Positions 1 through 47,736 of a stretch of DNA of 47,736 bases are shown here, piece by piece; position 1 is the stretch's first letter; each line of letters opens with the position of its first letter. Below the pieces are notes generated by a model. The model was not told the origin of the DNA and searched no databases. It was given only the letters and a program-made list of their open reading frames with translations. The position numbers and the translations under genes were made by a program. This DNA comes from Bacillota bacterium. GTDB lineage: Bacteria > Bacillota > Sulfobacillia > Sulfobacillales > JAIMBI01. The stretch spans positions 1 to 47,736 of the forward strand of contig JAJZWV010000022.1 of NCBI GenBank assembly GCA_021846505.1. The letters run 5' to 3'.

Positions 1-20
1 ATTATAGGGGTGCCGATGGA

Positions 21-724
21 TTATGGGCGGGCAAAAGGCGGCATCCACACATACATATGGCGGGGCGTCACCCAGTAGATCGCGGCGCTGGTCACCGTGA
101 CCATCCTTTCAGCCGGCCCGGCAGTCACATGCCCCTGAAACTGGCCGGCCGCGCTCGGCCACCCCACCCGGACCACGTGGGATGGGCCCGAGCCACTTTG
201 CAGCACCACCCATTCAAGCCCCGGCGTCAGCGTCGCGCCGGCGGGCAGCGAGAGGGACACGCCGGGGCCCCGCCCGCGCGCACCAGCGACACCGTGGCCA
301 GCCCGAACAGAAAGTTGCTGACAGTGATGGCCGCCCCGCCGCTCCCTCTCGCGGAGACGACTCCAAATATGTCGGGCCCCACCACCGCTTCGGGTGTCCC
401 CATGGCATAGGCGGCGGCCCACAGCACCTCTTAGTCGCTCGGATCCAAGCGCCGAATCCAAGGGGGAGGCTGGCGTCCCGCCCCCGCAAGGATTTTTCGG
501 GTCCGCGCCTCCACCTGCCGCTCGAGGAAGTCCGGCCGCGGCGGGTCATCCGGAAACCGCGCGCTGCCTGGCGCCAACAGCGCGCGCCACGTGCTGTGCC
601 CCGTCTTCCGCCGCTCCCAGATGGATGCCGCGCTGCGCCAGCGCATCGGCCCACTGCATCATGGCGCGCGCCAGCCAGCCTGGCGCGCGGGCCCGTGCTC
701 GAACTGCGCCGGCGCCTGCTTCAT
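21..724 (-). pseudogene. decayed gene remnant, unknown function
   Basis: On the reverse strand an ATG at 724 opens a frame that is broken by TGA at 659-661 and by TAA at 431-433. It continues in the same frame to about 290 and then appears to shift into the frame that ends at 21. The pieces join into protein-like sequence, including PDFLERQVEARTRKIL, the hydrophobic AAYAMGTPEAVVGPD stretch and a beta-rich tail ending WMPPFARP. Codon composition in each piece looks coding. I do not recognise the family. Two in-frame stops plus a frameshift argue for an eroded gene rather than recoding. The ATG overlaps the stop of an upstream fragment (ATGA), the trace of an old operon. Confidence 0.45.
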
Positions 725-880
725 GGGTCGCCTCCCCCCTCGCGCTCTCTCACCGGCTGCCGGCGCGCCAGATGCCCCAGCGCATCATCTTCGGACAGGC
801 ATCGCGGCCAGCCTTCAGCCAGTTGCCGCCGACTCGCCCAGCCGGTATCATCCCGGCAGACTTCTGAATGAGCTCTAAAG
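721..880 (-). pseudogene. C-terminal gene fragment
   Basis: A short reverse frame ends with TGA at 721-723, overlapping the ATG of the following remnant as ATGA. Its last residues (LAEGWPRCLSEDDALGHLA and then an arginine-rich end) look like a real protein tail. No ribosome binding site or convincing start is visible, and the open frame runs back under the acetyltransferase gene on the other strand. I read it as the end of a lost gene. It may equally be chance. Confidence 0.25.
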
Positions 881-928
881 ATGCCCCGTGTCCCATTCCC
901 CCAGAGGCCGTGAGAGGAAGGTGGCCCG

Positions 929-1453
929 ATGCCGATCTTGCAGGATGGCACCGTGCGGCTGCGCCCGGTGGCGCTGCCAGACGACATCGACGTGGCGTGG
1001 CCCTGGTACCAGGATGAGGAAACGCTGGCGCTGTCCCAGCGGCCCGGCACCGAGGCGATGTCCCGCAGCCGGGTGGAGCGCATGTATCAGATCCAATCCG
1101 CCCGCGGAGAATTTTACCTGATTGAGGTGGCCGACCCGGAAGCGGCTGGCGGCTGGCGGCCGGTCGGCGACGTGATGCTGGCGCCGGACACGCTGCCCAT
1201 CGTGATTGGAGAGCCCAGTGCCCGGCGGCGCGGCATCGGCCGGCGCGTGCTGGCCCTCCTGATTGCCCGCGCCCAGGAGCTGGGCTGGGCGGAGCTGCAG
1301 GCCAAGCAAATCTGGGCCCACAACCTGGGCAGCCGCCGCCTGTTTCAGTCGGCGGGCTTCGAGCAAGCCGCCGCCGCCGCTGACGAAGGCGGCCTGCCCT
1401 ATGAGCGCTATCGGCTGGATTTGCGCCGCCCGCTTAAAACTCCTGAAGCTTAA
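929..1453 (+). CDS. GNAT-family N-acetyltransferase
   Basis: A 174-aa protein with the GNAT fold. The acetyl-CoA pyrophosphate-binding loop is seen as ARRRGIGRRVLALL around residues 98-111, and the C-terminal NLGSRRLFQSAGF motif lies at about 132-144. The N-terminus (TVRLRPVALPDD) is typical of the RimJ/RimL-like branch, which acetylates amino groups of proteins or small molecules in the cytoplasm. The start is the ATG at 929, preceded by a GAGGAAGG ribosome site. The gene stands alone and its end overlaps the convergent aldo/keto reductase by 20 bases. The substrate cannot be deduced. Confidence 0.85.
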   Translation: MPILQDGTVRLRPVALPDDIDVAWPWYQDEETLALSQRPGTEAMSRSRVERMYQIQSARGEFYLIEVADPEAAGGWRPVGDVMLAPDTLPIVIGEPSARRRGIGRRVLALLIARAQELGWAELQAKQIWAHNLGSRRLFQSAGFEQAAAAADEGGLPYERYRLDLRRPLKTPEA

Positions 1454-2279
1454 TATCCTCGCCGCCGGCCGGAAAGGCGCGGTCCAGCCGCTCCAAGTCT
1501 TGGGCGGACAGCGTCAGCTGAAGCGCCGCTGCGTTTTCGGCCAGGTGGGCGGAGCTGGCGGCCTTGGCCACCGCCACCCACTGGGCGGCTTGCGGGCGGA
1601 CCGTCCACGCCAGCGCCACGGCCGCCGGCGACACGCCGTGCGCCTGAGCGATTTGGGTCAGCGTTTCCTGCACGGGCACATCCGGCCCCATCACATGCCG
1701 CAGGGGGCTGTATGCCATGAGCGTGGTGCCCAGGCGCGCCGCCGCGGCCGCCAGGGACACCTCGGGCTCGCGCGTGGCGATTCCGTACCGCACTTGGTTG
1801 GCAAACACGCGGCCCCCGGTGAGCCGGTGCGCCTCCTCCATCAGCGGCGCCGGAAAATTGCTCACGCCGATATGGCGCGCCAGGCCCCGCTCCAGCCCAT
1901 CAGCCAGGCCCGCCATGGCTTCCGCCAGCGGCACCTCGCGCGCGGGCCAGTGAAGCAGATACAAATCGACCCAGTCGGTTCCCAGGCGCCGGAGCGATTG
2001 GTCCAAGCTTTTGAGCACCTCGGCTCGCCTCGCGTGGGAGGGCCACACTTTAGTGGTAATGAAGACCTGAGAGCGGCAGTCGGCGACGGCATCCCGGACG
2101 ATTTCCTCCGAGCGGCCCTCGGCATACGCCTCAGCGGTGTCAATCAGGGTGAGGCCGGCTTCGATGCCGGCGCGCAGTGCATCCACCTCGCGGGTGCGCT
2201 GCGCGGCATCTTCCCCCATGCGCCAGGTGCCCTGCCCTAGCGGCGGCACGCTGGCTCCACTGATGGTGATCCAGTCCAT
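1434..2279 (-). CDS. aldo/keto reductase
   Basis: A 281-aa NAD(P)H-dependent oxidoreductase of the AKR family (TIM barrel). The catalytic tetrad is visible: Asp47 in LIDTAEAY, Tyr52, Lys77 in ITTKVWP and His110 in LLHWP. A cofactor-binding SxxR-like region lies near the C-terminus. The start ATG at 2279 follows AGGAGGA at good spacing. An open frame extends 15 codons further upstream, but without a ribosome site. It is a single gene convergent with the acetyltransferase. Such enzymes reduce small aldehydes and ketones; the real substrate is unknown. Confidence 0.88.
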   Translation of the reverse strand: MDWITISGASVPPLGQGTWRMGEDAAQRTREVDALRAGIEAGLTLIDTAEAYAEGRSEEIVRDAVADCRSQVFITTKVWPSHARRAEVLKSLDQSLRRLGTDWVDLYLLHWPAREVPLAEAMAGLADGLERGLARHIGVSNFPAPLMEEAHRLTGGRVFANQVRYGIATREPEVSLAAAAARLGTTLMAYSPLRHVMGPDVPVQETLTQIAQAHGVSPAAVALAWTVRPQAAQWVAVAKAASSAHLAENAAALQLTLSAQDLERLDRAFPAGGEDIKLQEF

Positions 2280-2335
2280 GTTTGTCCTCCTCCTCGCCTG
2301 GGCGCGCCCAGGCGAGCTTAGCACGGGCGCGGCCG

Positions 2336-2575
2336 TCAGTCATAGACGCGATACAGCCACCACTGGCGCTTCGCCAAATCCGAGGCCACCTCAAACACCC
2401 CGCCTCCCTCCACCCCCACCCGAAAAAACCAGCAGGGGCTTTCGCCAGCCCACCAAGCACCTTGGTCCTGCCACTGCTCCAAAATATGAGCTACGCGGTG
2501 CCACTGGCGGCGCCAGCGGAAGCGCTGTGGCTTCCCCGCCACCACCGCGACCTGAATGGCCTGCCAGCGGCTCAT
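2336..2575 (-). CDS. DUF6504-like small protein of the SOS pair
   Basis: A 79-aa protein starting MSRWQAIQVAVVAGKPQ with the core FRWRRQWHRVAHILEQW and the end WWLYRVYD. This pattern matches my memory of the DUF6504 family, which in Gram-positive genomes sits beside or is fused to ImuB-type Y-family polymerases. The ATG at 2575 overlaps the TGA of the ImuB-like gene by four bases (ATGA), so the two are translationally coupled and share the LexA-controlled promoter. Function is unknown; its place suggests a role in mutagenic translesion synthesis. Confidence 0.7.
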   Translation of the reverse strand: MSRWQAIQVAVVAGKPQRFRWRRQWHRVAHILEQWQDQGAWWAGESPCWFFRVGVEGGGVFEVASDLAKRQWWLYRVYD

Positions 2576-3666
2576 TGCGCAGCTACCCGCCACGGATCCC
2601 ACATGGCCAGCCGCCGCTCCCGCACCGACTCCCACCGATCCAGCGAAGACGACGACGAAGCAGCAGAAGACGCGGCCGCAGAGGCAGCGGCCCGGACTGC
2701 GGTGCTTCCCCACCAGTGCCGCTGAGGGTCGGGGGCGGCCTCCAACGCGTCCACTTCAATCGCCACCCGCACTGGCGGGCCTGCGCTGGGCGGCACCAGG
2801 CTCAGGAGGCGCAGCCGCAGCGCGGCCGCCTCTTGGGTGCCCATGGGCCACTGCCGGCGCCACACGCAGGGGGGAGCCGACTCTGGCTCCCAGATAATGC
2901 GGAGCCCCTTGGCGACCCATTTCCCGGACCGCAGGACGGTCGCCAGCTCCTGAGCGAGCTCTCCCCACAAGGGCTGGAGCCCAACAAACAGCGGCTCAGC
3001 CCAGCGGCGCTCCACCCTCAGCAGCGGTGGGGCCGGAGCGGAGGGCAGCGGCACCCGCGCCAGGCGCTCCGCCAGTCCCGGCACCTCACCCACCCGCGCC
3101 CAGTGAAACTGCCGCCAGCGGGCGCGGTCGGCCAGGGAAGCCGGCACGGCACTCAGCGGAAAGCTGGCCCAAGCCGCCGCCGTTTGCTCAGGGGGCGCCA
3201 CCCAGCAGCACCCCGCCGCAGCCCCCTCTCCCCACACCCGCAGTCCCAGCGCCTCACCGGCACGCGCCACCCAGCCGGCCAGCAGGGGGTGCGCCGCCAC
3301 GCCCCCGCGGATCCACCCCGCCGCCGCCGGAACCAGCATGCCCGCCAGCGCCTGCCAATCCCGAGCGGTGGGCACACTAACTTCCAGCCAGCCGCGGCGC
3401 ACATCCGGAAGCGCCCAGCGCCCGCCCCACTGCGCCAGGCAGCGGCCAACTTCCCGCTGGCTCTCCCGATACAGCTCCGCCTGCCAGTCGCAGGGCTGGG
3501 CAGCCGGCGCGTGCCAGCGCAGCTCCGATGCGGGCATCGCCCAGCGGACGCCCTGCTCCCACAGCGGCAGCGACGCGTCAAACACCTTCCCGCCGCGCAG
3601 CACCACATACTCGGCCGCGGGCAGTTCGGGAGCAGCCACCTGGCGCAGCTCAAATGCGACAAACAT
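2572..3666 (-). CDS. ImuB-like degenerate Y-family DNA polymerase
   Basis: A 364-aa protein whose architecture follows ImuB: an N-terminal palm/fingers remnant with GVRWAMPASELRW near residue 40 (compare the GVRxGM motif of Y-family enzymes), a helix-hairpin-like stretch near 190 (FPLSAVPASLADR), and a little-finger-like domain from about 210 to 315. I see no paired acidic catalytic residues, so it is probably a non-catalytic clamp-binding partner, as ImuB is. The C-terminal tail is rich in Ala and Ser. The start ATG at 3666 has a GGAGGTGG site, itself just downstream of a LexA box. Neither imuA nor dnaE2 is nearby. The family assignment is by pattern only. Confidence 0.6.
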   Translation of the reverse strand: MFVAFELRQVAAPELPAAEYVVLRGGKVFDASLPLWEQGVRWAMPASELRWHAPAAQPCDWQAELYRESQREVGRCLAQWGGRWALPDVRRGWLEVSVPTARDWQALAGMLVPAAAGWIRGGVAAHPLLAGWVARAGEALGLRVWGEGAAAGCCWVAPPEQTAAAWASFPLSAVPASLADRARWRQFHWARVGEVPGLAERLARVPLPSAPAPPLLRVERRWAEPLFVGLQPLWGELAQELATVLRSGKWVAKGLRIIWEPESAPPCVWRRQWPMGTQEAAALRLRLLSLVPPSAGPPVRVAIEVDALEAAPDPQRHWWGSTAVRAAASAAASSAASSSSSLDRWESVRERRLAMWDPWRVAAQ

Positions 3667-3679
3667 GCTACCACCTCCA

Positions 3680-3691
3680 GAACATATGTTC
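3680..3691. promoter_or_regulatory. LexA (SOS) box
   Basis: GAACATATGTTC is a perfect 12-bp palindrome matching the GAACnnnnGTTC LexA/DinR box of Gram-positive bacteria. It lies directly upstream of the GGAGGTGG ribosome site of the ImuB-like gene, and a TATCAT -10 candidate (reverse strand, 3701-3696) sits just before it. Repressor bound here would block the transcription start. Confidence 0.88.
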
Positions 3692-3790
3692 TACCATGAT
3701 AGCGCAGCGCATCCTTCACGGGAAGCCCCGGGAGCAGCGTGAGCAGAAATTTCGGGCAGCCGGGGCCGCGGCCAGATGAGGCGTGGGTCC

Positions 3791-4570
3791 CTAAGAATCC
3801 CGCGGCCGCGACCGCTCGGCCCAAAAAGCCGCCAAGCCAGCCCGTGAGTCATCCGACAGGGCCACCATGCCCACCATTTCTCGCAGATACTGCATCTGCT
3901 CGGACGCCGGCAGGCTGGGAAACACGCCCGCGGCCTCCTTGCCCATGCGCAGGATAAAAGCACTGGAGCGGGCCAGGCGCTCGCAGTAGGCCAAGCTGCC
4001 GGCGTCCAGCTCTTCATGCGGCAGCACCCGGTTGACAAAGCCCCAGCGCTCAGCTGTGGCCACATCCAGCCGATCTCCGCTCCACGCCAGCTCCAGCGTG
4101 CGCCGGCGCCCTAGGTGCCGCGAAATAGGGGCCATCACCACCATGGGAAAGAGGCCCACCTGAATCTCCGGCAACCCAAATACCGTGTTGTCGGCCGCCA
4201 CCACCAAGTCCGCCCCGGCCGCCAGTCCCATCCCGCCCGCCAGCGTGTAGCCAAACACCGCCGCCACGATTGGCTTCGGGCACCGCTCCATCGCCTCGAT
4301 GAGGTGCGCCATCCCGCCAAAGTACCGGCGGACCGCTTCCACACCCACCAGCGCCTGCACCTCTTTCAAATCGGCGCCTGCGCAAAAGGCCCGGTTCCCT
4401 GCGGCCGTGAGCCGCACCACCGCGGCCTCGCTGTCCTCGCCCACTTCGCCCAGCCGGTCGCAGAGCTCCTCAATCACGGCCGTGTTCAGCGCATTGGACG
4501 CCGCCGGCCGGTTCAGGCGGAGCGTGGCCACTCGCCCCGCCCGCTCCACCAGCACCCCCGACTCAATCAA
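3791..4570 (-). CDS. enoyl-CoA hydratase/isomerase family protein
   Basis: A crotonase-fold protein of about 259 aa. Seen are the N-terminal VATLRLNRPAASNALN, the oxyanion-hole segments AFCAGADLKEV and YTLAGGMGLAAGADLV, and a catalytic-type Glu in GLPEIQVGLFP. In the yng/liu operons this position is held by methylglutaconyl-CoA hydratase. The likely start is TTG at 4570, which overlaps the stop of the preceding lyase gene (TTGA) and is preceded by GGAGGG with 9-base spacing. An alternative GTG lies at 4555. It is the last gene of the acyl-CoA operon. Confidence 0.85.
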   Translation of the reverse strand: MIESGVLVERAGRVATLRLNRPAASNALNTAVIEELCDRLGEVGEDSEAAVVRLTAAGNRAFCAGADLKEVQALVGVEAVRRYFGGMAHLIEAMERCPKPIVAAVFGYTLAGGMGLAAGADLVVAADNTVFGLPEIQVGLFPMVVMAPISRHLGRRRTLELAWSGDRLDVATAERWGFVNRVLPHEELDAGSLAYCERLARSSAFILRMGKEAAGVFPSLPASEQMQYLREMVGMVALSDDSRAGLAAFWAERSRPRDS

Positions 4571-5502
4571 CGCACGTAGCCCTCCGGCCCCACCGGCACC
4601 ATGCGGCCCCGCGCGTGCCGGACACGCGAGGGCAGCGGGTGGCCCAGCCACTCCTCCAGCCGATCGCCCAGCTGCAGCAGCGCGTCTAAGTTAATCCCGG
4701 TGGCCACGCCCGACTCCTCCAGCATGTACACCGCATCTTCGGTGGCCAGATTGCCGCCCGCGCCGGGCGAGAACGGCGAGCCGCCGATGCCACCCAGCGC
4801 GGTGTCAAACAGGATGATGCCTACGTCGATTGCCGCCAGCATGTTGACCAGCGCCGTCCCGCGGTTGTCGTGAAAGTGGCCGCCCAAATTCAAGCCGGGG
4901 ATGTCTTGGCGCAGCTGGCTGAAGATCGCCTGCACCTTTTTCGGGTTGGCCACCCCGACGGTGTCGCCCAGCGTAATCTCGCGCACGCCCATTCCAAACA
5001 GCCGGTAGGCCAGGTCCACCACGACCGATGTGGGCACTTCACCTTCGTACGGGCAGCCAAAGGACGTCACAATCACGGCCGTCGGCGGCACATGGTGCGC
5101 GCGCGACATGTCGCACACCTTCTGCAGCTCCTGGAGGGAGTCGGTAATGCTGCGGTGCACGTTTTTCCAATTGTGCGTCTCGCTCGCCGACAGAAACACG
5201 GTGATTTCGTCAGGGTTCATCGTAACCGCGCGCTCGGCTCCCTTGATGTTGGGCACCAGGACGGCGTAGCGGCAGTACGCCCGCCGCGTCAGGTTGGCCA
5301 TGACGGCTTCCGCATCCGCCAGCTGCGGCACAAGCTTGGGGTGCACCACGGACACAGCCTCAATGCGCGACACCCCGGCGCGCGCCAAGCCATCAATGAG
5401 CTCCAGCTTCTGCTCCGTCGACACCGTCACTGGTTCCGACTGCAGTCCATCCCGGGGGGACACGTCGCGCAGCACCACCCGATCCGGCAGTCGCATCGCC
5501 AT
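4567..5502 (-). CDS. HMG-CoA lyase-like protein (YngG/MvaB type)
   Basis: A 311-aa TIM-barrel lyase of the DRE-TIM superfamily. The N-terminal VVLRDVSPRDGLQSE (residues 9-23) holds the metal- and substrate-binding RD pair, and GHFHDNRG at 208-215 carries the metal-binding histidines. HMG-CoA lyase splits HMG-CoA into acetyl-CoA and acetoacetate, the last step of leucine breakdown. Odd: the loop that carries the catalytic cysteine in this family (GGCPxxPGAxGN) reads GGSPFSPGAGGN, so Ser242 replaces Cys. It may act differently or on another acyl-CoA. The start is ATG at 5502 or 5496; the region before it is a 9-bp tandem repeat open in frame up to the carboxylase stop. Confidence 0.8.
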   Translation of the reverse strand: MAMRLPDRVVLRDVSPRDGLQSEPVTVSTEQKLELIDGLARAGVSRIEAVSVVHPKLVPQLADAEAVMANLTRRAYCRYAVLVPNIKGAERAVTMNPDEITVFLSASETHNWKNVHRSITDSLQELQKVCDMSRAHHVPPTAVIVTSFGCPYEGEVPTSVVVDLAYRLFGMGVREITLGDTVGVANPKKVQAIFSQLRQDIPGLNLGGHFHDNRGTALVNMLAAIDVGIILFDTALGGIGGSPFSPGAGGNLATEDAVYMLEESGVATGINLDALLQLGDRLEEWLGHPLPSRVRHARGRMVPVGPEGYVR

Positions 5503-5547
5503 CGCCTCTTTCGCTTCTTTCGCTTCTTTCGCTTCTTTCGCTTCTTC
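5503..5547 (-). repeat. 9-bp tandem repeat before lyase start
   Basis: Five copies of GCGAAAGAA (three perfect, the outer two with one change) run directly up to the lyase ATG, followed upstream by a GAA-rich stretch to about 5570. The whole 87-bp gap between the carboxylase TAG (5590-5592) and the ATG is free of stops in the shared frame. It would encode an acidic and Glu-Ala-Lys linker. It may serve as a purine-rich ribosome-loading region. Confidence 0.85.
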
Positions 5548-5589
5548 TACTGCTTCTTCTTCTTCTTCATCGTTGTCGGCCGGCGACGC

Positions 5590-7131
5590 CTACACCGGAG
5601 TGACCGGATGGCGCCGCCGGCTGAAGCTGCGGTCCTTGCCGCGATACCGCTCAAAGCGGCGCACCAGCTCCGGGCGCAGCGCCGCCGGCTCCACCAAATC
5701 GTCCACCACCAGCTCGGCCGCCAAGCGCAGCACGTCAATGTCCGCCCGATACTCCGCCTGCTGCTCGGCCACAAACTGGGCGCGCGCCTCGCCCTCCAGC
5801 TCCTGAATGCGATTAAAGTACACCGCGTTGACTGCCGCCTCCGGCCCCATGACCGCAATTTGCGCCGTGGGAAGCGCCAGCACCGCGTCCGAGCCGAACG
5901 CGGGCCCGGCCATGGCATACAGCCCAGCCCCATAAGCCTTGCGCAGCACGACGCAAATTTTGGGCACGGTTGCCTCCGACACGGCCGCCACCAACTTGGC
6001 GCCATGGCGGATGATGCCGGCCCGCTCCACCGTGGTTCCAATCATAAACCCGGGCACGTCCGCCAAAAACAGCAAGGGCACATTAAAAGCGTCGCACAAA
6101 TTAATAAATCGGGCGGCCTTGTCCGACGAATCGACAAACAGCACGCCGCCCTTAACTTTGGACTGGTTGGCTACGATGCCGATGGGGTGGCCGTCGAGGC
6201 GCGCGAACCCAATCACCAGCTCGGCCGCCCACAGCGGCTTCAGCTCAAAAAACGAGTCGGCATCCACCAGACCGGCAATCACGCGCTTGACGTCGAAGGG
6301 GACGTTTTGGTTGGCGGGAATCGCCCGCGCCCAGTCCAGCGGCTCGGCATCCCGCGCCGCCGCGCGCGGCGGCGCTTCCTCAAAGTTGTCGGGCACGTAG
6401 GCCAGGTACTCGCGGCCCCACCGAATCGCCGTGGGCTCGTCGGGCGCCAGCAAGTCGCCGGTGCCGCTCACCGTGCAGTGCATGCGGGCCCCGCCCATCT
6501 CTTCCAAGGTGACTTGTTCGCCAATGACCATCTCCGCCATGCGCGGCGAGCCCAGATACATCGAGGCATTCTGGTCCACCATGACCACGACGTCGCAGAA
6601 CGCCGGGATATAAGCTCCACCCGCAGCGGAGGGGCCAAACAGCAGGCAAATCTGAGGGACGCGCCCCGACAGCTTCACCTCGTTGTAGAAGATGCGGCCC
6701 GCGCCCCGCCGCCCCGGGAACATCTCCACCTGATCCGTGATGCGAGCGCCGGCCGAATCCACCAAGTAGAAAATCGGGCACTGATAGCGCTCGGCCTGCT
6801 CCTGTACTCGGAGAATTTTCTCGACCGTGCGCGCGCCCCACGACCCGGCCTTCACCGTGGGGTCGTTGGCCATCACCACCACCCGCCGCCCCTCGATGGT
6901 GCCGGTCACGGTCACCACGCCGTCTGCGGCCAATTCCTCGGCCAAGGCGTTGGCAAACACGCCGTCCTCCACATAGCCCGGATCCAGGAGCAGGCGGAGT
7001 CGCTCGCGCACCGACAGCTTGTGCGCGGCGGCCAGCCGCTCGTGGTAGCGGGGTGGCCCCCCAGCCTCGGCCTGGGCCCGCCGCTGCTTCAATTCGTTGG
7101 CATCCATCGCTCGGCATCGCTCCATCTCCAC
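5590..7131 (-). CDS. acyl-CoA carboxylase, carboxyltransferase (beta) subunit
   Basis: A 513-aa crotonase-superfamily carboxyltransferase that moves CO2 from carboxybiotin onto an acyl-CoA (methylcrotonyl-, propionyl- or related CoA). Visible hallmarks are the N-terminal domain with DSAGARITDQVEMF and FGPSAAGGAYIPAFCD, the second domain with FLADVPGFMIGTTVERAGI, and VLRKAYGAGLYAM. The length is normal. The exact start is uncertain: GTG 7131, ATG 7125 and ATG 7107 are all in frame and none has an ideal ribosome site. It lies between the biotin carrier and the lyase, as in Bacillus yng (YngE). No biotin carboxylase subunit is encoded nearby. Confidence 0.9.
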   Translation of the reverse strand: MEMERCRAMDANELKQRRAQAEAGGPPRYHERLAAAHKLSVRERLRLLLDPGYVEDGVFANALAEELAADGVVTVTGTIEGRRVVVMANDPTVKAGSWGARTVEKILRVQEQAERYQCPIFYLVDSAGARITDQVEMFPGRRGAGRIFYNEVKLSGRVPQICLLFGPSAAGGAYIPAFCDVVVMVDQNASMYLGSPRMAEMVIGEQVTLEEMGGARMHCTVSGTGDLLAPDEPTAIRWGREYLAYVPDNFEEAPPRAAARDAEPLDWARAIPANQNVPFDVKRVIAGLVDADSFFELKPLWAAELVIGFARLDGHPIGIVANQSKVKGGVLFVDSSDKAARFINLCDAFNVPLLFLADVPGFMIGTTVERAGIIRHGAKLVAAVSEATVPKICVVLRKAYGAGLYAMAGPAFGSDAVLALPTAQIAVMGPEAAVNAVYFNRIQELEGEARAQFVAEQQAEYRADIDVLRLAAELVVDDLVEPAALRPELVRRFERYRGKDRSFSRRRHPVTPV

Positions 7132-7204
7132 TAATTGAACGAGTCCCTCGCCGCCAGCTCCCTCTTCCTCTTCCTCGATCCTTGCCCGTCTGCCGCAGCC
7201 AGCC

Positions 7205-7420
7205 CTAGGAATCCAGGATCACCAGCGGGTCGCCCTCGTTGACAAACGCCCCTTCCACCGCCAGCACCTCGCGCACGGTCCCGGCCACCTCGGCCTCTAC
7301 GGGAATCTCCATCTTCATGGACTCCAGGCGAACCACTTCTTGGCCCGCCTCCACCCGATCGCCCACCGCCACTAGCATCTTGAACACGGTGCCCGCCAAG
7401 CTGGCCTGCACTGCCGTCAT
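7205..7420 (-). CDS. stand-alone biotin carrier (biotinyl-domain) protein
   Basis: A 71-aa protein that is a single biotinyl domain. The acceptor lysine is Lys36 in ESMKMEIPVEAEVAG, and the hammerhead fold repeats are clear (GTVFKMLVAVGDRV and GTVREVLAVEGAFV). It should shuttle carboxybiotin between a biotin carboxylase and the carboxyltransferase encoded next to it. Size and context match Bacillus YngHB. The start ATG at 7420 follows GGGGAGG at 9 bases. The lack of a carboxylase partner in the operon means one must be supplied from elsewhere. Confidence 0.92.
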   Translation of the reverse strand: MTAVQASLAGTVFKMLVAVGDRVEAGQEVVRLESMKMEIPVEAEVAGTVREVLAVEGAFVNEGDPLVILDS

Positions 7421-7446
7421 CCCGCTGCGCCTCCCCTATTCCAAAA

Positions 7447-8127
7447 TTATCTGCGGAGCCCGTCCCGGGCAGGCCCCAAATGCCAGCATCCCCCCGGGAA
7501 GCGGCCCGGAGTCCACTCGCCCTGGCGCCACCACCCGTCAAACAGCCGGGCACTTTTCACAGCGCCGCGCTCGCCGGCGGGCTTTGTCCCAGGGTCCCAG
7601 ACATCGTCGGGCGCCACCCGGCGGTAGGCGCCCAGCAAAGCGTCGGCCGCAGCCCACCTCCGCCGGCCATCGGTCAGGCAGCCGGAAGCCTTGGGATCGG
7701 CATACAGCTCCGGGCCGGTGCCAAACGGGTCGCCCTGCAGCCAGGCCGCGGCGCCCAGCACAAAAGCCAGCGGACCCTCACCGCCGCGCCCGGCGGCCCC
7801 GAGCTCTGCGGTTCCCACGATGGCCGCCCACACCGCCCGATGAGAAAACACCAGCACGCCCGCCGGGCGGGGCCACAGCACCGCCGGGTCCGCGGCGCGC
7901 GGGCGCCGAAAGCTCTCCGTGCCGCCTCCCGTGGCCAGCCACCCGCGGCTGCCCTGGCGCATCCACCAAATCGGGGCGCCGGCGCGCCACGCGTTGAGCC
8001 ACAGCCGCGGGTCCACCCGCGCGGCGGCAAAGGGCCGCGGCGCCAGCGGCAGCGGCTCGCCTGCGCCCTCGCGGCGGGCCGGATGACCCTCCGGAAGCGC
8101 CTCGATCCAATCCAGGAGCGTAGTCAC
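7447..8127 (-). CDS. tryptophan-rich protein of unknown function
   Basis: A 226-aa protein that I do not recognise. Its GTG start at 8127 overlaps the TGA of the acyl-CoA dehydrogenase gene (GTGA), so it is coupled and part of the operon. It is rich in Trp, Gly and Ala, with [18 protein letters not shown] near residue 55 and [11 protein letters not shown] near the C-terminus. There is no signal peptide, no clear membrane segment and no nucleotide-binding motif. It occupies the place where a biotin carboxylase gene would be expected, but is far too short to be one. Confidence 0.7.
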
Positions 8128-9257
8128 TGCGGCACGAGCTGCCGCGCAATCACCAGGCGCTGAATCTCGGAGGTGCCTTCCCCAATCACCAGCAACTTGG
8201 CGTCGCGCATGTATCGCTCCACCGGATAGTCGCGCATGTAGCCGTAGCCGCCATGGATCTGAACCGCCTCCAGCGAAGCCCGCATGGCTGCCTCCGACGC
8301 ATACAGCTTGGCCATCGCGGCTTCTTTGGCGTAGTCGCGGCGCTGATCTTTCAGCCAGGCCGCCTTCAGCACCATCGTGCGGGCCAGCTCCACCTCCATG
8401 GCCATGTCCGCGAGCTTAAACTGAATGGCCTGGAAGTGCGCCAGCTCGCGGCCAAACTGCCGCCGCGCCTGGCTGTACGCCAGCGCGGCATCCAGCGACG
8501 CCTGCGCCACGCCCACCGACAGCGCGCCAATGCTGATGCGTCCGCCGTCCAAAATCTCAAGGAACTGGCGAAACCCGCGGCCCGGCTCTCCCAGCCGCAG
8601 ATCGCGCGGCACTGCGACGCCGTCCAGGTGAATCTCACACGTCTCCGAAGAGCGCATACCCAGTTTTTGGTATTCGGCCCGCACAGAGAGGCCGGGGGTG
8701 CCGGCCGGCACAATGTACGAGGAAATGCGCTGGTCCTCGGGCTGGCGCGCCGTGGCCACTATGTACCCCGCATGCAGCGCATTGGTGATGAAAATCTTCG
8801 TGCCGGTGATGCGATAGCCCTCCGCGGTCTCTTCCACCCGCGTGGCCGTGCCGCCGGCATCCGACCCGGCGCCGGGCTCCGTCAGCCCGAAGGCCGCCAA
8901 GTACTGGCCGGTGGCGGCCGGCACCAAAAAGCGCTCGCGCTGCGCATCGGTGCCATACAAGTACAGGGGTGAGCACCCGAGCGACACGTGCGCGGCAAAT
9001 CCCAAGCCCAGCGAGGCGTCGACCCGGCCGATTTCTTCCACGGCCAAGGCATAGCTCACCGTGTCGCCACCCGACCCGCCCCAGCGCTCCGGGAACGGAA
9101 TGCCGAAGAAGCCCAAATCCCCCATCTGCCGCATGATGTCCAGCGGCACCTCGCCGGTCACGTCCCGCTCGGATGCGCCGGGGGCCACGACTTGGTCTGC
9201 AAAATCTTTGACGGTGTCCCGGATCAGAGACTGATCTGCCGTCAGGTCAAAATTCAA
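8124..9257 (-). CDS. acyl-CoA dehydrogenase
   Basis: A 377-aa flavoprotein that introduces the alpha,beta double bond into an acyl-CoA and passes electrons to ETF. The N-terminal [18 protein letters not shown], the FAD-site segments [12 protein letters not shown] and [13 protein letters not shown], and the C-terminal [15 protein letters not shown] are typical. Glu360 in GEGTSEIQR sits where the catalytic base of short/medium-chain enzymes lies. Isovaleryl-CoA dehydrogenases have Ala or Gly there and a base elsewhere, so a straight- or short-branched-chain substrate is more likely. The start is TTG at 9257 behind GGGGAGG. It is the first gene of the operon, with a TTATAC -10 candidate near 9279. 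Confidence 0.93.
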
Positions 9258-9464
9258 GCCGCTTTCGCCTCCCCCCTACGTATAACACCCCGGGGGGCCC
9301 TTTGAAAATGCTGGTGATGCTGCGGCACCGACAGCGGGCGGATTGTACCCAAGGCCAATCTCTCGCTTAGTCCATTGCGCCCGCGCCCGGTGGATGCTCT
9401 GATGGTCTCGCTGGCGCCGCCACGGCTTCTTGGGGAAGCCAACCAGCAATTAGGAGGCATCATT
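9258..9464. promoter_or_regulatory. divergent promoter region
   Basis: This 207-bp gap separates the acyl-CoA operon (reverse) from the YvlB-like gene (forward). On the reverse strand a TTATAC -10 candidate and a GGGGGGAGG ribosome site precede the dehydrogenase, with a GC-rich palindrome (GGGCCCCCCGGGG) between -35 and -10. On the forward strand TTGTAC at 9343-9348 is a weak -35, and TAGGAGG lies just before the ATG at 9465. Confidence 0.45.
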
Positions 9465-9911
9465 ATGACGCAAGAGCAGCAGCAGGTGGTGGAGATGCTG
9501 GCCGAAGGCCGCATCAGCCAAGACGAGGCGCTTCGCCTCTACGCCGCGCTGGACCTGGATCCTGACGCGTACCAAAGCTCCGACGCCCAGGAGCGACTCC
9601 GCCGCCGACTGCAGGAGGTGGCGGGCAGCGCCCCGCCGGCCGAGCACGCGGCGGCTTCGGATGCGCCATCCGCCCAGCCGCAACATGTCCGCATCCGGGT
9701 GTCCTCCCACGGTGGTGACCGAGTCACCATTCGCCTGCCCATCGGGTTGGCCACCCAGCTGGCCCGCTGGATCCCCGGCCGGCGGGTCTGGGTAAACGGC
9801 AGTCCCATGCCGGTCGAGGAGCTGCTGCGCGAGCTCAATACCGCCCGCGTCGGCCAGATTGTCGAAGTGGACAGCGAGCAGGGTGACCGTGTCGTCATCA
9901 CCCTGGAGTAG
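9465..9911 (+). CDS. YvlB-like protein with SHOCT-like N-terminal domain
   Basis: A 148-aa protein. The N-terminus, QQQVVEMLAEGRISQDEAL (residues 5-23), is the short two-helix SHOCT-like module (MLxxGKIsxeEA) found in YvlB and many envelope-stress proteins. A proline/alanine linker follows to about 75, then a beta-rich C-terminal half (VRIRVSSHGGDRVTIRLPIG and IVEVDSEQGDRVVITLE). In Bacillus, YvlB belongs to a LiaFSR/sigma-W type envelope-stress set; here the gene is alone. The start ATG at 9465 follows TAGGAGG. No membrane segment is seen, so it is likely cytoplasmic. Confidence 0.7.
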   Translation: MTQEQQQVVEMLAEGRISQDEALRLYAALDLDPDAYQSSDAQERLRRRLQEVAGSAPPAEHAAASDAPSAQPQHVRIRVSSHGGDRVTIRLPIGLATQLARWIPGRRVWVNGSPMPVEELLRELNTARVGQIVEVDSEQGDRVVITLE

Positions 9912-9922
9912 ACAAGCAGAAG

Positions 9923-9948
9923 GCCGGGCGCCAGGGGAGGCGCCCGGC
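9923..9948. terminator. GC-rich hairpin between convergent genes
   Basis: A perfect 10-bp stem (GCCGGGCGCC pairing with GGCGCCCGGC) encloses an AGGGGA loop, directly between the ends of the YvlB-like gene and the selenoglutaredoxin gene. There is no U-run on either strand, so it may end transcription weakly or protect the 3' ends in both directions. Confidence 0.6.
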
Positions 9949-9951
9949 TCG

Positions 9952-10197
9952 CTAGGATCGGGCTGCCAGGACGCCGCCGAACACCGCCGGGGTAAACACC
10001 CCGCCGGCCATCACCACGCGCTCATCCACCAAAATCGTCGGATTGCCGCCATCCGACAGCGCGAGCCACCGCTCGCGGGCCTCCTCGTCCACGGTCACAT
10101 CGAAGTACGTGAACGGGTAGCCGTTTTGCGAAAGCCACGCTTTCGCTCCGATGCAGTCCCCTCAGGTAGGCGTCCCGTAAATCACAATGGATGGCAT
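9952..10197 (-). CDS. selenocysteine-containing glutaredoxin (UGA at codon 12)
   Basis: Read with TGA at 10164-10162 as selenocysteine, this is an 81-aa glutaredoxin/NrdH-like thiol oxidoreductase. It starts MPSIVIYGTPT, then the active site U12-G-D-C15 in place of the usual CPxC, then WLSQNGYPFTYFDVT, the cis-proline segment GGNPTILVDERVV, and a C-terminal helix. The start ATG at 10197 has GGAGGA at 6-base spacing, and the frame is open from the start to TAG at 9952 except for this TGA. A perfect hairpin begins 15 bases after the TGA. A tRNA-Sec gene lies in the same window. The alternative, a nonsense mutation of a TGC/TGT codon, would have to hit exactly the catalytic cysteine. Confidence 0.87.
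10128..10146 (-). promoter_or_regulatory. candidate bacterial SECIS hairpin
   Basis: On the coding (reverse) strand GCGAAAGC-GTG-GCTTTCGC forms a perfect 8-bp stem with a 3-base loop that starts with G. It begins 15 bases after the in-frame TGA, placing the apical loop 23 bases from it. That agrees with what I recall of the bacterial SECIS model: a stem-loop just after UGA with a G in the first loop positions, bound by SelB. It lies within the coding region, as bacterial SECIS elements do. Confidence 0.82.
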
Positions 10198-10260
10198 AGC
10201 ATTCCTCCGTCGGACTCGTTTCGCGCCGGTTACACAGAGGCGCACTCCGCACCCATTATG

Positions 10261-10901
10261 GCGAGGCTGGCCGGCCCCGTCCAGCGGTGCTTCGGGTGGA
10301 ACCCGCCGCTTCCGCCTCAACATGTCGCCTACCGCGCACCCGCCGTGATCCGGCTGTGCGGGCGCATCGGGCCCGGTTGCAGCCGCAAGTGCAGCCCATC
10401 TTCTTACTGGCCGGCCAGCTTGGGCACTGCGGGGAGGGGGCCACTAGCGGCGCCACACCAGGACCACCATCGTCATCAGGCGGCGGAACGGGGTGGCCCC
10501 GGCGCACCGGCGCCCGTCCCATGCGACATGAACCACGTGACGAAGATGCCATGCTCCCTGAGTGCGCGGGTCCAGCGGCAGGCGGACGCTTTGTCGGGGT
10601 GCGCCCAGCGAGCAGCGCCTGTTTCCTCCCGCGCGTCTCGGCGCAGCCCAGGTGTGAGGCCCCCGGAGGCACCGTACCCTCGGGGAAGTCTCGATGCTTG
10701 AACACGGCCACCTCGTCGCTACCTGTCTGGCTTGGTGCCCTCTGCCTTTGCCAGGGACTTTCGCCGCTCGGCGCGGACGCAGCAGGCGCAGCGTTCTGTC
10801 TCCATCGACCCATGCGCGGGATGACATGGCGCCCAACGATGCCGTGCCACGCCAGCTGCCAGCGCACTGCCCGTGGCCTATGCCCGGTCCGCCACGGCGC
10901 C
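10261..10901. other. stretch without a recognisable gene
   Basis: About 640 bases between the selenoglutaredoxin and the MFS gene. Open frames exist on both strands, but none has a ribosome site, recognisable motif or consistent codon pattern. Fragments in different reverse frames hint at a long-dead gene. No terminal inverted repeats or target duplications suggesting an insertion sequence were seen. The 10250-10260 end holds a CATAAT -10 candidate for the selenoglutaredoxin. Confidence 0.5.
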
Positions 10902-12158
10902 TTATTCGGGCACCAGGATGTTGCTCTGCCAGATGGGGCGGGCGAGTAGGCTAAAGAGCAGCGCCAGTACGCTGGATACGCCCACGGTCAGAAAGCCCGC
11001 CGTCGGGAATCCGAGGGGCAGCAGCTTGGCGAAGATGGGGCCCCCGAGGAAGGCGCCGGCATTGAAGATGAGAAAGAGCCAGCCGGTGACACTCCCAGCA
11101 ATGGCGTCACGCGCGGAGTCCTGGCCCAGCGCCGCCACCAAGCTGGCATAGATCCCCCGGCCCGCGCCAAAGGACAACGTGAGCAGAACCAACAGCGCGA
11201 CGTTGGAGGACACGCTGAACATCCCCAGCCCCCCGATGGCCACCAGGACAGCGGACAGCACCACCCCCCACTTGCGGCCAAAGCGGTCCCCGAAGTATCC
11301 AATGGGGAAGGCGAAGAGAAACCCGCCCAGCCCCAACATCCCCACAATGCTGGCCCCGACGACTGATGGGAGTCCTAGGTGCTTCAAGAGATATTCCGAA
11401 TAGTAGCTGCCGACGCCAAACAGCGCAATCCCAAAGAACAATATAGAGAGGGATAGCAGGGTGACATTTCGATTCCAGAGACCTTTCAATCCGAACTGAT
11501 GCCGCTCCATCTTTTTGTAGACAGGTGGCAACACGATTTGGAACGCGATAAGCCCTATAACAGCAAGCAGCGCAGAAATAATGAAAGGAATGCGATAATT
11601 TGGCAGAAACGGGGCAATCACATATGGCCCTACCAATAGTCCTCCTCCGAAGAAGACCGCAAACGCAGAAACGGCTCTCCCCCGGGTTTCAAAGAAAATG
11701 TCGCCCATCAGTGCCAGGATGGCTGGCTGAAACACCCCAATGCCCACGCCCACTAGTGCCCTCGCCCCCAAAAGCTCGGCGGGGGTATTCACAAAGCCTG
11801 TCATCAGGGTGAACAGCGTAAAGAACGCAACCGATCCCATGACGGTGTACTTCACCGAGAACCGATCGAACAAGTAGCCACCGACGATGCTGAAAATGGC
11901 AATGCCGGCGGCATAGCTCGACGCTGCGGTCGCCAGAAGCGCCGCTGTGCCGTGTATCTGTTCGACGATAATCGGGGAGCCAAACAAGTAGAGATTGGAA
12001 TCAAAGCCTTCCAAGAAGGCCGGAATCGCGGCAATCAGCACAATGATGAGAAACGCCCGCCGACTCTGATGGGCAACAGTCCTGACGGTGACCGTGCCCG
12101 GCTCCCGAATCCCTTGCTTGCTCAATCGCCTCCCGCCTTTCTCGCATCGCGTCCACAC
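10902..12158 (-). CDS. MFS transporter
   Basis: A major facilitator superfamily carrier of up to 418 aa with about 12 hydrophobic helices. The loop 2-3 motif is seen as GGYLFDRFSVKY, and its repeat in the second half as GYFGDRFGRKWG. Such carriers move small organic solutes by proton coupling. It follows the M20 amidohydrolase gene by about 50 bases and is probably co-transcribed with it, suggesting uptake of an amide- or peptide-like substrate. The start is uncertain: GTG 12158, or TTG 12122 close to a GGGAGG. The sequence is visibly richer in A/T than its neighbours, a possible sign of transfer. Confidence 0.85.
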   Translation of the reverse strand: MWTRCEKGGRRLSKQGIREPGTVTVRTVAHQSRRAFLIIVLIAAIPAFLEGFDSNLYLFGSPIIVEQIHGTAALLATAASSYAAGIAIFSIVGGYLFDRFSVKYTVMGSVAFFTLFTLMTGFVNTPAELLGARALVGVGIGVFQPAILALMGDIFFETRGRAVSAFAVFFGGGLLVGPYVIAPFLPNYRIPFIISALLAVIGLIAFQIVLPPVYKKMERHQFGLKGLWNRNVTLLSLSILFFGIALFGVGSYYSEYLLKHLGLPSVVGASIVGMLGLGGFLFAFPIGYFGDRFGRKWGVVLSAVLVAIGGLGMFSVSSNVALLVLLTLSFGAGRGIYASLVAALGQDSARDAIAGSVTGWLFLIFNAGAFLGGPIFAKLLPLGFPTAGFLTVGVSSVLALLFSLLARPIWQSNILVPE

Positions 12159-12208
12159 GCTGCTCGCCGCTGGTTGAGGCCATGTTCGCGCCCCGAGCCC
12201 CGAGGCGC

Positions 12209-13408
12209 TCAGCGGGAGCTCTCTTCCACATAGAGGCTGGCAGCTCGGGCCAGTGCGTAGGCGGCATCCCCGACCGCGGCATCGCCCTTCGGGCCGATAG
12301 CCGCTGCCGCAAACTCACGGGTGTGAGGAACCAGGCCCGTCCCAATGCCGATGTTGGCGTGAAGGCTCGGCACGCGGTGGCTTACGTTGCCCATATCGGT
12401 CGAACCCAGTGGCGGCCCCCCTTCGATAGGGTTCCGCCCTCGCTCCTTAAGAACCCGCTCCAGGAAAGCGGCCAGCGCCGCATCTTGCTCAACATTCTCG
12501 TAAAGCGGGACAAACCGCTCCCACGCCATGCGGCACCCGGTTCCCGCGGCCGCGCTCTCGGCCGCGCGCACCACCTTGTCCAGGACCGCCGCGGTCACCG
12601 CCTTGTCTGGCCCCCGCACCAGCATCCGGGCCGCCGCAAAGGCCGGCACCACGTTGGGAGAGGTTCCGCCATGCGTAATGATGCCATGGACTTTGCTGGT
12701 GGGGTCGAGGTGGCTCCTCAAGGCGTCGATGAAGTGAAACCAGAGCAACACGGCCGACAAGGCGTTGATGCCCTCTTCCGGTGCTGCCGCAAAGTGGGCC
12801 TCCTTGCCGTAGAAGCTGACCTCGATGCCTTCCCGGCACAGGTAGGCCGGGGCGGCCTCATCGGCCGCCGACGGATGGGCCATGAGCGCCACGGACAGAG
12901 GGTCCAGCACCCCCGCGTCCAGCAGCTTCACCTTGCCCCCGCCTCCTTCCTCACCGGGACTCCCGACCACCCAAACTTCCGCGGAGCGCTGGGTGGCTTC
13001 GATCCAATCCGCCAGCAAGATGCCGGCGCCCACCGACGAGGCCGCGATGATGTTGTGCCCGCAGGCATGTCCGATGTCCGGCAAGGCGTCATACTCGGCG
13101 AAAAACCCGACAATCGGGAGACCGCGGCCGCGTCGGGCGATAAAGCTGGTGGGCATGTCCGCAAGGCCACGCTCTACGACGAATCCGTGAGCCTCCAGCA
13201 TCCGCGCCAACTCGCGGCTGGAGCGCACTTCCTCAAAGCGGGTTTCATGAAAGGCGTGGATCGTATGGCTCAAGTGCAGGAGCTCCGGGGTCAGCGCCGC
13301 CAGCCTGTCGTGCAGCAGGTTCTCCGTATCGTCCACCTCCAGGACACATCCGGCGCGATGGCCAACGGTGAGAATTTCTCGAATGGAAAGCGGAATTCCC
13401 GAAGCCAC
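12209..13408 (-). CDS. M20-family amidohydrolase/peptidase (AbgB-like)
   Basis: A metal-dependent hydrolase of about 399 aa. Metal ligands are visible as DIGHACGHN (residues 111-119) and the SPGEEGGGG acidic pair (153-154). The lid-domain segment KEAHFAAAPEEGINAL and STDMGNVSHRVPSLH near the C-terminus match the AbgB/p-aminobenzoyl-glutamate hydrolase branch. It cleaves N-acyl or amide bonds in the cytoplasm. The first part (to about residue 25) has no good ribosome site; a GTG at 13336 preceded by CTGGAG is a possible later start. A TATAGT -10 candidate lies near 13413. The pairing with an MFS carrier resembles abg systems, where AbgB works with an importer. Confidence 0.85.
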   Translation of the reverse strand: MASGIPLSIREILTVGHRAGCVLEVDDTENLLHDRLAALTPELLHLSHTIHAFHETRFEEVRSSRELARMLEAHGFVVERGLADMPTSFIARRGRGLPIVGFFAEYDALPDIGHACGHNIIAASSVGAGILLADWIEATQRSAEVWVVGSPGEEGGGGKVKLLDAGVLDPLSVALMAHPSAADEAAPAYLCREGIEVSFYGKEAHFAAAPEEGINALSAVLLWFHFIDALRSHLDPTSKVHGIITHGGTSPNVVPAFAAARMLVRGPDKAVTAAVLDKVVRAAESAAAGTGCRMAWERFVPLYENVEQDAALAAFLERVLKERGRNPIEGGPPLGSTDMGNVSHRVPSLHANIGIGTGLVPHTREFAAAAIGPKGDAAVGDAAYALARAASLYVEESSR

Positions 13409-13586
13409 TATAGAGCACCCGCGTCCGCTGTGCCACGGGCTCTGGACAGTCGCGTGCGGCTCCGCTCATCGAGAGCGGGCCCCCCACCCGCCCGCGCCCA
13501 CGCCGGATCCCCCGTGACATCCCGGCCCAGTCGGCGACACGTGTAGAGATGCCCACATCCTGGGACGCTGCCCCGCCAGCACCCGC

Positions 13587-14507
13587 CTAGCGATACTGAA
13601 TGCGCGGGTCCACCACTGCATAGCTCATGTCGGCCAGGACGCCGCCCAGCACGCCAACGGCTGCCAGCAGGAAGGCGAGGCTGGTGGCTGGCCCAAAGTT
13701 CAAGCTGTTGAGGGAGCCGTAGAACGCCGCGCCGGCACCCGGGATGAAAAACACGATTTCCACCACAATCACGGTGTTGACCAGCACCGGAAACGACGTC
13801 CCTGCCAGGGTCAGCAGCGGCAGCAGCGAGTTTCTCATGGCATGGCGGCGCAGCACGCGGTGCTCGTCGGCGCCTTTCGCGCGCGCGGTGCGCACGAAGT
13901 CGGTTTCCAGCGACTCCTCCAGGGCGGCGCGCAGATACCGTGCCCAGCCTCCGACCGCCGCCGCAAACACGACCGCGACCGGCATCAGGAAGTGCAGGCC
14001 CCACTGCCAAAATCCCAGGTGATTGCTGGCCGGCACCCCGTTGGGCGGCAGCAGCAGCAAGTTCAGTGCAAACTCCCACACCAAGAGTAGCGACAGCCAG
14101 AAGGCGGGGGTGGCATTCATGACATACAGCACGGCGGTCAGCAGGTGGTCGCCCCAGGTGTTGGCATGCTCCACCTGCCATGACGCCAATCCCACCGCCG
14201 ACAAAAACGCGAAGCCAATGCCCAGGCCGGCCAGTTCCAAGGTGCGGGGCAGATAGTGAAGCCAAAAGCCCACCTGGCCTCCGGAGAGAAACATGCCGCG
14301 AAACCAATCCCAAAACTGCACGGGGACGGGCAAGTTGAGCCCGAGCTCCGCGTTCAGCTGGTTGATGGCTTTCTGCGACGCCCGAAGGCCCAGCTCTGCC
14401 CGCGCGGGGCTGGCGGCATCCAGGTGCAGCAGAAAAAAGATAATCACCGAGATGCCAAACAGCGCCAGCAGGGCCTGCAGCAGCCGATGCCCCAAGTACG
14501 ACAGCAT
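13587..14507 (-). CDS. Dpp/Opp-type ABC transporter permease (DppB-like)
   Basis: A 306-aa inner-membrane permease. The N-terminus MLSYLGHRLLQALLALFGISV is the first helix typical of DppB/OppB, and the EAA-like loop with DFVRTARAKGADEHRV (about residues 200-215) contacts the ATPases. The ATG at 14507 overlaps the stop of the preceding DppC-like gene (TAATG). Only permeases are encoded here; no substrate-binding protein or nucleotide-binding subunits are nearby. The N-terminal periplasmic domain is short for the family. Confidence 0.88.
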   Translation of the reverse strand: MLSYLGHRLLQALLALFGISVIIFFLLHLDAASPARAELGLRASQKAINQLNAELGLNLPVPVQFWDWFRGMFLSGGQVGFWLHYLPRTLELAGLGIGFAFLSAVGLASWQVEHANTWGDHLLTAVLYVMNATPAFWLSLLLVWEFALNLLLLPPNGVPASNHLGFWQWGLHFLMPVAVVFAAAVGGWARYLRAALEESLETDFVRTARAKGADEHRVLRRHAMRNSLLPLLTLAGTSFPVLVNTVIVVEIVFFIPGAGAAFYGSLNSLNFGPATSLAFLLAAVGVLGGVLADMSYAVVDPRIQYR

Positions 14508-15400
14508 TAGGCCATCCCCCGTCGATTTTTGGGATCAAACGCCTGCCGCAGGGCATCGGCCAGGAAGTTGACCGACAGCTGCAGCAGCACAAACAGCCCG
14601 CCCGGCAGCCACAGCAGCCACCAGCTGTTATCGTAGAGGTACTGCCGACTGGCCGCCACCATCCCCGCCCAATTGGGGTAGGGCGGCGGCAAGCCATAGC
14701 CCAGAAAGCTTGCGGTGGCCAGCACCAACAGCGTGGTGCTCACCTGGCCGCTGGCCGCCACCACCACCGTGCCCATGACATTCGGCAGCAGATGCCGCCG
14801 CATGATGCGCTCGGGGGTGGCGCCTCCCGAGCGCGCGGATTCGACGTATTCCCGCTCGCGCGCCGACAGCACATCGCCGCGCACCAGGCGCGCCACCAGC
14901 GGCCAGCCCGTGAGGCCGAGCACGGCAATCATTGTGCCGTCGTTGGGCCGAAACAGCACCACAACCAAAAACAGGGGCACCAGCTGAGGGATCCCCAGCA
15001 CCGTGTCGGTAAACCACATGAGCAGCCGATCGGGCCAGCCGCCGGAAAATCCTGCCACCAGCCCCATCAGCACCCCGAGCGCCGCCGCGAACAGCGCCGA
15101 CACGAATCCCACCAGCAGGAAGCCTTGGCCTCCCACCATGAGGCGCGCCAGCTCGTTGCGCCCCAAGACGTCGGCGCCCAGCGGAAAGGCACCGCCGGGA
15201 GGCGCCAGCGAATCGGCAATGTGGGTGGCAATGGGGCTTTGCGGGTAAACCACCGGGCCCAGGAAAGAAAACAGTGCCAGCAGCACCAGCACGCTGCTGC
15301 CGGCCCAAAACAGGGGGTGGCGGCGCAGCGACTGCCACCGGCGTCGCCCCGCCGTCAGCATCGATGCCGCCTCTCCTGCCGCGAGTGCTACGCCCGCCAT
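14507..15400 (-). CDS. Dpp/Opp-type ABC transporter permease (DppC-like)
   Basis: An inner-membrane permease of about 297 aa with DppC features: SLRRHPLFWAGSSVLVLLALF as first helix, PLGADVLGRNELARLM (compare GTDxxGRDxxSR) at about residue 75, and the EAA loop REYVESARSGGATPERIMRRH. I chose ATG 15400 because AAGGAG lies 8 bases upstream. ATG 15361 also has an AGGAGAGG site, and the frame is open upstream to 15547 through a tandem ATG repeat. It is coupled to the DppB-like gene downstream. The partner ATPases and binding protein are missing from the window. Confidence 0.85.
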   Translation of the reverse strand: MAGVALAAGEAASMLTAGRRRWQSLRRHPLFWAGSSVLVLLALFSFLGPVVYPQSPIATHIADSLAPPGGAFPLGADVLGRNELARLMVGGQGFLLVGFVSALFAAALGVLMGLVAGFSGGWPDRLLMWFTDTVLGIPQLVPLFLVVVLFRPNDGTMIAVLGLTGWPLVARLVRGDVLSAREREYVESARSGGATPERIMRRHLLPNVMGTVVVAASGQVSTTLLVLATASFLGYGLPPPYPNWAGMVAASRQYLYDNSWWLLWLPGGLFVLLQLSVNFLADALRQAFDPKNRRGMA

Positions 15401-15427
15401 CTGCCACGCTCCTTGCACACCATGCTT

Positions 15428-15463
15428 CGGTTCCATAGATCCCATGGATTCCATGGATTCCAT
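15428..15463 (-). repeat. tandem ATG-containing 9-bp repeat
   Basis: Four 9-bp units (ATGGAATCC twice, then ATGGGATCT and ATGGAACCG) lie at the 5' end of the DppC-like gene and are in its frame, giving four potential start codons in a row. They may be part of an N-terminal extension or of the untranslated leader. Confidence 0.8.
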
Positions 15464-15552
15464 AGGCGTGTGAGCCCACTTCCGTTGCGGCCTCGGTTTC
15501 TCTAACGCTCCGCGGCGGAAGCGGGTTGTCCGGTGCGAGGATCCCATGGGTG

Positions 15553-17397
15553 CTAGCGCACGGCGGCCTGCATGGCCTCCGCGCCGCCAGCGAGCCCCGG
15601 GTCAAACTGCTCATGGTACAGCGCGGCGTAGAGGCCGCCTTGGCGCAGCAGCTGGGCGTGGCGCCCGCGCTCGCGGATGCGCCCGCCGTCAGCCACCAGA
15701 ATCTGATCCGCGGCCAGCACCGTAGACAGGCGGTGCGCGATGGCCACCACGGTGCGCCCCCGAAACAGCCGATCCAGCGCCTCCTGGATCAGGCGCTCCG
15801 CGTGGCTGTCCAGCGAGCTGGTGGCTTCATCCAGCAGCAGCACGGAGGGGTTTCGCAAGATGGCCCGAGCAATCGCTACCCGCTGCTTCTCGCCGCCCGA
15901 CAAACGGTAGCCCCGCTCGCCTACCACCGTGTGGAGCCCCTCCGGGAGCGCCGCAATCAAGTCGCCCAGCTGGGCGGCCTCTGCAGCGCGCCGCACCTCC
16001 GCGTCGTCTGCGGTGGGCCTCCCATATCGGATGTTGTCCTGGAGCGTCGTGTGAAACAGATACAGCTCCTGGGTGACCACCGACATGGCCGCCCGCAGAT
16101 CCGCTTCCGCCAGCTCCGCCAGCGAGACGCCGCCCAAGCGCACGGCGCCCGCTTCGGGGTCGTAGAAGCGCGCGGCCAGGGCCAGGATGGTGCTTTTGCC
16201 CGCACCGGATGGCCCCACCACCGCGGTGAGCTGGCCCGGCTCGGCGGTGAAGGACACTCCATGGAGCACCTCTTCGGATGGCTGGTAGCCAAACTGCACG
16301 CAATCAAATTCCAGCGCCAGCGGCATGGTGCCCGCCGCCATCGCCTGCGGCGCCGACGGCTCCGGCACGTCGGCTGGCAGATCCAAGAAGCGAAAGATGC
16401 GGTCAAACAGCGCCAGCCCGCCAATCAGCGTGGTGTTGGAGCCCGCCAGCGACGACGCAGGGCTGTACAGCTGCACCAAATACGTGGCAAACGCCACGAT
16501 CGTGCCCAGCTCCGCGCGATGGGTGATGACCAGGTACCCGCCATAGCCGTACAGCAGGGCGGGCCCCAGCGCGGACAGGATCCGGACCACCATGCTGAGC
16601 CACTGCCCCACCATGCTTTGGCGCACCTGGCATGTCCGCACGGAGGCGCTATAGCCCGTGAATCGGTCCGCTTCCCGAGGCCGCGTGCCAAAGCTGGTGA
16701 CCACCACCATGCCAGACAGCGTCAAAGTTTCCTCGAGGTGGGCCGTCATCTGAGCCATCGACTCCTGTGTCCGGTTGATGGCGTCGTAGGTGCGGCGGCC
16801 GAAGCTCAGCACCGGCAGCGCAAAGGCTGGCAGCACCAGCGCCGCAGCGAGCGCCAGCTGCCAGTTGATCACAAACATCGTGGCCAGCGTCAGCGTCACG
16901 GTCAGCGCATTGACAAACAGGCCGGTCATGGTGCGGCTGAGCACATTTTGGACGGCGTTCAAGTCATTCACCAGCCGCGAGTGAATCTCGCCCCCCGGGG
17001 TTTTGGTGAAAAACCGGATCCCGAGCCGCTGGCCGTGCCGATACATGGCGGTGCGCAGATCGTGAATCACCGTCTGGGCCACAACCGCATTCAGATAGCT
17101 CTGCCCCACGCTGACCACGGCTCCGACCGCTGGGAACGCCAGCAAGCCCGCCGCCAGCCACCACAGCGACGCGTAGTTGCGCCGCCGAATTGCGCCATCA
17201 ATGATTTGGCGCATCAACAGCGGGGGGATCAAGCCCAGCACCACGCCCAACACGGTGAGCGTCAGGGCTCCGGCAATCAGGCGGCGGTGCGGCCGCAGCG
17301 TGGCCAGGAGCCGCCGCGCCGTTTCTTTGGTAGGCTGGCCCTGCTCCATGTAGCGCAGCGACCGCCGCTGCTCCCAGACCGCGTGCATTCCATGCAT
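15553..17397 (-). CDS. ABC exporter, fused membrane and ATPase domains
   Basis: A protein of about 614 aa of the MsbA/LmrA-like half-transporter type. An N-terminal six-helix domain (to about residue 330) is followed by the ATPase with Walker A GPSGAGKST, signature LSGGEKQRVAIARA, Walker B VLLLDEATSSLD and the switch histidine in IAHRLSTV. It would work as a homodimer in the membrane exporting lipids or drugs. The start at ATG 17397 follows the MarR stop by two bases, with another ATG three codons on. Co-transcription with a MarR regulator suggests ligand-induced efflux. Confidence 0.92.
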   Translation of the reverse strand: MHGMHAVWEQRRSLRYMEQGQPTKETARRLLATLRPHRRLIAGALTLTVLGVVLGLIPPLLMRQIIDGAIRRRNYASLWWLAAGLLAFPAVGAVVSVGQSYLNAVVAQTVIHDLRTAMYRHGQRLGIRFFTKTPGGEIHSRLVNDLNAVQNVLSRTMTGLFVNALTVTLTLATMFVINWQLALAAALVLPAFALPVLSFGRRTYDAINRTQESMAQMTAHLEETLTLSGMVVVTSFGTRPREADRFTGYSASVRTCQVRQSMVGQWLSMVVRILSALGPALLYGYGGYLVITHRAELGTIVAFATYLVQLYSPASSLAGSNTTLIGGLALFDRIFRFLDLPADVPEPSAPQAMAAGTMPLALEFDCVQFGYQPSEEVLHGVSFTAEPGQLTAVVGPSGAGKSTILALAARFYDPEAGAVRLGGVSLAELAEADLRAAMSVVTQELYLFHTTLQDNIRYGRPTADDAEVRRAAEAAQLGDLIAALPEGLHTVVGERGYRLSGGEKQRVAIARAILRNPSVLLLDEATSSLDSHAERLIQEALDRLFRGRTVVAIAHRLSTVLAADQILVADGGRIRERGRHAQLLRQGGLYAALYHEQFDPGLAGGAEAMQAAVR

Positions 17398-17399
17398 GC

Positions 17400-17846
17400 T
17401 CACTGCGGCACCCCCGCGTGGCGGCCCGCCCACGCCTCCAGCGCCTGGGACCAGGCCTCGCGCGCCTCCGGCGGAAGCGGGTCCAGCATGTCCCGCAGCA
17501 CCGCGCGGCGGGCGGCCATAAAGGCGCCGTAAACCTGGCGCCCTTCAGCCGTCGCCGCCACCCGAACGCGGGCGCCGCGGCCCACCTCCGCCCGCCGCTC
17601 CGCCCAGCCCCACTCCTCCAGGCGATCCAGATGGGTGGTCATCGTGCTGCTCCGCACCCCGACGTCGTCTGCCAGCTCCGAGGGCGACCGCCCCGCGCTC
17701 ACCACCAGCGCCTCCAGCACCCGAAAAGCTCCGCGGCCGGCGCGGCCGCCCGACGCGTCGCGCGCCGCCGCGCGGACCCTGGCCATCCACTCGCGGCGAA
17801 ACCGCTCCAACACTTCGTCGATGCGCGCCACCTGCGCGTCGTTCAC
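17400..17846 (-). CDS. MarR-family transcriptional regulator
   Basis: A 148-aa winged-helix regulator. The recognition segment is SPSELADDVGVRSSTMTTHLDRLEEWGW (about residues 54-81), followed by the wing with GRGARVRVAATAEGRQ, and it is flanked by dimerisation helices. The start GTG at 17846 has GGAGGTGG just upstream. It directly precedes the ABC exporter and most likely represses its own operon, releasing DNA on binding a phenolic or other ligand. A likely operator lies upstream. Confidence 0.9.
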   Translation of the reverse strand: MNDAQVARIDEVLERFRREWMARVRAAARDASGGRAGRGAFRVLEALVVSAGRSPSELADDVGVRSSTMTTHLDRLEEWGWAERRAEVGRGARVRVAATAEGRQVYGAFMAARRAVLRDMLDPLPPEAREAWSQALEAWAGRHAGVPQ

Positions 17847-17861
17847 TCAGCCACCTCCCTC

Positions 17862-17889
17862 ACTCGCTAGCCTCGCTAGCTAAATTGTA
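17862..17889 (-). promoter_or_regulatory. MarR operon promoter and likely operator
   Basis: A TACAAT -10 box (reverse strand, 17889-17884) is followed by two copies of the self-palindrome GCTAGC (17875-17880 and 17866-17871) spaced by GAG, forming a 15-bp repeat element between -10 and the ribosome site. Its position over the transcription start suits autorepression by the MarR protein. No good -35 is visible. Confidence 0.55.
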
Positions 17890-17958
17890 ACATGCCGAGA
17901 CCAAGCGTCTCTCCCCGCGCCCCCACACCCGGGGTCCGGCGACCCTGCGGGGAGATAG

Positions 17959-19225
17959 CTAGACCTCCGGATCGGGGGCGTCCAGGATCCGGTAGGCGTA
18001 GTTCACGGGGTGCGGCGCCGGCGGATTCAGCCTCACCACCAGCGTGATGGCAGCGACAGCGGCCAACGTGGCGGCCTGGGCCCACAGGGCGGCCAGCGGG
18101 CCGAAGTCCCCCATCGCCCAACTGCCCACCAGCAATCCGAGCGGGGCCGTCACGCCGCTCATGAGCAGGAGGAGGGCGCTCAGCACCCGACCAACCATGT
18201 GCGAAGGCGCGCTGCCCTGTATGGCCGAGACAAAAGGTATGCTCACCACGCCCGTGAGGAACCAGATGACGCCGTAGCACATGACCGCGACTGTCAGGTT
18301 TCGCGCCAGCAGCGCCAATCCCAAAGCGGCGTCCGAGCCCGCTGCCGCCGTGCGCACCCAGCCTTGCAACGTCAGCCGCGAGGACACCTTACCCACGAGG
18401 GCCCCTGCGGCGACACTTCCCAGCCCGCTGGCCGCCTCGATGGTGCCAAAGCCGGCAATCCCCGCGTGCAGCAGCAGGCGGCTGAAAACCAGCGAGAAAA
18501 TTGGGAACGGCCCGAACACCAGGTTCATCGGCGCGAGGACGAGAATGAGGCGGCGCAGGTACCGGTCGCCCCACAGGTCGCGCAGGCCAGCAGCGCTGTC
18601 TGTCAGCAGCCCCCGGGCCCCCCGGCTGGCCTTGGCCCGAACATCGGGAATCCGGAGCCAGCACAACACGCCGCCGCTGACTGCAAAGGTCACGGCGTCA
18701 ACAATCAAGGCCCAGCCGGGGGAAAGCCAGGCGATCAGCAAACCACCCACGGCATAGCTTCCAATGCTCAGCACACCCATGACCGCAGTCCATAAGCCGT
18801 TCGCCCGCGCAAGGTGTTTTGGAGGCACGACCCGGGGGATCACCGCCGTAACCGCTGGGGAAAACAGGAGGCCCTCCACGGCCAGCAGAAGCGTCACGCC
18901 GTACAGCACACCGGGATCGGGTCACCCGCGCGCAGGAGCACTCCGGCGGTGGCTACCAGAAGTGCACGGCCCCAATCGCTGATCACCATCACCAGCTTCT
19001 TGGGCCAGCGGTCCGCCAGGGCGCCAGCGGCAGCGCGAGAACAATAGGCGGCAGCGTAGTCAGCAGCGGCACCACTGCGGCCAAAAACACCGAGTGGGTG
19101 TCGCCAAGCACCGTCCACGCAGCTGCCAGCGCAAACAGCACATCGCCGACGCGGGAAACTGTCCGACTCGCCAGGAGTACCCCAAATCGGGGCGACTCGC
19201 ACAGCCACTGCCAGCTGGCGCTCAT
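17959..19225 (-). pseudogene. MFS transporter pseudogene (two frameshifts)
   Basis: Three overlapping reverse frames together make an MFS efflux protein of about 420 aa. The first piece, from ATG 19225, covers helix 1 (FGVLLASRTVSRVGDVLFALA) and is lost near 19030. A second frame carries the loop GALADRWPKKLVMVISDWGR to about 18915. The third runs from there to 17959 with the remaining helices. Both breaks disrupt conserved sequence, so the protein is not made unless sequencing errors are involved. The family resembles macrolide-efflux (MefA-like) MFS proteins. Confidence 0.8.
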
Positions 19226-19699
19226 GCCTGGCGGCCGCAGCTGGCAGCCTCGCGCCTTGGCCCTCGCGGCCGCCAGGGCGCCCGCCGCTCCCTCACCGCT
19301 ACCTCACGGCCCGTCGTGCGCCATCTCCCCCGCAGACGCACCGGCCATCTGCTTGGCGCCAGTCTATTGCCCAAGAAGCTTTGTGAAATTGGATTTCAGG
19401 CCGATATTTGAAGGGTATATCCGCGTGGCGGGTTCATCATCCAGCGCACATTTTCATCAGTCGCCGACGGTGTCGGCACGGATCCCTGCACGGGCCAATC
19501 CGGGGGGCCCATCGGCCGCGCGGCGTTTCGAGTGGCCTGATAAGCGCCACGACCTCGACACACGAGTGGCTGTCCTCGCCGTGGGAGACCCGACCTTCCA
19601 AGGAGACCTCATCGGGGCCGAGCGCCTCGCCTGACCGCTAAGGCCATGGGGAACTCGCTTGGGGCCCATGGGAGCCGGGGTCTTCGCGGCTCATCCTGC
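19226..19699. other. gap without a recognisable gene
   Basis: This region lies between the MFS pseudogene and tRNA-Sec. A forward frame ends at 19634 with protein-like residues (RHDLDTRVAVLAVGDPTFQ), which could be a gene remnant, but no start or family is visible. No U-rich terminator was found directly after the tRNA. Confidence 0.4.
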
Positions 19700-19793
19700 T
19701 GGCGGGAGTATGTGGGAATCGAACCCACCGCCGACCGCCGGCCGGCCATCGGATTTGAAGTCCGTGGAAGGCACCAGTCCTCCATCTACCCCC
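19700..19793 (-). tRNA. selC: tRNA-Sec (anticodon UCA)
   Basis: A 94-base tRNA with selenocysteine-specific features. It has a long acceptor stem (GGGGGTAG with ATACTCCC, seven pairs plus one mismatch at the eighth), a D-stem GGAGG/CCTTCC, and an anticodon stem-loop CGGA-CTTCAAA-TCCG with anticodon TCA (complement of 19756-19758). A long variable arm (GCCGGCC/GGTCGGC, 7 bp) and a T-arm GTGGG-TTCGATT-CCCAC follow. The discriminator G and CCA are encoded. The anticodon loop is the same as in E. coli selC. It reads UGA as selenocysteine with SelB. Confidence 0.95.
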
Positions 19794-19806
19794 GCACGCC
19801 GCGGCT

Positions 19807-19836
19807 AGTATGACGTTTGGGCACCTCGCCTGTCAA
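19807..19836 (-). promoter_or_regulatory. tRNA-Sec promoter
   Basis: A consensus TTGACA -35 (reverse strand, 19836-19831) is followed after 18 bases by CATACT (19812-19807). The tRNA 5' end lies 13 bases further on. The tRNA therefore has its own promoter just after the cysteine synthase gene. Confidence 0.75.
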
Positions 19837-19864
19837 CGCGCGGCGCCACCCGCCGCAGCGGCCA

Positions 19865-20836
19865 TCAAGGGCGGGGCACGTCCATCCCAAATGCCTCAGC
19901 AAACGGCGGCGTTGGTGGGTATAGCCCGGTGGACAGATACCGATCACCGCCATCGGGAAACATCACGACCACCGTGCGGCCGCGGCCGCCGGTCTCCTGC
20001 AGCACCTGGCGGGCGGCGGCGTAGGCCGCCCCCGAGGAGATGCCGGCCAACAGCCCTTCGTGCTGAGCCAGCCAGCGGGTGGTGTCCCAGGCGTCGCTAT
20101 CGGCAACGGCCACCACCCGGTCAATGACCGAGCGGTCCAAAATGGCGGGGATAAACCCGGCCCCAATCCCTTGAATGTTGTGCGGTCCGGGTGGGCCGCC
20201 GGACAGCACCGCCGAGGCGGCGGGCTCCACCGCCACCATCTCGATGGTGCGCCGGTGACTTTTGAGATAGCGCCCCAGGCCCGTGACTGTGCCGCCGGTG
20301 CCCACGCCCGCCACCACCAGGTCCACGCGCCCTTCCGTGGCTGCCCAAATTTCTGGCCCGGTGGTGCGCTCGTGCACCCGGGGATTGGCCGGGTTCTCGT
20401 GCTGGCGGGTCATGTAGGCGGTCGGCAGCGCGGCCTCAATGGCTTTGGCCCAGGCCACCGCCCCCGCCGTGCGCTCGGCCCGCGGACTTTCCACCACGGT
20501 GGCGCCATAAGCCGAAAACAGCTGCCGCCGCTCGATGCTTTGGCCCTCTGGCATCACCAGCACCAGCCGGTAGCCGCGCGCCGCGGCCAGCATCGCCAGC
20601 GCGATGCCGGTGTTCCCGGACGTGGCTTCCACCAGCACGCTGCCGGGGTGAATGGCGCCGCGGTCCTCGGCGTCCTGGATCAGGGCCCACGCCGTCCGGT
20701 CCTTGACCGATCCGCCTGGGTTTTGCCGCTCCAGCTTGGCCCACACCTGGGCTCCCGTCTCTTCCGACAGCGCACGGAGCGGCACCAGGGGGGTGTTGCC
20801 CACCAAGCCCAGCACCGCGCCTCCTGGCTCCTCCAT
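19865..20836 (-). CDS. cysK: cysteine synthase (O-acetylserine sulfhydrylase)
   Basis: A 323-aa fold-type II PLP enzyme that makes cysteine from O-acetylserine and sulfide. The PLP lysine is Lys45 in PGGSVKDRTA. The substrate/phosphate loops EATSGNTGIALA (from about 69) and GTGGTVTGLGRYLK (about 175), and the C-terminal GISSGAAYAAA, are all present. The length is normal. The start ATG at 20836 follows GGGGGGA. CysM or cystathionine beta-synthase-like activity cannot be excluded. It lies upstream of tRNA-Sec on the same strand, but the tRNA has its own promoter. Confidence 0.9.
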   Translation of the reverse strand: MEEPGGAVLGLVGNTPLVPLRALSEETGAQVWAKLERQNPGGSVKDRTAWALIQDAEDRGAIHPGSVLVEATSGNTGIALAMLAAARGYRLVLVMPEGQSIERRQLFSAYGATVVESPRAERTAGAVAWAKAIEAALPTAYMTRQHENPANPRVHERTTGPEIWAATEGRVDLVVAGVGTGGTVTGLGRYLKSHRRTIEMVAVEPAASAVLSGGPPGPHNIQGIGAGFIPAILDRSVIDRVVAVADSDAWDTTRWLAQHEGLLAGISSGAAYAAARQVLQETGGRGRTVVVMFPDGGDRYLSTGLYPPTPPFAEAFGMDVPRP

Positions 20837-20916
20837 CGAACGTCCCCCCAGGTGCAGCTGTTTACTTGCTTGCCGTGATTACCTTGCTTAATCTGGGCTC
20901 GGTCGGAGGGCAGGGA

Positions 20917-21111
20917 TCAATCTCCCGTCCGCCCCTTGGGGCGGCGACCGGCCGGCCGATGCGGCCGCTCGCGCGGCAGATTCCGCCCGGCCCGAAGCCA
21001 CGGAGACACAAAGGGCGCCACTCGCGCCAGCTGCCGCGGGCGGCGCCATGCCATCCACACCAGCCACGCAACGGCGGCGGCGATGATCAAGCTCAACCAG
21101 GGCACCACACT
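20917..21111 (-). CDS. small single-span membrane protein downstream of tatA
   Basis: A 64-aa protein with one N-terminal membrane helix (VPWLSLIIAAAVAWLVWMAW, residues 2-21) and a strongly basic, proline/arginine-rich tail. The start GTG at 21111 is 8 bases after GGGGGAG. It follows tatA by about 50 bases on the same strand and is probably co-transcribed. I do not recognise a family. The topology (short outside, basic inside) suggests an inner-membrane accessory protein. Confidence 0.55.
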   Translation of the reverse strand, partial: SVVPWLSLIIAAAVAWLVWMAWRRPRQLARVAPFVSPWLRAGRNLPRERPHRPAGRRPKGRTGD

Positions 21112-21163
21112 TGCCGCTCCCCCAGCCGTGCTTCAATTCCAAGTCCAGATGCGCTGCCCCCGG

Positions 21164-21397
21164 CTAGCGGTTCTCCTCGGTGTCGTCGGCGGGCCGCTGT
21201 GGGTTGGCTGCGTCGTAGGACATGGGGTACGTAGGCGGCTTGCCCCCCTCGTCCATCACGCCCGACATCGCCCCCCGGAACTCCCGAATCGCGCGCCCCA
21301 GGCCCGACCCAATCTCGGGGAGGCGCTTGGGCCCAAACACCAGCAGCGCCACAATCAGCAAGAGGACGATGTGGACCGGCGTCAGCAAATCCCCCAC
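21164..21397 (-). CDS. tatA: Sec-independent translocase subunit TatA
   Basis: A protein of about 77 aa with the TatA/TatE layout: a short membrane helix (VHIVLLLIVALLVFGPKRLP, about residues 8-27) with the hinge FGPKRLPEIG, an amphipathic helix (GLGRAIREFRG), and a polar tail. It forms the channel for folded twin-arginine proteins together with TatC, which is not in the window. I place the start at GTG 21397 because AAGGTG lies 6 bases upstream; GTG 21418 and 21406 are also in frame. Confidence 0.9.
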   Translation of the reverse strand: MGDLLTPVHIVLLLIVALLVFGPKRLPEIGSGLGRAIREFRGAMSGVMDEGGKPPTYPMSYDAANPQRPADDTEENR

Positions 21398-21444
21398 GGG
21401 CGTCACCTTCTCTCTCACGACTCCGCGCCCAAACCCGACGAGTC

Positions 21445-21450
21445 ATTATA
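21445..21450 (-). promoter_or_regulatory. tatA promoter -10 box
   Basis: TATAAT on the reverse strand, about 50 bases upstream of the chosen tatA start. The matching -35 region has no good hexamer. Confidence 0.5.
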
Positions 21451-21500
21451 CCGCACTCATCAGCGCTCATGCGGGGCCCAGCGGCGCAGAGATCCACATT

Positions 21501-21818
21501 TTGGCGCGATACTGCGGCCGGACGCGCAGAGGCGTGGCGGGCGCCGCGTTGGCCGACTTGTTTTTGCAAAGCACCGCGGAGGAATTCGCGAAAGATTTCA
21601 TTGCGGCGGTGCTAGCCAGCCATGACTCGCGCATCCGCTCGGTGCGGCGCGAATCGCTCTCGACCATCAGTCACGGGATCCAGGGCTCGGAGATCATCCT
21701 CCCCCTGGCCAGTCGCGTGGAGCTTCACTGCCTTTTGCGGCACGGCCACGGCAAAGTCGGAGCCGCATCCGACCGCTTTTGGGCACGCATCATCCGCCTT
21801 AGTTGCCGTGTCCGCTGA
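21501..21818 (+). CDS. hypothetical protein
   Basis: A forward frame from TTG 21501 to TGA 21816-21818 (105 aa) has a moderate coding bias at third positions and an amphipathic sequence such as ALADLFLQSTAEEFAKDFIA. There is no convincing ribosome site and the frame is open further upstream, so the start is a guess. I recognise no family. It lies at the edge of a decayed region and may be a remnant. Confidence 0.3.
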   Translation: MARYCGRTRRGVAGAALADLFLQSTAEEFAKDFIAAVLASHDSRIRSVRRESLSTISHGIQGSEIILPLASRVELHCLLRHGHGKVGAASDRFWARIIRLSCRVR

Positions 21819-21976
21819 AGTACCCCTTGAAGAAGGGTTCGCCGCGGCAGCATGTCCAGCAGCGCGGCGGCGGCGCGCAGGGCGATCCTTTCGCCCAGCA
21901 GAAGGAAGCGGATCGTCAAGCGGTCGGCCCAATCAAGGATCGCGACGGCGTCCCGGGGGGCGCCTTCGATGTGCAT
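21725..21976 (-). CDS. hypothetical small protein
   Basis: A reverse frame from ATG 21976 (83 aa) has good codon bias in its first 55 codons: AVAILDWADRLTIRFLLLGE and then AALLDMLPRRTLLQG. A TGGAG lies upstream. It partly overlaps a forward hypothetical frame, so at most one of the two is likely real. No family is recognised. Confidence 0.3.
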   Translation of the reverse strand: MHIEGAPRDAVAILDWADRLTIRFLLLGERIALRAAAALLDMLPRRTLLQGVLQRTRQLRRMMRAQKRSDAAPTLPWPCRKRQ

Positions 21977-22053
21977 GCCGTCACCGTACTCCACCGAGCC
22001 GCCGCTGTGCCGTCCTTGGGCCCACCCGTTACCGTCGCTCACATCCCTCGACT

Positions 22054-22740
22054 ATGACGAAGCATTGGCCTTTGCGGCTCGACTACTTGGCCCCAGGGGA
22101 CCTCGCGGAGCATGCGCTTGCCCTGCCGCAGCTGCTAGCGTCGCGCTCCGGCCAGCCCGTCGTCGTGCCGCTGGACGAATTCCAAGACGTGATGGGGAGC
22201 GGGGGCGCCGCTGGTGAAGCGCATGCGGTCGCTTTGACAGCGCCAGCCGGATACCGCTTGCCTCTTCATTGGAAGCCGGGGCGGCCTCATGCGCTCCCCG
22301 TTCGGCCTCACCGCCCAAGCCTTCTCCCGATTTGCCGACGTCCCGGCTCTGCCAGACATTCCCTGAGGTCGGCGGCCACTCCAATAACACCATGAAAGTT
22401 TGCCAAGTGCTGTGCGACGTGGCGGGGGACCACGGTGTCCGCCGCATCGGCCGCGCCGCGGCTCAAACTGGTCTGGCGCGAGCGACCGAAGAGTTGGCGC
22501 CGCTCTTCGAAAGCGGGCTCCGCGGCTTGGATGCCCTTCCTCACACCCGGAAGCTCCTGCTGCGGCTGGCGCGGGGAGAAACCGCCTATCCGCCCGGCGC
22601 CAATCCGATCCAACTGAAGGGCGCGCTGGACGAGCTCATGGCCAACGGCCTCATTCGGCGTGTGATCCGAGGCCAGTACGTGCTTCACGAGCGCCTATTT
22701 CAGCAGTATCTCGCCGGTCAGTGGGCCCCCGCCTACCGGC
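22054..22740 (+). pseudogene. decayed AAA (archaeal-type) ATPase
   Basis: Pieces in different forward frames match the order of an archaeal-type ATPase (PF01637-like). They are a lead-in with LAEHALALPQLLASRSGQP, the Walker B strand PVVVPLDEFQDVM near 22160-22195, a sensor region (ACLFIGSRGGLMRS) in another frame with a TGA inside, the GGHSNN... turn near 22370, and a C-terminal winged-helix part (KLLLRLARGETAYPPGANP to LHERLFQQYLAGQW) ending near 22735. The P-loop half is missing. Frameshifts and a truncated start make it a pseudogene. Confidence 0.6.
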
Positions 22741-23467
22741 GGGGCTCGGCCGCGCGCTCCGCATGCGCGGCCCACTCCCAGTCGTCGGCCAGCGGCTCGA
22801 GGCGCTCGTCCCCCGTCCGCCGCATCTGGGCTTTAGCCAAGAGCCAGTCGGCCAAGTGAGGGTTTTTCGGCAGCAGCGACCCATGCAGATACGTCCCCAC
22901 GGCATGGCCGGCTACGGCGCCTTCGGTCCCATCGCGGCCATTGTTGCCGACTCCCACCCGAACACGGGCCAGCGGGTCCTGGCCCGGCTGCAGCACCGTT
23001 TCCCCCGCATGGTTCTCAAACCCCACCAGCGTGGGCGGATCCAAGGGCAGCGCCGCGGTCGCAACCACGTTGCCCACGTGCCGGCCGCGCGGCCCGGCTC
23101 GCGTGATGGCGTCAAACCACCCGATGCCTGGCATCACGCGCCCATCCTGCGCCTGGTATTCTCGGCCCAGCAGTTGGAAGCCGCCGCACACCGCCAGCAG
23201 CGGCAGCCCGTCCGCCAGCGCGGCCGTCATTTCGCGGGCGCGCCCCGACAAATCTTCGGCGATCCAGGCCTGGTGGCGGTCCTCGCCGCCGCCGATGAAG
23301 GCCAGATCGGCATCGCCCCAAGCCACGGTGTCCCCGGGCTCGACTTCCACCACCGAGGCGTCCCAGCCGCGCCACTGGGCGCGGCGCACCAGGGCCAGCA
23401 CGTTGCCGCGATCTCCGTACAAGTTCATGTCGCGCGGATACAGGTGAACGATCTGGAGTCGGCGCAT
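22733..23467 (-). CDS. gatD: GatD-like glutamine amidotransferase
   Basis: A 244-aa class-I CobB/CobQ-type glutaminase. The nucleophile is Cys94 in LLAVCGGFQLLG and the catalytic histidine His195 in GTYLHGSLL. The N-terminus (QIVHLYPRDMNLYGDRGNV) is characteristic of GatD, which supplies ammonia to MurT for amidating the D-Glu of lipid II in Gram-positive bacteria. The start is ATG 23467, after AAGGGGG; a longer open frame upstream lacks a ribosome site. No murT gene is adjacent, which is unusual because the pair is normally an operon. Confidence 0.85.
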   Translation of the reverse strand: MRRLQIVHLYPRDMNLYGDRGNVLALVRRAQWRGWDASVVEVEPGDTVAWGDADLAFIGGGEDRHQAWIAEDLSGRAREMTAALADGLPLLAVCGGFQLLGREYQAQDGRVMPGIGWFDAITRAGPRGRHVGNVVATAALPLDPPTLVGFENHAGETVLQPGQDPLARVRVGVGNNGRDGTEGAVAGHAVGTYLHGSLLPKNPHLADWLLAKAQMRRTGDERLEPLADDWEWAAHAERAAEPRR

Positions 23468-23668
23468 GCGCGGCCCCCTTGCCCTTTCTGCCCATTGTGT
23501 CACAAGTGGGGCGGCGCTCCCTAATGCGGGGCGGGAGCACGCCGGAGCAGTGGGCGGCCAGTGGCCGCGCGCCGGCTGCAACTGTCGACACACGCTTGAC
23601 CTCCTGGCAGCCCTGCGCCACCATGAGGGTGCACAATTTGTCGGATCTTTGGCGGGGCGGGGGGATCC

Positions 23669-24238
23669 ATGCAGCAATACTGGGTGCCGTTCTGGGACAT
23701 TGTCAGGATCCGCGAGATCGAGATATTGAGCCGGCGGCGGCTGCATCATTTGACGCGCGGAGCGTATGAAGTGTCGGAAGTGCTGCCCTGCCGCCTGGAC
23801 CAGGTTGTCACCACCACCGTGTGCTGGTGCGGCACGCGGCCCATATTAATTCTGTCCACCGCGGATGTGCGCATCGACTATCGCAAGTTTGTGCAGTGGT
23901 TCGGCTACGAAGTGCGGCCCGCCACCTCCACCGAGGTGTCGTCCCTAACCTCCGCCCACCTGCAGGGGGTGCCGCCCACTGGCCTCCCCTACATGATGCC
24001 GGTGTTTTTGGATGATGTCCTGCTCGAATCGGATTCGCTGTGGATTCCTGCCGGCGATCCCTCCATCTGGGTGCGGGTGGTGCCCACCGAAGTGGTGAAA
24101 GTGTCAGGGGCCTTTCCCGTTTCGATCCGCCTGGCTCCTCCTGCCCGCGACGAGCGCTACAGCTACTATGCCGTCAGTCGGCTGAACACCGAAGGTGTGC
24201 TGGAGCCCGATCCCGTGCCGCTGTCAGGAACCGACTAA
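23669..24238 (+). CDS. YbaK/ProX-type aminoacyl-tRNA deacylase domain protein
   Basis: A 189-aa protein with the YbaK fold. Seen are RPILILSTADVRIDYRKFVQ (about residues 57-76), EVSSLTSAHLQGVPPTGLPY with the conserved GVPP loop near 100, and a C-terminal LWIPAGDPSIWVRVVPTEVV. These proteins hydrolyse mischarged tRNAs such as Ala-tRNA(Pro) or Cys-tRNA(Pro). About 45 residues precede the domain and are not recognised. The start ATG 23669 follows GGGGGG. Its 3' end overlaps the convergent menH gene by 65 bases. Confidence 0.8.
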   Translation: MQQYWVPFWDIVRIREIEILSRRRLHHLTRGAYEVSEVLPCRLDQVVTTTVCWCGTRPILILSTADVRIDYRKFVQWFGYEVRPATSTEVSSLTSAHLQGVPPTGLPYMMPVFLDDVLLESDSLWIPAGDPSIWVRVVPTEVVKVSGAFPVSIRLAPPARDERYSYYAVSRLNTEGVLEPDPVPLSGTD

Positions 24239-25043
24239 CCAGCCGCGAAAGCTCTGCGGGCGCCTCCAAGGGCACGCGGTGCCCCACCCCCTCCAGCACC
24301 GCCAGCTCCGCATCGGGGATGAGTCCCGCGGCTCGCCGCGCCAGGGCGGCGTACTTGACATCCACCGCGCCCGCCACCACCAGCGTGGGGATGGGCCAGT
24401 GGGGCAGCAGCGGCCAGGTGTCCGGCTGCTGGCCGCCGCCAGCCCAGCGCAGGCTGGCCGCAAGGCCCGCCGCACGCTGGCGGCGCCGATCGTGCGCCAG
24501 GCGCCGCTGCTGCGCGTCTGTGAGCGGACGCCCGCTGGCCAGCACGGGGTTTTCGTCCCATCGCTCCATGAAGGCCGACAGACCCCGGGCCTCAATTTGG
24601 TCGGCAAGCCGCGCATCCGCTGCACGCCGGGCGCTCCGCTCATCCTCGGCCGCAATGCCCGGCGAGGCACTCACCAGCACCAGCGCCGCCACCCGCTCCG
24701 GCGCCGCCGCGGCCATTCGGAGCGCGACGCGCCCCCCCAGCGAGTAGCCCACCAGCGCCAGGGGCCCCGGAGCCACCGCCGCGGCCAGGGCCAGCACGTC
24801 TCTCGCTGTGCCATCGGGTGTGAGGTGGGCCCGGTCCCGCGGGATGCCCGACTGCCCATGCCCATAAAGGTCGGGAAGCACCACCCGCCAGCTCCGCCGG
24901 AGTGCCCCCGCCAATGAGAGCCATGTCGCGTGGGTGCCCAAAAATCCGTGCAGCATCACGACGGGCGGAGCACCTGCGGCGCCCAGCTCGCGATGCCAGA
25001 GCGCATCCAGCGGCTCCACCCCTGGCGCCTCAAACCGCGCCAC
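24174..25043 (-). CDS. menH: SHCHC synthase (menaquinone), alpha/beta hydrolase
   Basis: A 289-aa alpha/beta hydrolase with the oxyanion segment LHGFLGTHATW (31-41), nucleophile Ser101 in VGYSLGGR and the catalytic histidine in EGVGHRVPLEAP. MenH releases pyruvate from the MenD product to form SHCHC. Its place directly after menD, with the GTG start at 25043 overlapping the menD end by 14 bases, supports this over a generic hydrolase. It is the last gene of the men operon. The C-terminal tail runs over the end of the convergent YbaK gene. Confidence 0.88.
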   Translation of the reverse strand: MARFEAPGVEPLDALWHRELGAAGAPPVVMLHGFLGTHATWLSLAGALRRSWRVVLPDLYGHGQSGIPRDRAHLTPDGTARDVLALAAAVAPGPLALVGYSLGGRVALRMAAAAPERVAALVLVSASPGIAAEDERSARRAADARLADQIEARGLSAFMERWDENPVLASGRPLTDAQQRRLAHDRRRQRAAGLAASLRWAGGGQQPDTWPLLPHWPIPTLVVAGAVDVKYAALARRAAGLIPDAELAVLEGVGHRVPLEAPAELSRLVSRFLTAARDRAPAHLRCSAD

Positions 25044-26736
25044 GCCACACCACCCGAGCTACCTGCTCACAGAGCCACGCCTCAGTGGAGGCCTGCCACG
25101 CGGCATAGGCCGCACGGGGTGCCGTGTGCCAATCCACCACCGAGAGTCCGGGCTCGCGCGCCTCCACGGCCAGCACCGCAGCCGCGTGCCGCCACGTGCT
25201 GGCCTCGCAGTAGCGGCCGCCGTAGAGCGCCGCGATGCCGGCCAAGTCCAGGCCGTGAGGCGTGCCGAACAAGCGCTCAAACTGCTGCGGCGGCAGCGAC
25301 GCTTGGGAGAGCGTGTTGAAAATCCCCCCGCCATCGTTGTTCACCACCAGCACGGTGGCACTCAGCCCGTACGGAGCCACCGGCAGCCAGCCATTGGCGT
25401 CATGAAGAAACGACAGGTCTCCCACCACCAGCACCAGCCGCTGCGCGCGCCCCGCCGCGATGCCCAAGCCGGTAGACGCCACCCCGTCAATGCCGCTCAC
25501 ACCGCGATTGCCATACACCCCAAACCGGTCGGAGCCCCAGAAAAATTTATCCAGGTCCCGCACCGGCAGGCTGTTGCCCACCATCACGACGGCATCGTCC
25601 GGCACCACGGCCGCAAGCTCGTGGGCCCAGCGGCTGGAGAGGCTTGGAGGCGCCGCCGCCAGCCGCTGGGCCAGCAGGCGCTGGGCGGCTTCGTCCGCTT
25701 TCCGCCACTCTGCCACCCACGCGCTGCCGCGTCGAGCGTCGGCCAGCTCCGGCCGAACCTCGCGGTCCCACTGGCCCAGATCGGCCGAAAACCAGGCCGC
25801 CGCCGACCCCGCGGGATCCCGCCACCGGCCCGGGTGATCCACCACCCCCGTCGGCACGCGGGCCATGAGCTGTCCGGCGGCCTTAGAGGTGGGGATGGGC
25901 CCCACCCGCAAAATTCTATGAGGGCGCCAGGCATCCGGCAGGGACCGAGCCAGCCAGTCATAGGTGGCGATAGCGGGGATGCGGCCGCGCAGGTTGGAGA
26001 GCGGATCCGCCCACACCGGCCACTGCCACTGGTCAGCCAGCCACCGGATTGCGGCGGCCGCACCCGACAAATCTTCCGCCCCGGCCACAATGACGCCCTG
26101 GGCCTCGTCGCGCCCGAAATCCGCCAGCGCCTCCCAATCCGTTACCAGGATGGACTGGTGAACCGCCGCAGCGGGCGGCACGGCGCCCTCGTCGGGCCAC
26201 GTGGGCAGCAGCGGCTCGCGCAGCGGCACGTTGACCTGCACCGGGCCCGCCGGCGCAGCCGCAGCGGCCGCGGCCGCTCGCACGCCGGCCATCACCCAAT
26301 GGGCCCCCGGCACAGCCAGGTCCGGGACCGGCAAGTCCCAGCTGGCCTTCACCGCCGGGCCGAACACGTTCACCTGGTCCACCGTCTGCGAGGCGCCCAC
26401 CTGCCGCAGCTCCGGGGGCCGGTCGGCCGACAGCACCACCAGCGCGCCGCCGCCGTGCGAAGCTTCCATCACGGCGGGCAGCAGATTAGCCACCGCCGTG
26501 CCCGACGTGGTCAGAATCGCCGCTGGCCGCCGCTGGCCGCGCGCCAGACCCAGCGCGAAGTAGCCTGCGGAACGCTCGTCCAGGTGAACCCACACGCGAA
26601 TCGCGGGGTGGCGGTCGAGGGCCAGCGCCAGTGGCGTCGAGCGCGACCCGGGGCACACCACCGCCTCGCGCAGGCCGGCGGCCGCCAGGCCAGCTGCCAG
26701 CCCTGCAGCGGCCATCCCCAGCGCGTCCTCCCTCAT
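25030..26736 (-). CDS. menD: SEPHCHC synthase
   Basis: A 568-aa thiamine-diphosphate enzyme joining 2-oxoglutarate to isochorismate. Seen are the N-terminal VVCPGSRSTPLALAL, the TPP glutamate in HLDERSAGYFALGLA, ILTTSGTAVANLLPA, and the C-terminal TPP motif GDLSFLHDANGW to NNDGGGIFNTL. The start ATG at 26736 overlaps the stop of menF (ATGA). The length is normal for the family. Confidence 0.95.
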   Translation of the reverse strand: MREDALGMAAAGLAAGLAAAGLREAVVCPGSRSTPLALALDRHPAIRVWVHLDERSAGYFALGLARGQRRPAAILTTSGTAVANLLPAVMEASHGGGALVVLSADRPPELRQVGASQTVDQVNVFGPAVKASWDLPVPDLAVPGAHWVMAGVRAAAAAAAAPAGPVQVNVPLREPLLPTWPDEGAVPPAAAVHQSILVTDWEALADFGRDEAQGVIVAGAEDLSGAAAAIRWLADQWQWPVWADPLSNLRGRIPAIATYDWLARSLPDAWRPHRILRVGPIPTSKAAGQLMARVPTGVVDHPGRWRDPAGSAAAWFSADLGQWDREVRPELADARRGSAWVAEWRKADEAAQRLLAQRLAAAPPSLSSRWAHELAAVVPDDAVVMVGNSLPVRDLDKFFWGSDRFGVYGNRGVSGIDGVASTGLGIAAGRAQRLVLVVGDLSFLHDANGWLPVAPYGLSATVLVVNNDGGGIFNTLSQASLPPQQFERLFGTPHGLDLAGIAALYGGRYCEASTWRHAAAVLAVEAREPGLSVVDWHTAPRAAYAAWQASTEAWLCEQVARVVWRGAV

Positions 26737-28127
26737 AGCGCGCGGCCTGCGGCCGCCGGTGCCATCCCAGCCAAGGCCCACGCCATCACGCCCAGCTTGT
26801 CGCTGGATTCGTCCAGCTCGCGGTCCGGATCGGACCCGCGCACCAGCCCACAGCCGGCGTAGAGCCGAGCTTGTCGCCCGCGAATCCAGGCTGACCGCAG
26901 ACCTACGTAGTACGCCCCACCCGCACCACTGCCGGCTCCGCCGCCAAGCGGGGCCAGCCCCACCGGGCCCGCGTACCAGCCCCGCGGTGTGGCTTCAAGC
27001 CGCCGCTGCCACGCGCGCGCGGCCTCTGGGGGCTCGCCTCCCACGGCGGGAGTGGGGTGGAGCGCCGCCACCACCTCGTCGAGGCTGCACTCCGGCCGCA
27101 GTGTTCCTTCCATGGGGGTGATCAAGTGGTTCAGGGGGCCCGCCGCGCGGACAGCCGTCGCCTGCACCGCCACGTTATCCACAAGCGGCGCCAGGCGCCT
27201 CACAATAGTGTCCACCACGACACGATGCTCTCGCCGGTCCTTCTCAGACGCCGCCAGCTGGCTCATGCCGCGCTCGCGCCGCTCGGTGCCGGCCACCGCC
27301 TGGGTGTACACCTGGCGGCCCGACACTTTGACCAGCGTCTCGGGGCTGGCCCCCAAAAACACGCCCGCGCCCTGGCGAATGACGAAGGCGCAGGCGTCCA
27401 CATCCCGGGTCAGAGCCGCCCACACATCATCCAGGGCCGGTGGCGCGGCAAATGCCAAGTCCACGGCACGGGCCAGCACCACCTTGGCCACGCGCCCCCG
27501 GTCCAGCGCCCGCACCACGGCGGCCACCTCGTCCCGCCACCGCTCCGGCTTCGGCACAAAGCGCGCGGCCAACAGGCAGGCGCCTTGCGGCGGCTGCGGC
27601 GGCGCGGGCACCAAGGCCGCCAGCCGCGCCGCGAGGGCGGCCACCGAATCGTGGGGGCTCACCCGCGCTGCCAGCTGCCACCAGCCGAATCCATCCGGCT
27701 CGCGGCGCAGAGTCAGCTCGGGCAGCACCAAGCTCGCGTCGGGAAAGCCCCGCCAGGACCGACCCGCTTCGAAGGCCGCTCCGCCGCCCACCCACAAATC
27801 TGGCGGCAGCTGTGCATGGCTGCCCTGCGCCACCAGCGCCGCTGTAGCCGCCGAGAGCGCCCGAGTCCCCTCGGTGCGCGCGGCCAAAGCCTCGCCCCAT
27901 CCCAGCGTCAGCCGTCCGTCCGGCTCTCGAAAGGCCCACGCCAGCCGGGGGCTCGCCACGGACCACCGGGCGTCCCGGAGCGGGCCCGTGGCCTCCGCAC
28001 GGGCACACACCCACACCGCTTCGCGGCGGCGTGCCGCCTCGCGCGCAGCGTCCTCCACCATTTGGCCCACCCACACGCGCACGTCGTCCAGCGTGCCCAC
28101 TTGGCCCAGCGCCAGCAATCGGCTCAT
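26733..28127 (-). CDS. menF: isochorismate synthase
   Basis: A 464-aa chorismate-binding enzyme converting chorismate to isochorismate. Conserved C-terminal-domain blocks are present: RVAKVVLARAVDLAF, PETLVKVSGRQVYTQAVAGTERR, KDRREHRVVVD, LHPTPAVGG, and ACGLVRGSDPDRELDE-like YAGCGLVRGSDPDRELDESS. The start ATG 28127 has GGAGGGAGG upstream. It sits between menA and menD in the operon. The N-terminal 170 residues are variable, as usual. Confidence 0.93.
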   Translation of the reverse strand: MSRLLALGQVGTLDDVRVWVGQMVEDAAREAARRREAVWVCARAEATGPLRDARWSVASPRLAWAFREPDGRLTLGWGEALAARTEGTRALSAATAALVAQGSHAQLPPDLWVGGGAAFEAGRSWRGFPDASLVLPELTLRREPDGFGWWQLAARVSPHDSVAALAARLAALVPAPPQPPQGACLLAARFVPKPERWRDEVAAVVRALDRGRVAKVVLARAVDLAFAAPPALDDVWAALTRDVDACAFVIRQGAGVFLGASPETLVKVSGRQVYTQAVAGTERRERGMSQLAASEKDRREHRVVVDTIVRRLAPLVDNVAVQATAVRAAGPLNHLITPMEGTLRPECSLDEVVAALHPTPAVGGEPPEAARAWQRRLEATPRGWYAGPVGLAPLGGGAGSGAGGAYYVGLRSAWIRGRQARLYAGCGLVRGSDPDRELDESSDKLGVMAWALAGMAPAAAGRAL

Positions 28128-28167
28128 GGGCCGCGCCTCCCTCCTGGGGGTCCCAGCTGTCTTTGGG

Positions 28168-29049
28168 TCACCGGATCCACAGGCCCACCGCCAATCCCAG
28201 CGACAGCAGCAAGCCCGACCACAGGTGAATCCGCCCCACCACCAGCACGCCGCGCGACAGGGCGCCGGGCTGTCTCAGCCGCTGGAGGCGGCTCCACGCC
28301 CATGGCAGCAGCAGTGCGGGCAAGCCCGCGGTCATTGGCAGCAGCGAAGACGCTCCAAGCACCAAGGGCAGTGCGAGCCCCACCAGCACCAGCCCCTCCA
28401 GCGCCGCCAGCCCCACGTGCGGCTCCAGCTGGACCGCCAGGGTCCGGCGCCCCCGCGCTTGGTCTGGCGCGCGGTCGCGCAGGTTGTTGGCCATCAGGAT
28501 GGCGGCCACGGTGCACCCCACCGCCAGCGACGCCCAGAGGCCCACGGCGGTCACGCGCCCCACCGCCGCCAGCTGGGACGCCATCACTTCAATGGGACCC
28601 ATAATGAGAAAGACAACCAGCTCGCCCAGCGGGGTGCTCGACAGGGGCCGCGGGCCCGCATTGTACAGCCCGGCCGCGGCGGCCCCCAAGAGGCCCAGCG
28701 CCAAAAGCCAGGGCCCGCGCACCGCCACCAGCACCAGGCCCAGCAGCAACGCCGCCAAAAACGTAGCGGCAGCCCATCGGCGGATGAGGCCCGCGCTCAT
28801 GTGGCCCATCACCAAATATCCGGCGATGCCGACCGAGTCTGTCCCGTCAACGCCGCGGCGAAAGTCGGCATACTCGTTAGCCATGTTGGTGCCGATCTGC
28901 AGCAGCAGCGCCACCACCAGCATAACGGCGGCCAAGGGCCAGCTCACCGGCGCGGCCAGCGCGCCGGCGGCCACGCCCACCGCCACCGGCGCTACCGAAG
29001 CCGGCAGCGTGGGCGGCCGCGCCAGCACCCACCACTCGCGCCCGGTCAT
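28168..29049 (-). CDS. menA: 1,4-dihydroxy-2-naphthoate polyprenyltransferase
   Basis: A 293-aa integral membrane prenyltransferase of the UbiA superfamily with about eight or nine helices. The Mg/diphosphate-binding motif is NMANEYADFRRGVDG (about residues 54-68), and the second acidic motif is NNLRDRAPDQARGRRTLAV. It attaches the polyprenyl chain to DHNA in the membrane. The ATG at 29049 overlaps the menE stop (ATGA). Confidence 0.93.
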   Translation of the reverse strand: MTGREWWVLARPPTLPASVAPVAVGVAAGALAAPVSWPLAAVMLVVALLLQIGTNMANEYADFRRGVDGTDSVGIAGYLVMGHMSAGLIRRWAAATFLAALLLGLVLVAVRGPWLLALGLLGAAAAGLYNAGPRPLSSTPLGELVVFLIMGPIEVMASQLAAVGRVTAVGLWASLAVGCTVAAILMANNLRDRAPDQARGRRTLAVQLEPHVGLAALEGLVLVGLALPLVLGASSLLPMTAGLPALLLPWAWSRLQRLRQPGALSRGVLVVGRIHLWSGLLLSLGLAVGLWIR

Positions 29050-30548
29050 GGAGCGGCCCCCGACTCCACTAAGGCGCGCACCGCCTGCCGCGACACTTTG
29101 CCGCTGGCCGTCAGCGGGAGCGCCGCCACCAGCACCCAGCGGCGGGGCACTTTGTACCGCGCCAGATGCTGGGCAGCAAACTGGGCCAGCCCTTCCGGGG
29201 TGGGCCTGGCCCCCGCTGCGGGCACCACCACCCCGACGGCCGACTGGCCCCACTCGGGGTCGGACACCCCCACCACCGCCACCGCCCCCACCTCGGGATG
29301 GCTGGCCATCACCCGCTCAACCTCCGCCGGGTACACGTTTTCACCCCCGCTGACAATCAAGTCTGTCCGCCGGTCCACGACCACCAAGCGGCCCTGGGGG
29401 TCCAGGCGCCCCATGTCGCCGGTGAAAAACCAGTCGCCGGGGCGGCGCGGGTCCTCATCCCAGTAGCCCCGAAAGACCTGCGGGCCTCGCACCGCGATTT
29501 CGCCTATGCCGTCAGGCCCGGGCTGGGCAATGCGCACGTCCACCCCAATGAGCGGGGTGCCGCTGGTGTCCAGGCCATCCGGGGCTTGCCCGACTTCCAG
29601 CGTGGCCGCCTGGGAGGCGGTTTCGGTCATGCCAAAGGTGGATCGCACCGGAAGCCCCTGCGCATGAGCTTGGCGGAGAAGATCCGGGTCGGCGCGGCCG
29701 CCGCCAATCAGCACGGCGCGGAGGGATGCCGAAAACCGATGCGGCGCCGGCGCGGCTTCCAGCACGCGCTGCAGCATGGTCGGCACCAGCGAGGCGAGCG
29801 TGACCGACCCGTTCGTCAGGTGCGCGGCCACACGGCGAGCGTCGAACCGAGGCAGGGCCACCACCCGCGTGCCTGCCCAGATGGCGCGCAGCACAATGGC
29901 CTGGCCGCCCACATGAAACAGGGGCAGGGTCAGGAGCCACGCGTCGCGGAGGTCGTGGCCCAGTGCCCACTCCGAGCCGCGGGCGGCCCAGGCATGCTGG
30001 CTCAGGGTCAGCACGGCCCCCTTGGCGCGCCCGCTGGTGCCGGAGGTGTAAATCAGGCACTGCGGGCTGTCGCCGGCCGGCACATAACCCGCCGCCCTTG
30101 GCGCGGCCTGGGCCAGGGCGTCGTGGGAGGGGTCATCCGCTGGGACCCAGAGCCGCTCGCATCCCGGCGGGACGTTGGCGTCCGGACGCGCCACCACCAG
30201 CCGAGGCCGCGCGCTATCCAGCCGCTCCTGCAATTCGCAGCGCGTGAGCTCCGCGTTCAGCGGCACCAGAATGGCCCCCAGGCGCACGGCGGCAAACAGC
30301 AGCTCGACGTGCTGGTACTCGGCCGGCAGCAGGCTCGCCACGCGATCCCCCGGCCTCACTCCTCGCTCCATTAGGGTGCCCACCACCCGGTCGACGCGGG
30401 CATCCAGCTCCCCGGCCGTCCACACAACAGCATCCGAGCGCCAATATTCGCGCTCGGGGTGGAGGGCGGCCCGGCGGGCTAGCCAGTCCCACGACCCGGC
30501 GCGGCCCCGCTCGGCAAGGGCTGCTGGCGCCATCGCCATCGTCGCCAC
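29046..30548 (-). CDS. menE: o-succinylbenzoate-CoA ligase
   Basis: A protein of about 500 aa of the acyl-adenylate superfamily. The P-loop-like A3 motif is CLIYTSGTSGRAKGAVLT, then STFGMTETASQA, the A8 hinge GDMGRLDPQGRLVVVDRRTD and the A10 lysine in LPLTASGKVSR. It activates o-succinylbenzoate to its CoA ester. The first possible start is GTG 30548, right after the menB stop; ATG 30539 and 30533 in an ATGGCG repeat are alternatives without a clear ribosome site. Translation is probably coupled to menB. Confidence 0.9.
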   Translation of the reverse strand: MATMAMAPAALAERGRAGSWDWLARRAALHPEREYWRSDAVVWTAGELDARVDRVVGTLMERGVRPGDRVASLLPAEYQHVELLFAAVRLGAILVPLNAELTRCELQERLDSARPRLVVARPDANVPPGCERLWVPADDPSHDALAQAAPRAAGYVPAGDSPQCLIYTSGTSGRAKGAVLTLSQHAWAARGSEWALGHDLRDAWLLTLPLFHVGGQAIVLRAIWAGTRVVALPRFDARRVAAHLTNGSVTLASLVPTMLQRVLEAAPAPHRFSASLRAVLIGGGRADPDLLRQAHAQGLPVRSTFGMTETASQAATLEVGQAPDGLDTSGTPLIGVDVRIAQPGPDGIGEIAVRGPQVFRGYWDEDPRRPGDWFFTGDMGRLDPQGRLVVVDRRTDLIVSGGENVYPAEVERVMASHPEVGAVAVVGVSDPEWGQSAVGVVVPAAGARPTPEGLAQFAAQHLARYKVPRRWVLVAALPLTASGKVSRQAVRALVESGAAP

Positions 30549-31370
30549 TTACGGCAGGCGCCCAAACCGCGTGAAGTCTGGGGTCCGCTTCTCCCGATAG
30601 GCATTGCGGCCTTCCTGGGCTTCCTCGGTCATGTAGTACAGCATGGTCATATCGCCCGCCATCTGCTGCAAACCCACGAGGCCGTCATCTGCGGCGTTGA
30701 AGGCGGCTTTTAAGAACCGAAGCGCCATGGGACTTTTCTGCAGCATTTCGCTGCACCACTTCAGTGTCTCGGCTTCAAGCTCCGCGAGCGGCACCACCGT
30801 GTTCACCAGGCCCATCTGGAACGCCTCCTGGGCGGAGTACTGGCGGCAGAGATACCACACTTCGCGCGCTCGCTTCCACCCGATGGTGCGCGCCAGCAGG
30901 CTGGCGCCAAACCCACCGTCAAAACTGCCGACTTTCGGCCCGGTCTGGCCAAACACGGCGTTGTCTGCCGCAATGGTCAAGTCGCAGACAAGGTGCAACA
31001 CATGGCCCCCGCCAATGGCGTAGCCCGCCACCATCGCCACCACCGGCTTCGGCAGCTGGCGAATCTGGCGCTGCAGCTCGAGCACATTGAGGCGAGGCAC
31101 GCCCTCGTCATCCACATAGCCGGCATCGCCGCGAACGCGCTGGTCGCCGCCCGAGCAAAACGCCAGCGGGCCCTCGCCCGTGAGGATGGCCACCCCGATG
31201 GAGGGGTCTTCGCCCACCTGCCGAAACGCCTCCTGCATCTCAAACAGCGTCTTGGGCCGAAAGGCGTTGCGGACCTCCGGCCGATTGATCGTGATTTTGG
31301 CCACCGCGCCCGCGCGCTCAAATTTGATGTCCCCGTACGACTGGCCCGGCCGAAACACTTCCCACTCCAT
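30549..31370 (-). CDS. menB: 1,4-dihydroxy-2-naphthoyl-CoA synthase
   Basis: A 273-aa crotonase-fold enzyme closing the naphthalene ring. Very typical blocks are [61 protein letters not shown] and [15 protein letters not shown]. The start ATG 31370 has AGGAGGTGTGCGG before it. It is the first gene of the men operon (menB-E-A-F-D-H), preceded by a promoter with twin palindromic operators. Confidence 0.96.
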
Positions 31371-31446
31371 CCGCACACCTCCTAGATTCGCTGGCGCCTG
31401 CCGCCTGCCCATGAACCACACCCGGGCGCCCGTGAAGGAACCTCCC

Positions 31447-31477
31447 ATGAACCGCGGTTCAATGAACCATGGTTCAT
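31447..31477. promoter_or_regulatory. twin palindromic operator upstream of men operon
   Basis: Two adjacent palindromes, TGAACCGCGGTTCA (31448-31461) and ATGAACCATGGTTCAT (31462-31477), share the half-site TGAACC and differ only in the two central bases. A third half-site, ATGAACC, occurs at 31411-31417. They cover the predicted start point and leader of the menB promoter. Such spacing suits a dimeric repressor, for example of the TetR or GntR type. The regulator is not identified. Confidence 0.75.
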
Positions 31478-31504
31478 TTTCACGCCAGAAGACACCTCCG
31501 TCAA
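31476..31504 (-). promoter_or_regulatory. men operon promoter
   Basis: TTGACG (-35, reverse strand 31504-31499) and GAAAAT (-10, 31481-31476) are 17 bases apart. The -10 box touches the first palindromic operator, so repressor binding would block transcription of menBEAFDH. Confidence 0.55.
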
Positions 31505-31532
31505 CCGCCGGCCGCGAGTCGGCGAAGCCGCC

Positions 31533-31547
31533 TATAATAGGGAGAGG
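31533..31547 (+). promoter_or_regulatory. TATAAT -10 and ribosome site of AbiEii-like gene
   Basis: A perfect TATAAT (31533-31538) is followed at once by GGAGAGG (31541-31547) and the ATG at 31555. The -35 region is poor. The distance implies a very short leader, with transcription starting inside or next to the ribosome site. Confidence 0.6.
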
Positions 31548-31554
31548 TGATGTG

Positions 31555-32232
31555 ATGCAGGAGGATGTGCTGCCGGCCGGGACTGCCGCCGTGGCGTCCG
31601 TGCTGGGCGAGTGGCCGACCATGGAGCAATTTTACCTGGCCGGCGGCACGGCCCTCGCGCTCCACCTGGGCCATCGCCAATCCCGCGACCTGGATTTTTT
31701 CACACGCTGTCCCGCCGACCGGCTGCCGGACCTCGGGGGGATGGACCCGCTGCTGGCTCGGTTTGCCCAAGTCGAGTGGGACCTCCGCACGGCAGACCAA
31801 ATTCAATGGCGCCTGGACGGCGTATCCGTCACCTTGCTGGCCTACCCGTTCCCGCATCGGCATCGCTACCACCACTGGCGGGGCTTGGCGGTGGCTGACG
31901 CCCGGGATCTCGCCATCCAGAAGGCATATGCCATAGGGCGCCGGGCGCAAGCGCGCGACTACCTAGACCTGCACGCCCTGCTGGCTGGCGGCTGGATCGC
32001 CCTGGACGATTTGCTGCCCTGGGCCCGCGACACGTACGGCGATGCGTTTTCTCCGCGCTTGTTTCTCCAGCAGCTCACGTACACCCGGGATATTCCGGAT
32101 GCCGACAGCGCCCTGGCCCTGTTGGTCCAAGAGCGCTCCTTTGAATCGGTGGCGGAGGACCTGGCGCGAGCCGTGCAAGCGTGGGGCCGGCGGCACTGGG
32201 GGCCTTCGTCCCCCGCACGGGGGCGCTCGTAA
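31555..32232 (+). CDS. AbiEii/AbiGii-like nucleotidyltransferase toxin
   Basis: A 225-aa protein of the nucleotidyltransferase AbiEii family. The nucleotide-binding G-loop and acid pair are seen as [15 protein letters not shown] (27-41) followed by SRDLDFFTR with Asp45 and Asp47. The later lysine/aspartate motif is [20 protein letters not shown]. Relatives transfer nucleotides to tRNA ends or block translation as the toxin of AbiE-type systems. The start is ATG 31555 (GTG 31552 is also possible). The stop overlaps the next gene's start (TAATG), so the two form an operon. Confidence 0.8.
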
Positions 32233-32576
32233 TGGCCGCACACCCCCTGCCGCCTGCGGTGCAGCGGCTGTTTTACCGGCACCAGGCGGACCGCCTGGAC
32301 ACTCAGCAGCATGCCGCGCTCGTCATCCCCACCGTGCTGGCGGATGGCGCGCTGGACGATTGGCACTGGCTGTTTCGCGAGTACGGCTGGGACGCCGTTC
32401 GGGACTGGCTCCTCGTGCCATCCCACGCGGAAAGCCTGCCACCGGCAGTGCAGCATTTTTGGACCCTCATGCTACTGGGGACGGCGCAGGAGACCCCCCG
32501 CTGGTCGGGCGGCAACGGGCGCCGCGCAGTGCCGCCGGATGCCCTCCCGGACTGGTTTCCGCCGGAGCTTCCGTAG
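32232..32576 (+). CDS. DUF6922-like partner of the nucleotidyltransferase
   Basis: A 114-aa protein with RLFYRHQADRLDTQQHAALV, then LADGALDDWHWLFREYGWDAVRDWL and LPPAVQHFWTLML. This pattern (a helix with LD..rH..lIi.vL, then a WrWLfr.YG block and a final FW.l.L) matches my memory of DUF6922 proteins encoded beside AbiEii-like enzymes. It is translationally coupled to the nucleotidyltransferase by a TAATG overlap. It probably acts as antitoxin or cofactor. In most such pairs this gene comes first; here it comes second. Confidence 0.6.
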   Translation: MAAHPLPPAVQRLFYRHQADRLDTQQHAALVIPTVLADGALDDWHWLFREYGWDAVRDWLLVPSHAESLPPAVQHFWTLMLLGTAQETPRWSGGNGRRAVPPDALPDWFPPELP

Positions 32577-32698
32577 CAGCCTTCCTGGCTGTGCAACGCG
32601 AGCGCCGCCCCGCGCGTTGATCCGTTGTTTGTTCGATGCGGAGAGGGTGTGCCGGCCGGCGCGCGGCACCATCCCGAGGAAATGGGGGTGATGCGGGC

Positions 32699-34156
32699 AT
32701 GCACCGCGGCCATCACGTGACAATCAGCCTCGGAGCAGCTGGGGTGGCGGTGGCCCTCCTGGCTGCCTGCGGGCATCCGGCGGCGGGGCCGGCCCGCTAC
32801 ACGCACACCAGCAGTTTGGTGCTGGCGCTGGGGGAAGGGGCGGCCTTGGGGCAGCACGCCGCGGCGGTCCGCCTGCCCGCATCGCTGGCACCGCTGTCTC
32901 CGCTCGCGCTGGGCCTGAACAGCGCGGCCAACCGCTACCGCACCACGCTGGTGGTGGCGCGCGCGTGGGCGCCTCCGCTGACGGGCCGCCTGCTGCAGAT
33001 GCCGGCCGGTGGATCCCTGCCGCGTGGGCAGGCGTTTCCGGTTCACCAGCGCGTCCCGGGCTATGCCGTGGTGCTGGGCGTGGGGACCCACTCCCCCGCC
33101 GTCACCCTGGCGCCAGCCTCCGCGCTCCAGGGGCAGGTGCTGGCCTTCATCGGCGAGCCCTCGGCGTCGGCCTCCCTGCCCGCCCATGCCGCCTCCACGG
33201 TCGCGCTGCCCGGGGGGATCGTGGGGTACTTTTATGCCGTGCGGCCGCTCCCGCACCAAGTCAGCCCGCCCGCGGTGATGCTGGCCTGGGCGGAAAACGG
33301 CGACACCTATGCCATCTATGCCGCCAATTACGGGGGCGGAAGCCTGGCGGCCCAGCGCCAGGCCCTCACCGCGCTGGCCGCGACCATGAGCCAGACGCAC
33401 ATTACCCAGGTGGTCCCGATGCGCCGGACGCTTTCCCTGTTCCGCGACACCCAGGGCGCATGGGGGACGCCATCGTTTGGCGGCGTGTGGGACCGCTGGA
33501 CGGTGCAGCTCGCGGCGCCCGGCGCGGCGGGGTACACAACTGCCGGCGGCATCGCCTACCGGGTCACGCGGACGGGAAAGACGCTGGCCAGCCGGCGCGC
33601 CCCCACATGGCCCCAGCCCACAGCGCTTCGCCCGGTGCCCGTCCTGGAGGCGGCCGTGCCCTACTTGCGGGCGTCCGGCGTGCGCGTGCTGCTGCCGGCC
33701 GATGTGCCGCTGCAAGCGGGCACCTGGCCGCGGCTGAACACCACCGCTGGGCCGAGCGGCTACACGGTCACCATTCGGGAGACCGCCGTGAATCTGCCCC
33801 CCAACACCCCCTACGCCGTGGGCCTGGGGCTGGGCCAGTACCTGGGCCGCGTGCGCGGCTCCCGCTCCCCCCTGGTGGCGTACAACGCGCCGGGCTTGAC
33901 CACCCCTGACGCGCCGCCGGTCCGCGCCAGCCAAATCACCGAAGCCTGGCTCGCGCGGCGCTGGGCCAAAGGCTATTACCGCGGCACCGTGATCCTGCCG
34001 GGCGGGGTGCGGGCCGAGCTTTTGGCCGTCATGGCCGGCGACGGCGACCACTCGACGGTGCTGTTCCGCGAGCACGGCACGTACTACGCCGTCAGCAACT
34101 ACCACTCCGCGCGCCACGCCGTCGCGATGGCCGCCAGCATGGTGCCGGTGCCCTAA
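32699..34156 (+). CDS. large secreted lipoprotein, unknown function
   Basis: A 485-aa protein with a lipoprotein signal: basic MHRGHH, a hydrophobic core, and lipobox LLAAC with Cys24, so it should be anchored outside the membrane. The mature part is alanine/glycine-rich with repeated blocks of the type GTVILPGGVRAELLAVMAG and HSTVLFREHGTYYAVSNYH near the C-terminus. A similar block occurs near 200 (MLAWAENGDTYAIYAANYGG). I recognise no catalytic motif. The two halves look like a duplicated domain. The start ATG 32699 has only a distant GGGGGTG. It stands alone upstream of the paa operon. Confidence 0.72.
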   Translation: MHRGHHVTISLGAAGVAVALLAACGHPAAGPARYTHTSSLVLALGEGAALGQHAAAVRLPASLAPLSPLALGLNSAANRYRTTLVVARAWAPPLTGRLLQMPAGGSLPRGQAFPVHQRVPGYAVVLGVGTHSPAVTLAPASALQGQVLAFIGEPSASASLPAHAASTVALPGGIVGYFYAVRPLPHQVSPPAVMLAWAENGDTYAIYAANYGGGSLAAQRQALTALAATMSQTHITQVVPMRRTLSLFRDTQGAWGTPSFGGVWDRWTVQLAAPGAAGYTTAGGIAYRVTRTGKTLASRRAPTWPQPTALRPVPVLEAAVPYLRASGVRVLLPADVPLQAGTWPRLNTTAGPSGYTVTIRETAVNLPPNTPYAVGLGLGQYLGRVRGSRSPLVAYNAPGLTTPDAPPVRASQITEAWLARRWAKGYYRGTVILPGGVRAELLAVMAGDGDHSTVLFREHGTYYAVSNYHSARHAVAMAASMVPVP

Positions 34157-34329
34157 GGACCCCAAAAGCCTGGGTCCGACGAGCCTTCGCTGAGGCGCCA
34201 AAGACCCAGGCAATCGGGGACAGGTGACCGTGTCCGGCGTGGCGCCAGTGCCGTTCACTGGGACTAATCGCGTGGCGCCTGGCCGACGCCCAACCAGAGG
34301 GCCGACCCGGCAGGGGAGGAGGGTCTCGG
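34157..34329 (+). promoter_or_regulatory. paa leader with competing hairpins
   Basis: The 173-bp gap before paaA begins with GGACCC (34157-34162), which can pair with GGGTCC at 34172-34177. The overlapping GCCTGGGTC (34168-34176) can pair instead with GACCCAGGC (34203-34211). The two stems exclude each other. No U-run follows. Further on are GC-rich repeats of GTGGCGCC and, just before the GTG start, GGGGAGGAGGG. The gap probably holds the paa promoter and the end of the lipoprotein transcript. Confidence 0.4.
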
Positions 34330-35283
34330 GTGGATGTGGCGGATCGCACCCAGGAGTTTCTGGCACGCCTCGACAGCGGCCATAAGATTGAAGCGGAGGA
34401 CTGGATGCCCGACGCCTACCGGGCGGAGCTCATCCGCCTGATTCGGCTGCACGGCATCAGCGAAATCATGGGCACGCTGCCGGAAAAGGAGTGGGTGCCG
34501 CGGGCCCCCACCCTCTACCGCAAGCTGGCGCTCATGGCCAAGGTGCAGGACGAAGCCGGCCACGGCCAAATCCTGATACGCGTAGCGGAGGACCTCATGG
34601 CGCCGCTGCACCAAAACCGCGAGGACATCATGGCTGATCTGTTCGCCGGCCGGCAGAAGTTCCACAACGTGTTCCACATGCCGGTGCCCACCTGGGCCGA
34701 CGCTGGCCTCATCGGCTGGCTGGTGGACGGCGCCGCCATCATCACGCAGGGCATGCTGCTGTCGGGATCCTACGCCCCCTACACCCGGGCGCTGCGGCGC
34801 ATTGTGGAGGAAGAGGGGTTTCACATTCAGCACGGCGAAAGCATCTGCATGGCCCTAGCCGAAGGGACGCCTCGACAGCGCGCGATGTTTCAGGACGCGC
34901 TGACGCGCTGGTGGCCCTCGCTGATGATGTTTTTTGGCCCCCCGGAGCGCTCAGCCCCTGGGGGCGCCGGCGCGGGCTCCCATCAGAGGGCCAACCTGCG
35001 GTTTCGGATTCGCAGCAAAACCAACGAAGAGCTGCGCCAGCGCTATCTGACCAAGTATGTGCCGCGCATTCGGGCGCTGGGCTTTTCCATCCCGGATGCC
35101 ACCCTGGCCCAAGATCCTGACACCGGCGCCTGGACGTATCAGCCGCCGGACTGGGATCTGTGGCGGCGCATTATTGGCAACGGCGGCCCCCGATCGGCGG
35201 ACCGCCTCGAGCTGCGGCGCATGTCGTACGTGGAGGGCCAGTGGGTGCGCGATCTTTTGTCCTCCACGCGAAAGGCGGTGTAG
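34330..35283 (+). CDS. paaA: 1,2-phenylacetyl-CoA epoxidase catalytic subunit
   Basis: A 317-aa diiron oxygenase subunit that epoxidises the ring of phenylacetyl-CoA. The two carboxylate-histidine iron motifs are KVQDEAGHGQ (DEAGH at 74-78) and RIVEEEGFHIQHG (EEGFH at 161-165). The length fits the family. The start is GTG 34330 after GGGGAGGAGGG. It is the first gene of paaABCD. The insertion SAPGGAGAGSHQ near 210 varies in the family. Confidence 0.95.
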   Translation: MDVADRTQEFLARLDSGHKIEAEDWMPDAYRAELIRLIRLHGISEIMGTLPEKEWVPRAPTLYRKLALMAKVQDEAGHGQILIRVAEDLMAPLHQNREDIMADLFAGRQKFHNVFHMPVPTWADAGLIGWLVDGAAIITQGMLLSGSYAPYTRALRRIVEEEGFHIQHGESICMALAEGTPRQRAMFQDALTRWWPSLMMFFGPPERSAPGGAGAGSHQRANLRFRIRSKTNEELRQRYLTKYVPRIRALGFSIPDATLAQDPDTGAWTYQPPDWDLWRRIIGNGGPRSADRLELRRMSYVEGQWVRDLLSSTRKAV

Positions 35284-35284
35284 C

Positions 35285-35650
35285 ATGACCAACCCCGGCC
35301 AATCGGGCGAGACGGTTCCCCACCAGGATTTCGGAGTGTACGAGGTGTTTGCCCAAACCCAGCCGCTGGGCGCGATGGAGTGGCAGGCGAGTCTCATGGC
35401 GGGCTCGCCCCAGATGGCACTCTCCCTCGCCCAGCAAAACTTCCTGCGGCGCCGCCAGATTTACGGCCTCTGGGTCGTGCCGCGAGACGCCATCGCCAAA
35501 GCCCCGACCGATCCCACCGACCCCAGCCACGCGGCCGACGCCCTGTTCCGCCTGCCGAAGGGGTATCGGGAGCTGTCCGACTACCACTACTTGGTGAGCA
35601 AGTGGCGCCAGTACCAGCAGCAGGCGATGACACCCGACACCATGGCCTAG
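35285..35650 (+). CDS. paaB: 1,2-phenylacetyl-CoA epoxidase subunit PaaB
   Basis: A 121-aa structural subunit bridging PaaAC dimers. Typical segments are YEVFAQTQPLGAMEWQASLMAGSPQMAL (about residues 19-46), FLRRRQIYGLWVVPRDAI, and LSDYHYLVSKWRQYQ. The ATG at 35285 comes one base after the paaA stop. The C-terminal part, with RLPKGYRELSDYHY, is slightly longer than in Proteobacterial PaaB. Confidence 0.9.
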   Translation: MTNPGQSGETVPHQDFGVYEVFAQTQPLGAMEWQASLMAGSPQMALSLAQQNFLRRRQIYGLWVVPRDAIAKAPTDPTDPSHAADALFRLPKGYRELSDYHYLVSKWRQYQQQAMTPDTMA

Positions 35651-35684
35651 CCAAGCCTGCACGACCAGCACGAGGAGGTGTCTC

Positions 35685-36473
35685 ATGGACGAGAAGCGCT
35701 GGCGGCCCGCACTGGGGGAGCTGCTGGCCCAGCTGGCCGATGATGACTTGGTCACAGCATTTCGCGCCAGCGAGTGGCTGGGATTGGCCCCGCACCTGGA
35801 AGAAGACGTCGCGTGGTCTTCGATTGCCCAAGATGAGATGGGCCATGCCGCCATGTACTTCAGCCTGCTGGAGCAGCTGGGATTTGGCAGCGCCGACGAC
35901 TTGGCGCACCTGCGCGGCCCCGCCGACCGGCGCAACAGCGTGCTGCTGGAGCGCCCCAACGGCCCCGGCACGTATCTCGACCAGCCGCGGTTCGACTGGG
36001 CGTATGCGCTGGCGCGCCAATACCTGTACGACACGCTGGAGGCGCTGCGACTGGACGGCCTGGTGGAATCCTCTTACCAGCCGCTGGCGGAGCTCGCTGC
36101 CAAGATCCGGCGCGAGGAGCGCTACCACGCCCTGCATCACGCCACGTGGCTGGAGGAAGTGGCCCAGGCGGGGGGCGAAGCCTCGGAGCGCCTCCGGCAC
36201 GCGTTTGTGCGTGCCGCCGCCGATGCCGGCGACTTGGCGTACACCTCCGGCTGGGCCCGAGAGTGGGAGGAGTCGGGGCTCTGGCCCGATGCGTCGGAGC
36301 TTCCCGCTGCCTGGGCGCACCAGGTCGAGCGGGAGTTGTCCCACTGGGGGCTGGTGCTGCCCCCGGTTGCCTCGGTCCACAACGGCCGGGCGGGGGAGCA
36401 CTCTCCCGATCTGGCCTCCGTGATTGCGCAGCTGAGCGACGTGTACCGCACTGACCCGGTGGCCTCGTGGTGA
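35685..36473 (+). CDS. paaC: 1,2-phenylacetyl-CoA epoxidase subunit PaaC
   Basis: A 262-aa ferritin-like partner of PaaA. The helical bundle has SSIAQDEMGHAAMYFSLLEQ (about residues 45-64) and KIRREERYHALHHATW near 145-160, the usual PaaC signatures. The ATG at 35685 follows AGGAGGTGTCTC. It stabilises the catalytic subunit and takes part in substrate binding. It overlaps the start of paaD. Confidence 0.93.
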   Translation: MDEKRWRPALGELLAQLADDDLVTAFRASEWLGLAPHLEEDVAWSSIAQDEMGHAAMYFSLLEQLGFGSADDLAHLRGPADRRNSVLLERPNGPGTYLDQPRFDWAYALARQYLYDTLEALRLDGLVESSYQPLAELAAKIRREERYHALHHATWLEEVAQAGGEASERLRHAFVRAAADAGDLAYTSGWAREWEESGLWPDASELPAAWAHQVERELSHWGLVLPPVASVHNGRAGEHSPDLASVIAQLSDVYRTDPVASW

Positions 36474-36958
36474 CGGAGCCGGCTGTCCGGCCGGACCAGG
36501 TGCTCCACGCACTGGGCCAAGTCATGGACCCGGAAATGCCCGCCGTCAGCATTGCCGACTTGGGCATGGTCCATGCCGTTCGCATTGAGGGGGCCGCCGT
36601 CCGGGTCACCCTGCTGCCCACCTTTGTGGGATGCCCCGCCTTGGAGTTGATTCGCCAGCGAGCGGTCCATCAGATTCAGCAGGCGGCCGGCACACCGATT
36701 GAGGTCGACGTGGAGTTTTCCACCGCCGTGCCGTGGACATCTGGCCGCATCGCACCCGAGTGCCACGGTGCACTCCGCACGCGCGGCATCGCCCCACCCA
36801 GCCTCACGCCACCGGCCCGCGGAGCGGAGCCCATCCCCTGTCCCTGGTGCGGATCCTTGGGCACGCGGCTGGAAAGCTGGTTTGGCCCCACCGCCTGCCG
36901 TGCCATTTACTACTGCCGCGCATGCCGCAATCCGTTCGAAGCCATAAAGTTTGCGTGA
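36467..36958 (+). CDS. paaD: phenylacetyl-CoA epoxidase accessory protein PaaD
   Basis: A 163-aa protein with an N-terminal MIP18/DUF59 domain (VLHALGQVMDPEMPAVSIADLG) and a C-terminal zinc-ribbon-like part with CPWCGSLGT and YYCRACRNPFEAIK. PaaD helps assemble the metal centres of the epoxidase. The start GTG 36467 (or GTG 36470) lies inside the end of paaC. The operon ends here: no paaE reductase or paaG/H/K genes follow. Confidence 0.92.
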   Translation: MVTEPAVRPDQVLHALGQVMDPEMPAVSIADLGMVHAVRIEGAAVRVTLLPTFVGCPALELIRQRAVHQIQQAAGTPIEVDVEFSTAVPWTSGRIAPECHGALRTRGIAPPSLTPPARGAEPIPCPWCGSLGTRLESWFGPTACRAIYYCRACRNPFEAIKFA

Positions 36959-37223
36959 GGTGCACCGTCCTGCCCACAGATGTCCTGGGTGGGGAGATGC
37001 CAGCGCGCCCGAATCTGTGATCGCCCACGGCCGCCGCATCCGCGCTGCAAATTTCTAGGCGAGGCACGTCTCGGCGAGGCCGGTGGGGTGCCCGGCCGCG
37101 CTGACCCTGGCGGCGCTTCGGGCTCGCCCTGTTCTGTGCCGCACGCCAGTGCGCTACAATCGGCCCGCAAGTTTGGAAGGGGCGGGGGGCGGCCGCTCGC
37201 CGGCCGTCCAGAAGAGGTGGAAA
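36959..37223. other. gap between paaD and EamA gene
   Basis: A GC-rich intergenic stretch. A TACAAT -10 box at 37155-37160 with TTCTGT 17 bases upstream (37132-37137) is a likely promoter for the EamA gene, whose ribosome site AGAGGTGG precedes ATG 37224. No strong terminator after paaD and no riboswitch that I recognise. Confidence 0.45.
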
Positions 37224-38222
37224 ATGTCCGCACGGCATGCGGCCATGGTGGCGCTGGCGGCTTGCCTGTGGGGCTTGTCGGGCACGGCCGCCCAATGGCT
37301 CATGCAAGCCGACGGCGTCAGCCCCGCCTGGCTCACCACGGTCCGCATGGCCGTGACCGGCTTGGCGCTGCTGGCGGTGCTTGCTCGGCGCCAGCCAGGA
37401 ACCTGGTGGGCCCTCTGGCGCCACCGTGCCGACCGGCCCCGCTTTCTCATCTTCAGTCTGGTGGGGCTGGCCGGGGTGCAGTACACCTACTTGGCGGCCA
37501 TCGCGGCCAGCAATGCCGCCATGGCCACCTTGCTCCAATACTTGGCGCCGCCCATCCTGGTGGTGGCCACCGCCGTGGCCATCCGGCGCCGCATTGCCGC
37601 GGGGCAGGCCCTGTTGATGGCGGCTGCCGGGGCAGGCACGTGGCTATTGCTGTCCGGCGGCCGGCCGGCATCGCTGTTGGTCAGCCCGGCGGGCCTGCTG
37701 TGGGGAATTCTGGCCGCCGGCACCCTGGCGTTTTACACCTGGACCGCTCCCCCACTGCTGGCGCGCCACGGCACGGTGGCCGTCATGGCCTGGAGCATGC
37801 TGGTGGGGGCGGCCGCCGTATCGCTGGCCCAGCCGCCGGTCGGGGGGCCCCACCCGTGGACATGGGCGGTGGTGGGCTTGGTGGCCACGGTGGCGGTCGG
37901 CGGCACTCTGCTGGCTTTCGGCCTGTTTTTGGCCAGCCTCTCCCACATCGCCCCCGCCACCGCCGCTTGGCTGGCGGCGGTCGAGCCGGTGGCGGCCGGC
38001 ATCTCGGCGCACCTGTTTCTGCACGTGCCGCTGAATGCGGCGCAGATGACCGGAGGAGCCATGGTGCTGGGGGCGGCGGGGTGGCTCGCGGCCCTTGGGC
38101 AGCGCCAACATGGAGGCGGGCGCGCCGGAGACCCTATAATGGCGGCAGCGTATCCAGCGGAAGCGGAAGGAGAGGCGCATGGCCATACAACTGATGTCTC
38201 CCAAGCTCAAAACCCAAATTGA
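37224..38222 (+). CDS. EamA/DMT-family transporter
   Basis: A 332-aa membrane protein with ten predicted helices in two EamA repeats. The first begins HAAMVALAACLWGLSGTAAQW; the second begins near GLLWGILAAGTLAFYTWT and ends with the typical SHIAPATAAWLAAVEPVAAGI. Family members export amino acids or metabolites. The start ATG 37224 follows AGAGGTGGAAA. Its hydrophilic end overlaps the start of the next gene by 44 bases and even carries that gene's promoter. Confidence 0.88.
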   Translation: MSARHAAMVALAACLWGLSGTAAQWLMQADGVSPAWLTTVRMAVTGLALLAVLARRQPGTWWALWRHRADRPRFLIFSLVGLAGVQYTYLAAIAASNAAMATLLQYLAPPILVVATAVAIRRRIAAGQALLMAAAGAGTWLLLSGGRPASLLVSPAGLLWGILAAGTLAFYTWTAPPLLARHGTVAVMAWSMLVGAAAVSLAQPPVGGPHPWTWAVVGLVATVAVGGTLLAFGLFLASLSHIAPATAAWLAAVEPVAAGISAHLFLHVPLNAAQMTGGAMVLGAAGWLAALGQRQHGGGRAGDPIMAAAYPAEAEGEAHGHTTDVSQAQNPN

Positions 38223-38757
38223 CACCCACTACCATCGGCAGGGTGCCCTGTTTGGCGCTGTGCCGGCAAGTGCCCTTGATCTTGAGCAGCAGCGAGCGTT
38301 AGAGGATGCGGGCTGGGCGGTGCAGGAGTACCGCGACCAAACGGTGCTGCTGCCTCCCCGCGCCACGGTTCGGTGGGATCAGCAGCTGTTTCGCTTTCGG
38401 GATGCGATCCTGCACCAGGCGGCGCATGCCATTCCCCAGGGTGTGCCGGTGGCGGGCAATGCCCAGGCCATTGTGGAAGAAGTCATTGCCTCGCAGTGGG
38501 ATGCGCGGCTGGACCAGCTCCGCACGGTCTGGGGCGCCTTCGCGTATGCCGCCCTGCGGAACGGAGAGGACTCGAGCCCCGCCGAACCCGAGGCGCCGGC
38601 GCCAGCTTCCTTTGCCATGGAGGATCAGGAAACGTATTTTTTCTACACCCAGGCCATGGCAGACGCCGCCACCGCTACCCTGGCGGAGGTTGTGAAGGCG
38701 CCATCCCCGGGCGACGACTTATGGACCATGCTGGCGGCGGTCCACGACGTCCCGTAG
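38179..38757 (+). CDS. hypothetical protein
   Basis: A 192-aa cytoplasmic-type protein of unknown family: MSPKLKTQIDTHYHRQGALF at the start, an acidic/alanine linker near 130-145 (SSPAEPEAPAPAS), and an acidic C-terminus. The start ATG 38179 has GGAGAGG upstream, and a perfect TATAAT lies at 38135-38140, inside the EamA coding end. It can thus be expressed on its own. Its 3' end overlaps the convergent acetyltransferase gene by 39 bases. Confidence 0.7.
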   Translation: MAIQLMSPKLKTQIDTHYHRQGALFGAVPASALDLEQQRALEDAGWAVQEYRDQTVLLPPRATVRWDQQLFRFRDAILHQAAHAIPQGVPVAGNAQAIVEEVIASQWDARLDQLRTVWGAFAYAALRNGEDSSPAEPEAPAPASFAMEDQETYFFYTQAMADAATATLAEVVKAPSPGDDLWTMLAAVHDVP

Positions 38758-39273
38758 CGAGCCCCTCTCAAGCCAGCGCGCCATGAGCACCTCGTCCACC
38801 AGCTGGCCCTGGATGCGATACTGCCCGCGGCGCACGCCTTCTTCCACGAAGCCGCGCCGCCGATACGCCGCCAGCGCCTCGGTATTGGTGGCAAACACCG
38901 TCAGGCAAAGCTTTTCCACCCCGGATGCCTCGGCCCAGTCCTGGGCCGCCGCGAGGCAGCGGCTGAACACGCCGCGCCCCCGGTGCGCGGCCGCCACCAC
39001 CACCGCCAGGGTGGCGGTGTGGGCGGTCTTGGGCCAGGTCCCGCGCACGAGTTCCATCTCCGCCACCACGGCGCCGTCGGCCACCCCCACCCAAATTTGA
39101 TGGCTGGCTGGGTCGCGCGCCGCGATGATGCGGGCCTGCTGCTCCGGGGTGAAAAACAGCCGGTCCGGGACGATAAAGCGGCCCTCGGCCGCCACGGCCG
39201 CCGTGAGGTCGCACAGCCCCTCTGCATCGCCGGGCTCGGCCACCCTGACCCACACGTCGGAATCCACCGTCAT
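38719..39273 (-). CDS. GNAT-family N-acetyltransferase
   Basis: A 184-aa GNAT enzyme. The acetyl-CoA loop is AAAHRGRGVFSRCLAAAQDW (about residues 90-109), and the C-terminal motif is NTEALAAYRRRGFVEEG. The N-terminus VRVAEPGDAEGLCDLTAAVA is typical. The start ATG 39273 follows GGGGGGAG; the frame is open further upstream without a ribosome site. It is a single gene convergent with the unknown 192-aa protein. The substrate is not predictable. Confidence 0.85.
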   Translation of the reverse strand: MTVDSDVWVRVAEPGDAEGLCDLTAAVAAEGRFIVPDRLFFTPEQQARIIAARDPASHQIWVGVADGAVVAEMELVRGTWPKTAHTATLAVVVAAAHRGRGVFSRCLAAAQDWAEASGVEKLCLTVFATNTEALAAYRRRGFVEEGVRRGQYRIQGQLVDEVLMARWLERGSLRDVVDRRQHGP

Positions 39274-39402
39274 GCGCTCCCCCCTTTGCCGGGGGAGGAG
39301 CGCACGATGCCTCCTACACCGCCCAGCATCCTCTGGGGTGAAGATTCGCGGCGTCGGCGCCAAGTCCTGCCCGAGGGCGGTCGGCCGCTGGCCCCAGCCG
39401 TG

Positions 39403-39729
39403 CTAGCGCGGCGGCCGGCGGCGGTCACGGCGCGCGCGTGCAGCGGAGACGGGAGCGGGCTCCGCCGCTGCGGAGGCCCGCGGCACCACCCAGCCGTGGC
39501 GCACCGGCCCGGGACTGGTTTCCTCGATGTACAGCACCGACGTCATGGGCAGACGAATATGGAGCCTCGGCCGGGTCGCCCCTCGAAAGCTTCCCTCGGC
39601 CTCGACCCACCCGTCCAGCAGCCGGAGCTTGGAGGCAAAAAACACCCGCCGGTCCCCCGTCGACGAGCGCGCTACAATCCGGTAGGGCAACAGTTCACTC
39701 CCCGCGGGCTCCCACCGCGCCGCGCTCAC
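39403..39729 (-). CDS. small basic protein coupled to the pyruvate-oxidase-type gene
   Basis: A 108-aa protein whose GTG start at 39729 overlaps the stop of the TPP enzyme (GTGA). The first 80 residues look folded, with beta-rich YRIVARSSTGDRRVFFASKL and a GATRPRLHIRLPMTSVLYIEE stretch. The tail is an Ala/Arg-rich run. The early part contains a helix-free, PilZ- or PRC-like pattern, but I cannot name a family. The coupling suggests a role linked to the enzyme. Confidence 0.55.
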   Translation of the reverse strand: MSAARWEPAGSELLPYRIVARSSTGDRRVFFASKLRLLDGWVEAEGSFRGATRPRLHIRLPMTSVLYIEETSPGPVRHGWVVPRASAAAEPAPVSAARARRDRRRPPR

Positions 39730-41408
39730 AGCCCGAACGTCTCCCGAAAGAGCGCGGTGGCGTACCCCTTGGCCTGGTCCAGCGTGATGCGGGGCGGCAG
39801 TGGGCGCTCGTTAGGGTCGCACAGCCCATCGACCACCACCGGCCCTGGGTCCTTCAGGGCATCTCGCAGGGCGTCCTCCAGCTGGTCCGGCTGCTTTACG
39901 CGCGGGCCACGCCCCCCCGCCGCCTCCGCGTAGGCCGCAAAGTCCGGGTTGGTGAGATCGGTGCCAAACTCCGGGTGCCCTTCTACCTCCTGCTCGAACT
40001 TGATCATCGCGAGGCGCGCATTGTCCAGCACCACCACCTTGATGGGCAGCCGGTACTTCGCCGCCGTGACAAAGTCGGCCATCAGCATGGCAAAGCCTCC
40101 GTCGCCCACGACGGCGACAGACTGCCGATGGGGGTCCACCAGCTGGGCGGCGATGGCCGCTGGCATGCCAAATCCCATCGATCCGAGCCAGGCAGACACC
40201 AGCCACCCCTGATCCCGTATGCGAAAGCCCCGGGACATCCACACCAGCGCGTTGCCTACGTCCACCGCGATGTTGGCATCGGCGTCCACCAGCCCCGACA
40301 GCATGTTCACGGCCCGCTGCGGATTGATGGGGGCGCGGTCATCGCGCGAGAGGCCCTCCACCCACTGGAGCCACTCGGCGCGCTGGTGCTGCAGGCCCCG
40401 GAGAAAGTGACTGGGGCCGTGGCGCGTGCTCACCCGGTCAGACAGGGCCGCCACGGTCGGGCCGGCGTGGCCCACCAGCCCCAAATCCACCTGCACCCGC
40501 TTCCCAACTTGTGAAATCTCCCAGTCGATTTGCACCAGTTTCGCCGCTTTCGGAAGGAACTGCACATAGGGATACGACGTGCCTACCATCAGGCACAGAT
40601 CGCACTGCTCCATGGCGCTGTGGGCCGGCTTCGCCCCCAACAGGCCCAGCCCACCCAGCGCCAGCGGGTGGTCGTCCGGCACCACCCCCTTGCCCGGCAG
40701 GGTATTGACCACCGGTGCCTGGATGCGCTCGGCCAACTCCAGCACGGCCGCTCGCGCCGCCCGTGCACCACGGCCGCAGAACAGCACCGGGCGCTCCGCC
40801 TGGTCAATGAGCTGGGCCGCTCGGTCCAGCACGTCGTCCGTGGGCACACTTTCGGCGGCGGCGGGCTGGGCGGCGCGCACGCCATAGTGGTGCGGGGGCT
40901 CGTCCACCGATCCGCGCAGTGCATCAAAAGGCAAGCTCAGATGCGAGACCCCACGCCGTGCCAGCGCGATTCGACACGCGTTGTCGGCCATGATGGCCAT
41001 TTGGTTGGGATCGGTGATTTGATGGTTGTAAATGGCCACGTCAGCAAACAGCTGGAGCAGGTTGACCTCTTGGAAATAGTCCGTGCCCAGATAGTCGGTG
41101 GACACCTGGCCCGTGAGGGCCAGCACCGGAGCATGGTCCATCTTGGCGTCATAGAGGCCATTCAGCAGGTGAATCGCCCCGGGGCCGGCGGTGGCCACGG
41201 CCACACCCAGGCCGCCTGTCTTCTTGCCCACCGCCGATGCCATAAAGGCGCCGGCTTCTTCGTGGCGCCCCTGGACAAACGTGAGCCGCCGGTCGCGCCG
41301 CAGCGGCTCCATTAAAGGGTCGATGGAATCCCCGGGAATCCCAAACAGATACTCCATGCCATGCGCCACCAGCACATCGAGCAACACGGCAGCCGCGGTC
41401 TTGGCCAT
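39726..41408 (-). CDS. TPP enzyme, pyruvate oxidase/quinone dehydrogenase type
   Basis: A 560-aa thiamine-diphosphate enzyme. The catalytic glutamate is in QGRHEEAGAFMASA (about residue 50), the FAD/middle domain spans about 185-330, and the TPP/Mg motif is GDGGFAMLMADFVTAAKYRLP (near 435). The start MAKTAAAVLLDVLVAHGMEYLFG and the AVATAGPGAIHLLNGLYDAK block are typical of PoxB/SpxB/YdaP proteins, which turn pyruvate into acetate or acetyl phosphate. Acetolactate synthase cannot be fully ruled out. The start ATG 41408 follows GGGGAGGTGG. It lies downstream of a superoxide dismutase gene. Confidence 0.85.
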   Translation of the reverse strand: MAKTAAAVLLDVLVAHGMEYLFGIPGDSIDPLMEPLRRDRRLTFVQGRHEEAGAFMASAVGKKTGGLGVAVATAGPGAIHLLNGLYDAKMDHAPVLALTGQVSTDYLGTDYFQEVNLLQLFADVAIYNHQITDPNQMAIMADNACRIALARRGVSHLSLPFDALRGSVDEPPHHYGVRAAQPAAAESVPTDDVLDRAAQLIDQAERPVLFCGRGARAARAAVLELAERIQAPVVNTLPGKGVVPDDHPLALGGLGLLGAKPAHSAMEQCDLCLMVGTSYPYVQFLPKAAKLVQIDWEISQVGKRVQVDLGLVGHAGPTVAALSDRVSTRHGPSHFLRGLQHQRAEWLQWVEGLSRDDRAPINPQRAVNMLSGLVDADANIAVDVGNALVWMSRGFRIRDQGWLVSAWLGSMGFGMPAAIAAQLVDPHRQSVAVVGDGGFAMLMADFVTAAKYRLPIKVVVLDNARLAMIKFEQEVEGHPEFGTDLTNPDFAAYAEAAGGRGPRVKQPDQLEDALRDALKDPGPVVVDGLCDPNERPLPPRITLDQAKGYATALFRETFGL

Positions 41409-41451
41409 GCGCCACCTCCCCAGGTAGCGTGCCCCGGGGCCCACACCCTGA

Positions 41452-41484
41452 CACCGGGACCGGGCCCTTGCCCGCCTCCCGGTG
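41452..41484. terminator. hairpin between sod and the TPP enzyme gene
   Basis: CACCGGGA (41452-41459) pairs with TCCCGGTG (41477-41484), with a GGGC/GCCC inner stem. There is no U-run. It may attenuate read-through from sod or stabilise the transcript end. Confidence 0.45.
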
Positions 41485-41502
41485 CCGTCGGTGCGATCGC
41501 TG

Positions 41503-42102
41503 CTAGAGGTGGTACTTGCCGAGCCGCTCGTTCACCTCGGCCCAGTCCACGTTCTTCATGAACGCGTCCAGGTAAGGCGCCCGCTTCACGCCGTAGTCAA
41601 TGCCGTAGGCGTGCTCGTACACGTCCAGGATGAGGAGGGGGTAAGCGCCCCAGGGCACTCCCACGTTATGGGCGTCCTGGCCGTAGTTGTGGAGCTTTTG
41701 GTCATCCAGGTCATACGAGAGCACGACCCAGCCGCGCACGGCCAGGCCGATTGCCTTGAACTCGGCCTCCCACTTCTCGTAGGAGCCAAAGTCCCGCTCG
41801 ATAAGCTCTAGCGCCCGGCCGTGGGCCTTGCCCCCCTTGCCGCCCAAGTTGTCGAAGTACCACTCGTGCAACTTGGTGCCGTTCAGGGCAAAAATTTCCT
41901 CGGTCTTCAGCCCGCGCAGGTCACTGTAGGTTTGGTTGGCCGTAGTGAGGTCGACCGACTCCAACTTGGAGCGAATCTCGTTCAGCTTGGTGACATAGCC
42001 CTTATAGAGAATGCCGTAGTGCTGGTCAATCTCCGCCTGGCTGATGCCGTCCATCGAGAGGCACGCCTGCTTCAGGTCCCGAAAGTCTCGCTTGTCCGCC
42101 AT
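41503..42102 (-). CDS. Fe/Mn-type superoxide dismutase
   Basis: A 199-aa cytoplasmic superoxide dismutase. The metal ligands appear as His28 in IDQHYGIL, His79 in GTKLHEWYF, Asp160 and His164 in ILDVYEHAYGIDY; the gateway tyrosine is Tyr36. Odd: the usual HHxxHH block before that tyrosine reads HYGILYKGY, so the second-shell His30 of standard enzymes is replaced. The start ATG 42102 follows GGAGGAGGG. Metal choice (Fe, Mn or both) cannot be told. A promoter with TATACT lies upstream, and a TPP oxidase gene follows on the same strand. Confidence 0.92.
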   Translation of the reverse strand: MADKRDFRDLKQACLSMDGISQAEIDQHYGILYKGYVTKLNEIRSKLESVDLTTANQTYSDLRGLKTEEIFALNGTKLHEWYFDNLGGKGGKAHGRALELIERDFGSYEKWEAEFKAIGLAVRGWVVLSYDLDDQKLHNYGQDAHNVGVPWGAYPLLILDVYEHAYGIDYGVKRAPYLDAFMKNVDWAEVNERLGKYHL

Positions 42103-42171
42103 ATGTTGCCCTCCTCCAGGTGTCGTGTGTCCGGCCGTCCGGGTCCTCGCCCATCCGTCGACCCTGCTCCG

Positions 42172-42200
42172 AGTATATCCAGCGGTGCCCAGCTTGGCCA
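42172..42200 (-). promoter_or_regulatory. superoxide dismutase promoter
   Basis: TGGCCA (reverse strand, 42200-42195) and TATACT (42177-42172) are 17 bases apart, about 70 bases upstream of the sod start. The rest of the 42103-42339 gap shows nothing else I can name. Confidence 0.55.
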
Positions 42201-42339
42201 GGGGGAGCCCCAGCGGGTGCAGCGGCGCGGCGCATAGCGCCCCAAGCATACAGCGGCCTGCGATGACACTGTGGGGCGCTGGAAGTGGGGCCCGGTCGCA
42301 CCACCCCTCCGAGGGGGCCGTGCACACGGACCGCGATTC

Positions 42340-42600
42340 TCAGGCGCCCTGCAGGATGGAATAGACTGCCGCCAGCGATGTGGCCGCCGCCAGACGCATA
42401 TCGACCGCCAGCCATGCGGCATCGGGTGCCAGGCGCTCGAGCCAGGGGCGCACGCCCTCGGGCAACTCGCCAAACTTAGCCGTCAGCACACGCTCCATCA
42501 TCAGGAGGCGGGCTTCCTGCCGTCCCTCCTGCTGCCCTTCGTCTAGCAGCGGGCGCACCAGGGGATTCACGTCCAGCACCTCCTGCAAAGAGCGTTCGGC
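42340..42600 (-). pseudogene. C-terminal fragment of an Rpn/PD-(D/E)XK-like protein
   Basis: The last 85 or so residues of a reverse frame, LQEVLDVNPLVRPLLDEGQQ onward, with a Gln/Glu/Arg-rich helix (EGQQEGRQEARLLMMERVL) and a FGELPEGVRPWLERL block, look like the tail of recombination-promoting (Rpn, DUF4351-type) nuclease proteins. The nuclease part is absent: sequence upstream is not recognisable and no start is present. I read this as a truncated remnant. Confidence 0.5.
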
Positions 42601-42894
42601 ATGCGTGGACGCGACAGCACGAAGGTGAACGACCCTGCCCACTAACCACCCGCAATGGGATTCTGGCGACTGCGGCAAACTTTCCCCCGGACACCACGAG
42701 GGAAGATGGGACGGGCCCCCCGCCAAATCCGGTGGCGCGGCTAAGCTCTTGGGGACTCGCCATGTGCCGGCACCCAGGATGTGCAGCCGGGGCCCGGCTC
42801 TTCGCCCCCGAACCCAGCATAGCCGTGTGGTTTGATATGCTGGAAGGCAGTGTACGGGCCGTGCGGGCAGCGCCGGCCAGAAAGGTGGCATGTG

Positions 42895-44010
42895 ATGCCT
42901 TTGTTGGATCCACGCCCCGAACTTTGGAAATTGCCTCGGTACCAGCCGGGGCGGGCCGCCGAGCTGGACACCGGGCCGCCACCGGCCCTGCTGGCCTCCA
43001 ACGAAAGTGCGTGGGGGCCCTCGCCTGACGCCATTCGGGCCGTGGCCGAGGCCTCAACGCTGATGCACCGCTATCCCGACCCCGGCGGGGAGCGGCTCAC
43101 GAAGCGGCTGGCGGAGCGGCATCGACTGGACCCCGCCAACATTTTGCTGGGGGACGGGGCTGACCAGCTCATTCGCCTCTTGGCACTGGCCTATCTCGCC
43201 CCTGGCCAGGCGGCCGTCGTTCCGCGCCCCAGCTTCCAGGCTTACGGTCTGGCGATCACCGTAGCGGGGGGCCTGCCGGTCCCAGTGGCGCTGACCGCCG
43301 AGGGCGCCGCAGACACGCATCGCCTGGGACAAGCGGTATCGGCGGCCACACGCCTGGTGTTTGTCTGCACGCCCAACAATCCCACCGGGCCGGCGGTGCC
43401 AGCTTCCAGCGTCCGCGAGATGGTGGAGCGGCTCGTCGGCCGCCCGGTTCTGACGGTGGTGGATGAGGCGTACCAGGAATTTGTGGACCCACTGGACACG
43501 CTCACCTCGTCGCTGGCGCTGGTCCGAGCCAACCTGCCGGTGGTGGTGCTGCGCACATTTTCCAAGGCTTACGGATTGGCCGGGCTGCGTATCGGCTGGG
43601 CGGCGGCGCCGAAGCCGGTGATTGACACCATGGCGACGGTGCGGGAGCCGTTCAGCGTCAACCGCCTCGCCTTGGCCGCCGCCGAGGCGGCGCTAGCGGA
43701 TACCGCCCACTTGGAGCAGGTCGTGAGCGCCACTCGGCGTGCCCGGCGCCTATTTATGGAGCAAGCAGCCACCAGAGGGGCCGTGTGCTTTGACAGCCAG
43801 GCCAACTTCGTGGCCATGCGCGCGGGCGCTCCGGGAGCCGACGTGGCCGCTGCGTTTGCCACACAAGGGGTTATGGTTCGGGGCACGGAGCCATTCGGCT
43901 TAGCGAGGCACATTCGGGTCACCATGGGCACCGATGGCGAGATGGCGCGGTTCTGGTCGGCGTGGGACCACATCGACGCGGCACTGCCGTTTCCACGCCG
44001 CGCCCGCTGA
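42895..44010 (+). CDS. hisC: histidinol-phosphate aminotransferase family protein
   Basis: A 371-aa fold-type I PLP aminotransferase. It starts MPLLDPRPELWKLPRYQPGR, with LLASNESAWGPSP (substrate arm), NPTG in CTPNNPTGPAVP, the VVDEAYQEF aspartate and tyrosine, and Lys224 in RTFSKAYGLAGLRIGWA. The C-terminal arginine is in HIRVTMGT. The start ATG 42895 follows AAAGGTGG. No other his genes are nearby, so an aromatic or other amino-acid substrate is possible. Confidence 0.85.
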   Translation: MPLLDPRPELWKLPRYQPGRAAELDTGPPPALLASNESAWGPSPDAIRAVAEASTLMHRYPDPGGERLTKRLAERHRLDPANILLGDGADQLIRLLALAYLAPGQAAVVPRPSFQAYGLAITVAGGLPVPVALTAEGAADTHRLGQAVSAATRLVFVCTPNNPTGPAVPASSVREMVERLVGRPVLTVVDEAYQEFVDPLDTLTSSLALVRANLPVVVLRTFSKAYGLAGLRIGWAAAPKPVIDTMATVREPFSVNRLALAAAEAALADTAHLEQVVSATRRARRLFMEQAATRGAVCFDSQANFVAMRAGAPGADVAAAFATQGVMVRGTEPFGLARHIRVTMGTDGEMARFWSAWDHIDAALPFPRRAR

Positions 44011-44165
44011 GGGCCCGGGATGGTCTGAATGCTCCACGGCGCCGCGAGCCAGGCCAGCCCGATTTGTGTATGCTTACACCGAGCCGAGCCGAGTGGCCCG
44101 ATGGCCTGATGTGAGATGGATGACCGAAGGGAGGGGAGCGGCGCTGGCGGCGCCGCGACCAGTCG

Positions 44166-44630
44166 ATGAATTTGGTGAAAAGTGTGCGCACCACGGCCTA
44201 TCTGCGGTCTTGGGGCTATGCGGATGCGCGCCCCATCACCGCGCAGCAGGAGCAGAAGCTCCAAGCGCTGCTGGACCGGTACCACGAGGTGCAGGATGTC
44301 AACCAGGTGACGGAGCTGATGGTGGACGGTGCGGTGCTGGGCAAGCCCGTGCCGTTTGGCGAGCTGTCGGTGAACGAAGCCAACCAAGTGTCGTCGCATC
44401 TCTTGGTGCGCCTGGCGCTCTACACCCACTTCCGCGACCGGCTGCCCAACCCGGCCCCGGACTTTGCGGGCGAGGTGGCCTGGCTCGCCGCCGATCGCCG
44501 GCTCATGGATCGGGTCATCTCCCGGGCTGGCTGGGACGTCGCCGAATATTTCATGCCGGCGCACCCAACGCATGATGATGACATGAATCCCCCCGGCCCA
44601 GCCGCCGCGCCGGTGCGGCCCACCCCGTAG
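44166..44630 (+). CDS. hypothetical protein upstream of a two-component system
   Basis: A 154-aa, probably cytoplasmic protein with helical, charged sequence (QQEQKLQALLDRYHEVQDVNQ near residue 28) and a proline/aspartate-rich tail. The family is not recognised. Its stop is one base before the response regulator start, so the genes probably form an operon. The start ATG 44166 has no strong ribosome site. A TATGCT -10 candidate within the inverted repeat GTGTATGCTTACAC (44066-44079) lies about 90 bases upstream. Confidence 0.6.
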   Translation: MNLVKSVRTTAYLRSWGYADARPITAQQEQKLQALLDRYHEVQDVNQVTELMVDGAVLGKPVPFGELSVNEANQVSSHLLVRLALYTHFRDRLPNPAPDFAGEVAWLAADRRLMDRVISRAGWDVAEYFMPAHPTHDDDMNPPGPAAAPVRPTP

Positions 44631-44631
44631 C

Positions 44632-45297
44632 ATGGCCAGCCGCGTGATGGTGGTCGACGACGAGGAGAGCCTCCGCGACCTGCTGCGCATGGCGCTGTCA
44701 CGCGCCGGATATGAGGTGGCCACCTTCGCGGACGGCGAGGAGGCGCTCGCGGGCCTGCCAGCCTTCCAGCCGGCCGCCGCTGTCATCGACGTCATGATGC
44801 CACACGTCGACGGCTTCGAGCTATGCCGGCGGCTGCGCCAAGACCCTAACCTTTATATTGTGATGCTCACAGCGCGCGACACCGTTGCTGACCGCATCGC
44901 CGGCTTGGACGGCGGGGCGGACGACTACCTGGTGAAGCCGTTCGCCGTGGACGAGCTGCTGGCGCGCATCCGGGCTGGCTTGCGCCGGGTGGAGGCGCCC
45001 GCCACCACCCTGGCGTTTGACGCCCTCACCATGGACGACCCGGCCCACCGCGTACAGTGTGGAGGACGCGAAGTGCAGCTCACCGCCCGCGAGTATCAGT
45101 TGCTGCGATACCTGCTGCTGAACCCGCACCGCGTGCTGACACGGACTGACATTTTGACGCATGTGTGGGGCCACGACTACGGCGCAGACGAAAACCTGGT
45201 GGAAGTGCACATCTCCAGCCTGCGGGACAAGCTGCAGGATCGGGACAAGACTGTGATCCAAACTGTCCGCGGATTCGGGTATCGGCTGGGCAGCTAG
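44632..45297 (+). CDS. OmpR-family response regulator
   Basis: A 221-aa regulator. The receiver domain (1-115) has the acidic pair in MVVDDEESL, phospho-acceptor Asp53 in AVIDVMMPHVDGFEL, the conserved Thr in VMLTARD and Lys in YLVKPF. A winged-helix DNA-binding domain follows with LTAREYQLLRYLLLNP and ILTHVWGHDYGADENLVEVH. It is co-transcribed with the kinase downstream (start two bases after this stop). Confidence 0.95.
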   Translation: MASRVMVVDDEESLRDLLRMALSRAGYEVATFADGEEALAGLPAFQPAAAVIDVMMPHVDGFELCRRLRQDPNLYIVMLTARDTVADRIAGLDGGADDYLVKPFAVDELLARIRAGLRRVEAPATTLAFDALTMDDPAHRVQCGGREVQLTAREYQLLRYLLLNPHRVLTRTDILTHVWGHDYGADENLVEVHISSLRDKLQDRDKTVIQTVRGFGYRLGS

Positions 45298-45298
45298 C

Positions 45299-46690
45299 AT
45301 GAGGCTCACACGCGGGCGCCCCTCGCTGACCCGCACGCTGATTGGGCTGCAGCTGCTGCTGCTGGTGGTGTTGCTGTCCGTGGCGGGCGCTTCGCAGTAT
45401 TTGGTGTTGCAGCGCGTGCTGCTGAACCAAAGCGCCTCGACGCTCCAGGGAGAACTGGCCGTGCTGGCGCCCATCCTGCACCACTCAATTTCCCACAACA
45501 CCTTTGCCACGCTCGTGCCCATTTTGTTTCAGCACTTTCACGCCCCGGGCGTGGAGGTGCTGGTCGCCAACTCCAGCGGGTTTTCCATTGCCAACTCGGC
45601 CAGCCTTCCCGCCAATGTCCGCCCCCCTGTGCCCGCCACCGGCAGCTATGCGGTGTGGAGCGGCCGAGTGGTGGTGGCCACTGCCCTCCACGAGCACGGC
45701 CACTTCCTCGGCACGCTGTGGCTCATGGTGTCGACCGCTTCCATCAGCCACATCCTGACCGAAGACACCGTGCTGTTTTCACTGCTGGCCCTGGCCGTGC
45801 TGGGAGCGGTCGGCTGGCTGGGCGCTGTGAGTGTCCGGCGCACACTGGACCCCCTCGCGCGCGTCATTCAAACCACGGAGGACATCGCGGCCGGCAAGTA
45901 CGGGCAAGTCGCCGAGGTGGCGCGCGCGCCGCGGGAGCTGGCCCGCCTTGGAGAGGCGGTGAACCGCATGTCGCTGGCAGTAGCGGACTCGTTCCGCCGC
46001 CAGCGCGAAGCCGAGGCTGAGACCCGGCGCTTTCTGGCGGATGCGTCCCACGAGCTGCGCACCCCCCTGGCCGCAGTGTCCGGCTTTCTGCAGTTGTGGG
46101 AGCAGGACGAAGGCAGTCCCGAAGAGCGCCGCCAAGCCCTCACGGCCATGCAGCGGGAAACCCGCCGCTTGACACGCCTGGTGACACAGCTCCTGACGCT
46201 GTCGCGCCTGGATGCGGCGCCCAGCCAAGAGTTGCACCAAGAGCCGGTGGAGCTGTCCCGCTGGCTCCAGGATCATGAGCCCACGCTGCGCGCGCTCGGC
46301 GGGAGTCGGCTGACGTTAGAAGCCGACCCGGTTTGGGCCAACATTGACCCCGACCGCCTGATGGAGGTGGTTATGAACTTGGTAGCCAACGCGCTCCGGC
46401 ACACCCCGGCCAACGGCACCGTGACGATTCGCGTCGGCCCTCTCGGCCGACGGGCGCGAATCGTGGTGGACGACGAAGGGCCAGGCATCCCCGGCGACGT
46501 CTTGCCTCATCTGTTTGAGCGGTTTTACCGGGGCGACGCCGCCCGCAGCCGCGACCGTGGTGGCATGGGGCTCGGCCTTGCCATCGTGAAGGCGCTGGTG
46601 GAAGCCCACGGCGGACAGGTCGCGGCCAACAACCAGCCCCACGGTGGGGCGCGCTTCACCGTGTGGCTGCCGGCCATCGCGCCGCCGTAG
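45299..46690 (+). CDS. membrane sensor histidine kinase
   Basis: A 463-aa HK. Membrane helix 1 spans about 13-34, an extracellular domain about 35-157, helix 2 about 158-178, and HAMP about 179-232. Then come the H-box with His251 in LADASHELRTPLAAVSGF, the N-box MNLVANALRHTPANG, the G-boxes DDEGPGIPGDV and GGMGLGLAIVKALVEAHGG. The sensor domain has several histidines (HHSISHNTF, HEHGHF), which might bind metal or sense pH. It pairs with the regulator just upstream. Target genes are unknown. Confidence 0.95.
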   Translation: MRLTRGRPSLTRTLIGLQLLLLVVLLSVAGASQYLVLQRVLLNQSASTLQGELAVLAPILHHSISHNTFATLVPILFQHFHAPGVEVLVANSSGFSIANSASLPANVRPPVPATGSYAVWSGRVVVATALHEHGHFLGTLWLMVSTASISHILTEDTVLFSLLALAVLGAVGWLGAVSVRRTLDPLARVIQTTEDIAAGKYGQVAEVARAPRELARLGEAVNRMSLAVADSFRRQREAEAETRRFLADASHELRTPLAAVSGFLQLWEQDEGSPEERRQALTAMQRETRRLTRLVTQLLTLSRLDAAPSQELHQEPVELSRWLQDHEPTLRALGGSRLTLEADPVWANIDPDRLMEVVMNLVANALRHTPANGTVTIRVGPLGRRARIVVDDEGPGIPGDVLPHLFERFYRGDAARSRDRGGMGLGLAIVKALVEAHGGQVAANNQPHGGARFTVWLPAIAPP

Positions 46691-46703
46691 GCTGCCCGCG
46701 CCC

Positions 46704-47717
46704 TTAGGGCGTCAGCACCAAATTGCCAAACACCTGCCCACTTTCCAACAGCCGATGCGCCTCCGCCGCCTCGTCCAGCGGCAGCGCCCGATCGATGACC
46801 GGAGTGAGGCCCCCTCGGGAAAACAACCCCAGCAGGCGCGGCAGCAAGCCGGCGCCGCCCAAAAAGGCGCCGACCAGTGTCAGCCGCTTTGTAAACACCT
46901 CACGAAGCTCCAGCTCGGCGCGGCTGCCGGTGGTCGCCCCCACAGCCACCACCACCCCGCCGCGCCGGGCCATCGCCACCGACTGGCCAAACGTCGCGGC
47001 GCCCAGTGGGTCCAGCACCGCATCCGCACCCAAGCCGCCCGTGCGGCGCTCCACCTCCGCCACCAGACTGCCTTTCCCATCCCACAGGAGCGTCTCCTGG
47101 GCACCTTCGCGCTGCAGGCGCTCGGCCTTGTCTTCATCCCGCGTGACGGCCAGCACCCGCAGGCCGCGCAAGCGTGCCAGCTGCACCGCTGCCACTCCGA
47201 GCCCCCCGGTGGCGCCCCAGATGACGGCGACTTGGCCCGGCCGCGCCTCCGCGCGGATCCACGCCTCTTCGGCGGTCAAGTAGGGCACTCCGATAGTCGC
47301 GGCCTCCTCGAACGTGATGCCGGAGGGCATGGCCGCCAGCCGGGACACCGGCACCGCCATCAGCTCGGCGTAAGCCCCGCTTGCGGGGGAAAACACCGTA
47401 CAGGCGTTGGTCCGTCCCAGCCGACACGACTCGCATCGCGCACAGCTGGTGGCCGGGTACACCACCACGCGGTCGCCCACCTGCCACCCCACCACCCCTG
47501 GGCCTACGGCCGTAATGTCGCCGGCGGCGTCGCTGCCCGGCACCAGCCCGCTGGCTGGAATGCCAAACTGGCCTCGCCGAGCCCACACATCCCGCCGATT
47601 CACTCCCGCAGCCCGCACCCGCACCAGCACCTCGCCGTACTCCGGCACCGGGTCTGAAAGCTCCCGCACTGCCAGTACCTCAGGCCCACCGCCCTGCTCC
47701 ACCAGGATTGCGCGCAT
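46704..47717 (-). CDS. zinc-type alcohol dehydrogenase/quinone oxidoreductase
   Basis: A 337-aa MDR-superfamily enzyme. The GroES-like N-terminal domain has GVNRRDVWARRGQFG and VPGSDAAGDITAVGPGV, and a structural-zinc cysteine cluster (ATSCARCESCRLGRTNAC, about residues 89-106). The nucleotide-binding Rossmann fold has VIWGATGGLGVAAVQLA. It reduces quinones or short aldehydes with NADPH. The start ATG 47717 follows GGGAGG. It is convergent with the kinase gene. A short GCCC-TTA-GGGC hairpin separates the two ends. Confidence 0.88.
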   Translation of the reverse strand: MRAILVEQGGGPEVLAVRELSDPVPEYGEVLVRVRAAGVNRRDVWARRGQFGIPASGLVPGSDAAGDITAVGPGVVGWQVGDRVVVYPATSCARCESCRLGRTNACTVFSPASGAYAELMAVPVSRLAAMPSGITFEEAATIGVPYLTAEEAWIRAEARPGQVAVIWGATGGLGVAAVQLARLRGLRVLAVTRDEDKAERLQREGAQETLLWDGKGSLVAEVERRTGGLGADAVLDPLGAATFGQSVAMARRGGVVVAVGATTGSRAELELREVFTKRLTLVGAFLGGAGLLPRLLGLFSRGGLTPVIDRALPLDEAAEAHRLLESGQVFGNLVLTP

Positions 47718-47736
47718 CCTCCATCCTCCCGTCGCT

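Follow-up and report, generated by a model that had tools for sequence, protein, structure and literature searches.

The glutaredoxin cGrx1 of Clostridium (Alkaliphilus) oremlandii carries selenocysteine (Sec) in what we take to be its natural form. Glutaredoxins figured in an early list of selenoproteins (PMC1794560), and the UxxC glutaredoxin, where U is Sec, is counted in a recent review among the experimentally verified selenoproteins (PMC13188914). The gene described here almost certainly encodes a selenoprotein as well. Very probably the product is a small dithiol-type protein of the glutaredoxin fold, with an N-terminal catalytic Sec inserted through decoding of UGA by way of a SECIS element and SelB. 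The gene lies within a window of 47,736 nucleotides, the whole stretch of DNA analyzed, which is part of a draft genome of an uncultured Bacillota bacterium (3.58 Mb, 119 contigs, 96% complete). The pertinent features of the window are:

9952..10197, minus strand: predicted selenoglutaredoxin coding sequence, 81 amino acids plus TAG stop (translation with TGA as U; PF00462, 46.3 bits; TGA-bearing orthologues)
10162..10164, minus strand: in-frame UGA, codon 12, predicted Sec and first active-site residue of U-G-D-C (in Cys homologues and solved redoxins, the active-site Cys aligns here)
10128..10146, minus strand: putative bacterial SECIS hairpin (pairing, covariation, and the constraints of a published model, PMC13188914)
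10204..10208, minus strand: ribosome binding site GGAGG, 6 nt 5' of the ATG (sequence)
9923..9948, minus strand: hairpin resembling an intrinsic terminator, 10 G-C pairs, between convergent genes
19704..19793, minus strand: tRNA-Sec gene (selC), anticodon UCA (Rfam RF01852, 67.8 bits against a cut-off of 47; ARAGORN)

The reading frame and its product

An earlier, sequence-only reading of this DNA had proposed an 81-codon frame behind a strong ribosome site, and both are there: the frame runs on the minus strand from an ATG at 10197-10195 to a TAG at 9954-9952, with GGAGG 6 nt upstream. A promoter-like site lies 58-86 bases 5' of the gene. With U at the TGA, the predicted product is MPSIVIYGTPTUGDCIGAKAWLSQNGYPFTYFDVTVDEEARERWLALSDGGNPTILVDERVVMAGGVFTPAVFGGVLAARS. 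The earlier reading named no strand; the plus-strand reading of 9952-10197 is meaningless, the frame being that of the minus strand, and it was rejected. If the UGA is not read through, the frame yields only a 53-amino-acid N-terminal fragment (from the longest start) and a 48-amino-acid fragment starting at GTG, just as had been anticipated in the remark that gene finders would miss or truncate the gene. No Pfam family matches the long plus-strand frames that overlap the gene or the one minus-strand frame upstream. The conventional overlapping frames were rejected as real genes for that reason, and to have called them shadows was fair.

With U12 read as C, residues 4-61 match the Glutaredoxin family PF00462 with 46.3 bits, against a gathering threshold of 22.9 (E = 4.9e-12). 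The match spans the position of the TGA, so the proposal that a glutaredoxin is encoded across that codon held good. Of the solved redoxins, the best match by sequence is BC3987 of Bacillus cereus (E = 1.1e-6), and cGrx1 of C. oremlandii is matched with E = 9.5e-6. In the alignment with BC3987, and in the PDB matches, residue 12 falls on the catalytic Cys, and a potential resolving residue, Cys15, stands three residues past U12. An AlphaFold2 model (four orthologues; mean pLDDT 85) places a strand at residues 4-8 and a helix at 13-24. The order of strands and helices in the model is thioredoxin-like, the catalytic residue opens helix 1, and the top fold neighbors in the PDB are again BC3987 (TM 0.79) and cGrx1 (TM 0.74).

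The two fragments produced by naive annotation might be regarded as the remains of a decaying pseudogene in which the TGA is a true stop. However, the ribosome site and terminator are intact, the gene is conserved over two genera, and dN/dS past the UGA is low, about 0.1-0.2 (by the NG86 method about 0.10-0.14 against the three genus relatives). In that region, comparison of the window gene with the genus relatives gives dN of 0.11-0.13 and dS of 0.95-1.14, so the sequence beyond the TGA is under selection at the level of protein. Decay of the gene is therefore extremely improbable.

Conservation of the UGA, the hairpin, and the machinery of Sec insertion

The TGA occupies the same codon in five orthologues (G001-G004 and G006), which come from the same genus and family and whose proteins are 63-82% identical to that of the window: about 81-82% for three genus relatives and 63-68% for both of the sampled genomes of a sister genus. 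Three of these orthologues were found again in named Bacillota MAGs. The active-site motif is UGDC within the genus and USDC within its sister, and the spacers of other homologues are GA, GG, SG, PH, or PW. The GD between the active residues, thought at the outset to be unusual, is indeed particular to a small subgroup, within which UGDC marks the genus, but it does not extend to the sister genus. In more distant homologues, from the order and the phylum, the U12 column holds a TGA in some and a Cys codon in others. Of 38 sequences examined, 12 have Cys there, and UGA occurs in the five orthologues and many paralogues. The placement of the TGA at the first active-site cysteine, codon 12, is thereby confirmed, and the search that had been suggested for Cys-containing homologues aligning at U12 gave the result hoped for. 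No Cys form of the exact UxDC subgroup was found; Cys appears only in the more distant homologues. Nor was the subgroup found beyond the two genera in 398 genomes of the phylum, the next best match scoring 50 bits as opposed to 161. Selenoglutaredoxins in the wider sense are another matter. The same genome carries two more TGA-containing glutaredoxin-like genes, L047 (G000:C61) and L048 (G000:C31), with the motifs UGGC and UGAC, and many more relatives with a TGA turned up in the sample of the Bacillota phylum. To have called them rare was an overstatement.

A TGA lies one base from TGC or TGT, and the assembly is a draft; the codon might then be an error of sequencing or assembly in the gene of an ordinary Cys glutaredoxin. 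But five other assemblies have the same TGA, in genes whose proteins are 63-82% identical, and the TGA is accompanied by a covarying hairpin, absent from Cys homologues. Because independent genomes share the TGA, this explanation is in practice refuted.

The hairpin consists of GCGAAAGC-GUG-GCUUUCGC, that is, 8 base pairs and a 3-nt loop beginning with G, the loop lying 23 nt past the UGA. Bacterial SECIS elements have been described as having a loop of 3-9 nt, a stem of 4-16 bp, a G in one of the first two positions of the loop, a distance of 16-37 nt from the UGA, and a minimum free energy of at most -7.5 kcal/mol (PMC13188914). The hairpin falls within all of these bounds, with a minimum free energy of -14.6 kcal/mol for a 51-nt stretch. 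Taken by itself, the hairpin of the window is not significant: folding of the single sequence gave a z score of about -1.3 relative to shuffled sequences, and 8% of random synonymous recodings contained a stem as long (P = 0.083). The argument for the hairpin is therefore comparative only. In 19 TGA homologues, selected for having the hairpin in this register, 96.7% of the cells are paired, as against at most 61% in slid controls, and 12 cells show double changes. The covariation score of these same sequences is 0.295; shuffled alignments score 0.130, with none of the 500 reaching the observed value, and slid ones score no more than 0.148. Of 26 TGA homologues, 19 form at least seven of the eight pairs; of 12 Cys homologues, none does (Fisher p = 3.7e-5, a value that ignores relatedness). 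The remaining 7 of the 26 lack the hairpin in this register, and 3 of them have a 7-bp hairpin elsewhere. The SECIS also appears to influence the protein sequence: with one pairing, residues 20-21 are A-W, and with the compensating one, E-F. Two Cys glutaredoxins of the same order (L026 and L027) keep the inner six pairs of the hairpin. Judged by sequence, this remnant looks like the relic of a Sec ancestor, as if the change from Sec to Cys had been recent.

Absence of selA, selB, and selD from the genome would have told against Sec, but SelA (508 bits), SelB (320 bits), and SelD (354 bits) were all found in the same draft genome, each above its cut-off. Together with the tRNA-Sec they make a complete set. 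The gene for the tRNA sits in the window, 9.5 kb from that of the selenoglutaredoxin; selA, selB, and selD lie apart from it, on other contigs. The SelD of this genome (L063, G000:C27:8040-8969) has an in-frame TGA of its own, in SGUGCKLG, and is itself a predicted selenoprotein; a hairpin, GGUCC-GGC-GGACC, lies 3' of that UGA. There is also a weak SelB/GTPase-like match (L007, G000:C80:95983-96354) with one TGA within its frame.

The frame by itself does not say what residue is inserted, and one might imagine UGA decoded as something other than Sec, either through a change of the code to Trp or Gly or through general near-cognate readthrough. TGA, however, is the normal stop of other genes in the window (4 of the 11 checked, with an internal stop in none of the 11), which argues against a general change of code. 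The complete Sec machinery weighs against this idea too, as do the homologues, which have Cys at the position, not Trp or Gly, and we consider it very improbable. The identification of the gene as a selenoglutaredoxin thus draws support from homology, the conserved TGA, the Cys counterparts, the covarying hairpin, and the full machinery of Sec insertion.

Predicted mechanism and genomic surroundings

According to the mechanism suggested by the anatomy of the gene and the machinery of the genome, the SECIS-like hairpin 23 nt past the UGA would be bound by SelB carrying Sec-tRNA-Sec, and the UGA at codon 12 would then be decoded as Sec. If the protein follows the chemistry of its family, the selenolate would attack a disulfide or other oxidized group of the substrate, and Cys15 would resolve the intermediate, as in CxxC glutaredoxins. 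Re-reduction would more likely be by thioredoxin reductase, as with NrdH, than by glutathione, since genes for thiol synthesis were not found and thioredoxin reductase is present (374 bits, above the cut-off). The draft genome yielded no GCS2 or Glu_cys_ligase (first step of glutathione synthesis) and no BshC (bacillithiol), and at 96% completeness their absence is not final. The failure to find GCS2 or Glu_cys_ligase is also indirectly unfavorable to glutathione-dependent thiol-disulfide exchange by the predicted protein.

Perhaps the selenoprotein is instead a glutathione-dependent glutaredoxin, or a ligand of metals or organometals as suggested for UXX-star proteins, and not a dithiol redoxin linked to thioredoxin reductase. 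UXX-star is among the nearest NCBIfam models (41 bits), Sec residues of UXX-star proteins may bind metals (PMC13188914), and a second glutaredoxin of C. oremlandii, cGrx2, was solved with glutathione bound (4tr1). But the score falls short of the UXX-star cut-off of 66 bits, UxxC with a resolving Cys favors dithiol chemistry, and gamma-glutamylcysteine ligase was not found in the genome. On balance we think this alternative rather unlikely, and a dithiol redoxin served by thioredoxin reductase is the reading we prefer.

The surroundings of the gene say little about function. Its neighbors in the genus, an acyl-CoA dehydrogenase gene and an unannotated convergent open reading frame of 148 codons, are uninformative, and the neighbors of the orthologue in the sister genus are different; genomic context was set aside as a functional clue on both counts. 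The convergent frame (window 9465-9911, plus strand) is about 50% identical across the genus and has no Pfam match. Window 10902-13408 (minus strand), between the glutaredoxin gene and the peptide-transporter permease genes, carries an MFS transporter gene and a gene for an M20 amidohydrolase. Neither was found at the corresponding position in the three genus relatives, which suggests that the difference is lineage-specific.

About 110 nt downstream of the sister-genus orthologue is a TGA-containing gene for a flavoprotein that resembles CoA-disulfide reductase, a second selenoprotein, with the motif SSUGIPY:

L095:5276-6628, sister genus: SSUGIPY flavoprotein gene
G006:C238:5976-7325, sister genus: SSUGIPY flavoprotein gene

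No orthologue of the flavoprotein was found in the genome under study. A fixed partnership of the two proteins is accordingly unsupported here, and any partnership would be at most lineage-specific. One might nonetheless speculate, as a long shot, that the subfamily defined by UxDC...GNPT...MAGGVFTP, confined to a pair of genera within a single Bacillota family and invariably carrying Sec, serves as a dedicated Sec-based reductant of disulfides of CoA or other small thiols in cells that lack glutathione and bacillithiol, acting in the sister genus beside the SSUGIPY selenoenzyme.

Comparison with known redoxins

This gene is a clean example of those lost to standard annotation, whether by splitting or by omission. 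In parts of the Bacillota, as the survey shows, TGA-containing glutaredoxins are common. The window protein and its subgroup fall below the cut-offs of all NCBIfam models, those for UXX-star (NF041212, NF041114, and NF041211) included; with a new annotation model the subgroup would be recovered.

The UXX-star models describe a glutaredoxin-like family that includes Sec proteins, and all six members of the subgroup match NF041212 (best E = 1.5e-12), but the window protein attains only 41.1 bits with that model, for which the curated cut-off is 66. The highest NCBIfam score, 42.1 bits, is with the YruB family (TIGR02196), where the curated cut-off is 88.55, and the protein lacks the C-terminal GFD or GFN segment that most of the homologues have. 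The gene was filed under neither family, the curated cut-offs not being reached. BC3987 (PDB 3zij/3zit), a thioredoxin-like protein considered here alongside the NrdH redoxins, is the closest solved protein in both sequence and fold, but it is a Cys protein with CPPC and no Sec. The selenoprotein cGrx1 (PDB 7c10/7c12/7c13) shares the PF00462 fold (E = 9.5e-6, TM 0.74) but is only about 28% identical over the structural alignment, and the window protein differs from it in having U-G-D-C, a GNPT segment at the cis-Pro, and the tail MAGGVFTP. Selenoprotein glutaredoxins with UxxC were thus already known. To these, as far as sequence can tell, the UxDC/MAGGVFTP subgroup would be an addition, seen only in two genera.

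Follow-up and report, generated by a model that had tools for sequence, protein, structure and literature searches.

The window, a draft-assembly contig of 47,736 bases, carries a selC gene for tRNA-Sec(UCA) at 19700-19793 on the minus strand that, on comparison with its relatives, is an ordinary, intact and almost certainly working gene of a known type. It lies directly behind the cysteine synthase gene cysK, a neighbourhood that is conserved across the order. We consider it highly likely that the gene is transcribed from its own promoter and serves selenocysteine (Sec) decoding together with SelA, SelB and SelD, and that its place behind cysK reflects an old gene order. Sequence supports this explanation through the tRNA itself, the presence of selA, selB and selD, the placing of UGA codons at catalytic positions, and the conservation of the promoter; we infer the steps of charging, conversion and decoding from established knowledge. 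The source genome is a draft of 3.58 Mb in 119 contigs, estimated at 96% completeness, of which the window is one contig. Features are listed in Table 1.

Table 1. Features of the window, and UGA-containing glutaredoxin-like frames on two other contigs of the same genome
Feature	Coordinates	Strand	Evidence or description
selC, tRNA-Sec(UCA), 94 nt, encoded CCA	19700..19793	-	ARAGORN; Rfam RF01852; identity in genus; covariation
cysK, cysteine synthase A (O-acetylserine sulfhydrylase)	19865..20836	-	TIGR01139, 402 bits (cut-off 351 bits); PF00291
Glutamine-amidotransferase-like ORF (GATase)	22733..23749	-	Named from sequence alone; conserved part from about residue 97
Predicted selC promoter	19807..19836	-	-35 TTGACA 19836-19831; 18-nt spacer; -10 CATACT 19812-19807
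Uxx-star / glutaredoxin-like selenoprotein gene (candidate)	9952..10197	-	81 codons; in-frame TGA 10164-10162; motif TPTUGDC
SECIS-like hairpin	10128..10146	-	15 nt after UGA; 8-bp stem; 3-nt loop
Glutaredoxin-like UGA frame (L127)	C61:3293-3445		UGA at first active-site position, PGUGxC
Glutaredoxin-like UGA frame (L128)	C31:21070-21234		UGA at first active-site position, PGUGxC

The window encodes one tRNA, a tRNA-Sec

The first-pass annotation of this DNA had called a selenocysteine tRNA with anticodon UCA, and ARAGORN placed a tRNA-Sec with anticodon TCA, the sole tRNA of the window, at the same location, exact to the base. The Rfam tRNA-Sec model RF01852 matched positions 19704-19793 with 67.8 bits (E = 7.9e-12), covering all 91 model positions, where the gathering cut-off is 47 bits. 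Across the genome, only this locus exceeded the cut-off. The long variable arm and encoded CCA that had been described are both there: the variable stem has 6-7 bp and the 3' end reads GCCA, that is, discriminator G73 followed by CCA. The T stem has 5 bp and the anticodon loop 7 bases. The claim of an extended acceptor stem stands with respect to length, with eight positions and hence the 8/5 lengths of the 13-layer acceptor/T domain of bacterial tRNA-Sec, but not with respect to pairing: positions 1-7 form the only standard pairs, and the eighth is a G8-A66 mismatch.

When the window's selC was folded as a single sequence, the cloverleaf was not the minimum-energy fold (z = -1.2), and we therefore relied on comparative evidence for the structure. 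In an alignment of 23 sequences, 95.7% of the cells at cloverleaf pairs were paired, with the variable stem paired in 100%, and changes on both sides were observed at 11 of 30 pairs. Double-changed cells numbered 44, as compared with 11.4 in shuffled alignments and at most 6 when the structure was slid along the sequences. Moreover, the tRNA is identical at 94/94 positions across four species of the genus (that of the window and three others); between the same species, cysK is only 91-92% identical and the sequences of the cysK-selC gap are largely different.

We observed G8-A66 as the eighth acceptor layer in 35 of 37 genes compared, including that of the window, and in 26 of 30 high-scoring selC loci sampled from the phylum. 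Judged from these genes, the mismatch is the normal state of tRNA-Sec in the phylum. E. coli tRNA-Sec has the pairs C7-G66, G49-U65 and C50-G64, which mark it for SelB and against EF-Tu (PMC9976931). At these three positions the window's selC has G-A, G-C and U-A. Because G8-A66 and the other substitutions stand there, the E. coli marker pairs are not conserved in the lineage, and by its sequence the window's tRNA must be discriminated between SelB and EF-Tu by features other than these pairs. Compared with bacterial tRNA-Sec as described by RF01852, the gene shares the UCA anticodon, the lengths of the 8/5 layout, the long variable arm, G73, the encoded CCA and a full-model score; it differs in having G-A at the eighth acceptor position, which is a standard pair in the known system.

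Sec-like tRNAs that insert cysteine or serine, namely selC*-type tRNA-Cys and allo-tRNAs, exist in Bacillota (PMC7609411), and several genomes of the order carry a tRNA-Sec-like tRNA-Cys(GCA) besides selC, such that a look-alike identity has to be weighed for the window's gene. We judge this identity to be extremely improbable. The overall Sec-like shape is common to all of these tRNAs; however, selC* has U73, anticodon GCA (or UCA), and an 8/4 form with a bulged A in a 4-bp T stem, and allo-tRNAs have a 12-bp acceptor domain in an 8/4 or 9/3 form, whereas the window's gene combines G73 and UCA with eight acceptor positions and a 5-bp T stem, scores 67.8 bits against RF01852, and resides in a genome with a full set of selA, selB and selD. 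No selC* was found in that genome; of its lower RF01852 matches, those inspected proved to be tRNA-Ser, tRNA-Arg and tRNA-Gly. Weaker second RF01852 matches in relatives had raised the suspicion of selC* or allo-tRNA genes; the ones inspected were tRNA-Cys(GCA) or tRNA-Ser, all from genomes other than that of the window.

As a separate observation, nine genomes (G007, G009, G013, G019, G023, G025, G028, G034 and G035; loci L090 and L094-L101) contain a tRNA-Sec-like tRNA-Cys with anticodon GCA and a long variable arm that resembles published selC*. G019 has this tRNA without a detected selC, and the other eight genomes have selC besides.

Sec machinery and UGA-containing genes

We searched the genome for one gene family at a time. 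The genes selA, selB and selD, for which a search of the genome had been advised and whose absence would have spoken against the call, are all present and each scores above its curated cut-off: selA on contig C46 (508 bits, cut-off 268), selB on contig C87 (320 bits over the GTPase part, cut-off 242, plus a weak C-terminal match), and selD on contig C27 (354 bits, cut-off 125), the last with one internal TGA. With selC, these genes occupy four different contigs. The in-frame UGA of selD lies within SKSGUGCKLG, at the site where SelD carries Sec or Cys. The gene for the formate dehydrogenase alpha subunit, fdhA, has an in-frame UGA in NRTUHAPSV, where Sec is known to occur in this family. The match begins only at model position 51, and for this reason it scores 626 bits, slightly below the curated cut-off of 666. 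The genome also contains at least three Uxx-type glutaredoxin-like candidates with UGA at the active-site position, one in the window and one each on contigs C61 and C31. To the extent that sequence can establish it, UGA is read as selenocysteine in this genome, and the view of the first-pass annotation that recoding is credible here is borne out by a Sec-type SelD, a Sec-type FdhA and three UGA-containing glutaredoxin-like genes.

The annotation had also mentioned a candidate selenoprotein in the same window, without coordinates. We take it to be an NF041212-related frame about 9.5 kb from selC, the only UGA frame of the window found with a family match. Its predicted product begins MPSIVIYGTPTUGDC, and a 57-aa piece of it matches NCBIfam NF041212 with E = 7.5e-10, under the curated cut-off of the family. 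The UGA is kept in five relatives, comprising three sister species and two genomes from a second genus within the family, and the SECIS-like hairpin that follows it shows two compensatory pairs among six species. UXX-star selenoprotein families have already been catalogued (PMC13188914).

An intact-looking selC could in principle be a relic that no longer takes part in decoding. We found no specific support for this reading, and the complete machinery, the several genes with UGA at conserved active sites, and the perfect identity of the tRNA across the genus leave it a negligible likelihood.

In one relative (G004; loci L109 and L130), UGA-containing glutaredoxin-like genes and SelB are present, but neither selA nor selC nor an orthologous cysK turned up in its assembly, which is 97% complete. 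These absences are most likely assembly gaps.

Gene order around selC in the order

The cysteine synthase gene that had been named as the neighbour of selC is cysK, the gene immediately 5' of selC; both are on the minus strand, with 71 nt between them. We searched for cysK beside selC in relatives using tblastn. The same adjacency and orientation were found in 25 of the 29 genomes in the order that have selC (6/6 in the window's family, 19/22 in a large sister family and 0/1 in a third family), with gaps that are often 12-54 nt; these genomes are related, and the counts are not of independent events. Outside the order, the adjacency was found in 0/9 genomes from the rest of the class and 0/30 loci from the phylum. 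Consistent with the claim that cysK stands here in place of more common company, selA, selB or selD lies no more than 1.5 kb from selC in 14 of the 30 loci sampled from the phylum, and cysK in none. The cysK genes of the two families are only ~60% identical, indicating that the arrangement is old.

Conservation extends to the other side of cysK, where a GATase-like gene is conserved in the order, forming a GATase-cysK-selC block; in some genomes a gene with a tRNA-editing domain is also found upstream of cysK. No such conservation is seen downstream of selC. As in genomes where selC lies beside selA, selB or selD or is nested in selB (PMC8124441), a single selC would serve SelA, SelB and SelD; by contrast, the conserved neighbour in this order is cysK, and in the window's genome the sel genes are dispersed over contigs. 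Among the papers searched we found none on cysK-selC linkage, which does not prove that there is none, and we regard the order-wide linkage as a small new detail on a known kind of gene.

Other genes of the window were noted. An MFS transporter gene at 17959-19208 on the minus strand is split between frames 17959-18909 and 18894-19208, which overlap in a way that suggests a frameshift. A menaquinone-synthesis-like cluster (MenD, isochorismate synthase, MenA, an AMP-binding enzyme and a MenB-like protein) occupies 25030-31622 on the minus strand, and a cluster of this type also adjoins cysK-selC in sister genomes. Phenylacetate catabolism is represented by PaaA, PaaC and PaaD-like genes at 34330-36958 on the plus strand.

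The predicted selC promoter and the linkage to cysK

The near-consensus promoter that the first-pass annotation had assigned to selC was recovered as TTGACA-18-CATACT, with a score of 10/12; it ends 13 nt before the 5' end of the tRNA, and shuffled sequences yielded 0.1 such sites. The three sister species keep both hexamers and the spacer length upstream of selC, within intergenic sequence that otherwise differs largely. In the order as a whole, TTGACA-17/18-TATNAT is the usual form; a site of this form, or with CATACT as its -10, ends 10-17 nt before the tRNA in nearly all members. For the whole set, the mean best score was 10.0/12, as compared with 5.4 in shuffles. In the three sister species, a gene of MFS type or its remnant (named by eye from the translation) separates cysK from selC, with gaps of 491, 1342 and 1725 nt, and the promoter stays with selC. 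We considered the MFS gene of the window as the counterpart of this insert and rejected it, there being no match between them at E 1e-6. These comparisons suggest that selC very probably has its own promoter, and additional co-transcription with cysK is possible. In four genomes with gaps of 12-14 nt (G005, G006, G014 and G032), both promoter hexamers lie inside the cysK reading frame, and in several others the -35 does so.

The persistence of the pair raises the question of whether cysK and selC form a functional unit, with CysK acting in selenium or Sec metabolism or with read-through co-regulation keeping the two together. The frequent same-strand adjacency at short distances in the order, its absence from the other class and phylum loci, and the location of the selC promoter partly or wholly within the cysK frame in many genomes are consistent with a unit. 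However, a separate strong selC promoter is predicted in nearly every case, the sister species tolerate inserts of 0.5-1.7 kb between the two genes, and the GATase-cysK pair is equally conserved. That pair is intact in G016, G022 and G028, where selC sits elsewhere, and it persists in G018 and G026, which lack selC and in which neither selA nor selB reaches the cut-off (for G026, the absence of selC rests on the stricter selC search only). We therefore consider a functional unit unlikely. The retention of GATase-cysK without Sec genes in G018 and G026 weakens the case for cysK as a member of the Sec pathway, indicating that it is probably a neighbour of selC and not a pathway component. From these genome comparisons, the GATase-cysK-selC order is best read as old inheritance and not as a shared pathway. 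A more specific possibility, that the order-wide layout, in which some genomes have the selC promoter inside the 3' end of cysK, couples cysteine synthesis to the supply of Sec-tRNA, for example through an effect of cysK transcription on the selC start, seems to us very unlikely.

Discussion

Under the preferred reading, in which selC is an own-promoter gene for Sec decoding that has inherited its position behind cysK, transcription would probably begin a few bases before the tRNA, at a promoter of the sigma-70 type. SerRS would charge the tRNA with serine, and SelA would convert the product to Sec-tRNA-Sec using selenophosphate from SelD, which would itself be a selenoprotein. SelB would then deliver Sec-tRNA-Sec at UGA codons that have a SECIS hairpin downstream; the decoded codons would lie in fdhA, in selD and in at least three genes of glutaredoxin-like proteins, one of them in the window.

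Beyond what the first-pass annotation had described, our analysis adds the conservation of the cysK-selC neighbourhood across the order, the G-A state of the eighth acceptor pair, and the embedding of the promoter within cysK in some relatives. The first of these adds the position behind cysK, documented here over an order, to the gene neighbourhoods of selC. The second is normal for tRNA-Sec in the phylum, so that the rules of SelB/EF-Tu discrimination established in E. coli cannot be carried over directly to these bacteria. In this genome, and also for the small glutaredoxin-like gene of the window, the presence of selC and the accompanying machinery makes the reading of UGA as selenocysteine well founded.
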